NCBI RefSeq assembly: GCF_034044635.1
Contig: NZ_JAXCLX010000001.1
Span: forward strand, 1,302,001 to 1,366,000
Direction of reading: 5' to 3'
DNA length: 64,000 nucleotides
Source: Dongia rigui
GTDB lineage: Bacteria > Pseudomonadota > Alphaproteobacteria > Dongiales > Dongiaceae
In this document: in pieces, positions 1 to 64,000 of the stretch
Numbering within the stretch: the stretch's first letter is position 1
How the letters are laid out: each line of letters starts with the position of its first letter
The notes under the pieces: generated by a model
Database searches by the model: none
Told to the model about the DNA's origin: nothing
What the model saw: the letters and a program-made list of their open reading frames with translations, nothing else
Position numbers and translations under genes: made by a program

Positions 1-432
1 GCGCCGGCGGCGATCCAGCTCGGCTTTCTCGCGCTCAGAGCGCTCGGTGGCGAGACGGGCTTCCTCGGCGGCAGAGATCTTGCGGACGTCCTCGTCCTTC
101 TTGGCCTGCTCCAGCACCTTGAGGCGGTTCTGCCGTTCCTGGTCGGTCAGCGTGTGATGGGTCGAGCGCGGCTCCTCGACCTCCACCACCGGGGGCGGCG
201 GGGCGGGGGTGTGGACCTTGGTCTCCACCTCGGGCACGGCCTCGGCCAGCTTGCCGGTGGCACCGGTGGTATAGGTGCGCTTCTTCTTCACCTCGACCGC
301 CACCGTCTTCGAACGGCCATGCGGGAAGCTCTGGCGCACCTGGCCGCCATCCACCGTCTTCTTCAGCTCGAGCTTGCCGGGCGAAGAAAGCTTCAGCGGT
401 TTGCGGGTCGGTGTATCGGTATCACTGGACAT
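1..432 (-). CDS. infB: Translation initiation factor IF-2, N-terminal part (cut by window edge)
   Basis: IF-2 is the GTPase that brings initiator fMet-tRNA to the 30S subunit and promotes subunit joining. Only the first 144 or so residues are here. They start MSSDTDTPTRKPLKL and include the alphaproteobacterial IF-2 start signature (LKLSSPGKLELKKTV, then VRQSFPHGRSKTVAVEVKKKR), a proline-rich linker and a charged helical stretch (QERQNRLKVLEQAKKDE) typical of the variable N domain; the G domain lies outside the window. The ATG at 432 follows the ylxR stop by 36 bases. The place in rimP-nusA-ylxR-infB is the conserved bacterial order and supports the call. Identity is confident; nothing can be said about the catalytic part. 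Confidence 0.93.
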   Translation of the reverse strand, partial: MSSDTDTPTRKPLKLSSPGKLELKKTVDGGQVRQSFPHGRSKTVAVEVKKKRTYTTGATGKLAEAVPEVETKVHTPAPPPPVVEVEEPRSTHHTLTDQERQNRLKVLEQAKKDEDVRKISAAEEARLATERSEREKAELDRRRR

Positions 433-468
433 GCTGCGCGTGTTTCCGTTCGTAAAATCGTCGTCTGT

Positions 469-1164
469 CTATAGCTTTTGGCCGCTTTGGGCAATTCCGG
501 CCCCGGCAAAGCCAGCCAAGCGCCGCAAAGTGATGCTGAGGCGATTGGCCATGCCGCCGGGTTTCACTGCCACATGGACCGCATGCTGCCGGCCAAGGGC
601 CGGCGCCAGCGCCTCCGAAGGCAGCGGGGCCCATATCTCTACTCCAGGACCGGCCAGTCTGGCCAGCTTCCCCCGGCCGTCAGCCGTCCCATCGCTGGCT
701 TCGAGCAGGAATTTCACCTGTCCCGCCCGCAAGGCCGCCTCGACCTTGTCGAAACCGGCCACCAGCTGGCCCGATTTCTTGGCCAGGCCCAGCTGGTCGA
801 GGAACTGCCGTTCCAGCAGCCCCGCCACCCGGTCAGTCAGTCCCGCATCGGCCTTGGCCTTGCCCTTCGTGACCTTGGTGAAGGCGTGTCGTCTGATCGC
901 CTCGTCCAAAATCCCGCGCTCGGCCGTCACCCACAGGCCCCGCCCCGGCAGATCGCCCTTCAAATCCGGGACGATCGTGCCATCGGGCGCCGCCACGAAG
1001 CGGATCATCCGCTCCTTGGCGCGGATCTGCCTTGTGACAATGCAGGTCCGCTCGGGCGCCTTCGTGCCCGCCAAGGCGTCTTCTGGCAGTGCGTCTTCAG
1101 CCGCCATCGGATCGATATCGTCCGAAGCTGCCATCACGCTGTCCTGCCGTCCCGCGAGATCCAT
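469..1164 (-). CDS. ylxR: YlxR-family RNA-binding protein with L7Ae-like domain
   Basis: 231 residues. The N-terminal half matches the DUF448/YlxR fold: PERTCIVTRQ, then PDLKGDLPGRGLWVT, where GRG is the family's conserved loop. The C-terminal half (from about LDQLGLAKKSGQLVAGFDKV) looks like an L7Ae/L30e-type RNA-binding domain, a common alphaproteobacterial fusion. The open frame runs upstream to 1233 inside nusA, but the ATG at 1164 has GAGG just before it and lies 10 bases after the nusA stop, so I take it as the start. YlxR proteins are nucleoid- or RNA-associated and co-transcribed with nusA and infB; some have been linked to RNase P or to transcription control. The exact role here is unknown. 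Confidence 0.88.
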   Translation of the reverse strand: MDLAGRQDSVMAASDDIDPMAAEDALPEDALAGTKAPERTCIVTRQIRAKERMIRFVAAPDGTIVPDLKGDLPGRGLWVTAERGILDEAIRRHAFTKVTKGKAKADAGLTDRVAGLLERQFLDQLGLAKKSGQLVAGFDKVEAALRAGQVKFLLEASDGTADGRGKLARLAGPGVEIWAPLPSEALAPALGRQHAVHVAVKPGGMANRLSITLRRLAGFAGAGIAQSGQKL

Positions 1165-1174
1165 GCCGCCTCGT

Positions 1175-2695
1175 TTATTTCCCGTCCTCGAACCAATGGG
1201 CGCGCGCCGCCATGATGATGGCGTTGGCGTCATCGGCCGTGAGGTCGAATTCCTTCAAGATGCCGTCCTTCGGGTCGACCAGCTCGTCGGCGGCGAGGTC
1301 GGCGAGGTCGTCGAGGGTCTTGACGCCCTTTTCGCCCAAAGCCACCAGCATCGGCGGGGTCAGCTTGTCGATGGCGGCCACTTCGTCGGTGACACCCATT
1401 TCCTTGCGCTTGGCGGTCGAACGCTCCGATTCCGCCTCGATCCAGGCCTGGGCACGGGCTTTCAGCTCTTCCGCCACGTCGGCATCGAACCCTTCGATCC
1501 CGGCGAGGTCCTCGGTCGGCACGAAGGCCACTTCCTCGACCGAGGCAAAACCCTCGGTCACCAGCAGATGGGCGATGACGTCGTCGACGTCGAGCGCATC
1601 CATGAAGGTCTGCGAGCGCGACTTGAACTCTTCCTGGCGACGCTCGGATTCCTGCGCGTCGGTCAAGATGTCGATGTCGAAGCCAGTCAGCTGGGACGCC
1701 AAACGCACGTTCTGGCCGCGGCGGCCGATCGCCAGGCTTAATTGGTCATCCGGCACCACGACTTCAATACGGCCGGTGTCTTCGTCGATGACGACCTTGG
1801 AGACTTCGGCCGGCGCCAGCGCGTTCACCACGAAGGTCGCCTGGTCCTGGCTCCAGGGAATGATGTCGATCTTTTCACCCTGCAATTCCTGGACGACCGC
1901 CTGGACGCGGCTGCCGCGCATACCGACGCAGGCACCGACGGGATCGATGCCGCTGTCATTGGACATGACGGCGATCTTGGCGCGGCTGCCGGGGTCACGG
2001 GCCACCGACTTGATCTCGATGATGCCGTCATAGACTTCCGGGACTTCCTGGGCAAAGAGCTTGGCCATGAAATCGGGATGGGTGCGGCTGAGGAAAATCT
2101 GCGGGCCCCGCTGCTCTTCGCGCACGTCGAAGATGATGGCGCGCACACGGTCGCCGGTGCGGAAGGTTTCGCGCGGCAGCAGCTCGTCACGGCGCAGCAT
2201 GGCTTCGCCACGGCCGAGATCGACGGTGATGTTGCCGAATTCGACGCGCTTCACCAGACCGTTGATGACCTCGCTCTTACGGTCCTTGAACTCGTCGAAC
2301 TGGCGCTTGCGCTCCGATTCACGCACCTTCTGGACGATGACCTGCTTGGCGGTCTGGGCGGCGATGCGGCCGAAATCGATGGGCGGCAATTCGTCGATCA
2401 GGAAATCGCCGGCCTTGGCGTCGGGCTTGCGGCGCAGCGCCGCCTTCACCGGGATCTGCGTCACTTCGTTCTCGACCACGTCGACCACTTCCTGGACGCG
2501 GATCAACTTGATCTCGCCGGTCTTGCGGTCGATCTGGGCGCGGATGTCGTGCTCATGACCGTATTTCGAGCGGCCGGCCTTCTGAATGGCCTGTTCCATG
2601 GCCGTCAGCACGTCGTCGCGGTCGATGCCCTTTTCACGGGCGACCGCATCGGCGACCTGCAAGAGCTCCATACGGGGAATGGCAATCGTTTCCAT
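1175..2695 (-). CDS. nusA: Transcription termination/antitermination protein NusA
   Basis: 506 residues, normal length for proteobacterial NusA. Order: N-terminal RNA-polymerase-binding domain (about 1-130), S1 domain (about 135-200, beginning near VKRVEFGNITVDLGRGEAML), two KH domains with GMRG (about 260) and GRRG (about 327) nucleic-acid loops, and two C-terminal helix-hairpin-helix repeats (about 365-425 and 440-500). NusA binds the RNA exit channel, enhances pausing and intrinsic termination, and takes part in antitermination complexes. It lies 21 bases after rimP and just before ylxR, so all are probably one transcript. The leader upstream of rimP carries terminator hairpins on which NusA itself could act, giving possible autoregulation (inference). 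Confidence 0.97.
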   Translation of the reverse strand: METIAIPRMELLQVADAVAREKGIDRDDVLTAMEQAIQKAGRSKYGHEHDIRAQIDRKTGEIKLIRVQEVVDVVENEVTQIPVKAALRRKPDAKAGDFLIDELPPIDFGRIAAQTAKQVIVQKVRESERKRQFDEFKDRKSEVINGLVKRVEFGNITVDLGRGEAMLRRDELLPRETFRTGDRVRAIIFDVREEQRGPQIFLSRTHPDFMAKLFAQEVPEVYDGIIEIKSVARDPGSRAKIAVMSNDSGIDPVGACVGMRGSRVQAVVQELQGEKIDIIPWSQDQATFVVNALAPAEVSKVVIDEDTGRIEVVVPDDQLSLAIGRRGQNVRLASQLTGFDIDILTDAQESERRQEEFKSRSQTFMDALDVDDVIAHLLVTEGFASVEEVAFVPTEDLAGIEGFDADVAEELKARAQAWIEAESERSTAKRKEMGVTDEVAAIDKLTPPMLVALGEKGVKTLDDLADLAADELVDPKDGILKEFDLTADDANAIIMAARAHWFEDGK

Positions 2696-2716
2696 GTTGT
2701 CCTCGGTTGGCGGAAA

Positions 2717-3217
2717 TCAGTTTTCGTCGGCTTCTGCCGCCGCCTCATGCGCCGCAATGAGCGCATCGGTCAGCACCAGCTTGGCCTTGGCAATCTGCGA
2801 CAGCGGCAGGGCAACCTCGGCCCCTTCGCTGTCGATCTTCACGGCTTCGTCCGCGACGCCCATCAAGATGCCCTTGAAGCGCTTGCGTCCATCGACCGGT
2901 TCATGTGTCTCGATCTTCGCTTCGTGACCCTTGAAGCGGTCGTAATCCTTGGGGCGCGTCAGCGGCCGGTCGATGCCGGGCGACGAAACCTCCAGCGAAT
3001 AGGCCCCCGAAATCGGATCCTCGACGTCGAGGATCGCGGAAACGGCGCGGGAAACGCGCGCGCAATCCTCAACCGCCATGACGCGCCCATCCTTGGGCTC
3101 GGCCATGATCTGCAACACCTTGCGCGTGTTGCCCGCCAGGGTCACGCGCACCACTTCATAGCCCAATGCATCGATGCTGGGGGCGATCAAATCGGCGATG
3201 TTGTCAGTCAAGCTCAT
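2717..3217 (-). CDS. rimP: Ribosome maturation factor RimP
   Basis: 166 residues, usual RimP length. The N-terminal domain has the typical ALGYEVVRVTLAG strand and the DCARVSRAVSAILDVED stretch followed by YSLEVSSPGIDRPL, which is the RimP hallmark; the C-terminal half is the SH3-like barrel (KGILMGVADEAVKI). RimP binds free 30S subunits and helps assembly of the 3' domain around S19. It is the first gene of the operon, reading into nusA 21 bases later. The start ATG at 3217 is about 150 bases downstream of a good promoter-like sequence, leaving a structured leader. Confidence 0.95.
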   Translation of the reverse strand: MSLTDNIADLIAPSIDALGYEVVRVTLAGNTRKVLQIMAEPKDGRVMAVEDCARVSRAVSAILDVEDPISGAYSLEVSSPGIDRPLTRPKDYDRFKGHEAKIETHEPVDGRKRFKGILMGVADEAVKIDSEGAEVALPLSQIAKAKLVLTDALIAAHEAAAEADEN

Positions 3218-3301
3218 GCGTTCGGGCGGCGGCGTATCTTAGGGTTCGAAGGTTGCAATCCGGTGGCCCCGGCGAAAAAATCGCCTGAAACCGGCCCAAT
3301 G

Positions 3302-3343
3302 AAAAAACCCGCCCAACAAAAAAGGCGGGCCGTTGGGCCCACC
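3302..3343 (-). terminator. Two overlapping intrinsic terminators in the rimP leader
   Basis: Read leftward, GGTGGGCC (3343-3336) pairs with GGCCCGCC (3331-3324) across a CAAC loop, one G-T pair included, and is followed at once by six T (3323-3318). The same CCCGCC segment (3329-3324) can instead pair with GGCGGG (3313-3308), again followed by six T (3307-3302). The two hairpins share a strand, so only one can form at a time. They lie after the promoter at 3384-3411 and before rimP, so they may attenuate the operon; they also would stop read-through from the kinase gene at 3528. Confidence 0.75.
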
Positions 3344-3383
3344 CTTTTGAATTGGGCCTCATTGGACCCTGGGATTTGCCCGG

Positions 3384-3411
3384 AATATAGGGATTTCAAG
3401 GCGCGATGCAA
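3384..3411 (-). promoter_or_regulatory. Sigma70-type promoter of the rimP-nusA-infB operon
   Basis: On the minus strand TTGCAT (3411-3406) and TATATT (3389-3384) are separated by 16 bases, close to the vegetative consensus. Transcription would start near 3376 and give a leader of about 160 bases before rimP. The position, in the gap after the kinase gene and before the operon, fits. The rest of the 3218-3527 gap holds the terminator pair and no credible gene. Confidence 0.6.
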
Positions 3412-3527
3412 GGAGATTCGCCAGCGGGCGGGTACGGCCCCTGCGCTGCGTCGCATCACCCAGGCCCTTGATATGACAGATCTATTGCAGCCGACCCCAA
3501 GGCTGGCGGCAGGCATAACCTCGCCGG

Positions 3528-4886
3528 TCAGCCGACCAGGCGCAAGCGGATCTCGGCGCGAAAGCCGCCTTCGGCGCGGTTGGCAAGGGTCAGGGATCCG
3601 CCATAGGCCTCGATCAACTCCCGCACGATGGCAAGGCCGAGACCCGTGCCGGCCACACGTTCGTCGAGCCTGACGCCCCGTTTGCCAAGCTCCGCCAGCG
3701 CCTGCGGCGGCACGCCCGGCCCGTCATCCTCGATCCGCACCAACGCCATGGCGCCGTCCGCTAGGGCATGGATGCGGATCTCGGCATTGGCCCATTTTGC
3801 CGCATTGTCGACAAGGTTGCCGAGCAGTTCGGCAAGGTCGTTGGCATCGATCGCCACGGCGGGCAAATCATCGGCCACCACGTCCCACCCGCATTTCTCG
3901 CCATCGGGCGAGCGTTTGATCGCCGCGACGATACCGCGCAGGGTTTTCCCGAGATCGGCGCTTGCCGCCTGCCGCCGGCTGTTGGCGGCCACCCGCACCC
4001 GCGCCAGTTCATGATCGACATGGCGCTGCATCGCCTTCACCAGCCCCTCGATCTCGCCCGCCATCTCCGCCTCGCCCTTGCGGCGCAGTTTCTCGGCGTC
4101 ATGCGCCAGGATGGTGAGCGGCGTCTTCAGGCCATGGGCCAGATCGGCGGCGCGCATGCGGGCCCGCTCCACCGTCTGGTCCTGCACGTCAAGAAGCTCG
4201 TTGACCTCGGCCACCAGCGGCATGATCTCGTCCGGGAAGTCGTCGCTGAGCCGGCGGGCGCGGCGCGTGCGGATGGCCGCCACACCCTGGCGCACCGCTT
4301 CCAAAGGCTTCAGGCCGACATTCACCTGCACCCAGGCCGCTGCCACCAGGATCAGCGCCAGCACCGACAAGGCGGGGGCAATGTCCTCGACGAACTCGTC
4401 GCGGGCATTGTTGAGTTCGCGCTGGTCAACGGCGACGACGATGCGCAGCGTGCGATCGCCGCTTGTCACTGGAAAGACGATGCGCCGCTCATAGACATGC
4501 AGCACCTTGCCCTGCGGACCGTCGATCTCGTAGCGCTGCGGGTGACCGATCTCGCCTTCCGGGGCTGGCAGTTGCAGCACAAAGTCCCAGAGCGAGCGCG
4601 AGCGTTGCGCGTTTCCCTGTTCATCGACGATCTGCCAATAGAGCCCGCCATAGGGCCGCTCGAAGCGCGGATCGGCCAAGGGCCGGTTGAGCTGCGGCAC
4701 GCCGCCACCCGAGAAATCGATTCCAGCCGCGATCTGGTTGACGAAGGTATGGAGTTCCGCATTCACCCGCCGCTCGACATGGCGGTCAAAGAGCGCCACG
4801 AGGCCGAGCCCCGCCAGCACCAAAGCAAAACCCACCGAGATCGCCGCCGCCAGCAGCAGCCTGAGGCGCAGCGACCGATTCCTCAT
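3528..4886 (-). CDS. PhoQ-like sensor histidine kinase
   Basis: 452 residues with two membrane helices (about 10-32 and 171-190) around a periplasmic sensor of some 135 residues, then a HAMP-like linker and the kinase core. The phospho-acceptor is H251 in DLAHGLKTPL, the variant H-box of the PhoQ group; N357 and N361 form the N box (LLGNLVDN), and the G boxes are DDGPG (387-391) and GTGLGLA (413-419), so it should be active. It overlaps the response regulator by 4 bases (ATGA) and is last in a PepSY-regulator-kinase operon. PhoQ-type kinases sense divalent cations, acid or cationic peptides; the ligand here is unknown. Confidence 0.9.
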   Translation of the reverse strand: MRNRSLRLRLLLAAAISVGFALVLAGLGLVALFDRHVERRVNAELHTFVNQIAAGIDFSGGGVPQLNRPLADPRFERPYGGLYWQIVDEQGNAQRSRSLWDFVLQLPAPEGEIGHPQRYEIDGPQGKVLHVYERRIVFPVTSGDRTLRIVVAVDQRELNNARDEFVEDIAPALSVLALILVAAAWVQVNVGLKPLEAVRQGVAAIRTRRARRLSDDFPDEIMPLVAEVNELLDVQDQTVERARMRAADLAHGLKTPLTILAHDAEKLRRKGEAEMAGEIEGLVKAMQRHVDHELARVRVAANSRRQAASADLGKTLRGIVAAIKRSPDGEKCGWDVVADDLPAVAIDANDLAELLGNLVDNAAKWANAEIRIHALADGAMALVRIEDDGPGVPPQALAELGKRGVRLDERVAGTGLGLAIVRELIEAYGGSLTLANRAEGGFRAEIRLRLVG

Positions 4887-5548
4887 ATGGTCTGGCCGTT
4901 GACAATGTAGCCGAAGCCGCGCCGCGTCTCGATGATGTCCACTTTAAGCTTCTTGCGCACGCGCCCGACCAGCACCTCGATCGCGTTGCTGTCGCGCTCG
5001 AAATCCTGGGCATAGAGATGTTCGGTGAGCTCGATCTGCGTCACCACGCGCCCGGCGTGATGCATGAGATAGGAGAGCAGCCGGTATTCCTGTGGTGAGA
5101 GATTGATGGGCTGGCCGTCCTGGCTGACCCGCATCTGCCGGGGATCGAGCGCCAGCCCGCCGATGCTGATGACCGTATTGGCGTTGCCGGCCGAGCGGCG
5201 GATGATCGCCCTGAGCCGCGCCAACAATTCCGCCATGTGGAAGGGTTTGGGCAGATATTCATCCGCCCCGCTGTCGATGCCCTCGACCCGCTCGCTCCAG
5301 CTGCCGCGCGCCGACAGGATCAGGATCGGAAAGCGCCGGTCATTGGCGCGCCATTTCTTCAGGATGGAAAGGCCGTCCATGCCGGGCAGGCCCAGATCCA
5401 GCACCACCGCGTCATATTCCTCGGTATCGCCCTTGAACCAGGCCTCCTCGCCATCCTTGACCGCATCGACGATGTAGCCGGCGCCGACCAGCGCCTCGGC
5501 GACCTCGGCAGCGATCCGGATATCGTCTTCGACCAGCAGGATCTTCAT
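4883..5548 (-). CDS. OmpR/PhoP-family response regulator
   Basis: 221 residues: receiver domain with the acidic pocket (E7, D8, D9), phospho-acceptor D51 in VVLDLGLPG, the switch S79 and K101 (LPKPF), followed by a winged-helix DNA-binding domain ending in ETRRGFGYIV, typical of the OmpR/PhoB group. It overlaps the kinase gene by 4 bases and the upstream PepSY gene by 4 bases, so the three are translationally coupled. OmpR-type regulators bind direct repeats about one helical turn apart; such a repeat (GCTGACAG twice, 11-base period) lies at 5950-5968 in the divergent promoter region, which suggests autoregulation and control of the rightward genes. Confidence 0.93.
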   Translation of the reverse strand: MKILLVEDDIRIAAEVAEALVGAGYIVDAVKDGEEAWFKGDTEEYDAVVLDLGLPGMDGLSILKKWRANDRRFPILILSARGSWSERVEGIDSGADEYLPKPFHMAELLARLRAIIRRSAGNANTVISIGGLALDPRQMRVSQDGQPINLSPQEYRLLSYLMHHAGRVVTQIELTEHLYAQDFERDSNAIEVLVGRVRKKLKVDIIETRRGFGYIVNGQTI

Positions 5549-5892
5549 TCGTCGAGCGCCACGTTGATGACGGCGCCGGTCTTGGCGTCGACGTCGATGT
5601 CGCGCACGCGGCCATCCTCGCCGATCACCTCGATCTCATAGATCCACTGCCCCTTCTTGCGCTCCAACTCGATCTCGACCACGTCGCCGGTGAGTTCGCC
5701 CTCGACCTTGGCGAGCACGGCGCCGAGCGGCAGGATCTCCTTGTTCTCAAGCGCCTTGCGCGCCACTTCCTGGTCCCCGGCCTCGTCTTCCGCCGCTTGG
5801 GCAAAAGCGCGCGGCGGCGGCGATGCCAGCAATGGCAGCGCGAGGACGCCGGCAACGGCCAGCAGGCGCAAGGTGATGGGGAAATGGGTCAT
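5545..5892 (-). CDS. Secreted PepSY-domain protein
   Basis: About 115 residues with a signal peptide (hydrophobic LLAVAGVLALPLLA, cleavage near AFAQA) and one PepSY domain (ALENKEILPLGAVLAKVE, then YEIEVIGEDGRVRDIDVDAKTG). PepSY domains are small periplasmic or surface modules thought to inhibit proteases or bind peptides and metals. I chose the ATG at 5892 because GGAG precedes it closely; an in-frame ATG at 5907 has no clear ribosome site. First gene of the operon with the response regulator and kinase; PepSY proteins are often encoded beside such pairs and may modulate the sensor. Confidence 0.83.
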   Translation of the reverse strand: MTHFPITLRLLAVAGVLALPLLASPPPRAFAQAAEDEAGDQEVARKALENKEILPLGAVLAKVEGELTGDVVEIELERKKGQWIYEIEVIGEDGRVRDIDVDAKTGAVINVALDE

Positions 5893-5949
5893 GGTCTCCA
5901 GGCTCATGAAAATATCGGTAACATTTCAGCCCCTTGATGGCAAAAACAA

Positions 5950-5968
5950 GCTGACAGATCGCTGACAG
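5950..5968. promoter_or_regulatory. Candidate response-regulator box (direct repeat, 11-base period)
   Basis: GCTGACAG occurs at 5950-5957 and again at 5961-5968, exactly 11 bases apart, in the 155-base gap between two divergent PepSY genes. An inverted relative (CCGTCAGC) lies at 5983-5990. OmpR/PhoP-type dimers bind such tandem repeats, so this is a likely site for the regulator encoded at 4883-5548. Confidence 0.55.
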
Positions 5969-6062
5969 GTGCCGTTACCCAGCCGTCAGCGCCATCGCGC
6001 TAGCTTCCTCCCATCGCACCGCCCGACTCCAGTTCCCGCGGCATTATTTGAGGGAGAGCATC

Positions 6063-6359
6063 ATGTGGAAAACAATCAGTTCGGCTGTCGTCTTTTTCGG
6101 TCTGAGCTCGCTGCCGGTCGCCGTGGGCCTCGCCGTCGCCAGCGACGATCATGTCTGCCGCGCCCCGCAAGGAATTGCCGCGATGTCCCATGAAGCGGCG
6201 GCGAAGTTCGGCCAAACGCTCGGCTATCGCATCACCAAGATTGAAAGCGAGCATGGCTGCTACGAACTCTCCGGCACCGACAAGCACGGCGCCGAGATCG
6301 AGCTGAAGCTCAACCCCTATGACGGCACGATCGTGAAGGATGCGGAGACACCGCGATGA
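6063..6359 (+). CDS. Secreted PepSY-domain protein
   Basis: 98 residues: signal peptide (VVFFGLSSLPVAVGLAVA) followed by one PepSY domain (GQTLGYRITKIESEHGCYELSG, then AEIELKLNPYDGTIV). Two cysteines (in DHVCRAP and EHGCYE) could form a disulfide, known in some PepSY proteins. The ATG at 6063 follows GAGGGAG; the open frame starts at a TTG 15 bases earlier which is inside that ribosome site. Its stop overlaps the ATG of the ATP-grasp gene (ATGA), so the two are coupled. It is divergent from the PepSY/two-component operon and shares its presumed operator. Confidence 0.85.
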   Translation: MWKTISSAVVFFGLSSLPVAVGLAVASDDHVCRAPQGIAAMSHEAAAKFGQTLGYRITKIESEHGCYELSGTDKHGAEIELKLNPYDGTIVKDAETPR

Positions 6360-7669
6360 ACGCACCCCTCACCCGCCGGTTTGTCATCGATGGCGACGGC
6401 CGCATCGGCTCCCCGGCCGATGCCTGGCGCGATTTCATCGCCAGCGAACGCGCCCGGCCGATCGTGGGCCACGCCCATGCGCCCGAAGGCTTGGGCCGGC
6501 AGGCGCGGCGCCTCTTTCGCGATTTCCATCTCTATGACAAGCCGCGCCATCCAGCTGTGCCGCTGCTGCATTGGCCGCTACTGCGGCAGGTGGCGCTGGC
6601 CGCCCATGCCGGCTATTGCTGGGCGAAACTCGCCACCGCCGTGGCACGCGCCCACCGTCGCACGGCGGCAGCACAAGCCTGGGACATCGCCCGCCTCGCC
6701 TGGCGCGAAGGGCTCGACGCCCAGACCTATTACATGCAGGAGCTTTACCGGGCGGGCCGTGACCGGCGCGCGGCCGAGACACTCACCAGATACGAAACCA
6801 AGAACGGCCTCTTCACCGCATTGAAACGCCTTGCCCCACGCCACGCCGCCGAGCGTCATCCGCTCGGTGACAAGCTCGCCTTCCACACCCGCTGCCGCCG
6901 CCACCAGGTTGCGGCGGTGCCGGTTTACCTCACTGCCATCCGCGGCGAGCTCGCCATGGTCCAGAGCGGCATCGCCGCGGGCCAAGATCTCTTCGTCAAA
7001 CCCCGCCACGGCAAGGGTGCCCGCGACACCACCTTGCTGCGCTATGCAGGGGCTGGTGCCTATCGCCTGCCTGATGGCCGTGTCCTGTCGCTCGATGCCT
7101 ATCTTGATGAGCTGGCGCGCCGCTCCGAGAAGGCCGATTACCTGGTGCAGCCCCGCCTTGTGAACCATGCCGACATCGCCGATCTCGCGACCCAATCGCT
7201 CATCGTCATCCGCGTCATCACCTGCCTCGATTCCGCGGGCGTGCCGCAGGTGACGCACGGCATGCTGCGCGTCATCGGCAAGCTGGAACGCTCGTGGAAT
7301 GACAGCACCGAATACGCCGCCCCCATCGATCTCATGACCGGGCGCATGGGTGCCATGACCGGCGACAAATTGGCGGGCGTCCTCGGCTGGCATGACCGCC
7401 ACCCGGTGACCGGCGCCCCGGTCAGCGGTCGATTGCTCAAAGCCTGGCCGGACGTGCAGGCGGCGGCGATCCGGGCCCATGCGGCCTTCACCGACCGCAT
7501 CCTGCTCGGCTGGGACATCGCCGTCACGCCGGAAGGCATCGTCATCGTCGAAGGCAATGCCATGCCCGACGTCGCCTTCCTGCAACGCGTGCACCGCCAG
7601 CCCATCGGCCAAAGCCCGCTCGCACCGCTGTTGCGGCATCATCTCAACCGGTTGGAGTGGCAGCGCTGA
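6356..7669 (+). CDS. ATP-grasp protein of the sugar-transfer-associated type
   Basis: 437 residues, cytosolic. The pattern DLFVKPRHGKGARDTTLL (about 212-229) is the ATP-grasp lysine/glycine-loop region, and the end ILLGWDIAVTPEGIVIVEGN (about 382-401) holds the acidic and asparagine residues that bind Mg-ATP. This matches the family annotated as sugar-transfer-associated ATP-grasp, whose members probably ligate a carboxylate to an amine during cell-surface glycan or peptide modification; substrates are mostly unknown. Translationally coupled to the PepSY gene by a 4-base overlap and probably under the same two-component control, so surface remodelling in response to a cationic stress is a reasonable guess. 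Confidence 0.75.
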   Translation: MNAPLTRRFVIDGDGRIGSPADAWRDFIASERARPIVGHAHAPEGLGRQARRLFRDFHLYDKPRHPAVPLLHWPLLRQVALAAHAGYCWAKLATAVARAHRRTAAAQAWDIARLAWREGLDAQTYYMQELYRAGRDRRAAETLTRYETKNGLFTALKRLAPRHAAERHPLGDKLAFHTRCRRHQVAAVPVYLTAIRGELAMVQSGIAAGQDLFVKPRHGKGARDTTLLRYAGAGAYRLPDGRVLSLDAYLDELARRSEKADYLVQPRLVNHADIADLATQSLIVIRVITCLDSAGVPQVTHGMLRVIGKLERSWNDSTEYAAPIDLMTGRMGAMTGDKLAGVLGWHDRHPVTGAPVSGRLLKAWPDVQAAAIRAHAAFTDRILLGWDIAVTPEGIVIVEGNAMPDVAFLQRVHRQPIGQSPLAPLLRHHLNRLEWQR

Positions 7670-7694
7670 CTTCCTTTGTCGTCCCCGATTTCAC

Positions 7695-7726
7695 TTGTCA
7701 TCCCCCGCGAAGGCGGGGGATGACAA
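7695..7726. repeat. Single GTCAT...ATGAC palindrome between convergent genes
   Basis: A 32-base perfect inverted repeat: TTGTCATCCCCCGC, a GAAG loop, then its complement. It belongs to the family found in pairs elsewhere in the window, but is alone here. Lying between two convergent genes it could act as a weak two-way terminator. Confidence 0.8.
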
Positions 7727-7754
7727 ACTCATTCAAGGGGTGCCTATCGCCCCC

Positions 7755-8759
7755 TCACACAGTCTCCCATTTCCCGCTCTTCGCCGCTTTGAACATCGCA
7801 TCGATGACGCGCATGTTCTTAATCGCATCCTCGATGCCGAATTCCAGCGTCGCCTCGCCGCGGATGGTGGCCGAAAACACCTCGCCCTGCAGCGTGTATT
7901 GATCGCAGGCGGGGAGAACCTCGGTCACGATATTGGCGCCGGTCAGATCCGTGCCGTCATCGATGCGCAAGGTGGTGGTCTGGTTGGGCGGCGCGTTGAA
8001 GGGGATCATCACCTCGGCCCGCGCCTTGGTCCCCAGAATCTGCACATGCTGGCGCGGCACCAATTGGGTGGCGGTCGAGAAGATCAGATGCTTGCCGCCC
8101 GGATATTCGGCAATCGCCGACGACAAGCGATCGGTCTTGAATGTCGGGTCCCAGTCGATGACAGCCGTGACGCGCGTCGGTTCGGCGCCAAAGACGAAGC
8201 GCGAGGTGACGATCGGATAGCAGCCGATGTCATAAAGGGCGCCGCCGCCGATATCGCCCATGTTGCGCACATTATTGGGATCGACGTTGTAATAGGAGAA
8301 GACCGAGGCGATGAGGCTGACCGCACCCAGTTTCCCCGATTGCGCCAGCTCCCGCGCCCGGCGCCATTGCGGGTGATAGCGCACCATGAAGGCCTCGGTG
8401 ACCAGCTTGCCGGCCTTCTTGGCGGCGTCGGTCAGCTGCCCGGCTTCCGTGGCATTCATCGCGATCGGCTTCTCGCACAGCACATGCTTGCCGGCCGAGA
8501 GGGCCTGCAAGGTCACCGGCACATGAAGATGGTTCGGCAGCGGGTTATAGACCGCTTCGATCTCCGGATCCGCCAGCAGTGCTTCATAGGAGCCGTAGGA
8601 TTTCGGAATGCCGAGCTTCACGGCCGCTTCCTTGGCGCGCGCTTCGTCGCGCGAGGCGAGGCCCACGATCTCGACGCCTTTCGATCGCAGCATTGCCGGA
8701 ATCACTTTCTTCACGCCGATATCGGCGGTGCTGATGATGCCCCATTTGACCGGTTTCAT
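7755..8759 (-). CDS. Gfo/Idh/MocA-family NAD(P)-dependent oxidoreductase
   Basis: 334 residues. Rossmann fold at the N-terminus (WGIISTADIGVKKVIPA), the family's EKP motif at 96-98 (HVLCEKPIA), and the C-terminal alpha/beta domain with GGGALYDIGCYPI, where D and H-position residues line the active site. Members oxidise or reduce sugars, inositols and related polyols; dimeric dihydrodiol dehydrogenase-like proteins have the same MKPVKWGIISTA start. The substrate cannot be told. It follows the racemase gene by 18 bases, so the pair is probably one transcript. Confidence 0.88.
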   Translation of the reverse strand: MKPVKWGIISTADIGVKKVIPAMLRSKGVEIVGLASRDEARAKEAAVKLGIPKSYGSYEALLADPEIEAVYNPLPNHLHVPVTLQALSAGKHVLCEKPIAMNATEAGQLTDAAKKAGKLVTEAFMVRYHPQWRRARELAQSGKLGAVSLIASVFSYYNVDPNNVRNMGDIGGGALYDIGCYPIVTSRFVFGAEPTRVTAVIDWDPTFKTDRLSSAIAEYPGGKHLIFSTATQLVPRQHVQILGTKARAEVMIPFNAPPNQTTTLRIDDGTDLTGANIVTEVLPACDQYTLQGEVFSATIRGEATLEFGIEDAIKNMRVIDAMFKAAKSGKWETV

Positions 8760-8777
8760 GGCTCGTCCTTTCTCTCG

Positions 8778-9473
8778 CTATTGTTGGAGGGCGCGTTGCA
8801 GCGCCGCCTCGGCATGGATGGTCGTCGTGTCGAACAAGGGCACGGTGGAGTCTTTCTCGCCCACCAGCAGCATGATCTCGGTACAGCCCAGGATGATGCC
8901 CTCGGCACCATCGGCAACGAGCCTTGCCATCACGTCGCGATAGGCCGCCCGTGCTTCATCCCGCACGATGCCCTTCACCAGTTCTCTATAGATGATGTCA
9001 TGGACCACCTTGCGGCCCGCTGCGTCGGGGACGCGCACGTCGAGGCCGAATTTGTCGATGAGGCGCTGGCGATAGAAGGGCTGCTCCATGGTGAAGCCGG
9101 TACCCAAGAGACCGATGCGCTTCAACCCCGCCGCCTTGATCGCCGCCCCGGTGGGATCGGCGATGTGAAGCAAGGGCGGCTTCACCGCCGCCTCGATTGC
9201 ACCCGCCATGCGGTGCATGGTGTTGGAACAGATGACCAGGAAATCCGCCCCACCCCGCTCCAGGCGCCGCGCCGCATCTACCATCGCCGCCTCGGCCGCA
9301 TCCCATTTCCCGCTATTCTGCAGAGCCTCGATCTCGCCGAAATCGAAGGAATAGATCAGCGAACGCGCCGAATGAACCCCGCCCAGGCGCGCCTGGGCGC
9401 CCTGATTGAGGATGCGGTAGTATTCCGCAGTCGATTCCCACGAAAGCCCGCCAATGAGGCCGATAAGCTGCAT
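8778..9473 (-). CDS. Aspartate/glutamate racemase family protein
   Basis: 231 residues, usual for the family. The two catalytic cysteines are C82 (VICSNTMH) and C197 (ILGCTEI), and the start IGLIGGLSWESTAEYYR is the typical nucleotide-free phosphate-binding loop of aspartate racemases. The reaction is PLP-independent racemisation of L- and D-aspartate or a similar amino acid. First gene of a two-gene operon with the Gfo/Idh/MocA oxidoreductase. The asp/glu/hydantoin-racemase family is broad, so aspartate as substrate is likely but not certain. Confidence 0.87.
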   Translation of the reverse strand: MQLIGLIGGLSWESTAEYYRILNQGAQARLGGVHSARSLIYSFDFGEIEALQNSGKWDAAEAAMVDAARRLERGGADFLVICSNTMHRMAGAIEAAVKPPLLHIADPTGAAIKAAGLKRIGLLGTGFTMEQPFYRQRLIDKFGLDVRVPDAAGRKVVHDIIYRELVKGIVRDEARAAYRDVMARLVADGAEGIILGCTEIMLLVGEKDSTVPLFDTTTIHAEAALQRALQQ

Positions 9474-9552
9474 TTTCCCCGCTTCGTGTCCTTAAAAATT
9501 CGGCCCGCAGTGGATCACAGCGGGATAGTGGGTGCAATGCTGCCTCGCTCTA

Positions 9553-9582
9553 AAGCCCCCCACCTTCAGGGGGGAGGAGAAA
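9553..9582. repeat. C-rich/G-rich hairpin (single copy of the second repeat family)
   Basis: CCCCCC (9556-9561) faces GGGGGG (9569-9574) across ACCTTCA, in the 170-base gap between the leftward racemase gene and the rightward lipoprotein gene. The composition matches the paired elements at 14357, 22353 and 51543. Confidence 0.55.
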
Positions 9583-9643
9583 GCACTTCACATTTTCGTG
9601 TCTGCACTAGGCCGCTCGCTTTTTCTGCGCCACCATTGCATCC

Positions 9644-10147
9644 ATGATGAAACGTACCCTGACAATCCTCGCTCTCCTCGCCCTTTCCGCCTGCGGCTAC
9701 AATTCGGCGCAGCCCGGCGGCATCGACGAATCCGTGGCTGCCGCCATCAGCCCGGAAGACGCCAGCGTCATCGTCGTCACCGTGCGCGATCCCTTGCCGG
9801 TCAAGTCGGCGCGGCTCATTGATCCCGCCGGCCAAGCCACCGAGGCCTTCGCCATCGACACTGACCGCGCGACTTATTCGGATGGCGGCGGCCTCAAGCC
9901 CAATGTCGGGGTCGGCGTCACCGGCGGCTCGAGCGGCGGTGTATCGACCGGCATCGGCATCGGCTTCCCGCTTTTCGGGTCCGGCAGCGGCACGGCAACC
10001 CACCGCGTCACCGAAAGCCGCATCCGCCTGCGCATTGCCGATATGGCGGCCTATCGCCTCAATTGGCAGCGCTACAAGCTGGCCGTCGATCTCGACGACG
10101 GCGTCAACCGCCGCGCGTTCCAGATGGTCCCGCCGCCGCCACTCTAA
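9644..10147 (+). CDS. Putative lipoprotein with glycine-rich centre
   Basis: 167 residues. Signal peptide with a lipobox (LALSAC), so C17 should be lipidated. After about 70 residues comes a Gly/Ser-rich stretch ([19 protein letters not shown]) followed by a strand-rich end ([23 protein letters not shown]) and a PPPPPL tail. I do not recognise the family; glycine-rich outer-membrane-associated lipoproteins of this build are common and uncharacterised in alphaproteobacteria. Its last 4 bases overlap the end of tctA on the other strand. Confidence 0.72.
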
Positions 10148-11634
10148 GGTGTGGCGACCTTCCGCCGCTTCAAGATCGCCGGGCCGATGACGCAGGCAGC
10201 TGTGAGGATCAGCAGCACCAGCGAAATCGGATGCGTCACGAACACACTCATATCCCCTTGCGCGATGGCATAGGCGCGGCGGAACTGTTCTTCCGCCATC
10301 GGCCCCAGAATGAGCCCCACGACCAAAGGCGCCACCGGATATTCGAACTGCCGCATCAGGAAGCCGACCCCACCGATGCCGACCAGCAGCCACAAATCGA
10401 AGACCGAATTTTTGAGCGAATAGACGCCCAGCATGGAGAGGACCATGATCCCGCCATAGAGCATCGGCCGCGGGATCAGCAGCAGCTTCGCCCACAGGCC
10501 CACCAGCGGCAGATTGAGCACCAGCAGCATGATGTTGCCAAGATAAAGGCTGGCGATCAGCGCCCAGACCAGTGCCGAATTGCTGGTGAAGAGCAGCGGC
10601 CCCGGCTGGATGCCGTATTGCTGGAAGGCGGCAAGCAGAATGGCCGCCGTGGCCGAGGTGGGGAGACCGAAGGACAAGAGCGGCACCAGCACACCGGCCA
10701 CCGCCGCATTGTTGGCGGCCTCTGGCCCCGCCACCGCTTCAATTGCGCCTTGCCCGAATTCCTGCGGGCGTTTCGAGAGGCGCTTCTCGATGAGATATGA
10801 GAGGAAGGTCGGAATCTCGGTCCCACCCGCCGGCAGCGCGCCCAGCGGAAAGCCCAGCACGGTCCCGCGCAACCAGGGTTTCCAGGACCGGCTCCAATCC
10901 TCCCGCGACATCCACAGGCTGCCCGTGACGCTCGAGATCTCCTCCGGCCGCCGCGCTTCCCGGAAGGCCACGTGGAAGGCTTCGCCGAGCGCAAAGATGC
11001 CGACCGCGACGACGACCACGTCGACGCCGTCCAGCAGGGGCAGCAGGCCGAAGGTGAAGCGCGCCTGGCCCGTCTGGGTGTCGATGCCGATGAGGCCGAT
11101 GGCCAGGCCGATGAAGAGCGACGTCATGCCGCGCAGGATCGACGAGCCGAGCAGCGCCGAAACGGTGACGAAAGCGAGCAGCATCAGGCTGAAATATTCC
11201 GCCGGGCCGAACAGCAGCGCGATCTTGACCATGATCGGCGAGACGAAGCTGAGGCCTACCGTGGCCAAGGTGCCGGCGACGAAGGATCCGATGGCCGCCG
11301 TGGCGAGCGCCGCCGCGGCGCGGCCCTTCTTGGCCATCATATGCCCGTCGATGGCGGTGACGATCGATCCCGTCTCGCCCGGTACGTTGAGGAGGATCGA
11401 GGTCGTCGAACTCCCGTACATGGCGCCATAATAGATGCCGCCGAAGATGATGAAGGCGGCAGTGGGGTCGAGGTGATAGGTGACGGGCAGCAGCAGCGCG
11501 ATGGTGAGCGCCGGGCCGATGCCCGGCAGCACGCCGATCGCGGTCCCCAGCGTCACGCCGAGCAGCGACCACAGCAGATTGACCGGCGTGAACGCGACGG
11601 CAAAGCCCTGCAGCAGGGCGTCAAAGGTACCCAT
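10144..11634 (-). CDS. tctA: Tripartite tricarboxylate transporter, large membrane subunit TctA
   Basis: 496 residues, typical TctA. Shows the family signatures [15 protein letters not shown] (about 37-51) and [19 protein letters not shown] (about 68-86), repeated in weaker form in the second half ([14 protein letters not shown]), as expected for a protein with about 11-12 membrane helices made of two inverted halves. It is the conducting subunit of a secondary importer that takes a carboxylate from the periplasmic binding protein TctC. Last gene of tctC-tctB-tctA, 4 bases after tctB. Confidence 0.94.
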
Positions 11635-11638
11635 CGGG

Positions 11639-12127
11639 TCAATGTCCCCCGAGCATGAATTTCAGAATCCCGGTCGGGAGATTGAGCCCCAGCCCCTTGG
11701 TGAAACCAAAGAAGGCAATGAGCGCCACGATGAGGCCGGCCACCACATGGCGCCAATCCCATCTGCCGGCAAAGCCGCGCGCCGTGAGCACGAAGACCGC
11801 AAGCGCCGCCGGGATGAACCCGACCGGCTTGTAGCAGATCACCCCCAGCACCAGCCCACCCATCATCCACAGCAGGCTCGGCCAATGCCCTTCATCGGCA
11901 TGGCCTTCCCGCGTGTCGCTGCGGCCGGGGCGAAAATGCGCCAGGCCCAGCAGGATGAGCCCGCCGCCGATCAGCGCCGGAAACAGACGCGGTCCCAGGC
12001 TGTCCTGGCCCGGGAGCGCACCGACGCTGAATGTGCCAAAGATGATACCAGCGCCCAGCAGCAGCAGGACGAGGCCAATGCCCCGCTCCTGCCAATGCTG
12101 TGGCCGCGCCTTGTTGTCGGCGCTCAC
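11639..12127 (-). CDS. tctB: Tripartite tricarboxylate transporter, small membrane subunit TctB
   Basis: 162 residues with four predicted helices (about 17-36, 48-63, 84-116 as a pair, 125-145), the usual TctB plan, including the loop [19 protein letters not shown] that is conserved in the family. TctB is needed for transport but its exact part is unclear. It overlaps the tctC stop by 4 bases and precedes tctA by 4, so the three genes are tightly coupled. Confidence 0.92.
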
Positions 12128-13113
12128 GAAACCAGACCGATTTCCTTGAGCACGGTGGTGACGCGCGCCTCTTCCTCGGTGAGGTAGGTGGCAAAGGCAT
12201 CACCGGCCAGATAGGTATCCATCCAGCCTTTGGTTTCGAGCGTCTTCTTCCAGCCGTCCGATTTCACCATGGCATCGACCGCGTCCAGCAGGGTCTTCTT
12301 GTCTTCATCGGCAAGTTCGCCGGCACCGAACACGCCGCGCCAATTGGCAAGCTCCACATCGATCCCGGATTCCTTCAGCGTCGGCGCCTCAAGGCCGGCC
12401 AGGCGCTCCGGCGATGAAATCGCCAGCGCGCGGAGTTCGCCCGCCTTGATCTGCGCTTCGAATTCGCCAAGCCCGCTGACGCCACAGGTCACATGCCCGC
12501 CGACGATGGCGGCCAGCGCTTCGCCCCCCCCTGAGAAGGCGACGTAATTGAGCTTGGTGACATCGGCACCCACGGCCTTAGCGACGAGCCCGGCCAGGAT
12601 ATGGTCGGTGCCGCCCGCCGAACCGCCGCCCCAGGAGACGGCGCCGGTATCGGCTTTGAGCTTCGCCGCCAGATCGCCCATCGTCTTCAACTCGGAGGCG
12701 GCCGGCACGACGATCACTTCATATTCGCCGGTGAGGCGTGCCAGCGGCGTCACGTCTTTGAGTGAGACCGGCGATTTGTTGGTGAGAATGGCGCCCAGCA
12801 TGACGAGGCCGCCGACCAGCAAGGCCGAGGCATCGCCCTTGCGGTTGGCAAACTGCGCCAGGCCGACGGTACCGCCGGCACCGGCCACATTCTCGACCTG
12901 CACGGCCGAGACGATGCCGGCCCCTTGCAGCACTTCCTGCATCGAGCGCGCGGTCTGGTCCCAGCCGCCGCCGGGTTTTGCCGGGGCGACGAGAGTCAGT
13001 TGCTCGATCGCGGCGAAGGCGTCGCGCGACAGTAAGGTGCCGATGCCGAAAGCGGAGATGGCAGCGAGAGCGGCACCGGTCTTCAAGACCTGGCGGCGCG
13101 AAAAATCGTTCAT
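12124..13113 (-). CDS. tctC: Tripartite tricarboxylate transporter substrate-binding protein (TctC/Bug family)
   Basis: About 329 residues. The open frame begins at 13218, but the ATG at 13113 has GGGAGG at the right distance and yields a twin-arginine signal ([19 protein letters not shown]). The mature part shows the Bug signatures: [19 protein letters not shown] near the start and [17 protein letters not shown] in the middle. Bug proteins bind citrate, tartrate, glutarate, nicotinate and many other carboxylates; the ligand cannot be read from sequence. First gene of the tctCBA operon. Export by Tat rather than Sec is common in alphaproteobacterial TctC. Confidence 0.93.
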
Positions 13114-13468
13114 GGAATCCTCCCGAAAAATAGCCTCAACGCGCATGGCCCCTCCCCAAGGCGCCTGGCGTCTATTTTTACGTTCGGCCAATGCGGGCGC
13201 TCTCCCCTCCCGCATCACCTGTCATCGACCATTGCAGCCAATCGAGCCTTGGTCAACACGCGTGGAACTACGCCCTTGGTAGGGGGCGCGTCGGCACGGA
13301 CGCCGGTGATGTGGACGCCGGTACGGACGTCGGGAGTATGGGGATGCGCGTGATCGGTCGGGCGGAGACCGTGTCGCGAAGCAAGGCGCTGATGGCCCTG
13401 GCCAGTTCAGATTCCGGATCCGCCAAACGGACAAACCGCTGCTGGCGGGTTGCGCCGGCTTTTTATTT
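13114..13468. other. Gene-poor region upstream of tctC
   Basis: Holds the tctC promoter region and no convincing gene. Open frames on both strands lack ribosome sites and family resemblance. Around 13295-13330 GGACGCCGGT occurs twice and GGACGTCGG once in tandem. A terminator-like hairpin pointing rightward closes the stretch at 13441-13470. Confidence 0.5.
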
Positions 13469-13470
13469 TT
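13441..13470 (+). terminator. Intrinsic terminator without an upstream protein gene
   Basis: GCTGGCG (13441-13447) pairs with CGCCGGC (13453-13459) across GGTTG, with one G-T pair, followed by TTTTTATTTTT. It points rightward, yet no credible rightward gene precedes it, which suggests a small RNA ending here. The T run overlaps the stop of the leftward micro-gene. Confidence 0.6.
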
Positions 13471-13585
13471 AAGAGAGCGTGATGATGGCCGCGGGCGCTG
13501 CGGCATGGGCCTTGACGCCACCCGCCAGCAGACCCGTCAGCAACAGCAGCGCCAGCCCAAGCCGCGCTAGATTTCGCAAAGTCAT
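13469..13585 (-). CDS. Tiny secreted protein (38 residues)
   Basis: A 38-codon frame starting MTLRNLARLG with a good ribosome site (GGAG, 9 bases before the ATG). It is almost all signal peptide: a basic start, a leucine-rich core (LALLLLTGLLAGG) and a probable signal-peptidase I site after AHA, leaving only about nine residues (APAAIITLS). I recognise no family. An AT-rich block upstream (about 13600-13800) suits a promoter. It could be a secreted peptide, a remnant of a longer secreted protein, or a leader peptide. Confidence 0.5.
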   Translation of the reverse strand: MTLRNLARLGLALLLLTGLLAGGVKAHAAAPAAIITLS

Positions 13586-13803
13586 GGTGTAAATCTCCGA
13601 AACTGAATTACACAATGAATAATCACCCGTGCCCGGCAATTCAACTGTCTCCGACTGCTAAATGAGCGAGAATAACTCGAACCTCTGTCGATTTTTCTCA
13701 CGCGCGGTAGGTTCTGCAGAGTTATCTATCTGTTATATATGTATTTTAATTATTAAGTCGTGAGTTTCAGTTTTCACACCCCGATAGACGTAAACTGTCA
13801 TTT

Positions 13804-13894
13804 CCATGGATCCCCGCTTTCGCGGGGATGACAGTGGAGGGCGGCTCCACCCAATCCAGTAACTTGTCATCCCCGCGAAAGCGGGGATCCATGG
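13804..13894. repeat. Paired GTCAT...ATGAC palindromes
   Basis: Two mirror-image units, each a hairpin of the type GGATCCCCGC/GCGGGGAT with ATGACA at the outer end of one arm, at 13804-13834 and 13864-13894, with about 29 bases between. The whole is itself an inverted repeat. Eight similar pairs occur in other gaps of this window. Confidence 0.88.
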
Positions 13895-14356
13895 GTCTGC
13901 CGGACTGTGGCCCCTTGAAGAAGTTCCCAATTTGTTCTTGACAAGCGGCTAGGAATTTGATACTAGTTGAGATGTGCACACAAATTCTCCCCGGTGCCCA
14001 TCCGGGACCGCTCGGTTGTCGATCGGCGCAAGCCTTGCCAAGGCGCAGGCCGACCATATCGGCTCCCCTTTATTGTGGGGGCGGCCCCGGCCGGTGGCTT
14101 CAAACCGGCCTCCCGGATCGGACGGATGAGCGATCCCCCGAGCGCCATGGGGTGACAAGGGCGTCCTTGCGGATGGTCGAGGAAACACCCATCCCCGCCG
14201 GATCCGATGCGGTGACCGGATTCCCCTTCGGCGCAGCAGGAAGCTCCGCCCGTCACGGCCGAAACGCACGGCCGGCTCACCTGTCCGAGCGGCGCCGTAT
14301 GGGGACCTAGGGAAAGACGAAAGTAGATCGAGGAAGTTGGAGAGAACCATCGCTAA
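13895..14356. other. Hairpin-dense gap, candidate structured RNA at 14049-14274
   Basis: No open frame here looks like a protein. Within 226 bases there are five perfect hairpins: GCCGA/TCGGC (14049-14063), GGCCGGT/ACCGGCC (14089-14110), GGATCG/CGATCC (14115-14136), GGATGG/CCATCC (14171-14194) and CGGCCG/CGGCCG (14256-14274). That density is unusual for spacer DNA and resembles a structured RNA. I could not match RNase P RNA, tmRNA, SRP RNA, 6S RNA or a known riboswitch by eye, and the strand is unknown. Confidence 0.35.
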
Positions 14357-14478
14357 CCCCCTCTCCCCGACCCTCCCCCACGTTGGGGGGAGGGCGCTCA
14401 CCGTGTTTGCTGTGGCAACGGCGCCAGACTGGCTCTAGTCCCCTCCCCCCAACGTGGGGGAGGGCTAGGGAGAGGGGG
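14357..14478. repeat. Paired C-rich/G-rich palindromes
   Basis: Unit one (14357-14394) is CCCCCTCTCCCC...CCCTCCCCC, ACGT, then GGGGGGAGGG; unit two (about 14436-14478) is its mirror image ending AGGGAGAGGGGG. The pair lies just after the mutS stop. Same family at 22353-22506 and 51543-51650. Confidence 0.85.
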
Positions 14479-14491
14479 CGCCAAGTGACGG

Positions 14492-17164
14492 CTAATCGCT
14501 GAGCAATCCCCTGAGCCGGTAGAGTTCCTCGAGCGCTGCCTTGGGCGAGAGTTCATCGGGGTTGACCGTTTTCAGCCGTTCCTCGACGGCGCTGCCTTTC
14601 AGCAATGCCGGCGCTGCTGGCGCTTGCACCGAAAACAGCGGCAGATCGTCGGCAAGGCGCGACAGCGCCCCCGCCTGCTCGCCTTTTTCCAAGATGCCGA
14701 GGACTTCCTCGGCGCGACGCAAGGCGGCAGCCGGCAAGCCGGCGAGCTTGGCGACATGAATGCCATAGGAGCGGTCGGCGGCACCCGGCCCGATCTCGTG
14801 CAGGAATTTCACCTCGCCCTGCCACTCCATCACCCGCATCGTCTGCGGCTTCAGCGCCGGCAACGTGCCGGCAAGATGCGTCAGTTCATGGTAATGCGTG
14901 GCAAAGAGCGCGCGGCACGCATTGATCTCGTGGATATGCTCCAGGCACGCCCAGGCGATCGAGAGACCGTCGAAGGTTGCGGTCCCGCGGCCGATTTCAT
15001 CGAGGATCACCAGCGAGCGCGGTGTGGCACGATTGAGGATCGCCGCCGTCTCCACCATCTCGACCATGAAGGTCGAACGGCCGCGGGCCAGATCGTCCGC
15101 CGCCCCCACCCGGCTGAACAGCCGGTCGACGATGCCGATCTTGGCGGCCCTGGCCGGCACGAAGCTACCCATTTGCGCCAGGATCGCGATAAGCGCGTTC
15201 TGCCGCAGAAAGGTCGACTTACCGGCCATGTTCGGACCGGTCACCAGCCACAGGCGCTTATCCGGCGACAGGTCGCAATCATTGGCAACAAAGCTGCCGC
15301 CTTGGGATCTCGCCAGCGCCGCCTCGACCACCGGGTGACGCCCGCCGCTGATGATGAACTCGGCACCGTCATCGATTTCGGGGCGCACCCAATCGCCTTC
15401 GCGCGCCAGTTCGGCAAGGGCCGTACCGACATCGATCAGCGCCAAAGCCCCCGCCGCCTTCGCGATCGGCTCGGCGCGCTGAATGGTTTCGGCGACGAGA
15501 TCGTCGAAGAGGCGCTGCTCCAGGGCAATGGCCCGGTCGCCGGCATGGACGATCTTGCTTTCCAGTTCCGCAAGCTCGCCGGTCGAGAAGCGCATCGCAT
15601 TCGCCATGCTCTGGCGGTGGATGTAGCGCGCATCACCCTTCAGCTTGTCGGCATGAACCGGTGTTACCTCGATATAATAGCCGATGACATTGTTGTGTCG
15701 GATCTTCAGGGCCGGAATGCCGGTCTCGTTTTTAAGCCGCGCTTCCAGTTCCAGGATGAGGGTGCGCGAATCCTCGCGCAGGCTGCGGTATTCATCGAGT
15801 TCCGGGTGATAGCCCTTGGCGATGAAGCCGCCATCGCGTGTCAGCAGCGGCAGATCTTCGGCCAGCGACCGCGCCAGGCGATCGACCAGTTCCGCATGAT
15901 GGCCAAGATCGGCGGCGGCCATCTGCAGGAGCGCCGGCACCGCCGCCTGCTGACCATCGATGAGCGCGCGGAAATCGGCGGTCGCCTTCAAACCGTCGCG
16001 GATGCTGGCGAGATCGCGCGGTCCACCGCGCCCCGCCGTCAAACGCGACAAGGCGCGCTCGAGATCCGGCACGCGGCGCAAGGCGTCACGCAGCCGGTCG
16101 CGGAAGGCATCCTCGCTCACCAGATATTGGACCAGATCCAATCTGGCGAGGATCGCTTGCGCCTCGGTCAGTGGTGCCGACAGCCAATCGCCCAGCAGCC
16201 GTCCGCCGGCACCGGTGAGGCTGCGGTCGATGGTGGCAAGGAGCGACCCCTGCCGCTCGCCATTCAACGACCGGATGAGTTCCAGGTTACGCCGCGTCGC
16301 CGCGTCGATCTCCATGAGGGCACCGTCGACCACCTGGCGCGGGGCGGAGAGGCGCGGGATCTTCCCCTGCTGGGTCAGTTCGACGTAATCGAGCACCGCG
16401 CCGGCCGCCGCCACTTCCGCACGCGTAAAGGCACCGAAGGCATCGAGCGTGGCGGTGCCGAGGAAGGCCGTGAGACGCTTCCTGGCATTGTCGCTGTCGA
16501 AACGCGCCGAGGGGAGCGGCGACAGGCGCTTCTTGTAATCGGCAAAGAATTCGAAAAGCTCGGGCCTGGCAAGGAGCCGGTCGGCAATCAGGATCTCGGT
16601 CGGATCGAGCCGCGCCATGGCGGCGGCCAGATCCCGCTCCGAGACCTTCTGCACGAAGAAACTGCCCGTCGAGATATCGACCCAGGCGAGGCCCAGCTCG
16701 CCGCCGGCCTCCGTGATGCAGGCCAGGAAATTGTGCCGCCGCGCCTCGAGGAGCGCATCCTCGGTGAGTGTCCCGGGTGTGACGATGCGCGTCACCGCGC
16801 GCTTCACCACCGATTTCGAACCGCGCTTCTTGGCTTCGGCCGGGTCCTCGATCTGCTCGCAGACGGCGACCTTGAAGCCCTGGCGCACCAGCTTCGACAT
16901 GTAGGCGTCATGGGCATGCACCGGCACGCCGCACATGGGGATTTCTTCGCCGGCATGGCGACCGCGCTTGGTCAGCGCGATGTCGAGGGCGGCCGCGGCC
17001 TTCACCGCGTCCTCGAAGAACATCTCGTAGAAATCGCCCATGCGATAGAACAGCAGCGCGTCCTGATGCTCGCGCTTGGCCGCCAGATACTGCGCCATCA
17101 TCGGCGTCGCATCTGCCGTGTCGCGCGCCCATTGCGGGGTTTCGGGAGAGGGCTGAGTGTCCAT
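14492..17164 (-). CDS. mutS: DNA mismatch repair protein MutS
   Basis: 890 residues from the ATG at 17164 (a GTG six codons upstream is the alternative). The mismatch-reading F45-Y-E motif is in MGDFYEMFF; the core domains follow; Walker A is GPNMAGKS at 643-650, then the [12 protein letters not shown] signature (Walker B and D-loop) and THYHELT. All key residues of a working MutS are present, and the length is normal. It recognises mispairs and recruits MutL. It stands alone, with a repeat pair after its stop and 209 bases to the next gene upstream. Confidence 0.97.
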
Positions 17165-17373
17165 GGTCGTGAGCCTTAGCACCGGCCCCGGGGATTCGCT
17201 ACCGGATGCCGCAGCCGGTTTTAATGCTTGACGGTTTAAGGGTTTTTCTGCGCGTAATACGGGATCGATGAATAGAAATAATAACTATAAATGGATACAA
17301 ATACATCGCAGGAAGAAAGTCGGATAAGTAGACTATCTCTCGCCAATGAATGCAAGAAGGCTAGGCCAGAATC

Positions 17374-18033
17374 ATGAAAAGAATCCTCCTACCCCTCCTC
17401 CTCCTGCTCGTTGCCTGCACCAGCACCCCCAAACACGTCGGCAAGATCACCCTCACCAACCAAACCTGGGGCAGCTACCAGCAATATGCCGAGGCCATCA
17501 AACCCAACCGGCCCGGTGCCTTTGCCGTCAGCGTCGACGGTCGCAATTCGTATTACATCTGGTGCCGCGAATTGCAGTGCATGGGCGGCCCCACCTATAA
17601 GCGTGACGCCTTGATTGCCTGCGAACGCTATGGCACGGACTGCGTCATCTTCGCGTTCCGTGGCGACATCCTGGTCGATTACGAGATCGAGAAAACCGCC
17701 AAGCTGTCTCAGGTCGATACCGCGCCGGCGGCGCCGGTCGTCAGCGCGCCGCCGCCCAAGCTGCGCATCTCCAGCGCCCTGCGCCAGGACGTCGAGAACT
17801 TCCTGACCAACTCCCGGAACAGTAACAAGTATCGCTATCTGGCGGTCAATGATGCCGGCGACAAGCTTGGCGTCTCGACGCGGTGCACGATCCGGAAATA
17901 CGGCTGGAAGTCCGAAGGCTGCGCCGGCGAGTTCGTCTCCGAACGCCGGGCCCTCGACACCTGCGGCAAGGACTGCCGCATCATCTATCATGGCACGCAG
18001 CCGATCGGCCGCTTCGAGATCGAGTGGTTCTAG
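17374..18033 (+). CDS. Lipoprotein with two related halves
   Basis: 219 residues. Lipobox LLVAC makes C15 the lipidated residue. The mature protein seems to be an internal duplication: half one has ALIACERYGTDCVIFAFRGD followed by ILVDYEIE, half two has ALDTCGKDCRIIYHGTQ followed by PIGRFEIEW, each preceded by an aromatic strand and a pair of cysteines. The linker is Ala/Pro-rich (APAAPVVSAPPPK). The alternation of AL-C-DC resembles DUF4189-type secreted domains, but I am not sure. Its stop overlaps the convergent permease gene by 4 bases. Confidence 0.72.
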   Translation: MKRILLPLLLLLVACTSTPKHVGKITLTNQTWGSYQQYAEAIKPNRPGAFAVSVDGRNSYYIWCRELQCMGGPTYKRDALIACERYGTDCVIFAFRGDILVDYEIEKTAKLSQVDTAPAAPVVSAPPPKLRISSALRQDVENFLTNSRNSNKYRYLAVNDAGDKLGVSTRCTIRKYGWKSEGCAGEFVSERRALDTCGKDCRIIYHGTQPIGRFEIEWF

Positions 18034-18860
18034 GTTGCCTTCCGCCGCACCCGGTCCGCGAGGATCACGAGGAGGATGCCGGGAATGAAGACCACCGTGG
18101 CGATCGCCGGATAAAGCGGCGAGGACCCGGTGGCTATCCCTGAGAAGACGAAGGTGGGCAAGGTCCGCGTCGAACCAGCCAGGCTGTAGGTGAGGTAGAA
18201 ATTGCCCCAGCTGAGCAGGAAGGCGAAGATGCCGGCCGAGAAGATGCCCGGCCAGAGCAGCGGCAGCGTGACATAGCGGTAGACTTCGAAGGTCGTGGCG
18301 CCGCAATCGCGCGCTGCATCCTCAAGGGTGCTGTCGAAATTGAACACCTGCACCGCGACGATCACCATCGCAAAGGGCGTGATGTAGACGATGTGGCCGA
18401 TGATCGCCGTGACGATTCCGGTATTGAAGTTGAACGTCCGGCCCAGCACCGAGAACCACAACAGCAGCACGATCCCCAGCAGCAGCTGCGGGAAGGCGAG
18501 CGGCGCGGCGCTGAGGCCCGTGAAGGGCAGCCGGAAGCGGAATTTATAGCGTACGGCAACGATGGCGGCGGCGGAGCCGATCACGGTGGCAAAAACGGTC
18601 GCAGCGATCGCGATGACGGTCGAGTTCCACAGCGCATCCCGCGCCCCCGAATTCTCGAACAGCGCACCATACCATTTCAGCGACACGCCTTCGAAGGGCA
18701 GGGTTGGATAGCGCCCTTCCTGAAACGAGAAGGCGATGAGGGTGAAGATCGGCAGATAGAAGAAGACGAGCACGGCTGCCACCGAACCATAGAGCAGCAC
18801 ATTGGCAAGCCGCGCCTCGGCGCGCGCATTCATCCACGGGGTGGGTGTCGGATAGGCCAT
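18030..18860 (-). CDS. ABC transporter permease, PotC type
   Basis: 276 residues with about six helices and the binding-protein-dependent transport (EAA) loop EDAARDCGATTFEVYRYVTL, which docks the ATPase. Similarity is to the PotC/YdcV group of polyamine-type importers. It follows the PotB-type permease by two bases. With the partner permease, the ATPase and the binding protein it makes a complete importer for polyamines or related cations or amino-acid derivatives. Confidence is high for the family, low for the substrate. Confidence 0.91.
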   Translation of the reverse strand: MAYPTPTPWMNARAEARLANVLLYGSVAAVLVFFYLPIFTLIAFSFQEGRYPTLPFEGVSLKWYGALFENSGARDALWNSTVIAIAATVFATVIGSAAAIVAVRYKFRFRLPFTGLSAAPLAFPQLLLGIVLLLWFSVLGRTFNFNTGIVTAIIGHIVYITPFAMVIVAVQVFNFDSTLEDAARDCGATTFEVYRYVTLPLLWPGIFSAGIFAFLLSWGNFYLTYSLAGSTRTLPTFVFSGIATGSSPLYPAIATVVFIPGILLVILADRVRRKAT

Positions 18861-18862
18861 GA

Positions 18863-19735
18863 TCAGACCGGCCCCATATGCCGCTTCAGGGAATAGACCC
18901 GGTTGAAGAGGAGCACGACGAAGACCGCGACCGTCATGAGGACCAACGTGAGCGCTGCCCCCAGCGGCCAGTTGACGCGCGTCTCGAAGGTCTGGCGGAT
19001 GAGCTCGGCCGACATCGGCGACTTGCCGCCGCCCAGCACCTTGGGTTCCAGGAACACGCCGACGGCGAGCAGGAAGATGAGGACCGAGGCCGCCCAGATG
19101 CCGGGCCGCGCCAGCGGCAAGGTCACTTCCCAGAAGGCGCGGAACTTGCTGGCACCCGCATCATAGGCGGCGAGGATCAACGAGCGGTCGATGGCATCGA
19201 TCGAGAGGTAGATGGTGAAGATGGCGAAGGAGAGCAGGTTATAGACCATGCCCAGCATCGTCGCCCAATCGGTGAAGAGGATGTCGACCATCGCTGGCGG
19301 GAAGCCCCATTGCTGCAGCAGGTAATTAGCGGCACCGTTCTTGTCGAGGAATAGCACCCAGCCGAAGGTCTTCAGGGTCGCATCGGTCAGGAACGCGAAG
19401 GTGATCAGCACCTTGACGTGATTCTGATAGGCGCGCAGACGCGTTGCCAGCGCATAGGCCACGGGAAAGGCGATGACGAGGCACAGGATCACGCAGGAAA
19501 TCGCCATGAACAGCGTGTGTCCCAGGATCGTCCAGTAATGACCTTTTGAAAAAATGTCGGTCCAGACGAAGAGCGACCAGGTCCATTGCAGCTGGTAGTT
19601 CTTGGTCTGCTGGAAGGTGAGCGCCACCGTCATGAGGAGCGGCGCCAGGAAAAACGCCGTCTGCAGGATGACGCTGGGCAGCGCCTTCACCAGCAATTCC
19701 GGGTCGCGCCAGGAACGGTCGATCTCGCCGTTCAT
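18863..19735 (-). CDS. ABC transporter permease, PotB type
   Basis: 290 residues, six or so helices. The cytoplasmic loop LILAAYDAGASKFRAFWEVTL carries the EAA-type motif, and the start with a short soluble head and FFLAPLLMTVALTF is usual for PotB-like subunits. It overlaps the ATPase gene by 4 bases and precedes the PotC-type gene by two, so all are one transcript. Confidence 0.91.
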   Translation of the reverse strand: MNGEIDRSWRDPELLVKALPSVILQTAFFLAPLLMTVALTFQQTKNYQLQWTWSLFVWTDIFSKGHYWTILGHTLFMAISCVILCLVIAFPVAYALATRLRAYQNHVKVLITFAFLTDATLKTFGWVLFLDKNGAANYLLQQWGFPPAMVDILFTDWATMLGMVYNLLSFAIFTIYLSIDAIDRSLILAAYDAGASKFRAFWEVTLPLARPGIWAASVLIFLLAVGVFLEPKVLGGGKSPMSAELIRQTFETRVNWPLGAALTLVLMTVAVFVVLLFNRVYSLKRHMGPV

Positions 19736-20823
19736 GCTGCACCCTTCTCGCGGAAGAGATAGATGTCGCGCTTGGGGAAGCCTAAGCGCAATTTGTCGCC
19801 GATATCGGCGGGCTGCCGTGAGGCGCCCGGCAATTCGAAGACGAGCGGCGCGCCGTTGGTCATGACACTGCGGAACTGTACCGTGCCGCCCTTGCAGAAG
19901 ACCTCGGTGATGGTGACGTCGAGAATGAAATCCGCATTCTCATGCGACGCCAGGGGCGTGATGAGTTCGGGCCGCACCATCAGCAAGGCCGGACCGTCAC
20001 CAAGGCCCGGCGCCACGAATTGCGCCGGCACGGTCGGGTCGGCGGCGATCAGGCCGGGGGCGCTCACGGCGTGCCCGCGCAGCTCGACCGGAATGAGGTT
20101 GGTATCGCCGATGAAGCCGGCAACGAACGTATCCGCCGGGCGGTAATAGATGTCGTTGGGACCACCCACCTGCAGGATCTCACCCGCGCGCATGACGCAG
20201 ATGCGGTCGGCCAGCATGATGGCTTCTTCAAGGTCATGCGTCACATGGACGAAGGTGACACCGACGCTGCGGTGGAGGCGCTTCAGTTCCGCCTGCAGCA
20301 CCTTCTTCAATTTGACATCAAGCGCCGAGAGCGGTTCGTCGAGCAGCAGAAGCTTGGGTTCCGAGATCATCGAACGGGCGAGCGCCACGCGCTGCTGCTC
20401 GCCACCCGAGAGCTGGCGGGGATAGCGCGTCAGATATTCGCGCTTCAACTGCATCAGTTCGATCATCTCCTCGACGCGTTTGGCAATGATGGCCGGGTCG
20501 ACTTTGCGGAGCTTCAGCGGAAAGCCGATATTGTCGGCAACCGTCATATGCGGAAAGAGCGCCAGCTTCTGAAACACCATCGAGGTCGGGCGCTCGGCGG
20601 CCGGCACACCCAGCATCGGCTGGCCGGCAATGGAGAGACTGCCGCTGTCCGGCTCTTCGAAACCGGCGATCTGTTTCAACAGCGTGGTCTTCCCGCAACC
20701 CGACGGACCCACGAGGGCGATGAATTCGCCCTGCCGCACGCTGAGCGACACACCTTTCAGCGCCTGATAGGCACCGAAGTTTTTCCGGATGTCGCGGATT
20801 TCAAGGATCGTATCGCCAGCCAT
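19732..20823 (-). CDS. ABC transporter ATPase, PotA type
   Basis: 363 residues. Walker A is GPSGCGKTT, the signature is LSGGEQQRVALARS, Walker B is LLLLDEPLSALD and the H-loop is VTHDLEEA, all intact. The C-terminal third is the TOBE domain (LMVRPELI), as in PotA and CysA-type ATPases. It energises the two permeases that follow. It begins 200 bases after the binding-protein gene; that gap holds a repeat pair and a strong hairpin, which may lower expression of ATPase and permeases relative to the binding protein. Confidence 0.94.
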   Translation of the reverse strand: MAGDTILEIRDIRKNFGAYQALKGVSLSVRQGEFIALVGPSGCGKTTLLKQIAGFEEPDSGSLSIAGQPMLGVPAAERPTSMVFQKLALFPHMTVADNIGFPLKLRKVDPAIIAKRVEEMIELMQLKREYLTRYPRQLSGGEQQRVALARSMISEPKLLLLDEPLSALDVKLKKVLQAELKRLHRSVGVTFVHVTHDLEEAIMLADRICVMRAGEILQVGGPNDIYYRPADTFVAGFIGDTNLIPVELRGHAVSAPGLIAADPTVPAQFVAPGLGDGPALLMVRPELITPLASHENADFILDVTITEVFCKGGTVQFRSVMTNGAPLVFELPGASRQPADIGDKLRLGFPKRDIYLFREKGAA

Positions 20824-20844
20824 TGTCCGTCTTTTCGTTCTTTC

Positions 20845-20936
20845 TTGTCATGCCCCGGCTTGGCCGGGGCATCCACGAGTTGCTTTTTCGCTTGCCGACA
20901 AACTCGTGGATCCCCCGCCGTCGCGGGGGATGACAA
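20845..20936. repeat. Paired GTCAT...ATGAC palindromes
   Basis: Unit one is TTGTCATGCCCCGG/CCGGGGCAT followed by CCACGAGTTG, unit two begins CAACTCGTGG-like sequence and ends GGGGATGACAA. The two units are mirror images and lie inside an operon, between the binding-protein and ATPase genes of the Pot-type importer. Confidence 0.87.
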
Positions 20937-20957
20937 CAAGAGTCGTCTGAAGATAAA

Positions 20958-20996
20958 CGCCCCCGAACTGGCCGCAAAGGGCCGAATCCGGGGGCG
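20958..20996 (-). terminator. Strong intercistronic hairpin after the binding-protein gene
   Basis: CGCCCCCG (20958-20965) pairs with CGGGGGCG (20989-20996); the loop contains a second stem, GGCC with GGCC. On the leftward transcript only a weak TTTATCTTC follows, so it is either a leaky terminator or a 3' stabiliser of the binding-protein message. Confidence 0.5.
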
Positions 20997-21022
20997 CAAG
21001 TATTTATAGAGCGTCGGCGAGC

Positions 21023-22204
21023 TTACTGCGCCGCCGCCAGTTCTTCCTGCCAGATCGCCAGCATCTCGTCGATGTTGGGGGCGATGCGGTGCATCTGGGA
21101 ATTGTCCCAGGCATGCCACATGTAGTCGGTCTGCAGGATGCTCTTTTCCTCATCGGTGTAGAGCGCTTCCACCGCCTTGTTCGTCACCACATTGCAGGTG
21201 GTGTCGAGCAGAGAGAGGATGTGGCCGGCTTCCTTGGAGACGACGTGCTTCAGGAGCTTCTGCGCCAGTTCCGGCTGGTCGGTTTCCTTCACGATCGCGG
21301 TGGCTTCGACCCAGATGATGCCCTGCTTCAGGCCGTTCTTCGGATCGGGCACGGTGGCGATGATGTTCTTGTGCCCCTGCTTCCTGACAGCCGAGGTGAG
21401 GTAGGAACCGGCACCGATGCAGCCCAGCAGCGAACCGTCGAGCAGGCCCTTTTGTGCCTGCGTGAGGTCCGCCACCAGCGTGCGGGTGTTCTTGAACATG
21501 GCGCGCAAGACCTTGCGCACTTCATCAAGCGCTGCGGCATCCAGCTCCTGATAGGGGTCGATGCCGGCATGGAGCGCCATGGGCAGGATCGGCCAATCGC
21601 CCCAATCCATGACGCAGATCTTGTCCTTGTTCTTTGCGTCGAAGACCGGATCGTAGGAGCGCCAGGTGTCGGGATCGGTGATGTCGGTGTTGATGCACCC
21701 GCCGACCCAGCCCCAACGTGTCGCGACGCCGATGGTCTTGCCCTCGTTCATCAAGGGCTCGAAGGGCGGCTTGAACTGGTCGTAGAAGGTCGCATAGACG
21801 TCGGCGTAGTCATCCGGGTTGAGTTCCAGCGCCAGGCCCGCCGGACCCATGCGCGTCACCCACGGCATGTCGCTGGAAACCAAATCGATCTCGCGCGAGG
21901 CGCCGGCCTGGAGCTTCGCAAAACCGCCCGGTGAATCGACGATGAGGTCGAAGGCGATGTCGACATCATTGGCGGCCTTGAAGGGATCGATGATGCGCGC
22001 GTCGTTATAGCCTTCCCAGCACATATAGCTCATCTGGGCAGCAGCACGCGCCGAGCGGCCGAAGGTAAGGCCGCTCATCGCGGCGGCACCGGCCGCGGCG
22101 CCAGCCGTCTTCAACAGGCGACGACGCGACATGCCTTCATCGTCAAGGCCCATCGCCTTGATCTGGTTCTGATAGAATTTCGGTAGATCGCTATACCAGG
22201 ACAT
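21023..22204 (-). CDS. Extracellular solute-binding protein, PotD/PotF type, Tat-exported
   Basis: 393 residues from the ATG at 22204, which follows GGGAGG; the longer frame to 22273 has no ribosome site. A 25-residue N-terminal stretch precedes a twin-arginine signal (SRRRLLKTAGAAAGAAAM), so the folded protein probably leaves by Tat. The mature part starts with MCWEGYNDARIIDPF, the usual first strand of polyamine-type binding proteins. First gene of the importer operon, with the ATPase and two permeases downstream. Putrescine or spermidine is possible, but many relatives bind other compounds. Confidence 0.9.
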   Translation of the reverse strand: MSWYSDLPKFYQNQIKAMGLDDEGMSRRRLLKTAGAAAGAAAMSGLTFGRSARAAAQMSYMCWEGYNDARIIDPFKAANDVDIAFDLIVDSPGGFAKLQAGASREIDLVSSDMPWVTRMGPAGLALELNPDDYADVYATFYDQFKPPFEPLMNEGKTIGVATRWGWVGGCINTDITDPDTWRSYDPVFDAKNKDKICVMDWGDWPILPMALHAGIDPYQELDAAALDEVRKVLRAMFKNTRTLVADLTQAQKGLLDGSLLGCIGAGSYLTSAVRKQGHKNIIATVPDPKNGLKQGIIWVEATAIVKETDQPELAQKLLKHVVSKEAGHILSLLDTTCNVVTNKAVEALYTDEEKSILQTDYMWHAWDNSQMHRIAPNIDEMLAIWQEELAAAQ

Positions 22205-22352
22205 CCCAACCTCCCTTAGGTGAGTTGCGGGCGGCTGGTTTGCGCGCGCTTGCGTCTTCTGTGCCCCCGCCAAGCCGGTGGCATAGTGGCCCCTTTCCGC
22301 ACATCTGGCGATATCCCCGGGGTGATAGAGGTTTCAGGAAGCCGCGCTTCGC

Positions 22353-22506
22353 GCCCCCTCTCCCCCACCCTCCCCCACGTTGGGGGGAGGGAGTCCTACC
22401 GAGTTCGCAACGACGACTGCGTTCAAGCTGGATCAAGTCCCCTCCCCCCGCAGTCGGCGCATGCCGACATTCGTCGGCGGTGGGGGGAGGGTTAGGGAGA
22501 GGGGGG
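22353..22506. repeat. Paired C-rich/G-rich palindromes with an inserted 26-bp element
   Basis: Unit one (22353-22391) has the usual ACGT loop. In unit two (22438-22506) the AACG loop is replaced by about 30 bases that include three alternating arms GTCGGC, GCCGAC, GTCGGC (22453-22478). The same element sits in a different repeat family at 58766-58791. This pair fills most of the 305-base gap between the binding-protein gene and the LuxR-type gene. Confidence 0.82.
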
Positions 22507-22509
22507 CCT

Positions 22510-23304
22510 TTAGCCCACGAAGCTCAGAAACGCGGCGAACAGCTCGGCCTGGGTCGAGAGGCCTAACTTCCGGTAGATGTTTTTGCGGTGCACTTTCACC
22601 GTTCCGGCCGAGATGTCGAGGAGATGGGCGACCGAGCCGGTGGAATGGCCTTGGAGGATCAGCGAGACGATCTGGCGTTCGCGGTCGGAGAGCTGCTTGG
22701 CGCCGAATTCGGTATAGGCGGCATTGACCTGGGCGGCATCGCGGAGGCGCGGGCGCGTGAGGCTCGCGGGGGCCGCGACGCTCGCCCAATGCCGGGCGCA
22801 AAGGCCGGAAATGGCCGGGGCCAGGGCCTCGAGGAGGTCCATGTCGGATCGGCCCAAACCGGGGCTCGCTTCCCAGCGCGCCAGCGACAGCACGCCGGTC
22901 GCATCCCCCAATGGGAAATAGAACCCCACCTCCTCGCGGATGCCGGTGAGGCTGTAATGGGTGCGGAAATACTCGCTCTGGCGGAAGCGGTCCGGGGCGA
23001 TGTCCCGCAGGCGATAGCAGCCCGATTGCACGCCCGCCGCCACGCGCTGGAAGAAGGGGTCGAGCACATAGGGTGCCGCGCAATAGGCGTTGATCACCAC
23101 CTGGCGCTGCGGATCGGGAAGCGTGTCGCCCAGCGCCAAGGGCCTGCCAGCGCCGCGATAGGCAAAGACCATCAGGAAGTCGAAATGGATGAGGCGCGTC
23201 ACCGATTGCAGCAGACGCGGCGCGAAGCTTTCCTGGTCGAGGGCGCTGAGCATGTCGGCGATGCCGCGGTTCCATTGCTCGAGGAGCTGGGTCGAGCGGG
23301 TCAT
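22510..23304 (-). CDS. LuxR-family transcriptional regulator
   Basis: 264 residues. The last 65 form the LuxR/FixJ helix-turn-helix (LSDRERQIVSLILQGHSTGS, then SAGTVKVHRKNIYRKLG). The first 190 are an unknown sensor region without a receiver's aspartate pocket and without the known autoinducer-binding tryptophan/tyrosine pattern. The ATG at 23304 (MTRSTQ) is preferred to the in-frame start at 23343. It reads toward the Pot-type importer 300 bases downstream and may control it, or the divergent alcohol dehydrogenase. Confidence 0.85.
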   Translation of the reverse strand: MTRSTQLLEQWNRGIADMLSALDQESFAPRLLQSVTRLIHFDFLMVFAYRGAGRPLALGDTLPDPQRQVVINAYCAAPYVLDPFFQRVAAGVQSGCYRLRDIAPDRFRQSEYFRTHYSLTGIREEVGFYFPLGDATGVLSLARWEASPGLGRSDMDLLEALAPAISGLCARHWASVAAPASLTRPRLRDAAQVNAAYTEFGAKQLSDRERQIVSLILQGHSTGSVAHLLDISAGTVKVHRKNIYRKLGLSTQAELFAAFLSFVG

Positions 23305-23493
23305 CGGCACGCGGCGGCCGGAGATATGGGGCCCGGAATCCACCGTATCGGCCGCTATCGCTTTGGAGATATGGGGTCGGGCAAGAGTCAGGGTCTATAC
23401 TCCGGGTCATGCAGCGAAAGTATCCGCCGCTGGTGCCGAGAATGCCCAGCGCCGCGGAAGGCTGTCAATGTCGCCAAATTTCCGGAGGGGAAC

Positions 23494-24528
23494 ATGCAAG
23501 GGACCATGAAGGCCGCCATCCAGCGCAAGGCCGGCACGCCATTGAAGATCGAGAAACTGCCGATCCCGCAGGCCGGCCCCGGCGAAATCCTGATCAAGGT
23601 GACGGCCTGCGGCGTGTGCCATTCCGACCTGCATGCGGTCGACGGCGACTGGAATCCCGGCCCCACTTTGCCCCTCATTCCCGGTCATGAAGTGGCGGGT
23701 CATGTCGCCGCCATCGGCGCCGGTGTCAAAGGCTTTCGTCTGGGTGACGCGGTCGGCGTGCCATGGATGTACAGCGCCTGCGGCCAATGCGAGTTCTGCC
23801 AGGCCGGCATGGAGACGATCTGCAAATCCGGCGAGGCCAGCGGCTATACCAAACCCGGCGGCTATGCCGAGTTCATGGTGGCCGACGCCAAATTCGTGGC
23901 GAAGCTCCCCAAGACCGCGAACCTCTACGAGATCGCGCCGATTCTGTGCGCCGGTGTCACCACCTATCGCGGCCTGAAGCGCACGAAGGTGCGCCCGGGC
24001 AAATGGATGACCATCTTCGGCATCGGCGGCCTGGGTCACATTGCCGTGCAATACGCGGTGGCCATGGGCATGCGCGTGATCGCGGTCGATGTCGATGACG
24101 TCAAGCTGAAGCTCGCCAAGAAGCTGGGCGCCGAGATGGTGGTCAACGCCAAGAAGGTCGACCCCGTGGCCGAAATCCAGGCGAAGATCGGCGGCAGCCA
24201 TGGCGCCGTCGTCACCGCCGTCGCACCGCAGGCATTCGAGCAGGCGATCGGCGTGCTGCGCCCGGCCGGCACCGTTGCCTATATCGGCCTCCCCGGTGGC
24301 AAATCCGACCAGATCCGCACCTCGATCTCGCAGATCACCAATTGGGAACTGACGGTCACCGGCTCCAATGTCGGCACGCGCCTCGATCTCAACGAAGCGG
24401 TGGCGTTCGCCCTCAATGGCCTGGTGAAGGCCAAGATCCAGAAGGCGCCGCTCACACAGATCAACAAGATCTTCAACGACATGCGCCGCGGCAAAATCGT
24501 CGGCCGCATGGTGCTGGACATCGCGTAG
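23494..24528 (+). CDS. Zinc-dependent alcohol dehydrogenase, AdhP type
   Basis: 344 residues from the ATG at 23494, which follows GGAGGGG. Catalytic zinc ligands are C42 (GVCHSD) and H65-E66 (PGHE); the structural zinc site is C96, C99, C102, C110; the NAD fold shows GIGGLGHIAVQYA. This is the propanol-preferring (AdhP/AdhA) class, which interconverts primary alcohols and aldehydes with NAD. It stands alone, divergent from the LuxR-type gene; a repeat pair follows its stop. Confidence 0.93.
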   Translation: MQGTMKAAIQRKAGTPLKIEKLPIPQAGPGEILIKVTACGVCHSDLHAVDGDWNPGPTLPLIPGHEVAGHVAAIGAGVKGFRLGDAVGVPWMYSACGQCEFCQAGMETICKSGEASGYTKPGGYAEFMVADAKFVAKLPKTANLYEIAPILCAGVTTYRGLKRTKVRPGKWMTIFGIGGLGHIAVQYAVAMGMRVIAVDVDDVKLKLAKKLGAEMVVNAKKVDPVAEIQAKIGGSHGAVVTAVAPQAFEQAIGVLRPAGTVAYIGLPGGKSDQIRTSISQITNWELTVTGSNVGTRLDLNEAVAFALNGLVKAKIQKAPLTQINKIFNDMRRGKIVGRMVLDIA

Positions 24529-24560
24529 GGAAGACAGACGCGTTCCTTGTGACTGAATGC

Positions 24561-24639
24561 CGTCATCCCCGGGCGAAGACCCGGGGATCCACTGTAGCAG
24601 TTGAGAGAGTGGATGCCCGGGTCAAGCCCGGGCATGACG
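24561..24639. repeat. Paired GTCAT...ATGAC palindromes
   Basis: Two mirror-image units (CGTCATCCCCGGG...CCCGGGGATCCACT and AGTGGATGCCCGGG...CCCGGGCATGACG) in the gap between the alcohol dehydrogenase and malic enzyme genes. Nearly identical to the pair at 53799-53877. Confidence 0.9.
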
Positions 24640-24799
24640 GATGAGTGCGCCGACCGTGACGGCGGAGGGATGGCACGCGTCATCGCCGACGCAACTATCC
24701 CCACAGCGCTCACTTCTTTGTTCTTCGCGCCGTTCCTCTTTAAATTGGCGGCGTTTCGTGCGAGCCTCTACCGAAATAGGTCAGGGAGTTTGCCGGGTC

Positions 24800-27082
24800 A
24801 TGAACACGAAGAAGCCGACGATCACCGAAGAAGATGCGCTGCAGTTCCATGCGAACGGGCGTCCCGGCAAGATCGAGATCATCGCCTCGAAGCCGCTCAC
24901 CACGCAGCGTGACCTCAGCCTCGCCTATTCGCCGGGTGTTGCTTACCCCTGCCTCCACATCGCCAAGGACCCCAACACGGCCTATGACTACACGGCCAAG
25001 GGCAATCTGGTCGCGGTCATCTCGAACGGGACGGCCGTCCTCGGCCTGGGTGATTTGGGTGCGTTGGCCTCGAAGCCGGTGATGGAAGGCAAAGCCGTCC
25101 TCTTCAAGCGCTTTGCCGATATCGATTCCATCGACCTCGAGGTCGACACCAAGGACGTGACCGAGTTCGTCAATTCGGTGCGCTATCTCGGCCCCTCCTT
25201 CGGCGGCATCAACCTTGAGGACATCAAGGCGCCGGAATGCTTCATCATCGAGCAGCAATTGCGCGAGATGATGGACATCCCCGTCTTTCATGACGACCAG
25301 CACGGCACCGCGATCATCGCCGCCGCCGGGCTTCTCAACGCGATCCACCTCACCGGGCGCGACATCAAGGACGTGAAACTGGTCGTGAACGGCGCGGGCG
25401 CCGCCTCGATCGCCTGCGTCGAACTGGTGAAGGCCATGGGGCTGCCCCATGAGAATGCCATTCTCTGCGATACCAAGGGCGTCATCTATCAGGGCCGCAC
25501 CGAGGGCATGAACCAATGGAAATCCGCCCATGCGGTCAGGACCAAGGCGCGATCGCTGGAAGAGGCGATGAGCGGCGCCGACGTGTTCTTCGGTCTCTCC
25601 GCCAAGGGTGCCGTGACGCCCGCCATGGTGAAGGCGATGGCGACCAAGCCGATCATCTTTGCCATGGCCAATCCGGACCCGGAGATCACGCCGGAGGAAG
25701 TGCATGCCGTGCGCTCCGATGCCATCGTGGCGACCGGTCGCAGCGACTATGCCAACCAGGTCAACAATGTGCTGGGCTTCCCCTATATCTTCCGCGGCGC
25801 GTTGGACGTGCGCGCCTCGACCATCAATGACGCGATGAAGATCGCCGCCGCCCATGCGATCGCGGAACTGGCGCGCGAGGACGTGCCGGATGAAGTGGAC
25901 GCCGCCTATTCCGGGCGCCGCCTGCGCTTCGGCCCGGAATACATCATTCCCGTGCCGTTCGACCCCCGGCTCATCACTCATGTGCCGCCGGCGGTGGCGA
26001 AGGCGGCGATGGATAGCGGTGTGGCCAGGAAGCCGATCATCGACATGGACGCCTATGTGGCCTCGCTTGCCAGCCGCCTCGACCCGGCCGCCAATTCGCT
26101 GCAGCTCATCTTCGAGCGCGTGCGCCACAACCCCAAGCGCGTGGTCTTTGCGGAGGGCGAGGAAGAAAAGGTCATCCGCGCCGCCATCGCCTACCGCTCG
26201 GCCGGCTACGGCACGCCGGTTCTGGTCGGCCGTGCCGACCGCATCGCCGAGGTGATAAAGGCCCAGAGCCTGCATGACGCCGAGGGGCTGCAGGTGGTGA
26301 GCGCCGCCACCACACCGCACCGGCAGCAATATCACGACATGCTCTATGAACGCCTGCAGCGCAAAGGAATCCTCTCCCGCGACGTGCAGCGCATGGTCAA
26401 CCAGGACCGCAACGTGTTCGCCGCCAGCATGGTCGCCGCTGGGCACGCCGATGCGATGGTGACCGGCGTCACCCGCAGCTTCAATGTGTGCCTCGATGAC
26501 ACGCTGCGCGTCATCGACCCGCGTCCGGGCCAGACCCTGATGGGCCTTACCATCCTGGTGGCTGGCGGGCGCACGGTTCTGCTCGCCGACACCAACGTCC
26601 ATGAACTTCCTTCGGCCGAGCAGCTCGCCGATTTTGCCGTGCAGACGGCGGCGATTGCAAGACAGCTGGGCCATGAACCGCGCGTGGCCCTGCTCTCCTT
26701 CTCCAATTTCGGCAACCCGCCGCGCGAGAAGGCGGTGCGTATCCGCGAGGCCGTTCTGGTGCTCGACCAGCGTCGGGTCGATTTCGAATATGAAGGCGAG
26801 ATGCAGGCCAACGTCGCCTTGAATTACGGGCTGATGAAGGAGCTCTATCCCTTCACGCGCCTCTCAGGCCCCGCCAACATCCTCATCATGCCGGCGCTGC
26901 ATTCGGCCAACATTGCCGCGAAACTCATGCAGGAACTGGGCGGCACGTCCTTCGGGCCCGTGCTGGTCGGTCTCTCGAAGCCGGTGCAGATCGTGCAGAC
27001 GGGCGCCACGGTGAACGAATTGGTGACGGCCGCGGCCTTTGCCTCACTGGCCACCAGCCCGTTGAGCACGATGCATCGGTAG
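24800..27082 (+). CDS. maeB: NADP-dependent malic enzyme with phosphotransacetylase-like domain
   Basis: 760 residues from the ATG at 24800 (AGGGAG upstream). Order: malic enzyme N domain with [10 protein letters not shown] and the FHDDQHGTA motif that binds metal and malate, NAD(P)-binding domain ([15 protein letters not shown]), then from about 430 a phosphotransacetylase-like domain ([16 protein letters not shown]). This is the standard long MaeB of alphaproteobacteria. It converts malate to pyruvate and CO2 and supplies NADPH; the C-terminal part is regulatory (acetyl-CoA inhibition in known cases) and not known to be an active transacetylase. Single gene. Confidence 0.96.
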
Positions 27083-27171
27083 GGTTCAGGAAGCGGCGTT
27101 TCGTCTCGTTGCCTTGCGGCGGCTGGCTTGCCAGATTCACGTGAGATGACCCTCGCCTTGAAAGTGGAACC

Positions 27172-27687
27172 ATGCCCCAGATCGCCAGCCTGACCGCCCC
27201 TGTCTCGGCCAAGGACCGCTTCGCGCTCATCGAGCTGTTGATCGATGCGGTGGATGACGGTGCGGCGGTGGGTTTCGTGCCGCCGCTCTCAGAGGGCGAG
27301 GCAGGTGCCTTCTGGGACAAGGCTTTTGCCGATCTTGCGCACCGCACTATCCTGGTCGCGCGCGATGAGGTGGGCCGAGTTCTCGGCGCGGTGCAGCTGA
27401 TCCTCAGCCCCTGGCCCAGCATGCAGCACCGGGCGGAAATCGCCAAGCTGCTGGTCCACAGCGATCATCGCCGGCAGGGATTGGGGCGCGCGCTGATGCT
27501 GGCTGCGGAAACGGAGGCCAAGCGATTGGGCCGCACGCTTCTCACCCTCGATGCGCGGCGCGGCGATCCGGTGGTCGATCTTTATGGGAGCTTGGGCTTC
27601 CGGCAAGTCGGCGTCATCCCGCGCTATGCCAGGAACGGCCAAGGCGTGCTGGAGGACAATGTCGTCTTCTATAAGGAGTTGGGTTGA
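27172..27687 (+). CDS. GNAT-family N-acetyltransferase
   Basis: 171 residues with the acetyl-CoA-binding motif A: AEIAKLLVHSDHRRQGLGRAL (about 88-108, Q/R-x-x-G-x-G/A form), followed by the beta-bulge strand RTLLTLDARRGD and the C-terminal YGSLGFRQVGVIPRYA. Substrate unknown; similar proteins acetylate small amines or amino acids, or antibiotics. It begins 89 bases after maeB, so it may ride on the same transcript. Confidence 0.87.
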   Translation: MPQIASLTAPVSAKDRFALIELLIDAVDDGAAVGFVPPLSEGEAGAFWDKAFADLAHRTILVARDEVGRVLGAVQLILSPWPSMQHRAEIAKLLVHSDHRRQGLGRALMLAAETEAKRLGRTLLTLDARRGDPVVDLYGSLGFRQVGVIPRYARNGQGVLEDNVVFYKELG

Positions 27688-27706
27688 TCGTTCTCGCCCC
27701 CACTCA

Positions 27707-27799
27707 CGTCATCCCCGGGCTTGACCCGGGGATCCACTGATTGCCTGGAGAGAGTGGATGCCCGGCCAATAGGGACCAACGCTGGGCCCGGGCATGACG
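27707..27799. repeat. Paired GTCAT...ATGAC palindromes, second unit altered
   Basis: Unit one is normal (CGTCATCCCCGGGCTTGACC and so on). In unit two the usual GGTCAAGCC loop is replaced by a foreign stretch of about 20 bases (GGCCAATAGGGACCAACGCT), lengthening the hairpin loop; the outer arms still match. Confidence 0.82.
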
Positions 27800-27815
27800 G
27801 TTCTATGAGGATACC

Positions 27816-28436
27816 CTACAACACGCTCTGCGGCACGCCGGTCACGCGTTCGACCAGCCAGCGCCGCGCCTGCAGCATCGCCTGCACGGTGGGGCCGAGG
27901 CCCACGGCGATCACGAGGGTGCCGAGGCCGACGGTACCGCCAAGGAAAAAGCCGATGATGAGGGCCGCCACTTCGACGATAGTGCGCGAGAGGCGGATCG
28001 AGAATTCGAACTTCTTGTTGAGCCCCACCATCACACCGTCACGCGGGCCGGTGCCAAGGCGCGCCGGCAGATAAAGCGCACTACCCAGCGCCATCAGCAC
28101 GATCCCGCCCAGCATGAAGGCCCAACGGATGACGATGTTGTCCGGGGTCTCGACGAATTTCAGGAAGAACTCGGCCGAGGGGCCGATCACCAACGCATTG
28201 AGGATGGTGCCGATGCCGGGCTTCATCTTCAGCGGGATCCACAGCAGCAGCACGCCGATGCTGGTGACGGCGCCGGCCCAGCCGATGCCGATCCCTAAGT
28301 GATGGCCGAGACCCTGGTGGAACACGTCCCAGGGCGAGAGGCCGAGATCGGCCCGCACCTGCAAGGCAACGGCCAAGCCCCAGATGACGAAGCCGATAAG
28401 GAGCGGCGTCAGCCGCTTGAAGATGAGATCGGTCAT
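27816..28436 (-). CDS. YczE/YitT-like integral membrane protein
   Basis: 206 residues with five to six helices. The N-terminal LLIGFVIWGLAVALQVRADLGLSPWDVFHQGL matches the YczE family, in which the loop LGLSPWDVF is conserved. In Bacillus the relative YczE affects surfactin production by an unknown route; no transport substrate is known. It is convergent with the acetyltransferase gene and followed by a repeat pair. Confidence 0.8.
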   Translation of the reverse strand: MTDLIFKRLTPLLIGFVIWGLAVALQVRADLGLSPWDVFHQGLGHHLGIGIGWAGAVTSIGVLLLWIPLKMKPGIGTILNALVIGPSAEFFLKFVETPDNIVIRWAFMLGGIVLMALGSALYLPARLGTGPRDGVMVGLNKKFEFSIRLSRTIVEVAALIIGFFLGGTVGLGTLVIAVGLGPTVQAMLQARRWLVERVTGVPQSVL

Positions 28437-28546
28437 GGAACCCCTGAAGCTGCAGGTTCTGCTTTAGGGGAGCCACCGCGGCTTGGCAACAGCGGGCGGG
28501 CGCATGACCGTCATGCGGCAGGAGTGTCTGGGTACAATGCGGATTT

Positions 28547-28912
28547 TTAAGCGCCGATCTCGCCGGCCGCCAAGCTGCCTTCCTGCAGCCCTTCGAGGCG
28601 GGCGATCATGTCGGCAAGGCTGTCGGCAACCTGCTGGGTGGCGGTGACGAGGCGCTGCGCCGCCGGGTCGTTGCGCAAGGACGCGGCCGGCCCGTCGGCT
28701 TCAAGAATCGGGGCGAGATCAGTGAGGATCCGCGTCCGCAATTCCCGCGCCGTCACCGCCGTCTCGGCAAAGCGGCGCAGCAAGGCCGGATCGAGCCTGG
28801 CGGCATGGGGTGTGATGGCGAGGCGCGCGAGGGCCGCCGTGCTGGCCTCAACAAACCGCCGCGCCTGGGCCAGCCGCGCCTCGCTGAGGAAATGAAGCCC
28901 CTCGGTCGACAT
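28547..28912 (-). CDS. Small helical protein encoded behind a chemoreceptor
   Basis: 121 residues, almost entirely helical (EARLAQARRFVEASTAALARL, then RLVTATQQVADSLADMIARLEG), without cysteine, signal peptide or membrane helix. I recognise no family. It starts 14 bases after the chemoreceptor stop and so is probably co-translated; the helical pattern would suit binding to the chemoreceptor bundle, but that is a guess. Confidence 0.65.
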   Translation of the reverse strand: MSTEGLHFLSEARLAQARRFVEASTAALARLAITPHAARLDPALLRRFAETAVTARELRTRILTDLAPILEADGPAASLRNDPAAQRLVTATQQVADSLADMIARLEGLQEGSLAAGEIGA

Positions 28913-28926
28913 CGGACGCGGCCCCC

Positions 28927-30636
28927 TTAGCCCTGCTGGCGCACGGTGGCGATGAAGGTGCCGACCTGGGCGCGCAGCAACTCCGATTGCTTGCCGAGAT
29001 CGGCGGCGGCGGTCAGCACCTGGCTGGCGGCATGGCCGGTTTCGCCCGCCGCCGTGGTGACGCCGGCGATGTTGGTCGAAACCTCGCTGGTGCCTTGGCT
29101 GGCCTGCAGCACGTTGCGGGAGATTTCCTGCGTCGCCGCGCCCTGCTCCTCGACCGCCGCAGCGATGGTGCCGGAGATGCTGCTCATCTCGTCGATGATG
29201 CGGGCGATGGATTGAATGGCTTCGACCGATTGTCCGGTCGCCTGCTGGATCGCGGTGATCTTGGCGCCGATATCGTCCGTCGCTTTCGCCGTCTGCGTCG
29301 CCAGGTTCTTCACCTCGGACGCCACCACGGCAAAGCCTTTGCCGGCATCGCCGGCGCGGGCCGCTTCGATCGTGGCGTTGAGGGCGAGGAGATTGGTCTG
29401 GCTGGCGATCTCGCTGATCAGCTTCACGACATCGCCGATCGCCTCGGCCTCGGTGGAAAGGCTCACCACCACCTGGTTGGTGCGCGTGGTCTCATCGACC
29501 GCCTTGCGCGCCACCGCCGCCGATTGCGCCACCTGGCGGCCGATCTCGGTGATCGATGAGGACAATTCCTCAGTCGCCGCCGCCACGGTCTGGACGTTGG
29601 CTGTGGCTTGTTCGGCAGCCGCTGCCACCGCGGTCGATTGCCGGTTGGTCTGCTCGGCGGTGGCCGACATGCCCTGTGCCGATTTCTCAAGCTCGGTCGC
29701 TGAAGATGAGACTGTGCTGACGATGCCGGAGACCGAGGCTTCGAATTCATCGGCCATCTTGTTCATGGCGCGTTGCTGATCCTCGGCGGCCTTTTTCTTC
29801 AAGGCTTCCTGCTCGGCCGCAAGATCCCGCGCCTTCACCATGTTCTCCTTGAAGACCTGGGTGGTGGCGGCGATGTCGCCGATCTCGTCCTTGCGGGTCG
29901 TTCCGAAGACCACCGTTTCGAGATGGCCATCGGCGAGGCCCCGCAGGCAGTCGACCATGCGCCGGATCGGCTGCACGATGCCTTTCTGCGAGACGAAGAA
30001 ACCGAGGATAAGGCCGATGAGGATGCCGCTGGCGGCACCGATGATCATGCTGCGGCTGGCGAAGTCGTAGAGGTCGCCGGCCTCCGCCGTCACGGCTTCG
30101 GCGTGGTCGCTGACAATCTTGGTATTGGCGATGAGCGCCTGTTCGACGGCTTCTGCATTCTTGCGGCTGGCCATGGTCTGAGCCAGCAGGGTGCGCTGCA
30201 CCTCGCCGATCGAGATGGCACTGCTGCTGCTTTGCGCGAGATCAATGGTCTGCTGCAGCGAGGCGAGATAGGCCGCGTAGGCGTCGCGCACCGTTTTCAA
30301 GGCCGGTGCCTGCTTGGCATCTGCTAGAGCTTCCGCCGATGTCAGGCGCTCCTCCAGCTCAGCCTTTTGCTTATCGATGAAGGCCATCGCCTCGGCGAAG
30401 TTGGCGCCCGACGGATCGACCGTGATGCGAAACTCACTCCGGTTGAGCGCGATGATGTTCTGGCGCATGCGGGCGGAGAGAACCGATTTGTCGGCTGCCT
30501 CGGCAAGCTCGGTGGTGGCGACATGGAGCGAGTGCAGGCTGTAGATGCCGGCCGCCGTGATGAGAGCCGCAACCAGGCCGAGCAGGCCGATGATGGAGAG
30601 CACTTTGGTCGCGATTCGAAAATTGCCGAGGTTCAT
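28927..30636 (-). CDS. Methyl-accepting chemotaxis protein
   Basis: 569 residues from the ATG at 30636 (AAGAAGG upstream; the frame continues to 30741 without a start signal). Membrane helices at about 9-31 and 190-212 flank a four-helix-bundle-type ligand domain; a HAMP domain follows (about 213-270), then the signalling coiled coil with the hairpin tip [20 protein letters not shown], which contacts CheW and CheA. No C-terminal NWETF-like tether is present. No other chemotaxis gene is in the window, so its partners are elsewhere. Ligand unknown. Confidence 0.94.
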
Positions 30637-31219
30637 CGGTGCACCTTCTTGCGAAAAAGAGGCGCGCCAAAGGGTCTGCGGCGCGCGGCAGGACGGGCTG
30701 AATTCGGTCCTAAGCCCGTGAAGCGATTCGGGTTTTGCCAATGGCAGGCGATTTCGCCCGTGTTAGGATGGCGGCGGTGCCGGATCGGCGCGCCGCATGA
30801 TCAGGGCGATCCGTTGGGGACGGGGCTGCGGCAGCAATATCCGGGCATCGATTGGGCGTCGGCGTCGGCCTCATGCAGGCCCCACGTCATTGGCTGTTGT
30901 TCCAGAAATGGATAGTAGACATCCCTTTCTCGACCAGGCACCGACATGGTCACGCTGCCCGCCGCGCTGGGAGAATCTTAGAATTTATGAACGATAATAG
31001 AAGCTTTCGCCCCGTTTTCGCGTGCCGCATCGCTACCCAACCCCCCGTCAAGTCCTCTGCTCATATTCCTATCATTCCAGAAATGGATGACCACTTCAAG
31101 ACAATATTCATACGATCGTGCCACCGCCGGGAGTTGCGGGAGGGAACCGTCCTTAGCGCGCCCGGTGGCGGCCGACTGAGGCCGGCCGGGACCGGCTCTC
31201 CTTGACCCGGGGGGATGAC
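30637..31219. other. Long divergent control region with a repeated motif
   Basis: 583 bases between the leftward chemoreceptor and the rightward HTH gene, without a credible gene. TTCCAGAAATGGAT occurs at 30900-30913 and again at 31075-31088, about 175 bases apart; the second copy lies in an imperfect inverted repeat (TCATTCCA, GAAA, TGGATGA). An AT-rich stretch (30978-31005) may hold a promoter. Confidence 0.5.
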
Positions 31220-31672
31220 ATGGCGGCGACGGATGGATTCGCGCAACGGCTGCGAGGGGCGGTTGGAGAGGCGGGGGGCGCCACACGCGTGGCCCAGGTC
31301 AGCGGCATTCCGCTCACCACGCTCAACAATTATCTGGCCGGCCGCTCGGAGCCAAAGCGCCCCGCCCTCGCCGTGCTGGCGCAGGTTTTGAAACGCGACA
31401 TCGCCTGGCTGGTGACGGGCAGAAGCGGTGGCGCATCATTCCAGACGGAGGACGCGGTCGCGATCGACGCCGAACTGCTGGACCAGGTGATGATGGCAAT
31501 GCTGTCGCTCTGTGCCGAATTGGGCTTGAAGCCGGCACGGGCGCATCTCGGGCGACGCTGCGCCCAGATCCACAACGCCATCGCCGCCACGGCGCGCGAC
31601 AGCACCGAGCGCCAACGCATGCTGGAAATGGCCCTGGCCCTGCAGCGGCAGGAACTGGCGGTGCGATCGTGA
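31220..31672 (+). CDS. XRE/CI-like helix-turn-helix regulator
   Basis: 150 residues from the ATG at 31220, preceded by a G-rich ribosome site (a TTG at 31202 is the alternative). N-terminal lambda-repressor-like DNA-binding domain: GAVGEAGGATRVAQVSGIPL, then TLNNYLAGRSEPKRPALAVLAQVL, where the recognition helix is in SGIPLTTLNNYLAG. The C-terminal helical part has no peptidase Ser-Lys pair, so it is not a LexA-type self-cleaving repressor. Phage-like in type but no other phage gene is near. The duplicated TTCCAGAAATGGAT upstream may be its operator. Confidence 0.8.
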   Translation: MAATDGFAQRLRGAVGEAGGATRVAQVSGIPLTTLNNYLAGRSEPKRPALAVLAQVLKRDIAWLVTGRSGGASFQTEDAVAIDAELLDQVMMAMLSLCAELGLKPARAHLGRRCAQIHNAIAATARDSTERQRMLEMALALQRQELAVRS

Positions 31673-31694
31673 CGGGGGTTGGTGCGCGACGAGT

Positions 31695-32261
31695 TCAGCC
31701 GGTTTCGAGTTCGCTGTCCCAGTAAAGAAAATCCCGCCAACTCTGGTGGAGATAGTTTGGCGGGAAGGCGCGGCCGTTTTCCTGCAGTTCGAACGTCGTG
31801 GGTTGGATCGGCCGCCTCTTGGGGAACATGCCGACCTGATGCGGCAGCTTGCTTCCCTTGCGCAGATTGCAGCCCTGGCAGGCGGCGACGACGTTCTGCC
31901 ACGAGGTGCGGCCACCGCGGGCGCGCGGCACGACATGGTCGAAGGTCAGATCATGGGCCGCCGAATGCCGGCCGCAATATTGGCAGCGGAAACGGTCGCG
32001 CAGGAACACGTTGAAGCGCGTAAAGGCGGGGCGGCGTTCCTGCGGCACGTACTCCTTGAGCGAAATAACCGACGGGAGCCGCATGGCGAGGCTGGGGCTG
32101 TGCACCATCTCGTCATATTCGGAAAGGATGTTCACGCGGTCGAGGAACACGGCCTTGACCGCTTCCTGCCAGGGCCACAGAGACAGCGGGAAGTAGCTCA
32201 ACGGCCGGAAATCGGCGTTGAGTACCAGGGCCGGACATGCCTCGGGCGAGGCCATCATCAT
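31695..32261 (-). CDS. HNH endonuclease
   Basis: 188 residues. HNH core in the second half: FRCQYCG supplies the first zinc CxxC, TFDHVVPRARGG the catalytic DH, SWQNVVAACQGCNLRKG the N and second CxxC. The N-terminal domain (ALVLNADFRPLSYFPLSLWPWQEA) is the conserved leader of a widespread stand-alone family in alphaproteobacteria, often chromosomal and not part of a restriction system. Exact role unknown; DNA repair has been suggested for similar proteins. Convergent with the HTH gene, 22 bases apart. Confidence 0.88.
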   Translation of the reverse strand: MMMASPEACPALVLNADFRPLSYFPLSLWPWQEAVKAVFLDRVNILSEYDEMVHSPSLAMRLPSVISLKEYVPQERRPAFTRFNVFLRDRFRCQYCGRHSAAHDLTFDHVVPRARGGRTSWQNVVAACQGCNLRKGSKLPHQVGMFPKRRPIQPTTFELQENGRAFPPNYLHQSWRDFLYWDSELETG

Positions 32262-32586
32262 GCCAACTCCCGCATTGCCAAAAGGCCTTGCAGGTTACCG
32301 CGATCATGCGGAAACCCGCACGCCAACAATTAAGGAATAGCCGGGCTGTCGGGAAAACTCAAGATGTAGCGGTAGAGCCGGCGTGATCTTTCACGATGTT
32401 GTCATTCCACGTGAATCGGGGCCGAAAATGACAGTTCAACCGGAACGCCACATTGGCTGTCATCCCCGCGAAAGCGGGGATCCATGGAAGTTGCAGCGAC
32501 CCGGTCGAAACGGGCCATGGATGCCCGCCTGCGCGGGCATGACAAGTTGGGCGTGGGCCGGGGACGACGGACCGGCCGGCGTGCGG
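32262..32586. other. Intergenic region holding palindromes
   Basis: 325 bases between the HNH and esterase genes, without a gene. Besides the pair at 32458-32544 it has a degenerate single unit at about 32398-32432, whose ends (TGTCATT and AAATGACA) still match while the centre does not. Confidence 0.6.
32458..32544. repeat. Paired GTCAT...ATGAC palindromes
   Basis: Unit one TGTCATCCCCGCGAAAGCGGG and unit two GGATGCCCGCCTGCGCGGGC, ending in ATGACA, in mirror orientation with CCATGG at the inner ends. Confidence 0.87.
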
Positions 32587-33270
32587 TCAGTGGTGATGGT
32601 GCCCATGGTCGTGATGCTTGCACATCAGTTGATGCAGCATGGAGGCACCGAGTTCGAGGCCGCGCTGGTCGATCGAATGCGGGAGGCCCGGGCGGCCTTC
32701 GGCATGGACATGGACGCCATTGGCCTTCAAGGCCGCCTCGGCCTCGGCCATCGCGGCGAAGGGCAGGACCTCGTCGGCCATGCCATGGACCAGGAGAACC
32801 GGCGGTTTCGACTTGATCTCGGCGCCCAGGAGTTCTGGCGCCACCAGCATGCCGGAATAGCCGACGATACCCGCCACGGGATTGGCGCGGCGCAGGCCCA
32901 CATGGAGGGCCATCATGGTGCCCTGGCTGAAACCCACCAAAGCGAGATCGGCTTCGGTGAGGCCGCGTTCCTTCAAGACCGCGTCGAGATAGGCGTCGAG
33001 AATGGGGCCGGCTTCGCGGGCACCTTTGAGGCGGTTGGCAGCACTGCGCTCTTCGAGGCCGAACCATTGATAGCCGCCGAAAGGGTTGATCTCGCAAGGG
33101 TAAGGCGCGTTGGGCGAAAGGAACTCGGCCTCCGGCAAAGCCGGCGCCAGATAGGGCGCGAGGCTGATGAGATCGTCGCCATTGGAGCCGTAGCCATGCA
33201 GGAATACCACCACCTGCTCGGGCTTCGAGCCGTTGAGGGGCGGATGCGAGGGACCGTCAAGCTTGACCAT
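32587..33270 (-). CDS. Carboxylesterase/phospholipase with natural histidine tail
   Basis: 227 residues, alpha/beta-hydrolase of the acyl-protein-thioesterase/YpfH group. Catalytic triad: S115 in GFSQG, D166 in HGMADEVLP, H198 in GLPHSID; oxyanion loop LHGYGSNG at 24-31. It hydrolyses carboxyl esters of small acyl chains; natural substrate unknown. Odd feature: the protein ends KHHDHGHHHH (218-227), a natural metal-binding tail not needed for catalysis. No neighbour suggests a pathway. Confidence 0.88.
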   Translation of the reverse strand: MVKLDGPSHPPLNGSKPEQVVVFLHGYGSNGDDLISLAPYLAPALPEAEFLSPNAPYPCEINPFGGYQWFGLEERSAANRLKGAREAGPILDAYLDAVLKERGLTEADLALVGFSQGTMMALHVGLRRANPVAGIVGYSGMLVAPELLGAEIKSKPPVLLVHGMADEVLPFAAMAEAEAALKANGVHVHAEGRPGLPHSIDQRGLELGASMLHQLMCKHHDHGHHHH

Positions 33271-33352
33271 GGAATAGGGACTTTCGGATAGGGAGCGCTG
33301 CCGTCTTCCATATCAGGCCAAGGCGTGCCCGGCAATTATGGCAGTACCCGAC

Positions 33353-33440
33353 CGTCATGCCCGCACTTGGTGCGGGCATCCACGAGTTTGCGGCAGTTGA
33401 TGGAAACTCGTGGATCCCCGGGCCAGGCCCGGGGATGACG
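33353..33440. repeat. Paired GTCAT...ATGAC palindromes
   Basis: Unit one CGTCATGCCCGCACTTGGTG and unit two GGATCCCCGGGCCAGGCCC, ending in GATGACG, in mirror orientation, with CCACGAGTTT and AAACTCGTGG facing each other between them. Confidence 0.87.
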
Positions 33441-33468
33441 ACTGAGGTTGGGCGATTTCGTGAGCAGT

Positions 33469-33996
33469 CTATCCCGCCACCGGATCCTCATCCAGGCGGC
33501 GGCGGACGAAGTCGAAGAACATGATCTGCATGGCCGCATTCTTGTCCGGCACGGTCAACGGCAGCAGGACGTTTTCGACGGCGATGAAATCGCGATGCGG
33601 GCCGATATAGGTCGGGCGCTGCAACATCGGCAGGCCATGGAGCGCCACCTTCTTGTGCTGCGGCCAGATCGTGCTTTGCGGATTGTAATTGACAAGCCCC
33701 GAGAACCACAGCCCCACATAATCGCGGCTGAGATTCTGGCGCACATAGGAGCCCACCAGGCGGAAGCGGAAATCAAGCGGCTCGCGGCGCACATCAATGA
33801 GGATGATATGGGGCAGCAGCCTGGGGATCTCGATGACGGGGTCGATATCGGCCCGCGCCGGCATCTGTCGACCAGCGCGTTTTGCATTCCAGTAATTGAA
33901 TCCGGCGACGATGAGGGGCGAGACCATGTCGAGCGCCGCCATGCCAGCGGCGAGAGCGTTGGCATCGTCGGGGTCGACCTGCACCGATTGGGTCAT
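33469..33996 (-). CDS. PAS-domain protein (PAS_5 type)
   Basis: 175 residues, one PAS-like fold: ARADIDPVIEIPRLLPHIIL leads into DFRFRLVGSYVRQNLSRDYVG, the typical core of the alphaproteobacterial PAS_5 group. No kinase, cyclase or membrane part. Such proteins may bind a small ligand or regulate by protein contact; function unknown. It starts 8 bases after the pirin stop, so the two are co-transcribed. Confidence 0.75.
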   Translation of the reverse strand: MTQSVQVDPDDANALAAGMAALDMVSPLIVAGFNYWNAKRAGRQMPARADIDPVIEIPRLLPHIILIDVRREPLDFRFRLVGSYVRQNLSRDYVGLWFSGLVNYNPQSTIWPQHKKVALHGLPMLQRPTYIGPHRDFIAVENVLLPLTVPDKNAAMQIMFFDFVRRRLDEDPVAG

Positions 33997-34004
33997 GCTT
34001 GCCG

Positions 34005-34871
34005 CTAGTCCGGCAGCGGAATGAATTCATGCTCGCCCGCAATGGGCAAGCCGAACTGATCGCGGCGCCAATCGGCCTTGGCCTGCTCGATACGCTCGAG
34101 CGAGGAGGAGACGAAGTTCCAATAGATGTGGCGCGGACCATCGAGCGGTTCGCCGCCCAGCACGACGAAGCGCGCCGGTGTCCGCGCCTTGATGACGATC
34201 TCGCCCGGGCCGAAAGCAACGAGGCGGCCTTGTTCATAAGGGACACCGTCGATCTCGACCGTGCCTTCGATGAAGTAGGCCGCGCGTTCCTCATAGGCGG
34301 CTTCGAGGCAATAGCTGGCGCCGGCCCGCAAGGCGACATCGCCATAGAACAGCGGTGAAAGCGTTACGACCGGCGAGACGAGGTTGTCGATCGTGCCGGC
34401 GATGACTTTGAGATCGATGCCCTCGCCCGACATTTCTGGCAGGACCGCGCTGGCGTAATGGACGAAGGCGGGATCGGTCTCCTCATATTTTCGCGGCAAG
34501 GCCACCCAGGATTGGAGGCCATAGAGGTCCTGCGGGCGCTTGCGCAGATCGACATCCGAGCGTTCGGAATGCACGATGCCGCGGCCCGCCGTCATCCAAT
34601 TGACGTCGCCGGGATTGATGGAGAGTTCGCTGCCCAGCGAATCGCGATGCACGATGCTGCCCGTCAGCAGATAGGTCACCGTCGAGAGGCCGATATGCGG
34701 ATGCGGGCGCACATCCATGCCCTTGCCCGCCGGCAGCGTGACGGGGCCGAATTGGTCGAGAAAGACAAACGGACCGACCATGCGCCGCGCGGCCACGGGC
34801 AGTACGCGCATGACTGAGAAATCGCCAATATCGCGCAGGCGCGGTACGACGACGTTCTGAATATTGACCAT
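34005..34871 (-). CDS. Pirin family protein
   Basis: 288 residues from the ATG at 34871 (AGGA upstream; the frame to 34997 lacks a signal). Bicupin fold with the metal site H57, H59 (RPHPHIG), H101, E103 (GIVHSER), all present. Pirins bind Fe(II); bacterial ones include quercetin dioxygenases and a pyruvate dehydrogenase regulator. Co-transcribed with the PAS gene that follows. Divergent from the SLC13 transporter, with about 140 bases between. Confidence 0.92.
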   Translation of the reverse strand: MVNIQNVVVPRLRDIGDFSVMRVLPVAARRMVGPFVFLDQFGPVTLPAGKGMDVRPHPHIGLSTVTYLLTGSIVHRDSLGSELSINPGDVNWMTAGRGIVHSERSDVDLRKRPQDLYGLQSWVALPRKYEETDPAFVHYASAVLPEMSGEGIDLKVIAGTIDNLVSPVVTLSPLFYGDVALRAGASYCLEAAYEERAAYFIEGTVEIDGVPYEQGRLVAFGPGEIVIKARTPARFVVLGGEPLDGPRHIYWNFVSSSLERIEQAKADWRRDQFGLPIAGEHEFIPLPD

Positions 34872-35014
34872 TCCTGATCTTTCCCCTTCGCGAACCCGCT
34901 TTGCTGCCATGTTAGCGGAGACAAAATGGCGGCACTGGGGGAAGTTGGCAAGCTTGGGAACCAATGCCGATCGTGGCGGGTTGGGCCGCCGGATCAATTG
35001 GAGAGATATATATT

Positions 35015-36793
35015 GTGACCACCGAGCAGGGCCTGGCCTTCGGCATCGTCGCCATCATGATGGCACTCTTCGTCTGGGGCCGGCCGCGCTATGACATCAC
35101 CGCCTGTCTCGCTTTGATGGCGGCGGTCGGTTTGGGGCTGGTGAAGCCGGAAGATGCCTTTGCCGGTTTCTCCAATGATATCGTCATCATCGTGGCGAGC
35201 GCCCTGGTTGTCTCCAGCGCCATCGCGCAGACCGGCATCATCGAGGCAACCCTCAAGCGCGTGCTGCCAAGCAGCCATTCCTTCCAGCTGCAATTGCTGG
35301 TGCTGGTGGGGACCGTCACGGTGCTGTCCGCCTTCGTTAAGAATATCGGCGCGCTGGCCATCATGATTCCGGTTGCGTTCCAGATGGCACGGCGATCCGG
35401 AGTCAGTCCGTCGCGCTTCCTGATGCCGATGTCCTTCGGTGCGCTGCTGGGCGGGCTGACGACGCAGATCGGCACCTCGCCCAACATCATCGTCTCGGAA
35501 GTGCGGGCCGATCTCGGCGGCACACCGTTCACGATGTTCGATTTTACGCCGGTCGGCGTCGTGCTGGCTTGCGTCGGCCTGCTGTTCCTGATGGTGGGCC
35601 ACCGGCTGCTGCCGGAACGCACGCGTACCACCGTCTCGCTCGACGCCGCTGTCGACATCAAGAACTATGTGACCGAGGCAGAGATCCCGGAGAACTCGCC
35701 GCTCATCGGTCGAACCGTCGCGGATCTCAAGGAACTGGGTGATGGCGAGACCAAGATCATCGCCATTCTGGGCGCCGACGACCGGCACATGACACCGCTG
35801 CCGGATGCGCTGCTGAAGGCCGGCCAGACCTTGATCCTGGAAGGCGATCACGAGGCGCTGGAGCGGATCGTCTCGCGCGGTAAGCTGCAGCTGGAATCAG
35901 GCCATCGCCAACCGGAGGCGGCGGAGCCGCAAGGAGAAGTTCGCAGCATTGAGGCCGTGATCGGGTTGAACTCGCCGCTCATCGGCTTGTCGGCGCAGGA
36001 TTCGCAGCTGTTCCAACGTTACGAGATCAACCTGCTGGCGGTCAGTCGCACGGGCCAGCGCCTCACCGACCGCCTTGGCACAATCGAGTTGGAGGTAGGC
36101 GACGTCGTTGTGCTGCAGGGGAATGGCGGGCAGATCCCAGAGAAATTGCGCGCTCTCAACTGCCTGCCGCTGGCTGAACGCGAGTTGTACCTCGGCCGGC
36201 CGCGCATCGCCTGGCTGCCGATTGCGATCCTGCTGGCGGCGATGGGGTTGACGGCATTCGGTATCCTGCCGGTTGCCATCGCTTTCTTTGGCGCGGCCGT
36301 CGCCATGGTGGTGGCGCGCGCGATTGCGTTGCGCCAAGTCTATCAGATCGTCGAATGGCCAATCATCCTGATGCTGGCGGCCCTCATCCCGGTGAGCGAG
36401 GCGCTGCATACGACGGGGGCCACGGATCTCATTGCCGACGGCCTGTCGCATGTGGCCACCGGCCTGCCCCCCTATGGCGCGCTGGGCCTGATCCTCGCCG
36501 CGGCGATGATGGTGACACCTTTCCTCAACAACGCCGCCACGGTGCTGATCATGGCGCCAATCGCCGCGAGCTTTTCACACACGTTGGGCTACCAGCCGGA
36601 AGCCTTCCTGATGGCGGTGGCGATCGGGGCGGGCTGCGATTTCCTTACCCCCATCGGGCATCAGTGCAACACGCTGGTGATGGGGCCGGGCGGTTATCGC
36701 TTCGGCGATTACGCGCGGCTCGGCGGGCCGCTGTCGCTGATCGTCATCGTGGTGGCGGTGCCGGCCCTGCTGTTCTTCTGGCCGGTCAGCTAG
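35015..36793 (+). CDS. SLC13-family transporter with two internal TrkA-C domains
   Basis: 592 residues from a GTG at 35015 that has GGAGAG nine bases before it; an in-frame ATG at 34964 is the alternative. Helices at about 3-40, 55-100, 110-190 and 392-590 surround a soluble insert of two RCK_C/TrkA-C domains (NSPLIGRTVADLKEL and NSPLIGLSAQDSQLF). The repeated helical hairpin motifs GLTTQIGTSPNIIVS and FLTPIGHQCNTLVMG are those that bind carboxylate and sodium in the SLC13/DASS superfamily. Likely a sodium-driven dicarboxylate or sulfate importer. Its end overlaps the LysR gene by 8 bases. Confidence 0.88.
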   Translation: MTTEQGLAFGIVAIMMALFVWGRPRYDITACLALMAAVGLGLVKPEDAFAGFSNDIVIIVASALVVSSAIAQTGIIEATLKRVLPSSHSFQLQLLVLVGTVTVLSAFVKNIGALAIMIPVAFQMARRSGVSPSRFLMPMSFGALLGGLTTQIGTSPNIIVSEVRADLGGTPFTMFDFTPVGVVLACVGLLFLMVGHRLLPERTRTTVSLDAAVDIKNYVTEAEIPENSPLIGRTVADLKELGDGETKIIAILGADDRHMTPLPDALLKAGQTLILEGDHEALERIVSRGKLQLESGHRQPEAAEPQGEVRSIEAVIGLNSPLIGLSAQDSQLFQRYEINLLAVSRTGQRLTDRLGTIELEVGDVVVLQGNGGQIPEKLRALNCLPLAERELYLGRPRIAWLPIAILLAAMGLTAFGILPVAIAFFGAAVAMVVARAIALRQVYQIVEWPIILMLAALIPVSEALHTTGATDLIADGLSHVATGLPPYGALGLILAAAMMVTPFLNNAATVLIMAPIAASFSHTLGYQPEAFLMAVAIGAGCDFLTPIGHQCNTLVMGPGGYRFGDYARLGGPLSLIVIVVAVPALLFFWPVS

Positions 36794-37697
36794 GCACGTT
36801 CGCTTCCGCCTTCAGCCAGTCGCACAGGACAATAATCTCGCGGCGCCGTGTCGCATGGTCCGGGCAGACAAAATAATAGCCGAGATCGCTTTTCAGTCGC
36901 AGCGGGAAAGGTGCCACCAGTTTCCGGGCGGCGATGAGATCCTGCACGGCGGTGGTGTTGCCGAGGAAGACACCCTGGCCGCTTAGCGCTGCTTCGAGCA
37001 CGACGAGGCCGTCATTGAAATGCAGGCCACTCTTCGCGTCGACGCCTTTGGCGCCGGCGGCGCTGAGCCAATCCTGCCAATTGGGCCAGTTGCCGAGGCG
37101 CGTCGACCAGTCGTTGTGCAGCAAGGTGTGGTGCCGGAGGTCGGCTGGAACTTTCAGCGGATGGTCACCGCGCAGCAGTTTGGGGCTGCAGACGGGAAAG
37201 AGTTCCTCGGCCAACAGGAAATGCGCAGCGAGGCCGGGGAAGCGCCCGATGCCGAAGCGGATCGCGGCATCGACCTGATCGCGGGCGAAATCGGCATAGC
37301 GGCGATTGGCGTCGAGCAGCAGATCGACGCTGCCGGGGAGTGCCCGGTAGCGCGGCAGGCGGCCGATGAGCCAGCTGGCCGCCAGTGTCGGATCGACGCT
37401 CAAGCGGATCTGTGGTTGGGCCTGATGCTCGCGCATCTGCTTCACCGCCTCGGCCATCAGGCGGAAGGCGGCCTGCAAGGTATCGCTGCCGGCGGCACCT
37501 GTTTCGGTGAGTTCAAGGGCGTTGCCGCGGCGGCGGATGAGGGGGCGGCCGAGATCGGCTTCGAGCGCCTTCACCTGCTGGCTGACCGCCGCCGGCGTCA
37601 CATGGAGGTCGGCCGCCGCCGCGCGCACGCTGCCCAGCCGCGCCACCGCTTCGAAGGCACGCAAGGCGGGCAGCATCGGCATGCGCTCGGACATCAC
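36786..37697 (-). CDS. LysR-family regulator, GcvA type
   Basis: 303 residues. The N-terminal winged helix (LPALRAFEAVARLGSVRAAA, then LHVTPAAVSQQVKALE) and the effector domain ending with GYYFVCPDHATRRREIIVLCDWL are those of GcvA-like regulators. It is convergent with the SLC13 gene (8-base overlap) and divergent from a small gene at 37842, its most likely target. Effector unknown. Confidence 0.9.
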   Translation of the reverse strand: MMSERMPMLPALRAFEAVARLGSVRAAAADLHVTPAAVSQQVKALEADLGRPLIRRRGNALELTETGAAGSDTLQAAFRLMAEAVKQMREHQAQPQIRLSVDPTLAASWLIGRLPRYRALPGSVDLLLDANRRYADFARDQVDAAIRFGIGRFPGLAAHFLLAEELFPVCSPKLLRGDHPLKVPADLRHHTLLHNDWSTRLGNWPNWQDWLSAAGAKGVDAKSGLHFNDGLVVLEAALSGQGVFLGNTTAVQDLIAARKLVAPFPLRLKSDLGYYFVCPDHATRRREIIVLCDWLKAEANVPS

Positions 37698-37841
37698 CGT
37701 TCCTGTTAATCAGAGCTTAATCCGCTTTGCACGGTAACTAAGCTGACTTCACTCCATTTGTCGCCAATATAGCCAGTATCAGGCCTGGTGGAAACCCAAA
37801 GAGCCGTAAATCAGGCCTTAATTTTATCCGAGGAGGACAGC

Positions 37842-38081
37842 ATGCAAAGCGATTGGGATTCCCTGTTTTTCACCTACCGTCCCCATCCCGACCAGCAGCC
37901 CCATGAGACGCATTTGCTGGCCGATATGGGGCTGATCCGCACCGCCGATGGGGGCCTTGCGCTCGCGGAGGACCCGATGCATCGGGTCGAGTTGGAGCGA
38001 CCCAACCTGTGGGAGCGGATCTTCCGCGCTTTAAGCTTCAACTTCAGGCCGAGACCGGTTGCGGCAGGGCATCGGCGATGA
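37842..38081 (+). CDS. Small hypothetical protein
   Basis: 79 residues from the ATG at 37842, which follows GAGGAGG. Starts MQSDWDSLFFTYRPHPDQQP and ends with a basic, aromatic tail (RIFRALSFNFRPRPVAAGHRR). No signal or helix pair; no family recognised. It is divergent from the GcvA-like gene, and its last 38 bases overlap the end of the convergent ABC membrane gene. The strong ribosome site argues that it is real. Confidence 0.6.
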   Translation: MQSDWDSLFFTYRPHPDQQPHETHLLADMGLIRTADGGLALAEDPMHRVELERPNLWERIFRALSFNFRPRPVAAGHRR

Positions 38082-38991
38082 GGCGGTATTTCACCTTGGC
38101 GTTGGACGCGGTGCGATAGAAGGTGAGCAGCTGGTCCCAGGGATCGGCCACCTTCTGGAAGCCGGTGATGAAGACGACCAGGGTCGAGACCTCCACCTCG
38201 CCCTTGATCACCAGCCAGCCGCCGACCGAGAGCACAATGAGCGGCGCCAGCGCATCGAGGAAATTGCCGAAGAAGGTGAGGAAGAACTTCACCCGGTAGA
38301 CAGCGCGCCGCGTGCGGTAGGCGCCCATGACGAGGCGCATGAAGCGGCGGCGGAATTTCGGCCGGCCATGGCGGTCGAATGCGCCGCCGACGCTCGTCCC
38401 GACAATCGTGTCGCCCATCTTCCGGAGCAGCCGCGCATGGATGTTGCCCCAGCGGTTGATACGCCGCTGCCCCAGCGGCACGACGAAGAGCTGCGGCAGA
38501 TAAAGGAGGATGGCAAAGAGGGCGATGCGCGGCTCGACCCAGATGAGATAGCCCATGGCGGAGAGCGCCGTGCCGGCCTGCAGCAGGGGGAAGGAGACGC
38601 TGTCGCCGACGAAGCCGGCCAGATCCTCGACCTCGGCCGCCACCATCGAGACGATGGCGCCCTGTTTCACCAGATGGGCGCCCTCCTTCCCTTGCGTGCC
38701 GTCGAAGATGCGGTGGCGCAGATCGCGGGCGACGTGTTCGACCATATAGCCGCGATAGACGTTGAGCACATATTTGAGGCCACCCTGCACCAGCAGCACG
38801 CCGAGATAAGCGGCGGAAAGCAGAAGCAGCAGATCGACCGCCTGGCCGTGGATGGCGTCATCGACGATGCGCCGCTGCAATTCCAGCGGCAGGGTGGTGA
38901 GCAGCGAGACGATGACGGTCAGCCCGCAGAGCAGGATCTGCCGCCTGCCGCTGACCTGCCAGATGAAGACGAGAAGCGAGCGCGGCATCAT
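38044..38991 (-). CDS. ABC exporter membrane domain without ATPase domain
   Basis: 315 residues from ATG-ATG at 38991/38988 with AAGGAT upstream; the frame to 39246 is non-coding in character. Six helices as in type I exporters (VFIWQVSGRRQILLCGLTVI, LLLLLSAAYLGVLLVQGGL, FAILLYLPQLFVV and so on). Ends after the last helix (DPWDQLLTFYRTASNAKVKYRLIADAL), where an ATPase domain normally begins; the frame stops and no Walker A follows on either side. Such solitary domains are annotated in several proteobacteria; ATPase could be encoded elsewhere. Confidence 0.82.
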   Translation of the reverse strand: MMPRSLLVFIWQVSGRRQILLCGLTVIVSLLTTLPLELQRRIVDDAIHGQAVDLLLLLSAAYLGVLLVQGGLKYVLNVYRGYMVEHVARDLRHRIFDGTQGKEGAHLVKQGAIVSMVAAEVEDLAGFVGDSVSFPLLQAGTALSAMGYLIWVEPRIALFAILLYLPQLFVVPLGQRRINRWGNIHARLLRKMGDTIVGTSVGGAFDRHGRPKFRRRFMRLVMGAYRTRRAVYRVKFFLTFFGNFLDALAPLIVLSVGGWLVIKGEVEVSTLVVFITGFQKVADPWDQLLTFYRTASNAKVKYRLIADALPQPVSA

Positions 38992-39088
38992 TGGGGGGTG
39001 ATCCTTCCAGGGGCCGATTCCGGCCGGCCACCCAGCTTGCAGTCTAGCCTTGGCCCTTGCGGTGCAACCACCCCCTGCGGCAATTCGC

Positions 39089-39949
39089 TCATGCGCGCTT
39101 GGCGGCAAGCTCGGCGCGGATGCAGCGCGCCAGCGCCTGGGCGGGGGCGGTGAGCGGCGCCGCCTCGGGCCGGGCCAGGATGACGCGCTGGCGCACGCGG
39201 GTTTGGGCAATGGGCAGGCGCGCGATCTTCTTGCCATCATAGGCAAGGGTCGAGGCCGGGCGCGTCACCAGGACCGAAATGCCGTGGCCGTTGGCAACCA
39301 GGCCCAGCACCATTTCCAGCGAGCGCGTCCGATGGGCGATGCGCGGCTCGACCCCTTCGGCGCGGAAGACCGAGAGCAGGAAATCGCGGCTCAAGGGCAG
39401 ATCGACCAGGATGAAGGGCTCGGCGGCGAGTGCTGCCACCGTCACGGACTTCTTCTTGGCAAGCCGGTGGCCGGCCGGCAGCAGGGCATAGGGGATGAGC
39501 TCGGCGACGGTCTCGGCGACGATGCGGCCGCCCATCTCGACATCATAGGAGAGCGCCAGTTCGATGCGGCCGGCGGCCAGATGCTGGTTCATCTCGTTGA
39601 GATCGGCCTCGATCGGCTGCACGCTCACCTTGGGAAAGTCGCGCGCCATGCGCTTCAGAATGCCCGGCACATATTGCGGCCCCAGCGTGGTGAAATAGCC
39701 GAAGGCGACATGGCCTGCGGGTTCGGCGCCGCTTGGCGCCGTCTCGAAAGCAGCCAGAGCGGCGGCAAGGCCCCGCGCCTCGGGCAATTTGCGCTGGCCG
39801 AAGGGGGTGAGCGTCAGCCCCCGCGCCGGTTGGCGCTGGAACAGGGCCTGGCCGAGAATCTCCTCAAGCTCCTTGATCGCCACCGAGACGCTGGGCTGCG
39901 ACAGATTGAGCGCGCGGGCAGCACCCGCCGTGCTGCCGGCCTCGGCCAC
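39089..39949 (-). CDS. LysR-family regulator with disrupted 5' end
   Basis: 286 residues if started at the GTG at 39949. That start falls inside the DNA-binding helix. In the same frame upstream one can read ISLRHIRAYLAVAEAGS, the normal LysR start, up to a stop, but without an ATG, GTG or TTG. An ATG with the right beginning (MDYI) lies at 39995 but in another frame; removing the 4 bases CATC around 39983-39986 would join them. So the gene has either a 4-base duplication that inactivates it or an unusual start. The rest (effector domain) is intact. It is divergent from the CoA-transferase operon, its probable target. Confidence 0.75.
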   Translation of the reverse strand: MAEAGSTAGAARALNLSQPSVSVAIKELEEILGQALFQRQPARGLTLTPFGQRKLPEARGLAAALAAFETAPSGAEPAGHVAFGYFTTLGPQYVPGILKRMARDFPKVSVQPIEADLNEMNQHLAAGRIELALSYDVEMGGRIVAETVAELIPYALLPAGHRLAKKKSVTVAALAAEPFILVDLPLSRDFLLSVFRAEGVEPRIAHRTRSLEMVLGLVANGHGISVLVTRPASTLAYDGKKIARLPIAQTRVRQRVILARPEAAPLTAPAQALARCIRAELAAKRA

Positions 39950-40085
39950 GGCGAGATAGGCGCGGATATGGCGGAGCGAGATGGATATAGTCCATACCTA
40001 TACTAAGAATTAGAAGTCAGTATTTTTTCTTATAGGGCATTTTACCGATCATGGCCAGGAGATGAGCCATCCTGACGGTGACGAC

Positions 40086-41246
40086 ATGAAATCGGGCCCC
40101 TTGAGCGGCATCCGCATCCTTGACCTGACACGGGTCCTTTCCGGCCCCTATTGCACGGCCTTGCTGGCCGATCTCGGCGCCGATGTGGTGAAGCTGGAGA
40201 GCCCCGGCGGCGACGACTACCGGCATGTGGGACCGTTCCGTGACGGCGAGAGCGCCCTCTTCCAGCTGGTCAACCGCAACAAATGGGGCCTGATGCTGGA
40301 TCTGAAAGCGCCAAGCGACCAGCAGCTTGCCCGGGCGCTGGCTGCCAAGGCCGATGTGGTGGTGGAGAATTTCCGCCCCGGGGTCGCGGCACGGTTGGGC
40401 TTCAGCTATGAGGATCTGGCCCGCGGAAATCCGGGCCTCATCTATGCCAGTATCTCCGGTTTCGGGCAGAGCGGCGCCAAGGCGGATCTGCCGGCCTTCG
40501 ATCTGGTGGCGCAGGCCATGTCCGGGCTGATGGCGATGACCGGCAGCACCGACGGCCCGCCGACCAAGGTGGGCGATTCTTTTGGCGACCTGGCGGCCGG
40601 GCTGTTCGCCTCCTGGTCGATCCTCGCCGCACTCGTCGAACGGCAGCGCAACGGCCGGGGCCGCCAGCTCGACATCGCCATGGTGGACAGCCTGATCGCC
40701 CTGCTGCCGACGGCGATGGCGCAGTTCATGTTCGGCAATTCACCGCCGATGCGGACCGGCAACCGGCATCCGCTGTCGACGCCTTTCGGCGCGTTCCCGG
40801 CGCGCGATGGGCATCTGGTGATCTGCGTGCTCAATAACGGGCAGTTCGCAAGGCTCGCCGAGTGCATCGGGCGGCCTGAATTGGCGCAGGATCCGCGCTT
40901 TGCCAGCGACAGTTTGCGCACGGAGAACGAGCCGGCCTGCCGCGCCGCGATCGAGGCATGGCTGAGGGAAGTCGATGTTGCCGAGGCGGTGGCGGCCTTG
41001 AGTGCTGCCGGGATTCCGGCTTCCGCAATCGAGACTGCGGCCGATGTATTGGGTGGCACCCATGTCGCCGCGCGTGGGCTGATGCCTAACGTGGCGCACC
41101 CCAAGCTGGGCGACATCCCGGTGATGGAGCAGCCGGTGCATTTCAGCGGCATGACACGCGGGCAGCAGCGTCCGGCGCCGGGGCTTGGCCAACACAATGC
41201 GGCGATCCTCGAACGCTGGCTGGGACATGAGGAGGTTGAGGCATGA
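40086..41246 (+). CDS. CaiB/BaiF-family CoA-transferase
   Basis: 386 residues from the ATG at 40086 (MKSGPLSGIRILDLTRVL is the family's start); an ATG at 40062 is in frame but its AGGAG is too close. Type III CoA-transferases move CoA between carboxylic acids; the fold shows GPYCTALLADLGADVVKLE and NKWGLMLDLK, and FDLVAQAMSG, the loop after the catalytic aspartate region. It overlaps the acyl-CoA dehydrogenase gene by 4 bases. Together they would activate and then oxidise a short or branched acid. Donor and acceptor unknown. Confidence 0.9.
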   Translation: MKSGPLSGIRILDLTRVLSGPYCTALLADLGADVVKLESPGGDDYRHVGPFRDGESALFQLVNRNKWGLMLDLKAPSDQQLARALAAKADVVVENFRPGVAARLGFSYEDLARGNPGLIYASISGFGQSGAKADLPAFDLVAQAMSGLMAMTGSTDGPPTKVGDSFGDLAAGLFASWSILAALVERQRNGRGRQLDIAMVDSLIALLPTAMAQFMFGNSPPMRTGNRHPLSTPFGAFPARDGHLVICVLNNGQFARLAECIGRPELAQDPRFASDSLRTENEPACRAAIEAWLREVDVAEAVAALSAAGIPASAIETAADVLGGTHVAARGLMPNVAHPKLGDIPVMEQPVHFSGMTRGQQRPAPGLGQHNAAILERWLGHEEVEA

Positions 41247-42382
41247 GCTGGTCCTTGAACACGGATGAACAGGCCGCATGCGAGTCCATTCGCCGCGTCT
41301 GTGCCGCTGTGCTGGCGCCGGCCGCGGCCGAAATTGACGAGACGGCGTCCTTCCCAAGGGCGCAACTTGCAGCGCTCGCGCAGCTTGGCGTCTGGGGTCT
41401 CAACCTGCCGGAAAACTGGGGCGGGCCGGGGTTGTCGGCGGCGGCACTAGCAGCCGGTGTCGAGGCCATCGCGGGTGCTTGCGCCAGCACGGCCTCGGCG
41501 CTGACGGCGCATTACCTTTCAACGGATGCGATCCTGATCGGCGGCGATGACGATCTGCGGCGGCGGTTCCTGCCCAATGCCGCGTCTGGCGAGAAGCTCG
41601 GCGCCTTCGCCCTGACCGAACCGCGCGCCGGCTCCAATCCCGCCGATATGCGCTGTCGGGCTGTGCGGGAAGGTGACGGGTATCGCCTGACCGGCACCAA
41701 GCATTTCATTTCCAATGGCGGCATCGCCGATTTCATCGTCGTCTTTGCGGTGACAGATCCTGGGGCCGCGCATAAGGGCATCTCCGCCTTCGTGGTCGAG
41801 AAGGGGACGCCCGGCATCGCGGCATCACCGCCGGAGAAGACCATGGGCCTCAAAGGCGGCCATGTGTTTGAGCTCAATTTCGATTGCCTGGTGCCGGCGA
41901 CCCACCGCCTCGGCGCGGAAGGAAGCGGCTTTCGCACGGCGATGAAGGTGCTCGACAATGGCCGCGTCGAGGTTTCGGCGATGTGCCTCGGCATCGCGCA
42001 GGCAGCGCTCGATGCCGCTGTCGCTTGGGCGCGCGCGCGGCAGATCGGTGGGTCACCTTTGGCGGACTATCAAGGCATCCAATGGATGATCGCCGACATG
42101 GCAACGCAATTGCAGGCGGCGCGGCTCCTCACCGAGGATGCGGTGATGAAGCGCTCAAGCGGTCAGCGCTTTTCCATGGAGGCCTCGATGGCCAAGCTGT
42201 TTGCCTCGGAGACGGCGGCCAAGGTCGCGGACCTCGCCTTGCAGATCCATGGCGGCTATGGCTTCACCCGCGGACTGCCCCTGGAGCGGCATGTGCGCGA
42301 CCTGCGCATCATGCGGATTTATGAGGGCTCGTCCGAGATTCAACGCACCATCATCGCCCGGAATCTGCTGCAAGTGCATTGA
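41243..42382 (+). CDS. Acyl-CoA dehydrogenase
   Basis: 379 residues, normal length. Signatures: FALTEPRAGSNPADM (FAD- and substrate-binding loop), QIHGGYGFTRGLPLERHVRDLRI-type C-terminal region, and the probable catalytic base E361 in IYEGSSEIQR. FAD enzyme that forms the alpha-beta double bond of an acyl-CoA and passes electrons to ETF. Coupled to the CoA-transferase gene, pointing to catabolism of one particular acid under the neighbouring LysR gene. Confidence 0.93.
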   Translation: MSWSLNTDEQAACESIRRVCAAVLAPAAAEIDETASFPRAQLAALAQLGVWGLNLPENWGGPGLSAAALAAGVEAIAGACASTASALTAHYLSTDAILIGGDDDLRRRFLPNAASGEKLGAFALTEPRAGSNPADMRCRAVREGDGYRLTGTKHFISNGGIADFIVVFAVTDPGAAHKGISAFVVEKGTPGIAASPPEKTMGLKGGHVFELNFDCLVPATHRLGAEGSGFRTAMKVLDNGRVEVSAMCLGIAQAALDAAVAWARARQIGGSPLADYQGIQWMIADMATQLQAARLLTEDAVMKRSSGQRFSMEASMAKLFASETAAKVADLALQIHGGYGFTRGLPLERHVRDLRIMRIYEGSSEIQRTIIARNLLQVH

Positions 42383-42403
42383 TCCGGCAGAACAATTTTA
42401 TAT

Positions 42404-42416
42404 TTTGTCGGACAAA
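42404..42416. promoter_or_regulatory. Palindrome of GntR (FadR-type) operator form
   Basis: TTTGTC-G-GACAAA, a perfect 13-base palindrome about 95 bases before the semialdehyde dehydrogenase start, fits the TNGTNNNACNA pattern bound by the FadR branch of GntR regulators. No GntR gene is in the window. Confidence 0.45.
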
Positions 42417-42509
42417 TACGAAGCTGATAATGTCGCCCGCTCAAGGCCGCTTTCGCTGGCCCATTTTTGACGACATTTCATCGCACAAAATTCTCAGGAG
42501 AATTCACCC

Positions 42510-43958
42510 ATGATCCAAGCCCAGAACTTCATCGCCGGCGCCTGGAGCAAAGCGGCCAACGCATCGAAGGACATCAACCCCTCCAACACCGGCGACGTGG
42601 TGGGTGAATTTCCGCAGGCCAGTGCCGCCGATGCCGAGACCGCGATCGCCGCGGCGAAGGCCGCCTTTCCGGCTTGGTCGCGCTCGACCGTGCAGCAGCG
42701 CCATGACGTCTTGAAGAAGATCGGCGACGAGATCATGGCCCGCAAGGACGAGCTTGGCCGCCTGCTGTCGCGCGAAGAAGGCAAGACGCTGGTCGAAGGC
42801 ATCGGCGAGACGGTGCGTGCCGGCCAGATCTTCCTGTTCTTTGCCGGCGAATGCCTGCGCCAGGCCGGCGAGAAGCTGGGCTCGGTGCGCCCGGGCGTCG
42901 ATGTCGAGATCACACGCGAGCCGCTGGGCGTCATCGGCCTCATCACGCCGTGGAACTTCCCGATCGCCATTCCGGCTTGGAAGATCGCGCCGGCCCTCGC
43001 TTACGGCAATTGCGTCGTCTTCAAGCCGGCCGATCTGGTGCCCGGTTCGGCCCATGCGCTTTCCGAGATCATCGCGCGGGCCGGCCTGCCCGCCGGTGTC
43101 TTCAACCTGGTCATGGGCCGTGGTTCGGTCGTTGGCGAGGCGATGCTGAAGCATAAGGATGTGAATGCCATCTCGTTCACCGGCTCGGTCGGCACGGGGC
43201 GCAAGATCGCCGCGACCTGTGTGGGCACCGACCCGATGAAGAAGATCCAGCTGGAGATGGGTGGCAAGAACCCGATGGTGGTTCTGGATGACGCCGATTT
43301 GAAGACCGCCGTCGAAGCCTGCGTCAACGGCGCCTTCTTTTCGACCGGCCAGCGCTGCACGGCCTCGTCGCGCCTCATCGTCACCGAAGGCATCCACGAC
43401 AAGTTCGTCGCCGCCATGACCGAGCGCATGAAGGGCCTGGTCATCGACGACGCGCTCAAAGACGGCACGCATATCGGCCCGGTGGTCGACCAGTCGCAGC
43501 TCGACCAGGATCTCAACTACATCAAGATCGGCCGCGATGAAGGCGCCAAGCTGGTGGCGGGCGGCGAGCTCCTCAACCGGGCGACACCTGGCTTCTATCT
43601 GTCGCCGGCCCTCTTTACCGAGGTCAGCAACAACATGCGCATCGCGCGTGAGGAGATCTTTGGCCCCGTCGCCACCGTGACGCGGGTGAAGGATTACGAG
43701 GCGGCCCTTGCCGCCGCCAACGACACCGAATTCGGGCTGTCGTCGGGCATCTGCACCAGCTCGCTGAAACACGCCAGCCACTTCAAGCGCAATGCCGAGG
43801 CCGGCATGGTGATGGTCAACCTGCCGACCGCCGGCGTCGATTATCACGTGCCGTTCGGTGGCCGGAAGGGGTCGAGCTACGGCCCGCGCGAGCAGGGCCG
43901 CTACGCTGCCGAGTTCTACACGACGGTGAAGACCGCCTATACCTTCGACGGCAACTGA
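42510..43958 (+). CDS. Aldehyde dehydrogenase, probably alpha-ketoglutaric semialdehyde dehydrogenase
   Basis: 482 residues. Catalytic C283 (GQRCTASSR), general base E249 (QLEMGGKN), N149 (TPWNFP) and the NAD loop FTGSVGTG at 223-230 are all present. The end AGVDYHVPFGGRKGSSYGPREQG is characteristic of the KGSADH branch, which oxidises 2,5-dioxopentanoate to 2-oxoglutarate in sugar-acid and hydroxyproline breakdown. A good ribosome site (AGGAG) precedes the ATG. It is single, so the upstream steps are elsewhere. The stop region overlaps the convergent receiver gene by 22 bases. Confidence 0.9.
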   Translation: MIQAQNFIAGAWSKAANASKDINPSNTGDVVGEFPQASAADAETAIAAAKAAFPAWSRSTVQQRHDVLKKIGDEIMARKDELGRLLSREEGKTLVEGIGETVRAGQIFLFFAGECLRQAGEKLGSVRPGVDVEITREPLGVIGLITPWNFPIAIPAWKIAPALAYGNCVVFKPADLVPGSAHALSEIIARAGLPAGVFNLVMGRGSVVGEAMLKHKDVNAISFTGSVGTGRKIAATCVGTDPMKKIQLEMGGKNPMVVLDDADLKTAVEACVNGAFFSTGQRCTASSRLIVTEGIHDKFVAAMTERMKGLVIDDALKDGTHIGPVVDQSQLDQDLNYIKIGRDEGAKLVAGGELLNRATPGFYLSPALFTEVSNNMRIAREEIFGPVATVTRVKDYEAALAAANDTEFGLSSGICTSSLKHASHFKRNAEAGMVMVNLPTAGVDYHVPFGGRKGSSYGPREQGRYAAEFYTTVKTAYTFDGN

Positions 43959-44431
43959 GCCGGACGGCCGGACGGCTTGCGCCGGAAGGCATTGAGACTG
44001 ACCACATTGTCCGCCAGGCCACGATCGTCGGCCGACGCTGCCGTCAGCAGCTCGACCGGCGTGAATGGCTTGGCGACGATGGCATCGGCGCCGAGCTTCG
44101 TAGCGACGGCCAGCATGTCGAGCAACGGGACGCGCGGCGACCCGCCAGAAATCGCCACCACCCGGGTCTGCGGCATCTCCCGCTTGAGATGACGCAGCAC
44201 CTCGATGCCGTCCTGCACGGGCATGAAGATGTCTGTCACCACAAGCGCCGGGAACAGCACCCGCGCTTGGACGATGCCATCGGCCCCGTCTTCGGCTTCA
44301 TAAACGCGATAGCCAGCAGTCCGCAGGATTTCGGCCACCAGGGCCCGAACGATTGAATCGTCCTCGATGACCAGCGCGCAGGGGCGAGAACGCCGTTCCT
44401 CGTCCATGACAGTCCATTCGACCGGCGACAT
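43937..44431 (-). CDS. Stand-alone response-regulator receiver protein
   Basis: 164 residues from the ATG at 44431 (GGAAG upstream; other in-frame starts at 44458 and 44407). Receiver domain with acidic pocket E23-D24-D25, phospho-acceptor D67 (VVTDIFMP) and K121 (AKPF). After the receiver only about 40 residues remain, without a DNA-binding or enzyme domain. Such proteins relay phosphate in multi-step systems. It is divergent from the molybdopterin-fold/hybrid-kinase operon, whose kinase could be its partner. Confidence 0.87.
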   Translation of the reverse strand: MSPVEWTVMDEERRSRPCALVIEDDSIVRALVAEILRTAGYRVYEAEDGADGIVQARVLFPALVVTDIFMPVQDGIEVLRHLKREMPQTRVVAISGGSPRVPLLDMLAVATKLGADAIVAKPFTPVELLTAASADDRGLADNVVSLNAFRRKPSGRPAQLPSKV

Positions 44432-44634
44432 GTCCGCTTCCTTCGATATTTTGCTCAATGGTCAAATAATTGCCCGAAGCATTGTGGGGAGGCGAATCTG
44501 CAAAAGTGTTAAGCGCCGCAGGCGCGCGATCTCACCCCTATACGAAGGTATTGAACCGCCCAAACCGATGCAGATTTGTAACAAGCCGTTCCCGCCGTGT
44601 TCAATCTGGTGTGCGATACTGGAGGAATGCTGTC

Positions 44635-45144
44635 ATGGCCGGATTACACCGAAGTATAGCCCTGTGCCTGTGCTTGCCGTTGTGGCTGGCCGCGCCACGG
44701 GCCTGGGCCATCGATCCGCCGCAGGGTCCGGTGCTGCTGTTGGTGACCGGTGCCATCAGTGAAAAGAATACTGAGTCGGGCCTCGCCTTCGATCAGGTCA
44801 TGCTGGACCGCCTTCCGCACCGGGTGGTGAGGACCGGGACACCCTGGACACCAGGACCTGCCGATTTCAGCGGCGTGTCGCTGAAGGCTGTGCTGGATCT
44901 GGCTGGCGCCAAGGGCACGACGATCAGCGCGATCGCCCTCAACGACTATGCCGTCGACATTCCAATGGCCGATGCGGCAAACGACAACGTCATCATTGCC
45001 GACCGCAAGAACGGATCGTTGATGCCGATCCGCGACAAGGGACCGCTTTGGATCATCTATCCGATCAGCAACCAGCCGGAACTGGATGGAGAGGCGACCT
45101 ACTCCAAGATGATCTGGCAATTGCGACAATTGACGATCAAGTAG
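44635..45144 (+). CDS. Periplasmic protein with molybdopterin-oxidoreductase-like fold
   Basis: 169 residues from the ATG at 44635 (GGAGGA upstream). Signal peptide (IALCLCLPLWLAAPRAWA), then a domain resembling the sulfite-oxidase-type molybdopterin-binding fold: FSGVSLKAVLDLAGAKGTTI, LNDYAVDIPMAD and GPLWIIYPISNQPEL. The conserved cysteine that binds molybdenum in true enzymes is not seen, so it is more likely a ligand-binding relative. It ends one base before the hybrid-kinase gene; a role as a periplasmic partner of that sensor is likely. This pairing recurs in proteobacteria, to my knowledge. Confidence 0.75.
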   Translation: MAGLHRSIALCLCLPLWLAAPRAWAIDPPQGPVLLLVTGAISEKNTESGLAFDQVMLDRLPHRVVRTGTPWTPGPADFSGVSLKAVLDLAGAKGTTISAIALNDYAVDIPMADAANDNVIIADRKNGSLMPIRDKGPLWIIYPISNQPELDGEATYSKMIWQLRQLTIK

Positions 45145-45145
45145 A

Positions 45146-47482
45146 ATGAGCTTGCTCAGCCGCAGGAAATCTCTCAGCGAGTTGTGGCTGGTTATCGCCA
45201 TCATCGTCTTCATGCCCGCGACAGTCATCGGTGTTGCCCGGACATTCGACACGATGTCGACGATCCTGCTGGCTTATCGCACCGGCACCTGGACCGTCGT
45301 CGAGGCGCAGGAAGAACTGCATACGACCCGCCTCGCCGCGGCGGATTTCAAGAATGATCCCAGCCAGGAGTCGCTCGACGCGATCAAACTCCGTTTCGAG
45401 GTCTTCTGGAGCCGCATTCCCATCATCCTCGAATCCAGCGAAAGCGCCGGCGTGCGCGAGATGCCCGACATCAAGCAGGGGACCGAGAAGATATCTGCCA
45501 TGCTGCCGCGCATGGAGGAAAAGCTGGCGCTGGCCAAGGTCGGGGATGCCGACAGTATCGAGCCCTTCATCGACATCTTCCGCAGGGCGGAGGAGCCGCT
45601 TGAAAGGATGGTGCAACGCCTGCTGGTGCAGGACGAGGAGCGCTATCGGTCGGGAGAAATCCGGCAGGGGATGTGGCTGACCTTCGGCGCGCTGGCCGTG
45701 GCGCTGCTGGCCGGCATGGCGCTGATTGCCGGCAATATCATGAAGACCCAGCGCATGAGCCAACTCTACGAGCGCAACCGGGCCACCGAGCGGGAGCGGG
45801 CAACCCAGCTTGCCGCCATCGAAAGCAGCGGCGAGGGCATCGCGATCTTTGATCAGCACGGCCGCCTGCGCTATTCGAACGAGGCCTTCCACAGCCTGAT
45901 CGAAGACGATTACGGGCGCGACCTGACGCTGATCGATTGGCGCAAGCTGCTGTCGCGCCGCTCGGCATTGGCCATTGCCCGGCAATTCAGCGGCCCCGGC
46001 CATGCCTGGCGCGGCGAAGTCACCGGCCGGACGCTGCAGGGGCAGTCGCGCGCCTGGGAAGTGCATATCATGACGCGCGATGAAGGTGGTTACGTGGCCC
46101 TGCTGCGCGACCTGACGCAAAGAAACCAGGCGGATCAGCAGCGCCAGCAGATGCTGGAGACCTTGCACCGGGCGGATAAAATGAGCGCTATCGGTCGCGT
46201 CGCCGGCGGTGTCGCGCATGATTTCAACAACATTCTCGCCGCCATTTCCGGCTTTACCACGCTGCTGGAGATCAGCCTGCAGGACAAGCCGCGGCAGCTG
46301 CACATGCTGCAGCAGATCAATGCCGCCGCCAATCGCGGCAAGGAACTGGTCAAGAGCATCATGACCTTCAGCCGCGCCGAGCAGGTGGAGCGGCGGCGCA
46401 TCGATATCGGTGAAATCTGTCGCGAAGCAGCCACCATGGTCGGCGTTTCAATTACCGGGGCGGCCGTCTTCGAGGTCGACATCGCGGAAGGACCGTTGCC
46501 GGCACTGGGCAACATCACCCAGATCGACAGCGCGGTGGTCAATCTGTGCATGAATGCGGTGGATGCCCTGGTCGATGGTCGCGGCAAGATCAGACTGGAA
46601 GTGCGCAAGGTTGCCATCGATGGCGGTCGCGCGGTCGGCATGCGCGGCACGGCGGGCATGTCGGCCGTCGAAGCCCCGCTGCTGATCGAACAGATCGGAC
46701 CGCAGCATACGCGGGTCTTGATCGGCGTGCTGGACAACGCCCCTGGCGAACATCTGCGCATCCGTGTCGAGGATACCGGCACCGGCATGAGCGAAGACGT
46801 CATGCGGCACATGTTCGAGCCCTTCTTCACCACCAAGCAGTTCGGTGACGGGACCGGCCTTGGCCTCTCCTCGGTCCTTGGCATCGTGACCGCGCATCAC
46901 GGCGTCATGGCCGTCGACAGCATCGTCGGCAAAGGGACCACTTTCGACATCGTCCTGCCGCTGCTGGCGGCGGGCGAGACCGAGCATGCGCAACCGCTGC
47001 CAACCGCCTTGCTGCTGCCCACGACGGGCCTGCACATCCTGCTGGTGGACGACGACCCACAGGCCCGCGAGGCGCTCGATCTGTCGCTGGAGGCGCTGGG
47101 CTGCGAGACGTCGGTCTGCGATAGCGGGGATGAGGCGCTGGCGCTGCTGAGGGATGAACCCAATCTGTTCGACATGGTCATCACCGATTACCTGATGCCG
47201 CATATGAACGGCCTGGAACTTGTGGCGCAATTGCGGGCCAGTGGCTTTGACCGACCGGTCATTCTGACGAGCGGAAGACTGCAGGATGTGTCTGGGGCGG
47301 AGCGTGCCAGGGTGCGGATCGACGGTGTGCTCGGCAAGCCGTTCGTCCTGCGCGAGGTCGGGGAACTCGTGGCCCGGGTCGCCGCAGAAGCACGCATGTC
47401 GCTTGCCACCCCATCCCACATGCACGTGACGCCCTTGTCCGGGGTGGTGGTGCAGGATCAGGAGAATCGCCGCGAAGGATAA
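45146..47482 (+). CDS. Hybrid sensor histidine kinase/response regulator
   Basis: 778 residues. Two membrane helices (about 12-33 and 177-200) flank a helical periplasmic sensor; then a PAS domain (about 222-325), a HisKA domain with H358 (GGVAHDFNN, the HPK4-type H-box), an ATPase domain with DTGTGM and GTGLGLSSV, and a C-terminal receiver with D681 (VITDYLMP). The ATPase domain has a long insert (about 485-530). The gene follows the molybdopterin-fold gene by one base. With two separate receivers in the flanks, a branched relay is likely. Confidence 0.92.
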   Translation: MSLLSRRKSLSELWLVIAIIVFMPATVIGVARTFDTMSTILLAYRTGTWTVVEAQEELHTTRLAAADFKNDPSQESLDAIKLRFEVFWSRIPIILESSESAGVREMPDIKQGTEKISAMLPRMEEKLALAKVGDADSIEPFIDIFRRAEEPLERMVQRLLVQDEERYRSGEIRQGMWLTFGALAVALLAGMALIAGNIMKTQRMSQLYERNRATERERATQLAAIESSGEGIAIFDQHGRLRYSNEAFHSLIEDDYGRDLTLIDWRKLLSRRSALAIARQFSGPGHAWRGEVTGRTLQGQSRAWEVHIMTRDEGGYVALLRDLTQRNQADQQRQQMLETLHRADKMSAIGRVAGGVAHDFNNILAAISGFTTLLEISLQDKPRQLHMLQQINAAANRGKELVKSIMTFSRAEQVERRRIDIGEICREAATMVGVSITGAAVFEVDIAEGPLPALGNITQIDSAVVNLCMNAVDALVDGRGKIRLEVRKVAIDGGRAVGMRGTAGMSAVEAPLLIEQIGPQHTRVLIGVLDNAPGEHLRIRVEDTGTGMSEDVMRHMFEPFFTTKQFGDGTGLGLSSVLGIVTAHHGVMAVDSIVGKGTTFDIVLPLLAAGETEHAQPLPTALLLPTTGLHILLVDDDPQAREALDLSLEALGCETSVCDSGDEALALLRDEPNLFDMVITDYLMPHMNGLELVAQLRASGFDRPVILTSGRLQDVSGAERARVRIDGVLGKPFVLREVGELVARVAAEARMSLATPSHMHVTPLSGVVVQDQENRREG

Positions 47483-47502
47483 CGCTTAGGTTGCGCCAGG
47501 CC

Positions 47503-48207
47503 TCAGGTTGCGCCAGGTTCGTCCCGGCCGATGCCGACGCGGAAAACGGTCATGGCGAGCTGCGTCCGGTTGGCAACGCCGAATTTGCGACACAGCGCCG
47601 CAACATGCACCTTGATGGTGACTTCGCTGAGGCCGAGATGGTGAGCGATCTCTTTATTGGCGGCACCCTTCACCAGAAGCTGCAGCACATCGATCTGACG
47701 CTTGGTGAGGTCGGGAGGCGGCGCGCCATGAGCGGGGGCAGCCGGTTGATCCGGATGGCCGAGATCGCCGCTCCAGGGCACATAGGTCTGTCCCGACAAG
47801 GCCAGCTTCAGCGCCATGATCAGCGCCGGCCCGGTCATCGTCTTGGGAAAGACGCCGATCGCGCCGGCCTGCACCAGCGGCTCCAGCTCGCTGCTGCCGA
47901 GATAGCCTGAGATGATGCCGACCTGCAGCCCCGGATATCGATCCGCCAGTTCACGGAGCGAGGCAGCGCCTTTCATCCCCGGCATTTTGTAATCGAGTAG
48001 CACGACCGCGAAGTCGCGGTCCTTTTCCAGCAATGCAGCGGCGGCCGGAAAATCGGGGGCCTGGGTGACACTGAGCTGGGCATCCAACCCCTCCAGCATC
48101 TGCGACAACGCCTCGCGTACCATGGCATGGTCGTCCGCCAGAAGGATGCGCCACGGCATACCGGCTGAAGGCGGGCGGGGTTTGGGGATACGCGTGCTTG
48201 TCGTCAT
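47503..48207 (-). CDS. NarL/LuxR-type response regulator
   Basis: 234 residues from the ATG at 48207 (MTTSTR); an ATG at 48159 just before the receiver is also possible. Receiver with D25-D26 pocket, D72 (VVLLDYKMPG) and K-position PKT, then a Pro/Ala-rich linker and a C-terminal HTH (LTKRQIDVLQLLVKGAANKE, then SEVTIKVHVAALCRKFG). It is convergent with the hybrid kinase gene, 20 bases apart, and is a good candidate for its output. The end has a 13-base direct repeat (47488 and 47505), the second copy overlapping the stop codon. Confidence 0.9.
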   Translation of the reverse strand: MTTSTRIPKPRPPSAGMPWRILLADDHAMVREALSQMLEGLDAQLSVTQAPDFPAAAALLEKDRDFAVVLLDYKMPGMKGAASLRELADRYPGLQVGIISGYLGSSELEPLVQAGAIGVFPKTMTGPALIMALKLALSGQTYVPWSGDLGHPDQPAAPAHGAPPPDLTKRQIDVLQLLVKGAANKEIAHHLGLSEVTIKVHVAALCRKFGVANRTQLAMTVFRVGIGRDEPGAT

Positions 48208-48309
48208 GCGGCCACGGCTTCTTACTTTGCGATCTGCCGGATCATAGCGCCTTGCGCGCCTGTCCCAAGGCAAATCTACCTCGGGCGACAGGCATTCATT
48301 CTTATTACC

Positions 48310-49311
48310 TCACGGCAGGACCGGCTTCCAGACCTCGGCCGCGATGCGGGCGAAATTGCCCCCGAGGATGCCGGCGATGTCGGCAGCGCTATAGCCCCGG
48401 GCCTGCATGCCGGCGCGCAGGGCCGCGATGACCTCGATTGGCGCGAAGGCCATGGGTCCCGCGGGATATTGGCGGGGCGGCCAGTATTCCTTGGCGCGGG
48501 GGCCAAGTTCTGCTTCCGACAGCGCGTCCGCCGGCTGGCAATCGAGGATGCTGTCGAGGCCGAGACCGACATGGCGGGCACCGACGCGTTCGCACATGTA
48601 ATCGATATGAGCAAGGATGCGCTCGGTCGCATCGCCTGCGCCGAGGAACAGCCCCACGCCGTTGATGCCGATGACGCCGCCCTGCGCGGCACAGGCCGTG
48701 ATCTGGTCATCGGCGATGTTGCGTTCGTGGTCGTGCAGCGCCCGCGCATTCGAATGCGAAAAGACGACCGGGGCACTGGAGCGTTCCATCAGCTCCATGC
48801 TGGTCCGGTGGCTGCAATGGCTGGCATCGACCACCATGCCGACGCGGTTCATCTCGTCGACCACCTGGCGGCCGAAATCGGTGAGGCCTTGATTGCCGTC
48901 ATGGCAGCCGCCGCCCACCAGGTTGTTGCGGTTGTAGACGAAGAGCATCTGCCGCACGCCGAGCCGATAATAGAAATCGACCATGCCGAGATCGCCATTG
49001 AGTGAATCGGCGCCTTCGATGTCGAAGGAGACGGCAAGTTTGCCGCCCTGCTTCGCCGCCACGACATCGGCAAATTCCGTCACCAGCGCGAAACGGTCGG
49101 TGTTCTGGCGCAGCCAATGGCGGTAGCCGGACACGGCCTCGACCGATCTGGTCCAGGGTTCGACGTCATAGCCGATATTGACCGAGACGAAATCCACGCC
49201 GGTTTCAAGCCAGCGCGACAGCTCGGCGAGATCGTCGGGCTGCATGTAGGCAAAGCCGGCATGGCTGTCCCAGATGAGGTCGCTTGTATCGGCCACAGCG
49301 GCGCTGCGCAT
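48310..49311 (-). CDS. M19-family (membrane dipeptidase-like) metallopeptidase
   Basis: 333 residues from the ATG at 49311 (GAGGGG upstream). TIM-barrel amidohydrolase with SFDIEGADSL (bridging glutamate), DASHCSHRTSME and VVFSHSNARALHDHERNIADD (zinc histidines), all M19 signatures. Odd: the first metal motif, H-x-D in renal dipeptidase, reads DSHAG here, so the second residue is glycine. No signal peptide, so it is cytosolic. It probably hydrolyses dipeptides or a cyclic amide; the changed site makes a different activity possible. Confidence 0.87.
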   Translation of the reverse strand: MRSAAVADTSDLIWDSHAGFAYMQPDDLAELSRWLETGVDFVSVNIGYDVEPWTRSVEAVSGYRHWLRQNTDRFALVTEFADVVAAKQGGKLAVSFDIEGADSLNGDLGMVDFYYRLGVRQMLFVYNRNNLVGGGCHDGNQGLTDFGRQVVDEMNRVGMVVDASHCSHRTSMELMERSSAPVVFSHSNARALHDHERNIADDQITACAAQGGVIGINGVGLFLGAGDATERILAHIDYMCERVGARHVGLGLDSILDCQPADALSEAELGPRAKEYWPPRQYPAGPMAFAPIEVIAALRAGMQARGYSAADIAGILGGNFARIAAEVWKPVLP

Positions 49312-49463
49312 GATTTCCCCTCTCAAGGATGGGGGCCGAGCCTAATCCGGCAAAGGGTTCAAGTCACGCCATCTCCGTTTCCGCGCCGGAACCAAAGTCG
49401 GGCCTGTCGCGTTATGTCATCCGAACGCCCGCCAGCGGGCCATATTCATTCGGGAGAATTCAA

Positions 49464-49631
49464 ATGACCGACAAGAACGCGGTTTCGCGAAAGATCGTGC
49501 TTGCCCTTTGTGCTGCCCTTTTGCTGCCGTCGCTCGCCGCCTGCAACACCGTCAAGGGTGCCGGCAAGGATATCGAAAAAGGCGGCGAGGCGATCCAGGA
49601 CGGTGCCGAGGATGTCCAGGAAGACATGTAG
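49464..49631 (+). CDS. Entericidin-type small lipoprotein
   Basis: 55 residues. Lipobox LAAC places the lipidated cysteine at 26, followed by a short amphipathic helix (KGAGKDIEKGGEAIQDGAED), which is the entericidin A/B pattern. GGGAGAATTC precedes the ATG. These peptides are bacteriolytic or membrane-stabilising and are often induced by stress; in alphaproteobacteria they are usually single genes, as here. Confidence 0.9.
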   Translation: MTDKNAVSRKIVLALCAALLLPSLAACNTVKGAGKDIEKGGEAIQDGAEDVQEDM

Positions 49632-49671
49632 TCGAAATGCGGGCTGCGCCTACTGCGGCCTGCCTTTGATG

Positions 49672-49748
49672 CGTCATGCCCGGGCTTGATCCGGGCATCC
49701 ACTCTATCCGCCAAACAGTGGATCCCCGGGTCAAGCCCGGGGATGACG
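49672..49748. repeat. Paired GTCAT...ATGAC palindromes
   Basis: Unit one CGTCATGCCCGGGCTTGATC and unit two GATCCCCGGGTCAAGCCCGG, ending GGATGACG, in mirror orientation, in the gap between the entericidin and LysR genes. Confidence 0.9.
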
Positions 49749-49789
49749 TCTTTTCCAAAATGCGATTCGTCGGCACACAATTTCGGCCC

Positions 49790-50701
49790 CTACCCCAGCA
49801 GATCCCACCTGGGACGGGGCCCGAAATGTTCCAGCATGAAGTCGATGAAGGCCCTGACCTTGGGCGAGAGATGCCGTGAATGCGGGTAGACCGCGTAGAT
49901 CGCGGCATCCGTCGGCACGTAATCGCTCAAAATCGATACCAGCCCCGCATTCTGCAGATCGGCCCCCACGATGAAGCTTGGCAGATAGGTGATGCCGACG
50001 CCGTCGAGCGCCGCCGTGCGCAGCACGTCGCCGTTATTGGCGTGCAAATGGCCGGCGATCTGGAGCGACCAGGCTGAACCATCCGGCTTCTGCAAGCGCC
50101 ATTCCGGCGTCAGGCTGTTGGTCGAATAGCAGAGGCAGTTGTGGTTCTTCAGTTCGTCCGGCGTTGTGGGCGTGCCGTGCTTTTCAAGATATTGGGGGCT
50201 GGCGCAAAGGATCATGCGGAAGGGCGCCAGTTTCCTGGCGACCAGACTTGATTCAGCAAGGCGCCCCACACGGATGGAGACGTCGAAGCCCTCGTCGATG
50301 AGATCGACATAGCGATCATTCAAGCTGAGATCGAGTTCGACTTCCGGGAATCGCGCGAGGAAACGGCCGACGGCGGGGGCCACATGCAGGATGCCGAAGC
50401 TCATCGGCGCACTGACGCGCAGCCGCCCGCGCGGTGCCACGGTGCTTTGACTGACGGCCGCATTTGCTTCATCGATCTCGCCTAGGATGCGCGTCACCTG
50501 CTCATGATAGGCGCGGCCTTCTTCGGTGAGGGTCAGCGAGCGGGTCGTCCGCTGCAGCAGGCGCACGCCAAGATGCGCCTCGAGATCGGAGATCTGGCGG
50601 CTGACCAGGGATTTCGAGCTGCGCAGGCGCCGCGCCGCCTCGGAAAAGGATTTGGTCTCCGCCACCTTGACGAAGGCCTCCATGGTGGCCAGACGATCCA
50701 T
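49790..50701 (-). CDS. LysR-family regulator of the divergent YcaC operon
   Basis: 303 residues. Standard LysR start (MDRLATMEAFVKVAETKSFS) and HTH (RLRSSKSLVSRQISDLEAHL), then an effector domain ending VRAFIDFMLEHFGPRP. It is divergent from the YcaC-XapX-amidohydrolase genes, 134 bases apart, with a nested inverted repeat between (50714-50749). By LysR custom it should control that operon and itself. Effector unknown. Confidence 0.92.
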   Translation of the reverse strand: MDRLATMEAFVKVAETKSFSEAARRLRSSKSLVSRQISDLEAHLGVRLLQRTTRSLTLTEEGRAYHEQVTRILGEIDEANAAVSQSTVAPRGRLRVSAPMSFGILHVAPAVGRFLARFPEVELDLSLNDRYVDLIDEGFDVSIRVGRLAESSLVARKLAPFRMILCASPQYLEKHGTPTTPDELKNHNCLCYSTNSLTPEWRLQKPDGSAWSLQIAGHLHANNGDVLRTAALDGVGITYLPSFIVGADLQNAGLVSILSDYVPTDAAIYAVYPHSRHLSPKVRAFIDFMLEHFGPRPRWDLLG

Positions 50702-50713
50702 TGTCGCTCCTTC

Positions 50714-50749
50714 TGCAACAGTCTTTTGAAATCATACATGATTGTTGCA
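50714..50749. promoter_or_regulatory. Nested inverted repeats, candidate LysR operator
   Basis: TGCAACA (50714-50720) and TGTTGCA (50743-50749) form an outer inverted repeat; inside it AATCAT-AC-ATGATT (50730-50743) is a second palindrome. They lie just before the LysR start, in the divergent control region. Confidence 0.55.
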
Positions 50750-50835
50750 CGGTCGGGTCAAGGGTAAGTTTCCCTCCAGAGCCAACGAGGTTCTCGAAAC
50801 AAACTCAACCAACTGAAAGACATGGAGAATTTACG

Positions 50836-51519
50836 ATGACGAGCCAGAAAGTTCCGACCGCCACCGCGACCCCCGGCAAGACCCTGCTCAACGGCGCCGA
50901 CCACACCCTCATCATGATCGACCACCAGTCGCAGATGACCTTCGCCACCAAGTCGATCGACACCACCATCCTGCGGAACAACGCCGCCCTGGTGGCCCAT
51001 GCCGCCGCCGAGTTCAAGGTGCCGACGATCCTCACCACCGTCGCCGAGAAGACCTTCTCCGGTCCGATCTTCTCGGAAATCAAGGAAGCCTTCCCGGACG
51101 TGGTCGCCATCGACCGCACCAGCATGAACACCTGGGAAGACCCGCGCATCGCCGTGCGTGTGAACGAGATCGGCAAGGGCCGCATCGTTCTGGCCGGTCT
51201 GTGGACCAGTGTGTGCATCGTCGGCCCGGCGCTCTCGGCGCTCGACCAGGGTTTCGAGGTCTATGTCATCACCGACGCCAGCGGCGACATCACCGAGGAA
51301 GCACATAACCAGGCGGTGACCCGCATGGTCCAGGCCGGCGCCCGTCCGATGACGTCACTCCAGTACCTGCTCGAATTGCAGCGCGACTGGGCGCGGTCGG
51401 AAACCTACGACCACACCAACCGCACCGCGATGCGCTTCGGTGGCGCCTACGGCATCGGCATCTCCTACGCCCGCGCCGTGCTTGGCGAACATGCCAGCGA
51501 AGCGGGTGCGAAGAAGTAA
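50836..51519 (+). CDS. Isochorismatase-family hydrolase, YcaC type
   Basis: 227 residues from the ATG at 50836 (GGAG upstream). Cysteine-hydrolase fold: D in LIMIDHQSQM, K in VAEKTF, and the nucleophilic cysteine in GLWTSVCIVGPAL. The group includes YcaC, nicotinamidases and N-carbamoyl hydrolases; substrates of YcaC itself are unknown. First gene after a LysR-type regulator, followed by a XapX protein and an amidohydrolase; a C-rich repeat pair lies between it and xapX. Confidence 0.9.
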   Translation: MTSQKVPTATATPGKTLLNGADHTLIMIDHQSQMTFATKSIDTTILRNNAALVAHAAAEFKVPTILTTVAEKTFSGPIFSEIKEAFPDVVAIDRTSMNTWEDPRIAVRVNEIGKGRIVLAGLWTSVCIVGPALSALDQGFEVYVITDASGDITEEAHNQAVTRMVQAGARPMTSLQYLLELQRDWARSETYDHTNRTAMRFGGAYGIGISYARAVLGEHASEAGAKK

Positions 51520-51542
51520 GCAGCGAGCCCGGTCGTTCGATA

Positions 51543-51650
51543 CCCCCCTCTCTAACTCTCCCCCTCAAGGGGGGAGAGGACGGTAGCGAGATGGTCGCCA
51601 CCTCTAAGTCCACCCCCTCCCCCCTTGAGGGGGAGGGTCGGGGCGGGGGG
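51543..51650. repeat. Paired C-rich/G-rich palindromes
   Basis: Unit one is CCCCCCTCTCTAACTCTCCC, then CTCA, then GGGGGGAGAGGA; unit two is a mirror image with CTTGAGGGGG. Lies inside the YcaC operon, between its first and second genes. Confidence 0.82.
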
Positions 51651-51692
51651 TGTGGTTCAACCAGGTCGCGTCCAGCATCACGGAGCCCTTCC

Positions 51693-51908
51693 ATGAAACC
51701 ATATCTGATCTCCCTCGCTGTCGGTTTGCTGGTGGGCGTGCTTTATGCAGCCCTCAAGGTCCGTTCCCCCGCACCGCCGGCCATCGCCCTTATCGGCCTC
51801 CTTGGCATGCTGATCGGGGAACAGCTTTTGCCGCTGACCTTGCGCTATATACTGCCCCCAGCGAGTGCCAGTACGCCGTCCACCGACGCCGACCGCGTCC
51901 AAGAATAA
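51693..51908 (+). CDS. XapX-domain (DUF1427) small membrane protein
   Basis: 71 residues from the ATG at 51693. Two helices (ISLAVGLLVGVLYAAL and AIALIGLLGMLIGEQLLPL) joined by the conserved RSPAPPAI loop, as in XapX/DUF1427 proteins. Function unknown; the genes are nearly always beside small hydrolases and amidohydrolases, as here. The following amidohydrolase starts 24 bases after its stop. Confidence 0.88.
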   Translation: MKPYLISLAVGLLVGVLYAALKVRSPAPPAIALIGLLGMLIGEQLLPLTLRYILPPASASTPSTDADRVQE

Positions 51909-51932
51909 ACCGAACCGACAGGAACCCCCGCC

Positions 51933-53783
51933 ATGCAACCAGATCTCATCCTCCTCAACGGCAAGTTCGCGACCCTCGACCGCGCCAACCCGAACCCCGA
52001 AGCGGTGGCCATCGCGGACGGGAAGTTCAGCGCCGTCGGTGACGCCAAGGACATCATGGCGACCAAGGGTCCAAAGACCGAGGTCATCGACCTTGGCGGG
52101 CGCAGGGTCATTCCGGGCCTCATTGACAGCCATCTCCACATCATTCGCGGCGGCCTCAACTACAACATGGAATTGCGTTGGGATGGGGTGCCGAGCCTTG
52201 CCGACGCCATGGCGATGCTGAAGCGCCAGGCGGAGGTGACACCGCCGCCGCATTGGGTGCGCGTCGTGGGCGGCTTTACCGAGCATCAGTTTGCCGAGAA
52301 GCGCCTGCCGACCATCGCCGAGATCAACGCGGCCGCCCCCGATACACCGGTCTTCATCCTGCATCTTTATGACCGCGCCTTGCTGAATGCCGCGGCCTTG
52401 CGGGCGGTGGGTTACACCAAGGACACGCCGAACCCGCCGGGTGGCGAGATCCAACGCGATGCGCAAGGCAATCCGACCGGCCTGCTGCTCGCCAAGCCCA
52501 ATGCCATGATTCTTTATGCGACGCTCGCCAAGGGGCCGAAGCTGGCACCGGAGCAGCAGATCAATTCGACGCGCCATTTCATGCGCGAGCTCAACCGGCT
52601 GGGCGTCACCAGCGTCATCGATGCCGGCGGCGGCTTCCAGAATTATCCGGATGATTACGACGTCATCGAGAAGCTGCACAAAAACGGCGAGATGACCCTG
52701 CGCATCGCCTACAACCTCTTTACCCAGAAGAAGGGTGAGGAAGTCCAGGATTTCGACCGCTGGACCAAGATGGTCAAAGCGGATCAAGGCGACGATCTCT
52801 ACCGCGTCAATGGGGCGGGTGAGATGCTGGTCTTCTCGGCGGCCGATTTCGAGGATTTCCGCGAGGCCCGGCCCGATCTCGATGCCGGCATGGAAGGCGA
52901 GCTGGAGCGCGTGGTGCGCCTGCTGGCCGAGCGCAATTTCCCCTGGCGCCTGCACGCCACCTATAACGAGACGATCGACCGCGCATTGGACGTGTTCGAG
53001 AAGGTGCATCGCGACACGCCGATCGACAAGCTGCACTGGTTCTTCGACCATGCCGAGACGATCACCGATCGCAACATCGACCGTATCGCAAAACTGGGCG
53101 GCGGCATCGCCGTGCAGCATCGCATGGCCTTCCAGGGCGAATATTTCGTCGAACGCTATGGCGCCAAGGCCGCCGAAGCGACGCCGCCGATCAAGCGCAT
53201 GCTCAGCGCCGGTGTGCCGGTCGGTGCCGGCACCGATGCGACGCGTGTCGCCTCCTATAACCCCTGGGTCTCGCTCGCGTGGCTGGTGACGGGAAAGACG
53301 GTGGGCGGCCTGCGCCTCTATCCGACGCCCAACCGCATGGACCGCTTGGAAGCCTTGCGCTTGTGGACCGAGGCCAATACCTGGTTCTCACGCGAACAGG
53401 GCAAGAAGGGCCGCATCGAAGTGGGGGCACTCGCTGATCTCGCCGTGCTGTCGGGTGATTTCCTCACCGTCGCCGAGGACGACATCGCGCATCTTTCCTC
53501 CGTCCTCACCTTGCTCGGCGGCAAGATCGTGCATGGTGCGGGCGATTTCACCAAGCTCGCCCCGGCTTTGCCGCCGCCCACGCCGGATTGGTCGCCGGTG
53601 AAACTCTTCGGCGGTTATCAGGACCGCGCGCAAACACAGTTCCAGAAGGTCTCGGTCAGCTGCGGCTGCGCCAACTCTTGCAATGTCCACGGCCATGCGC
53701 ATGCCAAGGCCTGGGCGTCCGACGTGCCGGTTTCGGGCAACGAGTTCTGGAGTGCGTTGGGGTGCGGGTGCTGGGCGGTTTAA
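51933..53783 (+). CDS. YtcJ-like metal-dependent amidohydrolase
   Basis: 616 residues. First metal motif is H67-x-H69 (LIDSHLHI); WFFDHAETITDRNIDRI gives a later metal histidine, and GAGTDATRVASYNPW the conserved aspartate, so the site is complete. The family acts on formamides, exoenzyme substrates and other amides and is poorly defined. Odd end: the last 55 residues form a Cys/His-rich tail (CGCANSCNVHGHAHAKA and LGCGCWAV) that is not part of the barrel and could bind another metal. Last gene of the LysR-controlled YcaC-XapX operon. Confidence 0.9.
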   Translation: MQPDLILLNGKFATLDRANPNPEAVAIADGKFSAVGDAKDIMATKGPKTEVIDLGGRRVIPGLIDSHLHIIRGGLNYNMELRWDGVPSLADAMAMLKRQAEVTPPPHWVRVVGGFTEHQFAEKRLPTIAEINAAAPDTPVFILHLYDRALLNAAALRAVGYTKDTPNPPGGEIQRDAQGNPTGLLLAKPNAMILYATLAKGPKLAPEQQINSTRHFMRELNRLGVTSVIDAGGGFQNYPDDYDVIEKLHKNGEMTLRIAYNLFTQKKGEEVQDFDRWTKMVKADQGDDLYRVNGAGEMLVFSAADFEDFREARPDLDAGMEGELERVVRLLAERNFPWRLHATYNETIDRALDVFEKVHRDTPIDKLHWFFDHAETITDRNIDRIAKLGGGIAVQHRMAFQGEYFVERYGAKAAEATPPIKRMLSAGVPVGAGTDATRVASYNPWVSLAWLVTGKTVGGLRLYPTPNRMDRLEALRLWTEANTWFSREQGKKGRIEVGALADLAVLSGDFLTVAEDDIAHLSSVLTLLGGKIVHGAGDFTKLAPALPPPTPDWSPVKLFGGYQDRAQTQFQKVSVSCGCANSCNVHGHAHAKAWASDVPVSGNEFWSALGCGCWAV

Positions 53784-53798
53784 GATAACATGGTAATG

Positions 53799-53877
53799 CG
53801 TCATCCCCGGGCGAAGACCCGGGGATCCACTGTTGCAGTTGATAGAGTGGATGCCCGGGTCAAGCCCGGGCATGACG
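53799..53877. repeat. Paired GTCAT...ATGAC palindromes
   Basis: Two mirror-image units, nearly the same sequence as at 24561-24639, differing in the spacer. Lies between the amidohydrolase and DUF1275 genes, ending about 25 bases before the latter. Confidence 0.9.
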
Positions 53878-53901
53878 ATTGAAGCGGGAGGAGTTTCGTA
53901 T

Positions 53902-54576
53902 ATGTCCCCCTATCTCGCCCCCTTGCGCGCTTTCACGGCGGGCTTCGTCGATACGGTCGGCTTTGTCGCCCTCTTTGGCCTGTTCACCGCCCACGTCACC
54001 GGCAACTTCGTGCTGATCGGCGCGTCGATTGCTGAATTCCATGGCGGGATCATCGCCAAGTTGATCGCGCTGCCGGTATTCATCCTGGTCGTGGCGCTGA
54101 CGCATCTCTACGTGACGCATCGGCAGCGGCGTGACGCCAATCCGATCGCCGCACTGACCTTGTTCGAGGCCTTCTTCCTGGCGGCCTTCATGGCGGCGGG
54201 CCTTGCCGCCGGCCCCTTCACGAATTCCGACAGCCCGGTCGCCATCGCCACCGGCATGCTGGCGGTGACGGCCATGGCGATCCAGAATGCCGGCGCGCGC
54301 ACCGTCTTTGCCAATTTGTCGCCCACCACCGTGATGACCGGCAATGTGACGCAGATCGTGATCGACGTCGTCGATCTCATCGCGACACCGGCCAAAGCAC
54401 CGGAAGCAAAAACACGCCTTCGGAAGATGTTGCCGCCGGTCCTGGCCTTTGCCTCAGGTGCCCTGGCCGGGGGCCTCGGCTATGTGCATGTCGGATTCTG
54501 GGCGCTCCTTCTGCCGCTCGTGGCCGTCATGACGACATGGCTGATACTGCGCAGTGCCGTGCGGCGACCCGCTTGA
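53902..54576 (+). CDS. DUF1275 (YoaK) membrane protein
   Basis: 224 residues from the ATG at 53902 (GGAGGAG upstream); the frame extends into the repeat at 53833 but is not coding there. Six helices; the start AFTAGFVDTVGFVALFGLFTAHVTGNFV is the DUF1275 signature, as are NAGARTVFANLSPTTVMTGN. Function unknown. Its last 50 bases overlap the end of the convergent threonyl-tRNA synthetase-like gene. Confidence 0.9.
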   Translation: MSPYLAPLRAFTAGFVDTVGFVALFGLFTAHVTGNFVLIGASIAEFHGGIIAKLIALPVFILVVALTHLYVTHRQRRDANPIAALTLFEAFFLAAFMAAGLAAGPFTNSDSPVAIATGMLAVTAMAIQNAGARTVFANLSPTTVMTGNVTQIVIDVVDLIATPAKAPEAKTRLRKMLPPVLAFASGALAGGLGYVHVGFWALLLPLVAVMTTWLILRSAVRRPA

Positions 54577-55744
54577 TCCACACCCCCGCCTCGCCCAGGG
54601 GCAGATCGGCACGCACATCGTCGGCCAATGTGCGCAGGCTGATGCGGCACTTTTCCGCCTCGCGCGCGCCGACGACACCCAGGATCGGCACGCCGCGGTC
54701 GCGCCAGTTGACGATCTTCTTCGGCAGCGTTTCGTTGCTGGCATCGATGACGACGCGGTAGCCCTCCGATTCCAGTTGGATCGCCGCTTCTTCCGCATAG
54801 CCCAGATGCTGATCGGAGACCGCGGCGATCAGCACCTGGTCAGGCGCCAGCCATAGCGGCAGACGCCCCTGGCAATGTTCCAGCAGCATGCCGATGAAGC
54901 GTTCCAGGCTGCCCAGCACCGCGTGGTGGATCATGATCGGCACGGCGCGGTTGCCGGCTTCGTCGATATAATGCGCGCCGAGCTTCCCGGGCAGCACCAG
55001 ATCGAGCTGGATCGTGCCGCACTGCCAGCGCCGCCCCAATCGGTCTTCCAGGATGAATTCAAGCTTTGGCCCATAGAACGCGCCCTCGCCGGGTTGCGTC
55101 ACGAAATCGAGGCCGGCGGCGCGGGCTGCGTTCTGCAGCACGCGCTCGGCCGTATCCCATAATTCCTCGCTGCCCTCGCGCGCCGCCGGCCGCGTCGAGA
55201 AGGCGACGCCGAAATTGGCAAAGCCGAAATCGCGATAGACCGCACGCAGCAGCTGCGAGAAACGCTTCACCTCGTCGACGATCTGATCCATGCGGCAGAG
55301 CACATGGGCGTCATCCTGCACGAAGGCACGCGTGCGCATCAGGCCCATCAGCGCCCCGGAAGGTTCGTTGCGATGGCAGGCGCCAAATTCCGCATAGCGC
55401 AGGGGCAGATCGCGATAGGACCGCAAGCGCGCATTGAAGACCTGCAGATGCCCCGGGCAGCTCATCGGCTTCACCGCGAATTGCCGCTCGCCATCCTCCA
55501 GCGCAAACATATTGGGGCCGAATTTCTGCCAATGGCCGCTTTTCTCCCACAGGCCGCGCGAGAGGATCTGCGGCGTCTTGATCTCGTTGAAGCCCGCGGC
55601 CTTCATGCGGCGGCGGATGTAATCCTCGATCAGGCGGTAAAGCGCCCAACCCTTGGGATGCCAGAAGACCATGCCCGGCCCTTCTTCCTGGATATGGAAG
55701 AGGTCCAGCCTGTGGCCGATACTTCGATGATCGAACGCGTCCAT
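54527..55744 (-). CDS. Short threonyl-tRNA synthetase lacking TGS and editing domains
   Basis: 405 residues, against about 640 in full ThrRS. Begins at the class II catalytic core (GPGMVFWHPKGW) and continues through the anticodon-binding domain. Zinc ligands C96 (PMSCPGH), H147 (DDAHV) and H273 (MIHHAVLG) and the motif-2 arginine region (CHRNEPSGALMG) are conserved, so it should charge tRNA with Thr. The N-terminal TGS and the editing domain (HxxxH/YxC pair) are absent, so it cannot clear mischarged Ser-tRNA in cis. The upstream leader encodes Thr-rich peptide and an attenuator-like structure. It may be a second, stress-induced or resistance-type ThrRS; whether another thrS exists is unknown. 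Confidence 0.9.
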   Translation of the reverse strand: MDAFDHRSIGHRLDLFHIQEEGPGMVFWHPKGWALYRLIEDYIRRRMKAAGFNEIKTPQILSRGLWEKSGHWQKFGPNMFALEDGERQFAVKPMSCPGHLQVFNARLRSYRDLPLRYAEFGACHRNEPSGALMGLMRTRAFVQDDAHVLCRMDQIVDEVKRFSQLLRAVYRDFGFANFGVAFSTRPAAREGSEELWDTAERVLQNAARAAGLDFVTQPGEGAFYGPKLEFILEDRLGRRWQCGTIQLDLVLPGKLGAHYIDEAGNRAVPIMIHHAVLGSLERFIGMLLEHCQGRLPLWLAPDQVLIAAVSDQHLGYAEEAAIQLESEGYRVVIDASNETLPKKIVNWRDRGVPILGVVGAREAEKCRISLRTLADDVRADLPLGEAGVWIKRVAARHCAVSAMSS

Positions 55745-55801
55745 GTCAGTCTCCGTGCGTCTAGGGTCGAGAAGCAGACGGACGGAGGCCTGAAAGAAAA
55801 A

Positions 55802-55824
55802 GCCCCGTCCGGAACCGGCGGGGC
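55802..55824 (-). terminator. Intrinsic terminator in the leader of the short ThrRS gene
   Basis: Leftward, GCCCCG (55824-55819) pairs with CGGGGC (55807-55802), with an inner CCGG/CCGG stem, followed by five T (55801-55797). It lies about 55 bases before the gene start. Part of its upstream arm (CCGCCGG, 55821-55815) can instead pair with CCGGCGG at 55884-55878 in the leader, an antiterminator. Confidence 0.75.
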
Positions 55825-55853
55825 CTTGGGTAGCAGTCAGATCGTGCGTTACA

Positions 55854-55925
55854 TCAGCACAAGCCAACACCCCTCGGCCGCCGGTCGGCGGTCCAGGTAG
55901 TGGTTACTTGTTGATGTTTGCGCAT
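55854..55925 (-). CDS. Threonine-rich leader peptide (attenuation)
   Basis: A 23-codon frame, MRKHQQVTTTWTADRRPRGV then GLC and TGA. Codons 8-12 are ACC ACT ACC TGG ACC, four of five threonine. It ends about 30 bases before the terminator stem. An ATG at 55934 is in frame and would add three residues. No strong ribosome site is seen (weak GAGCCAG), as in many leaders. Leader-peptide stalling at threonine codons when threonyl-tRNA is scarce would favour the antiterminator. Confidence 0.6.
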   Translation of the reverse strand: MRKHQQVTTTWTADRRPRGVGLC

Positions 55926-56047
55926 CTGGCTCATAGCGCGGGAGACTAAGGGCGCAGGCAGCAGCGTGTCAAGCTGCCGCAGGGCGAATGCATGCCGACC
56001 CTGAATTCCTGCCCATCCTTCTCGCCCCAGCGCGCCCCCCGCCGCTC

Positions 56048-57967
56048 TCAGGGAAGGCGCTCCCGCGGCAGCAGCAAGCGCACAGTCGTTCCCTGACCAA
56101 CCTCGCTCTCAAGGGAGATGCTGCCGCCCATGCCCCTGGCAAGCGATTTACAGATGGCAAGGCCGAGACCAGTCCCTCCCTGGTCGCGGGTATGCGCCGA
56201 TCCCAATTGGACGAAGGGTTGCCCCAGTTCGGCGATTTTCTCGGCTGGGATACCGCGGCCATTGTCCGAGACGCACAGCGCCACCATGCCGTCGTCAGCG
56301 GATTCGGCCTGCAGCAGCACGCGGCCCCCGGCATTGGTGAACTTGATGGCATTGCCGATGATGTTGGTCAGAATCTGGTGCGTGGCACGCCGGTCAGCGT
56401 GGATCGAAGGCAAGGGCGCGCTGTCCGGATCGACCAGTTCAACCGATTTCTCGATGGCGAGTGACTTCAGGAGGCTGCCCGCTTCGTGCAGTAGCAGTGT
56501 GGGATCCAGTGGCTGCAATTCATACTCGAACCTGCCGGCTTCGATGCGCGACAGATCGAGGATGTCGTTGATCAAAGACAAGAGATGCGTGCCGCTGGTA
56601 TTGATGTCGGCGACATATTCGCTGTAGGTCGGGTTGTTGATCGGTCCGAACGTTTCGCTCCGCATCAGGGCGGAAAAGCCGATGATCGCGTTGAGGGGCG
56701 TCCTCAGTTCGTGACTCATCGTCGCCAGGAACTTCGATTTGGCGAGATTTGCCGTTTCCGCCTTGAGCAGTTCCAGCGCCCTTTCGTTCGTCAGCCGCAC
56801 CTGCTCGCGTTCGGCATCGCTGATATCCGTCATATCGCGAAAGATGACCGTCATGGTGGTGACCCCTTCGACGGTCACCTTCGACAGACCAGCCATCAGC
56901 GGGACCAGTGATCCGTCCTTTCGCAACCCGTTCACCTCACGCCAGTTGCGCATCGCCATGTGGGTGGACTGGCCTTCTGCAAAGGCAGCAACATGCCGGC
57001 TGTGGACGCTCCTCTGCGAGACCGGGATCAGGCAGTCGATCGGCTGACCGAGTACTTCATCGGCGCGATAGCCGAATATCACTTCCGCTTCCGCATTGAA
57101 GGCGATGATGCGAAAGCGATGGTCGACGGTGAGAATTCCCACCATCGCCGTGTCCAGGATGGCGGAAAGGCGGGCCTCGCTCGCCCGCAATTTGTCCTCC
57201 GCCACACGGCGCTGTGTGATCGATTGATGCGAGATCACCGCGCCGGCCAGCGAGCCGCGCAGCCTGTGAACCGACATCAGGAACCAACGCTGCTCCGTGG
57301 CCGAGTGACAGGGGTATTCCAGGGAATAGGCGGGCGACTTTCCCTCCAGAACCATGCGGATATTGGCATTGATGGCAGCGCCGCTCGAACCTTCCTCGTC
57401 CGAGGAAGCAGCTTCGCAGCTCTTGAAATAATTGAGGCCGACGCCGGCGATGTCTTGGCTGGATCCGCCATTCTCGCGCGCAAACTGCCGCCAACCCTCG
57501 TTGACGGCGACGATCCACCCAGCACCGTCGATGACAGCGACACTGCCGGGGAGAGAATCGAGCACGGATCTACTCAATGATTCGCTGGCCTCGACCGCAT
57601 GCTGCAGCATTTCCCGCTGGGCGCTTTCGTGCAGCAGGACGATCGTGTTCCTGCTGTGGTCTTCGATACCTTCAACGCGCTGTATGGATAAGTCGGCGTC
57701 GAAGGTCGTGCCATCCTTGCGCAACAGCCGGCGGCCGATGGCGTGCGGAAGATGATCGGCAGCGGGTTCGTGGATGCGGCGTCCGATCTCGCCGCGGTCT
57801 TCCGGGTGGATCATCATGTCCCAGGGCCGACCGATCACCTCCGACGGTGACCAGCCCAGCATTTCCGAGATGATGGCATTGATGGCAACAATCAACCCTT
57901 CGGGCGAGACCTTGACGATGCCAACTTGTGGCTTGCCGGCAGCGACGGTGTTGCCCTCCATTTGCAT
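56048..57967 (-). CDS. Cytoplasmic PAS-domain sensor histidine kinase
   Basis: About 639 residues from the ATG at 57967 (GGGAGAG at the right distance); the frame continues to a GTG at 58072 and an ATG at 58048. Three PAS domains (starting near VGIVKVSPEGLIVAIN, SVAVIDGAGWIVAVNEGW and MVGILTVDHRFRIIAFNA), HisKA with SHELRTPLNAI, ATPase domain with DNGRGIPAEK and GTGLGLAICKSLARGMGG. No membrane helix, so the signal is cytoplasmic. No cognate regulator is adjacent. The FGPI-motif type of HisKA is typical of alphaproteobacteria. Confidence 0.9.
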   Translation of the reverse strand: MQMEGNTVAAGKPQVGIVKVSPEGLIVAINAIISEMLGWSPSEVIGRPWDMMIHPEDRGEIGRRIHEPAADHLPHAIGRRLLRKDGTTFDADLSIQRVEGIEDHSRNTIVLLHESAQREMLQHAVEASESLSRSVLDSLPGSVAVIDGAGWIVAVNEGWRQFARENGGSSQDIAGVGLNYFKSCEAASSDEEGSSGAAINANIRMVLEGKSPAYSLEYPCHSATEQRWFLMSVHRLRGSLAGAVISHQSITQRRVAEDKLRASEARLSAILDTAMVGILTVDHRFRIIAFNAEAEVIFGYRADEVLGQPIDCLIPVSQRSVHSRHVAAFAEGQSTHMAMRNWREVNGLRKDGSLVPLMAGLSKVTVEGVTTMTVIFRDMTDISDAEREQVRLTNERALELLKAETANLAKSKFLATMSHELRTPLNAIIGFSALMRSETFGPINNPTYSEYVADINTSGTHLLSLINDILDLSRIEAGRFEYELQPLDPTLLLHEAGSLLKSLAIEKSVELVDPDSAPLPSIHADRRATHQILTNIIGNAIKFTNAGGRVLLQAESADDGMVALCVSDNGRGIPAEKIAELGQPFVQLGSAHTRDQGGTGLGLAICKSLARGMGGSISLESEVGQGTTVRLLLPRERLP

Positions 57968-58197
57968 CGACCGCAGCTCTCCCTCGGCGCTCCGCACTGA
58001 CCCAGCTTTAACGACCGTGCCAAGGAGCTCACTGCTGCAGACGACCATCCACTTTCCAGAGCGATAAAGCACGCGAAAAGTGCCGAGGCAGAAAGAAACG
58101 CCAATAGAGTCCTATCGAGACATTGCCAATAACCTTCAGTCCTAACGCGTACGACACTTCAGCATGCGGCGCATGGGCCCCGATGCAGAGCGGCCGA

Positions 58198-58674
58198 TCA
58201 GGCCGCCACACCCCGATAGGCTTTCTCAAGCGTCGCGAGATCGATCTTGATCATGCCCCAGACCGCCTGCAGCACGCGGTTGCGCTTCTCTTCATCCGGA
58301 TCGCTGATCATCGCGTCGAGGACTGCTGGATGGACCTGCCAGGAGAGGCCCCATTTGTCCTGCACCCAGCCGCAGGCCTGCTCCTTGCCGCCGTTTTCGA
58401 GGATCGCGTTCCAGATGCGGTCCAGCTCCTTCTGGTCGTCGCATTTGACCCAGAGCGAAACGGCGGGGCTGAGCTTGTAGGTCGGACCGGCATTGAGGGC
58501 GCGGTATTCCTGACCCGAAAGCGTGAAGACGACACCGTAGAGATTCTTGGCGCGATCGAAATACGTCACGGACTCGATCTTCGAATTGGGCAGCAGCGAG
58601 GTATAGAATTTCGCCGCTGCCTCGGCATCGTCGTCGAACCAGAGATGCGTCACGACTTTCTGCGTGGTGGCCAT
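58198..58674 (-). CDS. VOC-fold protein, PhnB/3-demethylubiquinone-methyltransferase-like
   Basis: 158 residues. Start KVVTHLWFDDDAEAAAKFYT and the middle DKWGLSWQVHP, then RVLQAVWGMIKIDLATLEKA, are those of the PhnB-like branch of glyoxalase/bleomycin-resistance (VOC) proteins. Despite the database name it has no methyltransferase domain. Function unknown, perhaps a small-molecule binding protein. Third gene of a TetR-SRPBCC-VOC transcript; this trio is common in proteobacteria. A repeat pair separates it from the SRPBCC gene. Confidence 0.85.
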   Translation of the reverse strand: MATTQKVVTHLWFDDDAEAAAKFYTSLLPNSKIESVTYFDRAKNLYGVVFTLSGQEYRALNAGPTYKLSPAVSLWVKCDDQKELDRIWNAILENGGKEQACGWVQDKWGLSWQVHPAVLDAMISDPDEEKRNRVLQAVWGMIKIDLATLEKAYRGVAA

Positions 58675-58700
58675 GGGGTTCCTCCGGGGCTTTCAGTTTT

Positions 58701-58808
58701 CGTCATGCCCGGGCTTGACCCGGGCATCCACTCTCTCAACGGCACCAGTGGATCCCCGGGGTCCCGTCGGCGAATGCCGACATGCGTCGGCTAGGCCCGG
58801 GGATGACG
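58701..58808. repeat. Paired GTCAT...ATGAC palindromes with inserted 26-bp element
   Basis: Unit one is normal (CGTCATGCCCGGGCTTGACC). In unit two the loop is replaced by about 30 bases containing GTCGGC, GCCGAC and GTCGGC arms (58766-58791), 24 of 26 bases the same as the insert at 22453-22478 in the other repeat family. Confidence 0.85.
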
Positions 58809-58815
58809 GAATAAC

Positions 58816-59298
58816 TCAGATCTTCTTTGCCAAAGCTTCCAACTGCGTGGCGACGATGCCCCAGCCTTCGTGGAAGCCCATCTTCTCGTGCTCGGCGCGA
58901 GCGTCCGGCGACCAATGGCGTGCCGTCGCACGGTAGCGCGTCTTGCCGCCTTCATCGGCGAAGGTCACGGTCGCCACCATGAAGGCGCGGCTCGATGGGG
59001 TCCAGGCGTCGACGAAGGCGTCGGTGAAGACGATCTTCTCGTTCGGCACGACCTCGAGGAAGATGCCGCGATTGGGGAATTCCTGGCCCTCGGGCCCTTT
59101 GATCACGAATTGCGACTTGCCGCCCGGCCGCACGTCGATCTCGACATCGGCCACGGTCCAGGGCTTGGGGCAGAACCAGTTGGGATAGGTGCTGCCATCA
59201 GTCCAGAGCTTGAACAGCTTTTCACGCGGTGCGTCGAGCAGGCGGTCGAGGACGAGCTCGGTCGCGGTGTCGTCGGTCTTCTGGGGTTGAGCACTCAT
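58816..59298 (-). CDS. SRPBCC (AHSA1-type) domain protein
   Basis: 160 residues, START/Bet v 1-like fold: LVLDRLLDAPREKLFKLWTD near the start, then EVVPNEKIVFTDAFVDAW and a C-terminal helix MGFHEGWGIVATQLEALAKK, all usual for the AHSA1-like group. These bind hydrophobic ligands; roles are mostly unknown. It starts 22 bases after the TetR gene stop and precedes the VOC gene. The pairing suggests inducible handling of a small toxic molecule. Confidence 0.87.
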   Translation of the reverse strand: MSAQPQKTDDTATELVLDRLLDAPREKLFKLWTDGSTYPNWFCPKPWTVADVEIDVRPGGKSQFVIKGPEGQEFPNRGIFLEVVPNEKIVFTDAFVDAWTPSSRAFMVATVTFADEGGKTRYRATARHWSPDARAEHEKMGFHEGWGIVATQLEALAKKI

Positions 59299-59320
59299 TT
59301 GTATCCTCCTGGCAGGCTTT

Positions 59321-59956
59321 TTAGGGTTTCTGGCTCAAGGCGATTTCGAGATAGGTGATGAGGTGGTCGAGATTGGCTTTTGCGATGGCGGGGCCTTGCT
59401 TGGCCTTGGCGAAGATGAACGAGCCCTGCATCACCGCCTGGATGTAGAAAGCGAGGCTCTCCGCGGTCCAGTCGGGTGAGAGGCCTTCTTCCGCCATCGC
59501 CGCGTCGATATCACGCTGCACCATCGCCGCATGATCGCTCATATGCCGGTCGCAGGCCGTCCGAATAACGGGGTGCGTGTCATAGGCTTCCTGCACCATG
59601 GTGCCGAGCAGACAGGTGAACTCGGCAAGCGCCCGGTCCATGATCGCCTGGCGGAAGCGGACATAGCCGATGACGCGGTCCTTGGCGCGCGGCAGGGCGC
59701 GATAGGGCGCCGTGGCGAAGATGCCCTCCGCCATCGCGGCGAAATGGTCGGCGGCGGCAACGGCCAGGTCTTCCTTGGCCGCGAAATGGTGGAAGAAGGC
59801 CCCCTTGGTGACGCCGGCCGCTTGGCAGATGTCGTCGACGCTCGAGGCCGCGTAACCCTTTTCGCGGATCACCTGCAGGGCGGCATCGAGGAGACGCAGG
59901 CGCGCCTCACCCCGGGCTATCCCGCTTTTATTGCTTGGTTTTTTCCGCTCGCTCAT
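59321..59956 (-). CDS. TetR-family repressor
   Basis: 211 residues from the ATG at 59956 (MSERKK; other starts at 59971 and 60019). N-terminal HTH: LLDAALQVIREKGYAASSVD, then ICQAAGVTKGAFFHHFAAKE, the classical TetR form; the C-terminal ligand domain is longer than 130 residues and is not conserved. First gene of TetR-SRPBCC-VOC. The palindrome at 59994-60011, 38 bases before the start, is a text-book operator, so self-repression released by a ligand is likely. Confidence 0.92.
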   Translation of the reverse strand: MSERKKPSNKSGIARGEARLRLLDAALQVIREKGYAASSVDDICQAAGVTKGAFFHHFAAKEDLAVAAADHFAAMAEGIFATAPYRALPRAKDRVIGYVRFRQAIMDRALAEFTCLLGTMVQEAYDTHPVIRTACDRHMSDHAAMVQRDIDAAMAEEGLSPDWTAESLAFYIQAVMQGSFIFAKAKQGPAIAKANLDHLITYLEIALSQKP

Positions 59957-59993
59957 CGGTCGCTGTTCCATTGTCCACTTGCTGGACAAATAC

Positions 59994-60011
59994 ATACCAA
60001 CTGGTTGGTAT
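59994..60011. promoter_or_regulatory. TetR operator
   Basis: ATACCAAC-TG-GTTGGTAT, perfect 8-base arms with a 2-base centre, just upstream of the TetR gene and about 160 bases before the rightward patatin gene, so it may also affect the latter. Confidence 0.75.
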
Positions 60012-60169
60012 TTCGTCAATCGCCAGAAACACCGAATAGACGGCTACCGCTCTTGGTAGCTGTTGTCGCGAAGGCGTAAGCTCAAGGCCCGCGATTGGGC
60101 CAGCCGTTTGGGGGCGATCTTGATGCGCTTGCTTGCATGCCTAGCCGGCGCCCGGAGCGCAGGGCGGCG

Positions 60170-62761
60170 ATGACCGACATTCTTCCCGGCGGCGAAGAAG
60201 CAGCGGTTGCCGCCGTGGCGACGCGGCAAACGCAGCACAGCGACGAGGCCCAGGAGGTGAGCCGCCTGGAACTCCACTATTTCGAGGACGTGCTGCCGGT
60301 CGAGATCGCGCGCATCAACCAGCGGCGCAAACGCACCGACGAAGAACGGCGAAAGCGCGAGAAACCGGCACGGGGCGATGTCTCCCCGCGCGGGCCGGAG
60401 GATGACGGAACCGGGCCGGGGCCGGTCTCGCCCTTCACGCGCGGGCATTATGATCCCGACAATATCCGCCGCGGCGGCGACCCCATCGACCCGGAGCGTC
60501 CCGACCGCAACAAGATGCGCCCCAGGCCGCGCCCCAATGACATGATCGGCCTAGCGCTTTCGGGCGGCGGCATCCGCTCGGCCGCGGTGTGCCTGGGCGG
60601 GCTGCAGGCCCTCAACCGGCGCCACCAGCTGGAGGCCATCGATTATCTCTCGACCGTGTCGGGCGGCGGCTATATCGGCGCCAGCCTCAGTGCAGCGATG
60701 ACCCGCAGCGCCGGCGGGGCCGCGGCACCTTTCCCCTTCGGCGAGGACATCGCCGACAATGCCGTGATTGGGCACTTGCGCAATTATTCGAACTATCTGC
60801 TGCCGCGTGGGCGCAAGGCGATCGTCAATTATGCCGAGGCGGCGGCGGTCATCCTGCGCGGGCTGCTGGCCAATGTGGTGCAGGTCGTCACCCTCATGCT
60901 CATCCTGGCGCTGATCACCGTTTTTGCCTATCCCACTTTCTTCGCCCTCTATGACGGCAGTTTCGTGACACAGCTGGTCGATGCCGCGACCGCGTTCATC
61001 CACGCCCATGCCGGCATCGTCTTCCGCTCACTCACCGACATCGTCGGCCGGCATCCTTTCGCTTTGACGCTCTGGGCCATCGCGATTCTCGGCGCATGGC
61101 TGGTGATTTGGGCGGCCTTGCGCACCTATCACCAGCTCGACCGCCTCACCAGCGACACGTCGGGCCATTGCCTGAAGGTCGCACGCCTTCTCATCATCGC
61201 CATCCTGATCCTGGCCTTGCTCGATCTGCAGCCCCTGGCGATCGCGACGCTGATCAAGCATCTGCAAAGCGATGAAGGTGTGGCGCTCCTGCCCTGGCTG
61301 CAAAGCCTGGTGCCGATTCTGACCGCCTTCAGCGGCGCGGTGTCGGCCGCCAGCAGCGCTCTTGCCCATTTCCTCAAGAAGAGCGAGCGTTCGAGCAATT
61401 GGTCGACCATCGCCCTGCGCATCGCGACGCAATTCCTGCTGCTGCTGGCAGCGCTCGCCTTGCCGCTGGCGATCTGGTTCCTCTATCTCTATCTGGTGGC
61501 GGTGCTGCTGGTGCCGGTGGCGACGGTGGGCACCACGGACATCACCCTCTTCGGGTACAAGATGAGCATTGCCTGCCTTTATGCGCTGGCGCTGGTGCCG
61601 CTGGTGATCTTCTTCTTCTGGCTGAAGCCCAACAATTATTCGCTCCACCGCCTCTATCGCGACCGTCTGAGCAAGGCCTTCATTTTCGGCTACCAGACAG
61701 GCGCGCTGGAGCCGGTGGCGCGGGACGAGTTGAAGCTTTCGGCGCTGCGCCACTGCGACGGGCCCTATCATATCGTCAACACGGCGATGAATGTGCAGGG
61801 CTCGGCCGAGGCCAACAGGCGCGGGCGCGACGCGGATTTCTTCATGTTCTCGCCCGATTTCATCGGCAGCGACCTCACCCTCTATGGCCGCACGCAGAGC
61901 AGCCTTGCAGGCACCGCCGATATGGAGCGGGTCGACAAGCGCCTCAATTTGGCCACCGCCATGGCGATCTCAGGGGCCGCCGTCTCGGCCAATATGGGGT
62001 CGAACACGATCCGGCCATTGTCGCCGACCCTGGCGTTGCTCAACATCCGCCTTGGCTATTGGCTCAAAAATCCGCGCCATGTCGCGCGCAGCCGGCAGGC
62101 GGCGCAGCGCACGCGCAACCCCTTGCGCTGGGTGTTCGACAAGTTCTATCTGATGGTCGAGATGCTCAACCTTCTCGATGAGACCAGCCGCTATGTCTAT
62201 CTCTCAGACGGCGGACACATCGAGAATCTCGGCGTCTATGAACTCTTGAAGCGCGGCTGCCGCACCATCGTCGTGTTCGACGCCGAATCCGATCCCAGCA
62301 TGTCTTTCGGCTCGCTCCTCAAGATGGAGCGTTATGCGCGCATCGACCTTGGCGTGCGCATCAGCCTGCCCTGGGAGCAGATCGCGCGGTCGATGGCGAC
62401 GCGCGACGCGCAGGATCTCTGCCGCAAAGGGCCGCATTGCGCTGTGGGGCGCATCACCTATGAGAACGGCGTCAACGGTGTCATCATCTATTTCAAATCC
62501 TCGATCACCGGCGACGAGAAGGATTACGTGCTCGATTACCGCAAACGCTTCCCGGCCTTTCCGCATGAAACGACCGGCGACCAGTTCTTCAGCGAAGAAC
62601 AGTTCGAGGCCTACCGGGCGCTCGGCTACCATATGGTGGACGGCTTCTTCTCCGGTGCCGACAAGATCGCTTTTTCGCGCGATGCCAATGGAGGCTTCAG
62701 CGATGCGGATATCGCTAACCTGCGCCACGATCTCGCTTATGAGATAGCGCAACACCCCTGA
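60170..62761 (+). CDS. Patatin-like phospholipase with a membrane domain between its catalytic residues
   Basis: 863 residues from the ATG at 60170 (AGGG upstream). The oxyanion loop is SGGGIRSA (131-138); the likely nucleophile is S164 (STVSGGGY); the dyad aspartate is D680 in LSDGGHIENLG. Between them lie about six helices (about 231-260, 296-317, 337-353, 416-446, 463-485 clear), so the lipase domain is split by a membrane unit of some 250 residues. A charged, disordered N-terminal region (1-120) has an Arg/Glu-rich stretch. Likely hydrolyses lipid acyl esters at the inner membrane. The LysE gene follows after 17 bases. Confidence 0.87.
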   Translation: MTDILPGGEEAAVAAVATRQTQHSDEAQEVSRLELHYFEDVLPVEIARINQRRKRTDEERRKREKPARGDVSPRGPEDDGTGPGPVSPFTRGHYDPDNIRRGGDPIDPERPDRNKMRPRPRPNDMIGLALSGGGIRSAAVCLGGLQALNRRHQLEAIDYLSTVSGGGYIGASLSAAMTRSAGGAAAPFPFGEDIADNAVIGHLRNYSNYLLPRGRKAIVNYAEAAAVILRGLLANVVQVVTLMLILALITVFAYPTFFALYDGSFVTQLVDAATAFIHAHAGIVFRSLTDIVGRHPFALTLWAIAILGAWLVIWAALRTYHQLDRLTSDTSGHCLKVARLLIIAILILALLDLQPLAIATLIKHLQSDEGVALLPWLQSLVPILTAFSGAVSAASSALAHFLKKSERSSNWSTIALRIATQFLLLLAALALPLAIWFLYLYLVAVLLVPVATVGTTDITLFGYKMSIACLYALALVPLVIFFFWLKPNNYSLHRLYRDRLSKAFIFGYQTGALEPVARDELKLSALRHCDGPYHIVNTAMNVQGSAEANRRGRDADFFMFSPDFIGSDLTLYGRTQSSLAGTADMERVDKRLNLATAMAISGAAVSANMGSNTIRPLSPTLALLNIRLGYWLKNPRHVARSRQAAQRTRNPLRWVFDKFYLMVEMLNLLDETSRYVYLSDGGHIENLGVYELLKRGCRTIVVFDAESDPSMSFGSLLKMERYARIDLGVRISLPWEQIARSMATRDAQDLCRKGPHCAVGRITYENGVNGVIIYFKSSITGDEKDYVLDYRKRFPAFPHETTGDQFFSEEQFEAYRALGYHMVDGFFSGADKIAFSRDANGGFSDADIANLRHDLAYEIAQHP

Positions 62762-62778
62762 CGAGGTAGCGGAGCCCC

Positions 62779-63390
62779 ATGACGATCGAATTCCTGCTGA
62801 CATCTCTCATCATCGTCGCCTCGCCCGGCACGGGCGTTATCTACACGCTGGCAGCGGGTCTTTCGCGCGGGCGCAAGGCGAGTGTCGTGGCGGCCTTCGG
62901 CTGCACGCTCGGCATCGTGCCGCATCTCGCGGCCGCGATCCTGGGCCTCGCCGCCCTCCTCCACACCAGCGCCCTCGCCTTCAATACCGTGAAGTATCTG
63001 GGTGTCGCCTATCTCCTCTACATGGCGTGGATGACTTGGCGCGAGCGCGGGGCCCTATCGCTCACGCGCGAGATCGGCGCGCGCTCCGCGCTGCAGGTAA
63101 CCGTCGAGGCGGTGCTGATCAACATCCTCAACCCCAAGCTCTCGATCTTCTTCTTCGCCTTCCTGCCGCAATTCATTAAGGCAGATACGGCGCATCCCAT
63201 GGGTGAGATGCTGGAGCTCTCCGGCATCTTCATGGCGATGACCTTCGTGGTCTTCGCGCTCTATGGCATCGCCGCGGCGGCGGCGCGGCAGCACATCCTC
63301 TCCCGCCCGCGCGTCATCGCCTGGATGCGCCGGACGTTCGCCGCCGCCTTCGTGGCCTTGGGGGCAAAGCTCGCCTTGGCCGACAGATAG
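62779..63390 (+). CDS. LysE/RhtB-family amino-acid exporter
   Basis: 203 residues, six helices. Start LLTSLIIVASPGTGVIYTLAAGLSRGRK is the family signature (PGP/PGT loop), and LLYMAWMTWRERGALS, INILNPKLSIFFFAFLPQFI are the others. Exports amino acids or their derivatives such as homoserine lactone-like compounds; substrate unknown. It follows the patatin gene by 17 bases. Confidence 0.92.
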   Translation: MTIEFLLTSLIIVASPGTGVIYTLAAGLSRGRKASVVAAFGCTLGIVPHLAAAILGLAALLHTSALAFNTVKYLGVAYLLYMAWMTWRERGALSLTREIGARSALQVTVEAVLINILNPKLSIFFFAFLPQFIKADTAHPMGEMLELSGIFMAMTFVVFALYGIAAAAARQHILSRPRVIAWMRRTFAAAFVALGAKLALADR

Positions 63391-63483
63391 GCGCAGGGGC
63401 GCAAGGGAACATAACGCCGCGCGTCCTGTTGCTGCCCTGCTCCTTATCCATTTGGCTGAGGGCCTGGACCCGGAGAAACCCTT

Positions 63484-63765
63484 ATGAATCAGAAAACCTG
63501 GCTGCGCCTCGGCTTTGATGCGATGACGCTCGCTGTCGAGGCACAGACGGTGATCGCCCTGCGGCTGATGAAAATCGCACTGGGTGACCAGGCGGCGCTG
63601 GCGGAATCGCAGCTGATGGTGCGCGAGAAAATGGAAGCGCTCAGCGCCCTCCAGACCCGTGCCCTCACCGGCTGGATGGGTCTCAGCCCGCAACTCACCC
63701 CCCGCGCCACCGTCGCCCATGTCAGGCGCAAAGTGCGGGCGAACCAGAAGCGCCTCAGCCGCTAA
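63484..63765 (+). CDS. Small helical protein of unknown function
   Basis: 93 residues. N-terminal amphipathic helix (LRLGFDAMTLAVEAQTVIALRLMKIA) and second helix (ALAESQLMVREKMEALSALQ), basic C-terminus (VRRKVRANQKRLSR). Resembles a small phasin-type or polyhydroxyalkanoate-granule-linked protein in pattern only; no firm family. Good ribosome site (GGAG) before the ATG. Confidence 0.65.
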   Translation: MNQKTWLRLGFDAMTLAVEAQTVIALRLMKIALGDQAALAESQLMVREKMEALSALQTRALTGWMGLSPQLTPRATVAHVRRKVRANQKRLSR

Positions 63766-63777
63766 GCTGCCGCCCCA

Positions 63778-64000
63778 TCAATCCACCACAAACAGCCGCG
63801 CGCCCGTTGGCGTTGAAGAACGGTGGGGCTCGGCCTGATCAGCGACCTGGTAGCTCATGCCGGGCTTCAGGGTGTAGGTGCGGCCGCCCTTGAGCTGGGT
63901 CAGAAGCTCACCCGACAGGCAGAAGAGGATATGGCCCTTCTCGCACCAATGGTCGGCAAGATAGCCCGGCGAATAGTCGACCAGACGGACCCGGATGTCA
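63778..64000 (-). CDS. DHCW-motif cupin-fold protein, C-terminal part (cut by window edge)
   Basis: The last 74 codons of a leftward gene. The reading is RVRLVDYSPGYLADHWCEKG, then HILFCLSGELLTQLKGG and MSYQVADQAEPHRSSTPTGA, ending RLFVVD. The DHWC stretch matches the DHCW-motif cupin group; the pattern G-x5-H-x-F... is the cupin strand pair. The metal ligands and the enzyme role cannot be told. Convergent with the small gene before it, 12 bases apart. Confidence 0.8.
   Translation of the reverse strand, partial: DIRVRLVDYSPGYLADHWCEKGHILFCLSGELLTQLKGGRTYTLKPGMSYQVADQAEPHRSSTPTGARLFVVD

Follow-up and report, generated by a model that had tools for sequence, protein, structure and literature searches.

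Does the DNA just upstream of a short threonyl-tRNA synthetase gene in Dongia rigui tie the expression of that gene to the charging of tRNA-Thr? The question is raised by a 64,000-nucleotide stretch of contig NZ_JAXCLX010000001.1, the whole of which we call the window, in which a leader on the minus strand precedes thrS2, a paralogue of the threonyl-tRNA synthetase (ThrRS) gene. The original prediction, made from the letters of the window, was that a leader frame containing ACC ACT ACC TGG ACC is followed by four pairable segments in the layout of a classical amino-acid attenuator. We found the codons in frame in the minus-strand reading, and the positions of segments 1 to 3, of the terminator 3' arm and of the five T all match that prediction (Table 1). 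Absent from it were the TTGACA promoter box, the greater length of the 1:2 stem and an element 3' of the terminator.

Table 1. Features of the thrS2 leader and its surroundings in the window (segments numbered in the order of transcription)
Feature	Positions	Strand	Basis or remark
Leader of thrS2	55934-55794	minus	RNA and peptide-coding stretch 5' of thrS2
-35 box TTGACA, leader promoter	55972-55967	minus	sequence, and matching box in relatives
-10-like TTAGTC	55949-55944	minus	17 nt from the -35 box; poor consensus match
Leader peptide ORF MSQMRKHQQVTTTWTADRRPRGVGLC	55934-55854	minus	stop at 55856-55854; 26 codons from the ATG at 55934, 23 from a second ATG at 55925
Segment 1, core CCGCC	55891-55887	minus	predicted stem reaches 5' across the Thr codons
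Segment 2, CCGGCGG	55884-55878	minus	core GGCGG (55882-55878) kept in 38/38 leaders
Segment 3, GGCCCCGCCGG, terminator 5' arm	55825-55815	minus	contains CCGCCGG (55821-55815); alternative partner is segment 2
Segment 4, CGGACGGGGC, terminator 3' arm	55811-55802	minus	sequence and covariation
Five-T run 3' of the terminator stem	55801-55797	minus	sequence
Segment 5, GGCCTCCGTCCG	55790-55779	minus	can pair with segment 4 or with the Shine-Dalgarno region of thrS2
Segment 6, ACGGAG, thrS2 Shine-Dalgarno sequence	55756-55751	minus	sequence
thrS2	55744-54527	minus	405-aa threonyl-tRNA synthetase paralogue

Set against 200 dinucleotide shuffles, the window leader has the better fold in 199 cases (z -2.98). 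Trained on 15 leaders from other genera, a covariance model picks exactly the leader in Table 1 from the 64-kb window, with 67.9 bits and E 1.7e-16; the next-best matches reach 16.2 bits (the same terminator on the opposite strand) and 13.1 bits.

Upstream of the leader, a co-directional frame at 56048-58072, kinase-like by eye, ends at 56048. In two loci of the same genus, L084 and L085, a relative of another window frame (58198-58674) ends immediately upstream of the promoter box of the leader; the window has the kinase-like frame between the leader and 58198-58674, as if inserted.

The enzyme encoded by thrS2

The short threonyl-tRNA synthetase expected behind the leader is indeed there. 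The 405-aa product of thrS2 consists only of the class II core and the anticodon-binding domain (Pfam), and NCBIfam TIGR00418 recognizes it as a threonine--tRNA ligase with 460.9 bits, against a curated cut-off of 383.65. Because its alignment with the 642-residue chain 1qf6 runs from residue 243 onward, ThrS2 lacks the N-terminal part (TGS and editing), and the domain search found none of the N-terminal TGS and editing domains of a full-length housekeeping ThrRS. The source genome also encodes a full-length relative, 53% identical to ThrS2, in a 694-codon frame; a third protein matches only weakly (28%, E 8.8e-14) and is probably some other class II synthetase.

The tree unites all 38 ThrS2 proteins in a single clade (support 1.0), separate from 40 housekeeping ThrRS, and the housekeeping ThrRS of the source genome groups with alphaproteobacterial ThrRS. 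A profile made from 20 ThrS2 gives the ThrS2 proteins at least 665 bits and the 40 housekeeping proteins at most 615. The zinc ligands C96, H147 and H273, which we presume to correspond to those of E. coli ThrRS by its numbering, and the motif-2 arginine are invariant in all 20 ThrS2 that were aligned (of 38), so that ThrS2 is, judging by its residues, probably an active enzyme. There was no sign that it is an inhibitor-resistant ThrRS: the equivalent of G463 is the usual residue in 20 of 20 proteins, and that of L489, which we take to be the borrelidin-related residue of E. coli ThrRS, in 19 of 20, although this is weak negative evidence. The abstract of PMC11252418 names E. coli G463 in connection with inhibitor potency.

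Distribution of thrS2 and its leader

Protein searches located ThrS2 in three of the seven genomes of the same genus, where the other strong matches are long frames, and in three of the 17 genomes of the same family. Further afield they located it in ten of 385 genomes drawn from the class (E 1e-150), in nine of 18 from the family of genome G308, in six of 398 from the phylum (with a Burkholderia query) and in 17 of 249 from the family of genome G703. The last family we read as Burkholderiaceae because its ThrS2 are up to 93% identical to the Burkholderia arboris protein. All of these tallies are lower bounds, since a threshold of E 1e-150 misses some genomes; G181 and G305 were reached through the RNA model only. 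Two further ThrS2 came from plasmid records of Burkholderia arboris and Caballeronia sp. SBC2. Three of the 40 plasmid matches listed were examined (H1, H2 and H6), and the Gluconobacter match, H6, was dropped as a ThrS2 because it sits in a 625-codon frame. Without repeats, the set holds 36 loci found by protein (10 + 6 + 2 + 18) and two found by the RNA model (L140 and L141), 38 in all.

The leader is present at each of the 36 loci found by protein, and with it the Thr codons and the alternative stems, on whose conservation in relatives the original prediction had staked itself. Each of the first 18 loci combines a Thr-rich leader ORF with the terminator GCCCCGCCGG...GGGGC, and the next 18, which lay outside model building, all match the leader model, at 72-103 bits. 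Three of the leaders owe their recovery to the RNA model, the pattern search having missed L165 altogether and the terminators of L172 and L173. Across the set the leaders share a Thr-rich peptide, a GGCGG segment 2 and a terminator of the form GGCCCCGCCGG...CGGGGC.

Housekeeping genes served as the contrast. The leader model matched none of 40 housekeeping thrS loci, the best score being 9.1 bits; because the L086 locus comes without upstream DNA, we count 39 controls. The 40 loci comprise 16 of 16 from the same family and 24 of at least 80 genome-contig matches at 51-57% identity, and those 24 proved to be full-length throughout, with no ThrS2 among them. At E 0.01 the RNA model found matches in 112 of the 385 genomes, the weaker ones often consisting of the terminator part alone. 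We examined 30 of the matched loci, 10 of which were repeats of known ThrS2 loci. From the sequences, the pair of gene and leader appears to recur in distantly related bacteria, namely alphaproteobacteria and Burkholderiaceae.

Leader peptide and promoter

Threonine takes up 237 of the 616 codons upstream of segment 2 in the 38 leaders, with three to nine Thr codons per leader. All four codons are in use (ACC 154, ACG 64, ACT 15 and ACA 4), so the Thr run is not one repeated DNA word. The window leader is a short ORF with clustered Thr codons, and its cluster, with four of them, is among the shorter ones. Within the same genus, the leader peptide of L084 is identical to that of the window, and in L085 the core MRKHQ(Q/R)VTTTWTA is retained between flanks that differ, its codons changed at third positions (GTA/GTT and ACT/ACG).

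Five leaders (L119, L125, L126, L128 and L129) begin MQSIILTV(A/V)TIKVT..., with Thr mixed with Ile and Val, and may sense more than Thr. Among the species of this group the leader DNA is little altered. At L168 (near 1323-1461), an extra G in the G run after the Thr codons shifts the leader frame; the shifted frame continues past the terminator into the start of thrS2.

In 37 of the 38 loci a promoter box (TTGAC in 36, TTTAC in one) begins 35-39 nt before the leader ATG. The remaining locus is L176, where the model start falls inside a longer ORF; the start used there is not the ATG, and no such box was found within the 60 nt searched. A sigma-70 scan at the window leader returned no promoters. 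From the spacing of the box, and from its position in relatives, the transcript would start at the leader AUG or a few nucleotides from it, and the message for the leader peptide is probably leaderless or nearly so. A leaderless leader peptide has been documented for trpL of Sinorhizobium meliloti (PMC7298713, PMC10117765).

Pairing alternatives and predicted switching

Over the 38 leaders, segment 3 and the core of the terminator hardly vary. This is expected of segments that have two partners each, and invariance alone is not covariation. Covariation was found in the lower terminator stem, where one pair is GC in 23 leaders, AU in 11 and GU in four, and in 1:2 (CG versus GC). In alignment A4, which was fitted to the model structure and is hence biased toward it, double changes occupy 30 cells of 1:2 and 3:4; shuffles give 12.1 +/- 2.3, and none of 500 reached that number. 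Significance does not extend to every measure, however, because two of five are not clearly beyond shuffles: the six pairs with a double change were equalled by 47 of 500 shuffles and the 12 further pair types by 385 of 500. Slid structures scored lower on most of the covariation measures.

The original prediction had 1:2 and 3:4 forming together, or 2:3 alone, and both the covariation and the folding probabilities agree with it. When the window leader is folded as free RNA up to segment 3, P(1:2) is 0.95 and P(2:3) is 0.00; at full length P(3:4) is 0.90. The two arrangements are thus mutually exclusive in silico, and the 3:4 stem with its five T has the form of an intrinsic terminator. With a ribosome modelled at the first Thr codon, using a mask of the A site plus 12 nt (an assumption), P(2:3) rises to 0.93, so that in the model a Thr stall would free segment 2, as had been proposed. 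These properties of sequence and fold are those of a classical amino-acid attenuator.

Averaged over the 38 leaders, P(1:2) and P(2:3) are 0.57 and 0.28 in free RNA and 0.03 and 0.92 in stalled RNA. The rise in P(2:3) on stalling exceeds 0.2 in 27 leaders. Ten of the other 11 favour 2:3 already when free, and L140 shows no switch at its first Thr codon (0.05). Free-RNA P(2:3) is above 0.5 in 11 of the 38 leaders, among them L170 at 0.51. At full length, 3:4 forms poorly in L127, L128 and L129 (0.19, 0.00 and 0.44). The T run after the stem has at least five T in 15 of 38 loci, and in 16 of 38 no run is longer than three.

Stalls were also modelled at each codon in turn for 15 of the 22 representatives, those with a free P(2:3) below 0.5. 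Thr accounts for 77 of the 147 codons at which a stall switches the fold and for two of the 53 at which it does not (Fisher 1.9e-11, although the codons are not independent). The window leader itself is less selective in the model: a stall at nearly any codon from the third on flips its predicted fold, so its Thr specificity, which is weak in this respect, must rest on the clustering of the Thr codons or on the actual stall site. Such behaviour would suit a leader that senses slow translation generally, whether caused by inhibitors or by shortage of many amino acids, with the Thr codons as its most sensitive place; the leaderless trpL peptide of Sinorhizobium acts in the antibiotic response, by another route (PMC7298713). 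We nevertheless regard general sensing as unlikely. All 38 leaders have three or more Thr codons ahead of segment 2 while other residues vary, and in several lineages (L115, L120, L165, L172, L174 and L175) the stretch in which a stall switches the fold is largely that of the Thr codons.

Proposed mechanism and simpler explanations

The reading that we hold to be very probable, from sequence and modelling, is that the leader is a ribosome-mediated attenuator which ties the expression of the editing-less ThrS2 to the charging of tRNA-Thr. It rests on the presence of the leader at 38 of 38 ThrS2 loci and at none of 39 housekeeping thrS loci, on the covariation and on the predicted folds. We infer the transcript start, the stalling, the termination, the response to Thr-tRNA and a backup role of ThrS2 in the following way. 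Transcription would begin at or next to the leader AUG. With Thr-tRNA plentiful, the ribosome would pass through the leader, 1:2 would form behind it, 3 would pair with 4, and transcription would stop before thrS2. With Thr-tRNA scarce, the ribosome would stall on the Thr codons, in or just 5' of segment 1, leaving segment 2 free to pair with segment 3; no terminator would then form, thrS2 would be transcribed, and the charging of tRNA-Thr would be restored.

A chance ORF before a terminator is ruled out by the conserved Thr codons, the covariation, the contrast with housekeeping genes and the match to a model free of the window's own genus. No T-box leader was detected by Rfam, either in the window at gathering scores or in 12 loci at E up to 5, and no other Rfam leader family reached its gathering score in the window. 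That the hairpin is the ordinary terminator of the upstream gene, with a short ORF there by chance, is hardly tenable even though a co-directional frame ends upstream of it: the leader occurs at 38 of 38 ThrS2 loci, which refutes this reading, its Thr codons are conserved and its stems covary, and in L084 and L085 the leader, the promoter box and thrS2 stay together despite a different gene just upstream.

An element between the terminator and thrS2

In many loci a CTCCGT-like segment 5 lies between the terminator and thrS2, and with it the attenuator might take on a second function, one switch governing both the transcription and the translation of the gene. This version is conceivable, if on the whole doubtful. 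When 3:4 has formed on a transcript that was read through, segment 5 would close the thrS2 Shine-Dalgarno sequence (5:6); when 2:3 has formed, the free segment 4 would capture segment 5, and the Shine-Dalgarno sequence would open.

For 4:5, pairing better than in dinucleotide shuffles (p<0.05) was seen at 19 of the 38 loci and at 12 of the 22 representatives (pooled 3e-12), and for 5:6 at 15 of the 38 and seven of the 22 (pooled 2.6e-7). These pooled p-values are too small, given that the loci share ancestry and that the analyst picked the representatives. Matched 5:6 arms pair at -12.5 kcal/mol in the 22 representatives and swapped arms at -10.5 +/- 0.45 (0 of 5,000 permutations); for all 38 loci the values are -12.75 and -10.88 +/- 0.34 kcal/mol (again 0 of 5,000). 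The mean predicted openness of the Shine-Dalgarno sequence goes from 0.12 when 3:4 has formed to 0.24 when segment 4 is free (shuffles: 0.27 and 0.31), and a second lock would fit the 16 loci whose terminators have no T run longer than three. Individual loci are less uniform, however. The predicted opening exceeds 0.1 in 13 of the 38, goes the opposite way in three and hardly alters in 22, and L120, L140, L141 and L165 keep 4:5 but not 5:6. Behind the attenuators of other genes the 5:6 pairing is weak, with p 0.016 over 16 of 18 loci (L157 and L159 were left out, their spacers being too short) and 0.056 without two near copies; a smaller test gave p 0.023 for 11 loci that were picked after looking, with L157 dropped.

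There is thus good evidence, from modelling, for a Shine-Dalgarno hairpin before thrS2. For its opening by the 4:5 rearrangement the modelling is suggestive, most clearly in the window's own genus and in the Burkholderia group of L121. The fuller proposition, that a two-lock attenuator silences stray read-through and that a Shine-Dalgarno hairpin stands also behind the attenuators of asd and other genes, is a shade more doubtful again. A working second lock would add a step to textbook attenuation, and the same hairpin behind asd and the other genes, if true, would point to a wider design of leader-peptide attenuators.

Relation to known systems

The leader of the E. coli thr operon, thrL, combines Thr codons in a leader peptide with alternative stems and a terminator. 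That attenuator (Rfam RF00506) governs a biosynthetic operon, whereas the window leader precedes a synthetase gene. The window has no RF00506 match at the gathering score, and a relaxed scan of 12 loci returned only L122, a weak match at 28 bits where the cut-off is 55.

The original prediction also held that a Thr leader peptide before a ThrRS gene was an undescribed form of control. As stated this does not stand, and only a trimmed form of it survives, because a leader with two Thr codons before thrS, named thrL-thrS, has been predicted in Streptomyces lividans TK24 (PMC8079986). The two cases are alike in having a leaderless, Thr-containing leader peptide before a ThrRS gene. They differ in that the S. 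lividans leader has two Thr codons and no clear terminator, is reported from one genome and encodes a peptide that is unrelated by eye; the portion of that account at hand mentions neither a functional test nor a short paralogue (PMC8079986).

Other synthetase genes stand behind leader peptides that contain codons for their own amino acid, among them pheST of gamma-proteobacteria and trpS and leuS of Streptomyces (PMC1262725) and hisS of bacilli (PMC2965389). As far as these accounts go, they concern other amino acids and no editing-less second enzyme, the nearest case being the hisS paralogues of bacilli. Leader peptides of synthetase genes are already known, and hence so is the kind of control proposed here.

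The T-box offers another route to the same kind of target, in which the RNA binds tRNA directly and without a leader peptide. In B. subtilis, thrZ has a backup role. It is a second ThrRS gene, controlled by the charging of tRNA-Thr, as thrS2 would be, and placed under multiple T-boxes (PMC2494555). Anabaena thrS2 is likewise a conditional second ThrRS gene, but it is under the zinc repressor Zur (PMC4787780). If the attenuator works as proposed, what the T-box does for a second ThrRS in Bacillus would here be done by a ribosome and a leader peptide, two inventions to one end.

In S. meliloti, trpL is an alphaproteobacterial attenuator whose leader AUG begins the transcript; it differs from the thrS2 leader in having Trp codons and in targeting trpE(G) (PMC7298713, PMC10117765). 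The SAM-II riboswitch of S. meliloti metA resembles the two-lock version in combining a terminator with Shine-Dalgarno sequestration in one leader, but it senses SAM and, in the part of the account available, has no leader peptide with regulatory codons (PMC9373788).

In the portions of the open-access literature that our searches covered, we found no description of the thrS2 leader or of a short ThrRS paralogue controlled by a leader peptide in proteobacteria. Attenuators of proteobacteria are reportedly the subject of Vitreschak et al. (2004). What is new, as far as these searches show, is the ThrS2 clade with its own attenuator in alphaproteobacteria and Burkholderiaceae, together with the hairpin behind the terminator. 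Here a separate clade of ThrRS that lack editing is coupled with an apparent dedicated sensor of Thr-tRNA charging. This suggests a testable role for a gene annotated as threonine--tRNA ligase, that of an emergency enzyme which may trade proofreading for supply.

Related leaders before other genes

The ThrS2 leader model also matches attenuators before asd-like genes, whose leader peptides contain Thr, Lys and often Met codons; examples are MIRIATTTMTTKKATRFGG and MSKRTQTTTTMTKKTT. Such leaders, lying near 1501 in these loci, make up ten of 20 RNA-model loci (L142, L143, L145, L147, L148, L150, L152, L155, L157 and L158). The gene was identified as asd by NCBIfam in L142, L143 and L158 and by the motif VGATGAVG alone in the others. 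Codons for Thr, Lys and Met befit asd, since aspartate-semialdehyde dehydrogenase lies on the route to all three amino acids. In Sinorhizobium, a short ORF has been described before a gene called aspartate dehydrogenase (PMC10117765); it contains six codons for Thr and three for Lys and is probably the same thing.

Several further elements were seen beside these. At L180 (G012:C60:92425-92568) a 72-bit match to the leader model precedes a homoserine/threonine efflux-like gene, and its leader, MKPMPVILSATNQQATALSGG, is not Thr-rich. A weak match of 23.7 bits at L183 (G003:C1:755478-755613) lies before a gene of the DapA/NanA kind; there a TTGACA box precedes the short ORF by about 35 nt. L156 (leader at 1501) has an aromatic-rich leader-like ORF, MSEFRFSGMWFSYWSTG, before a gene that the family search did not identify. 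The leader-like ORFs of L146, L149, L151, L153 and L154 have M(T/S)R near segment 1 and similar stems, with no run of a single amino acid. At L159 and L181, leader-like elements stand before ABC-transporter ATP-binding proteins, recognized by family search in L159 and by eye in L181.
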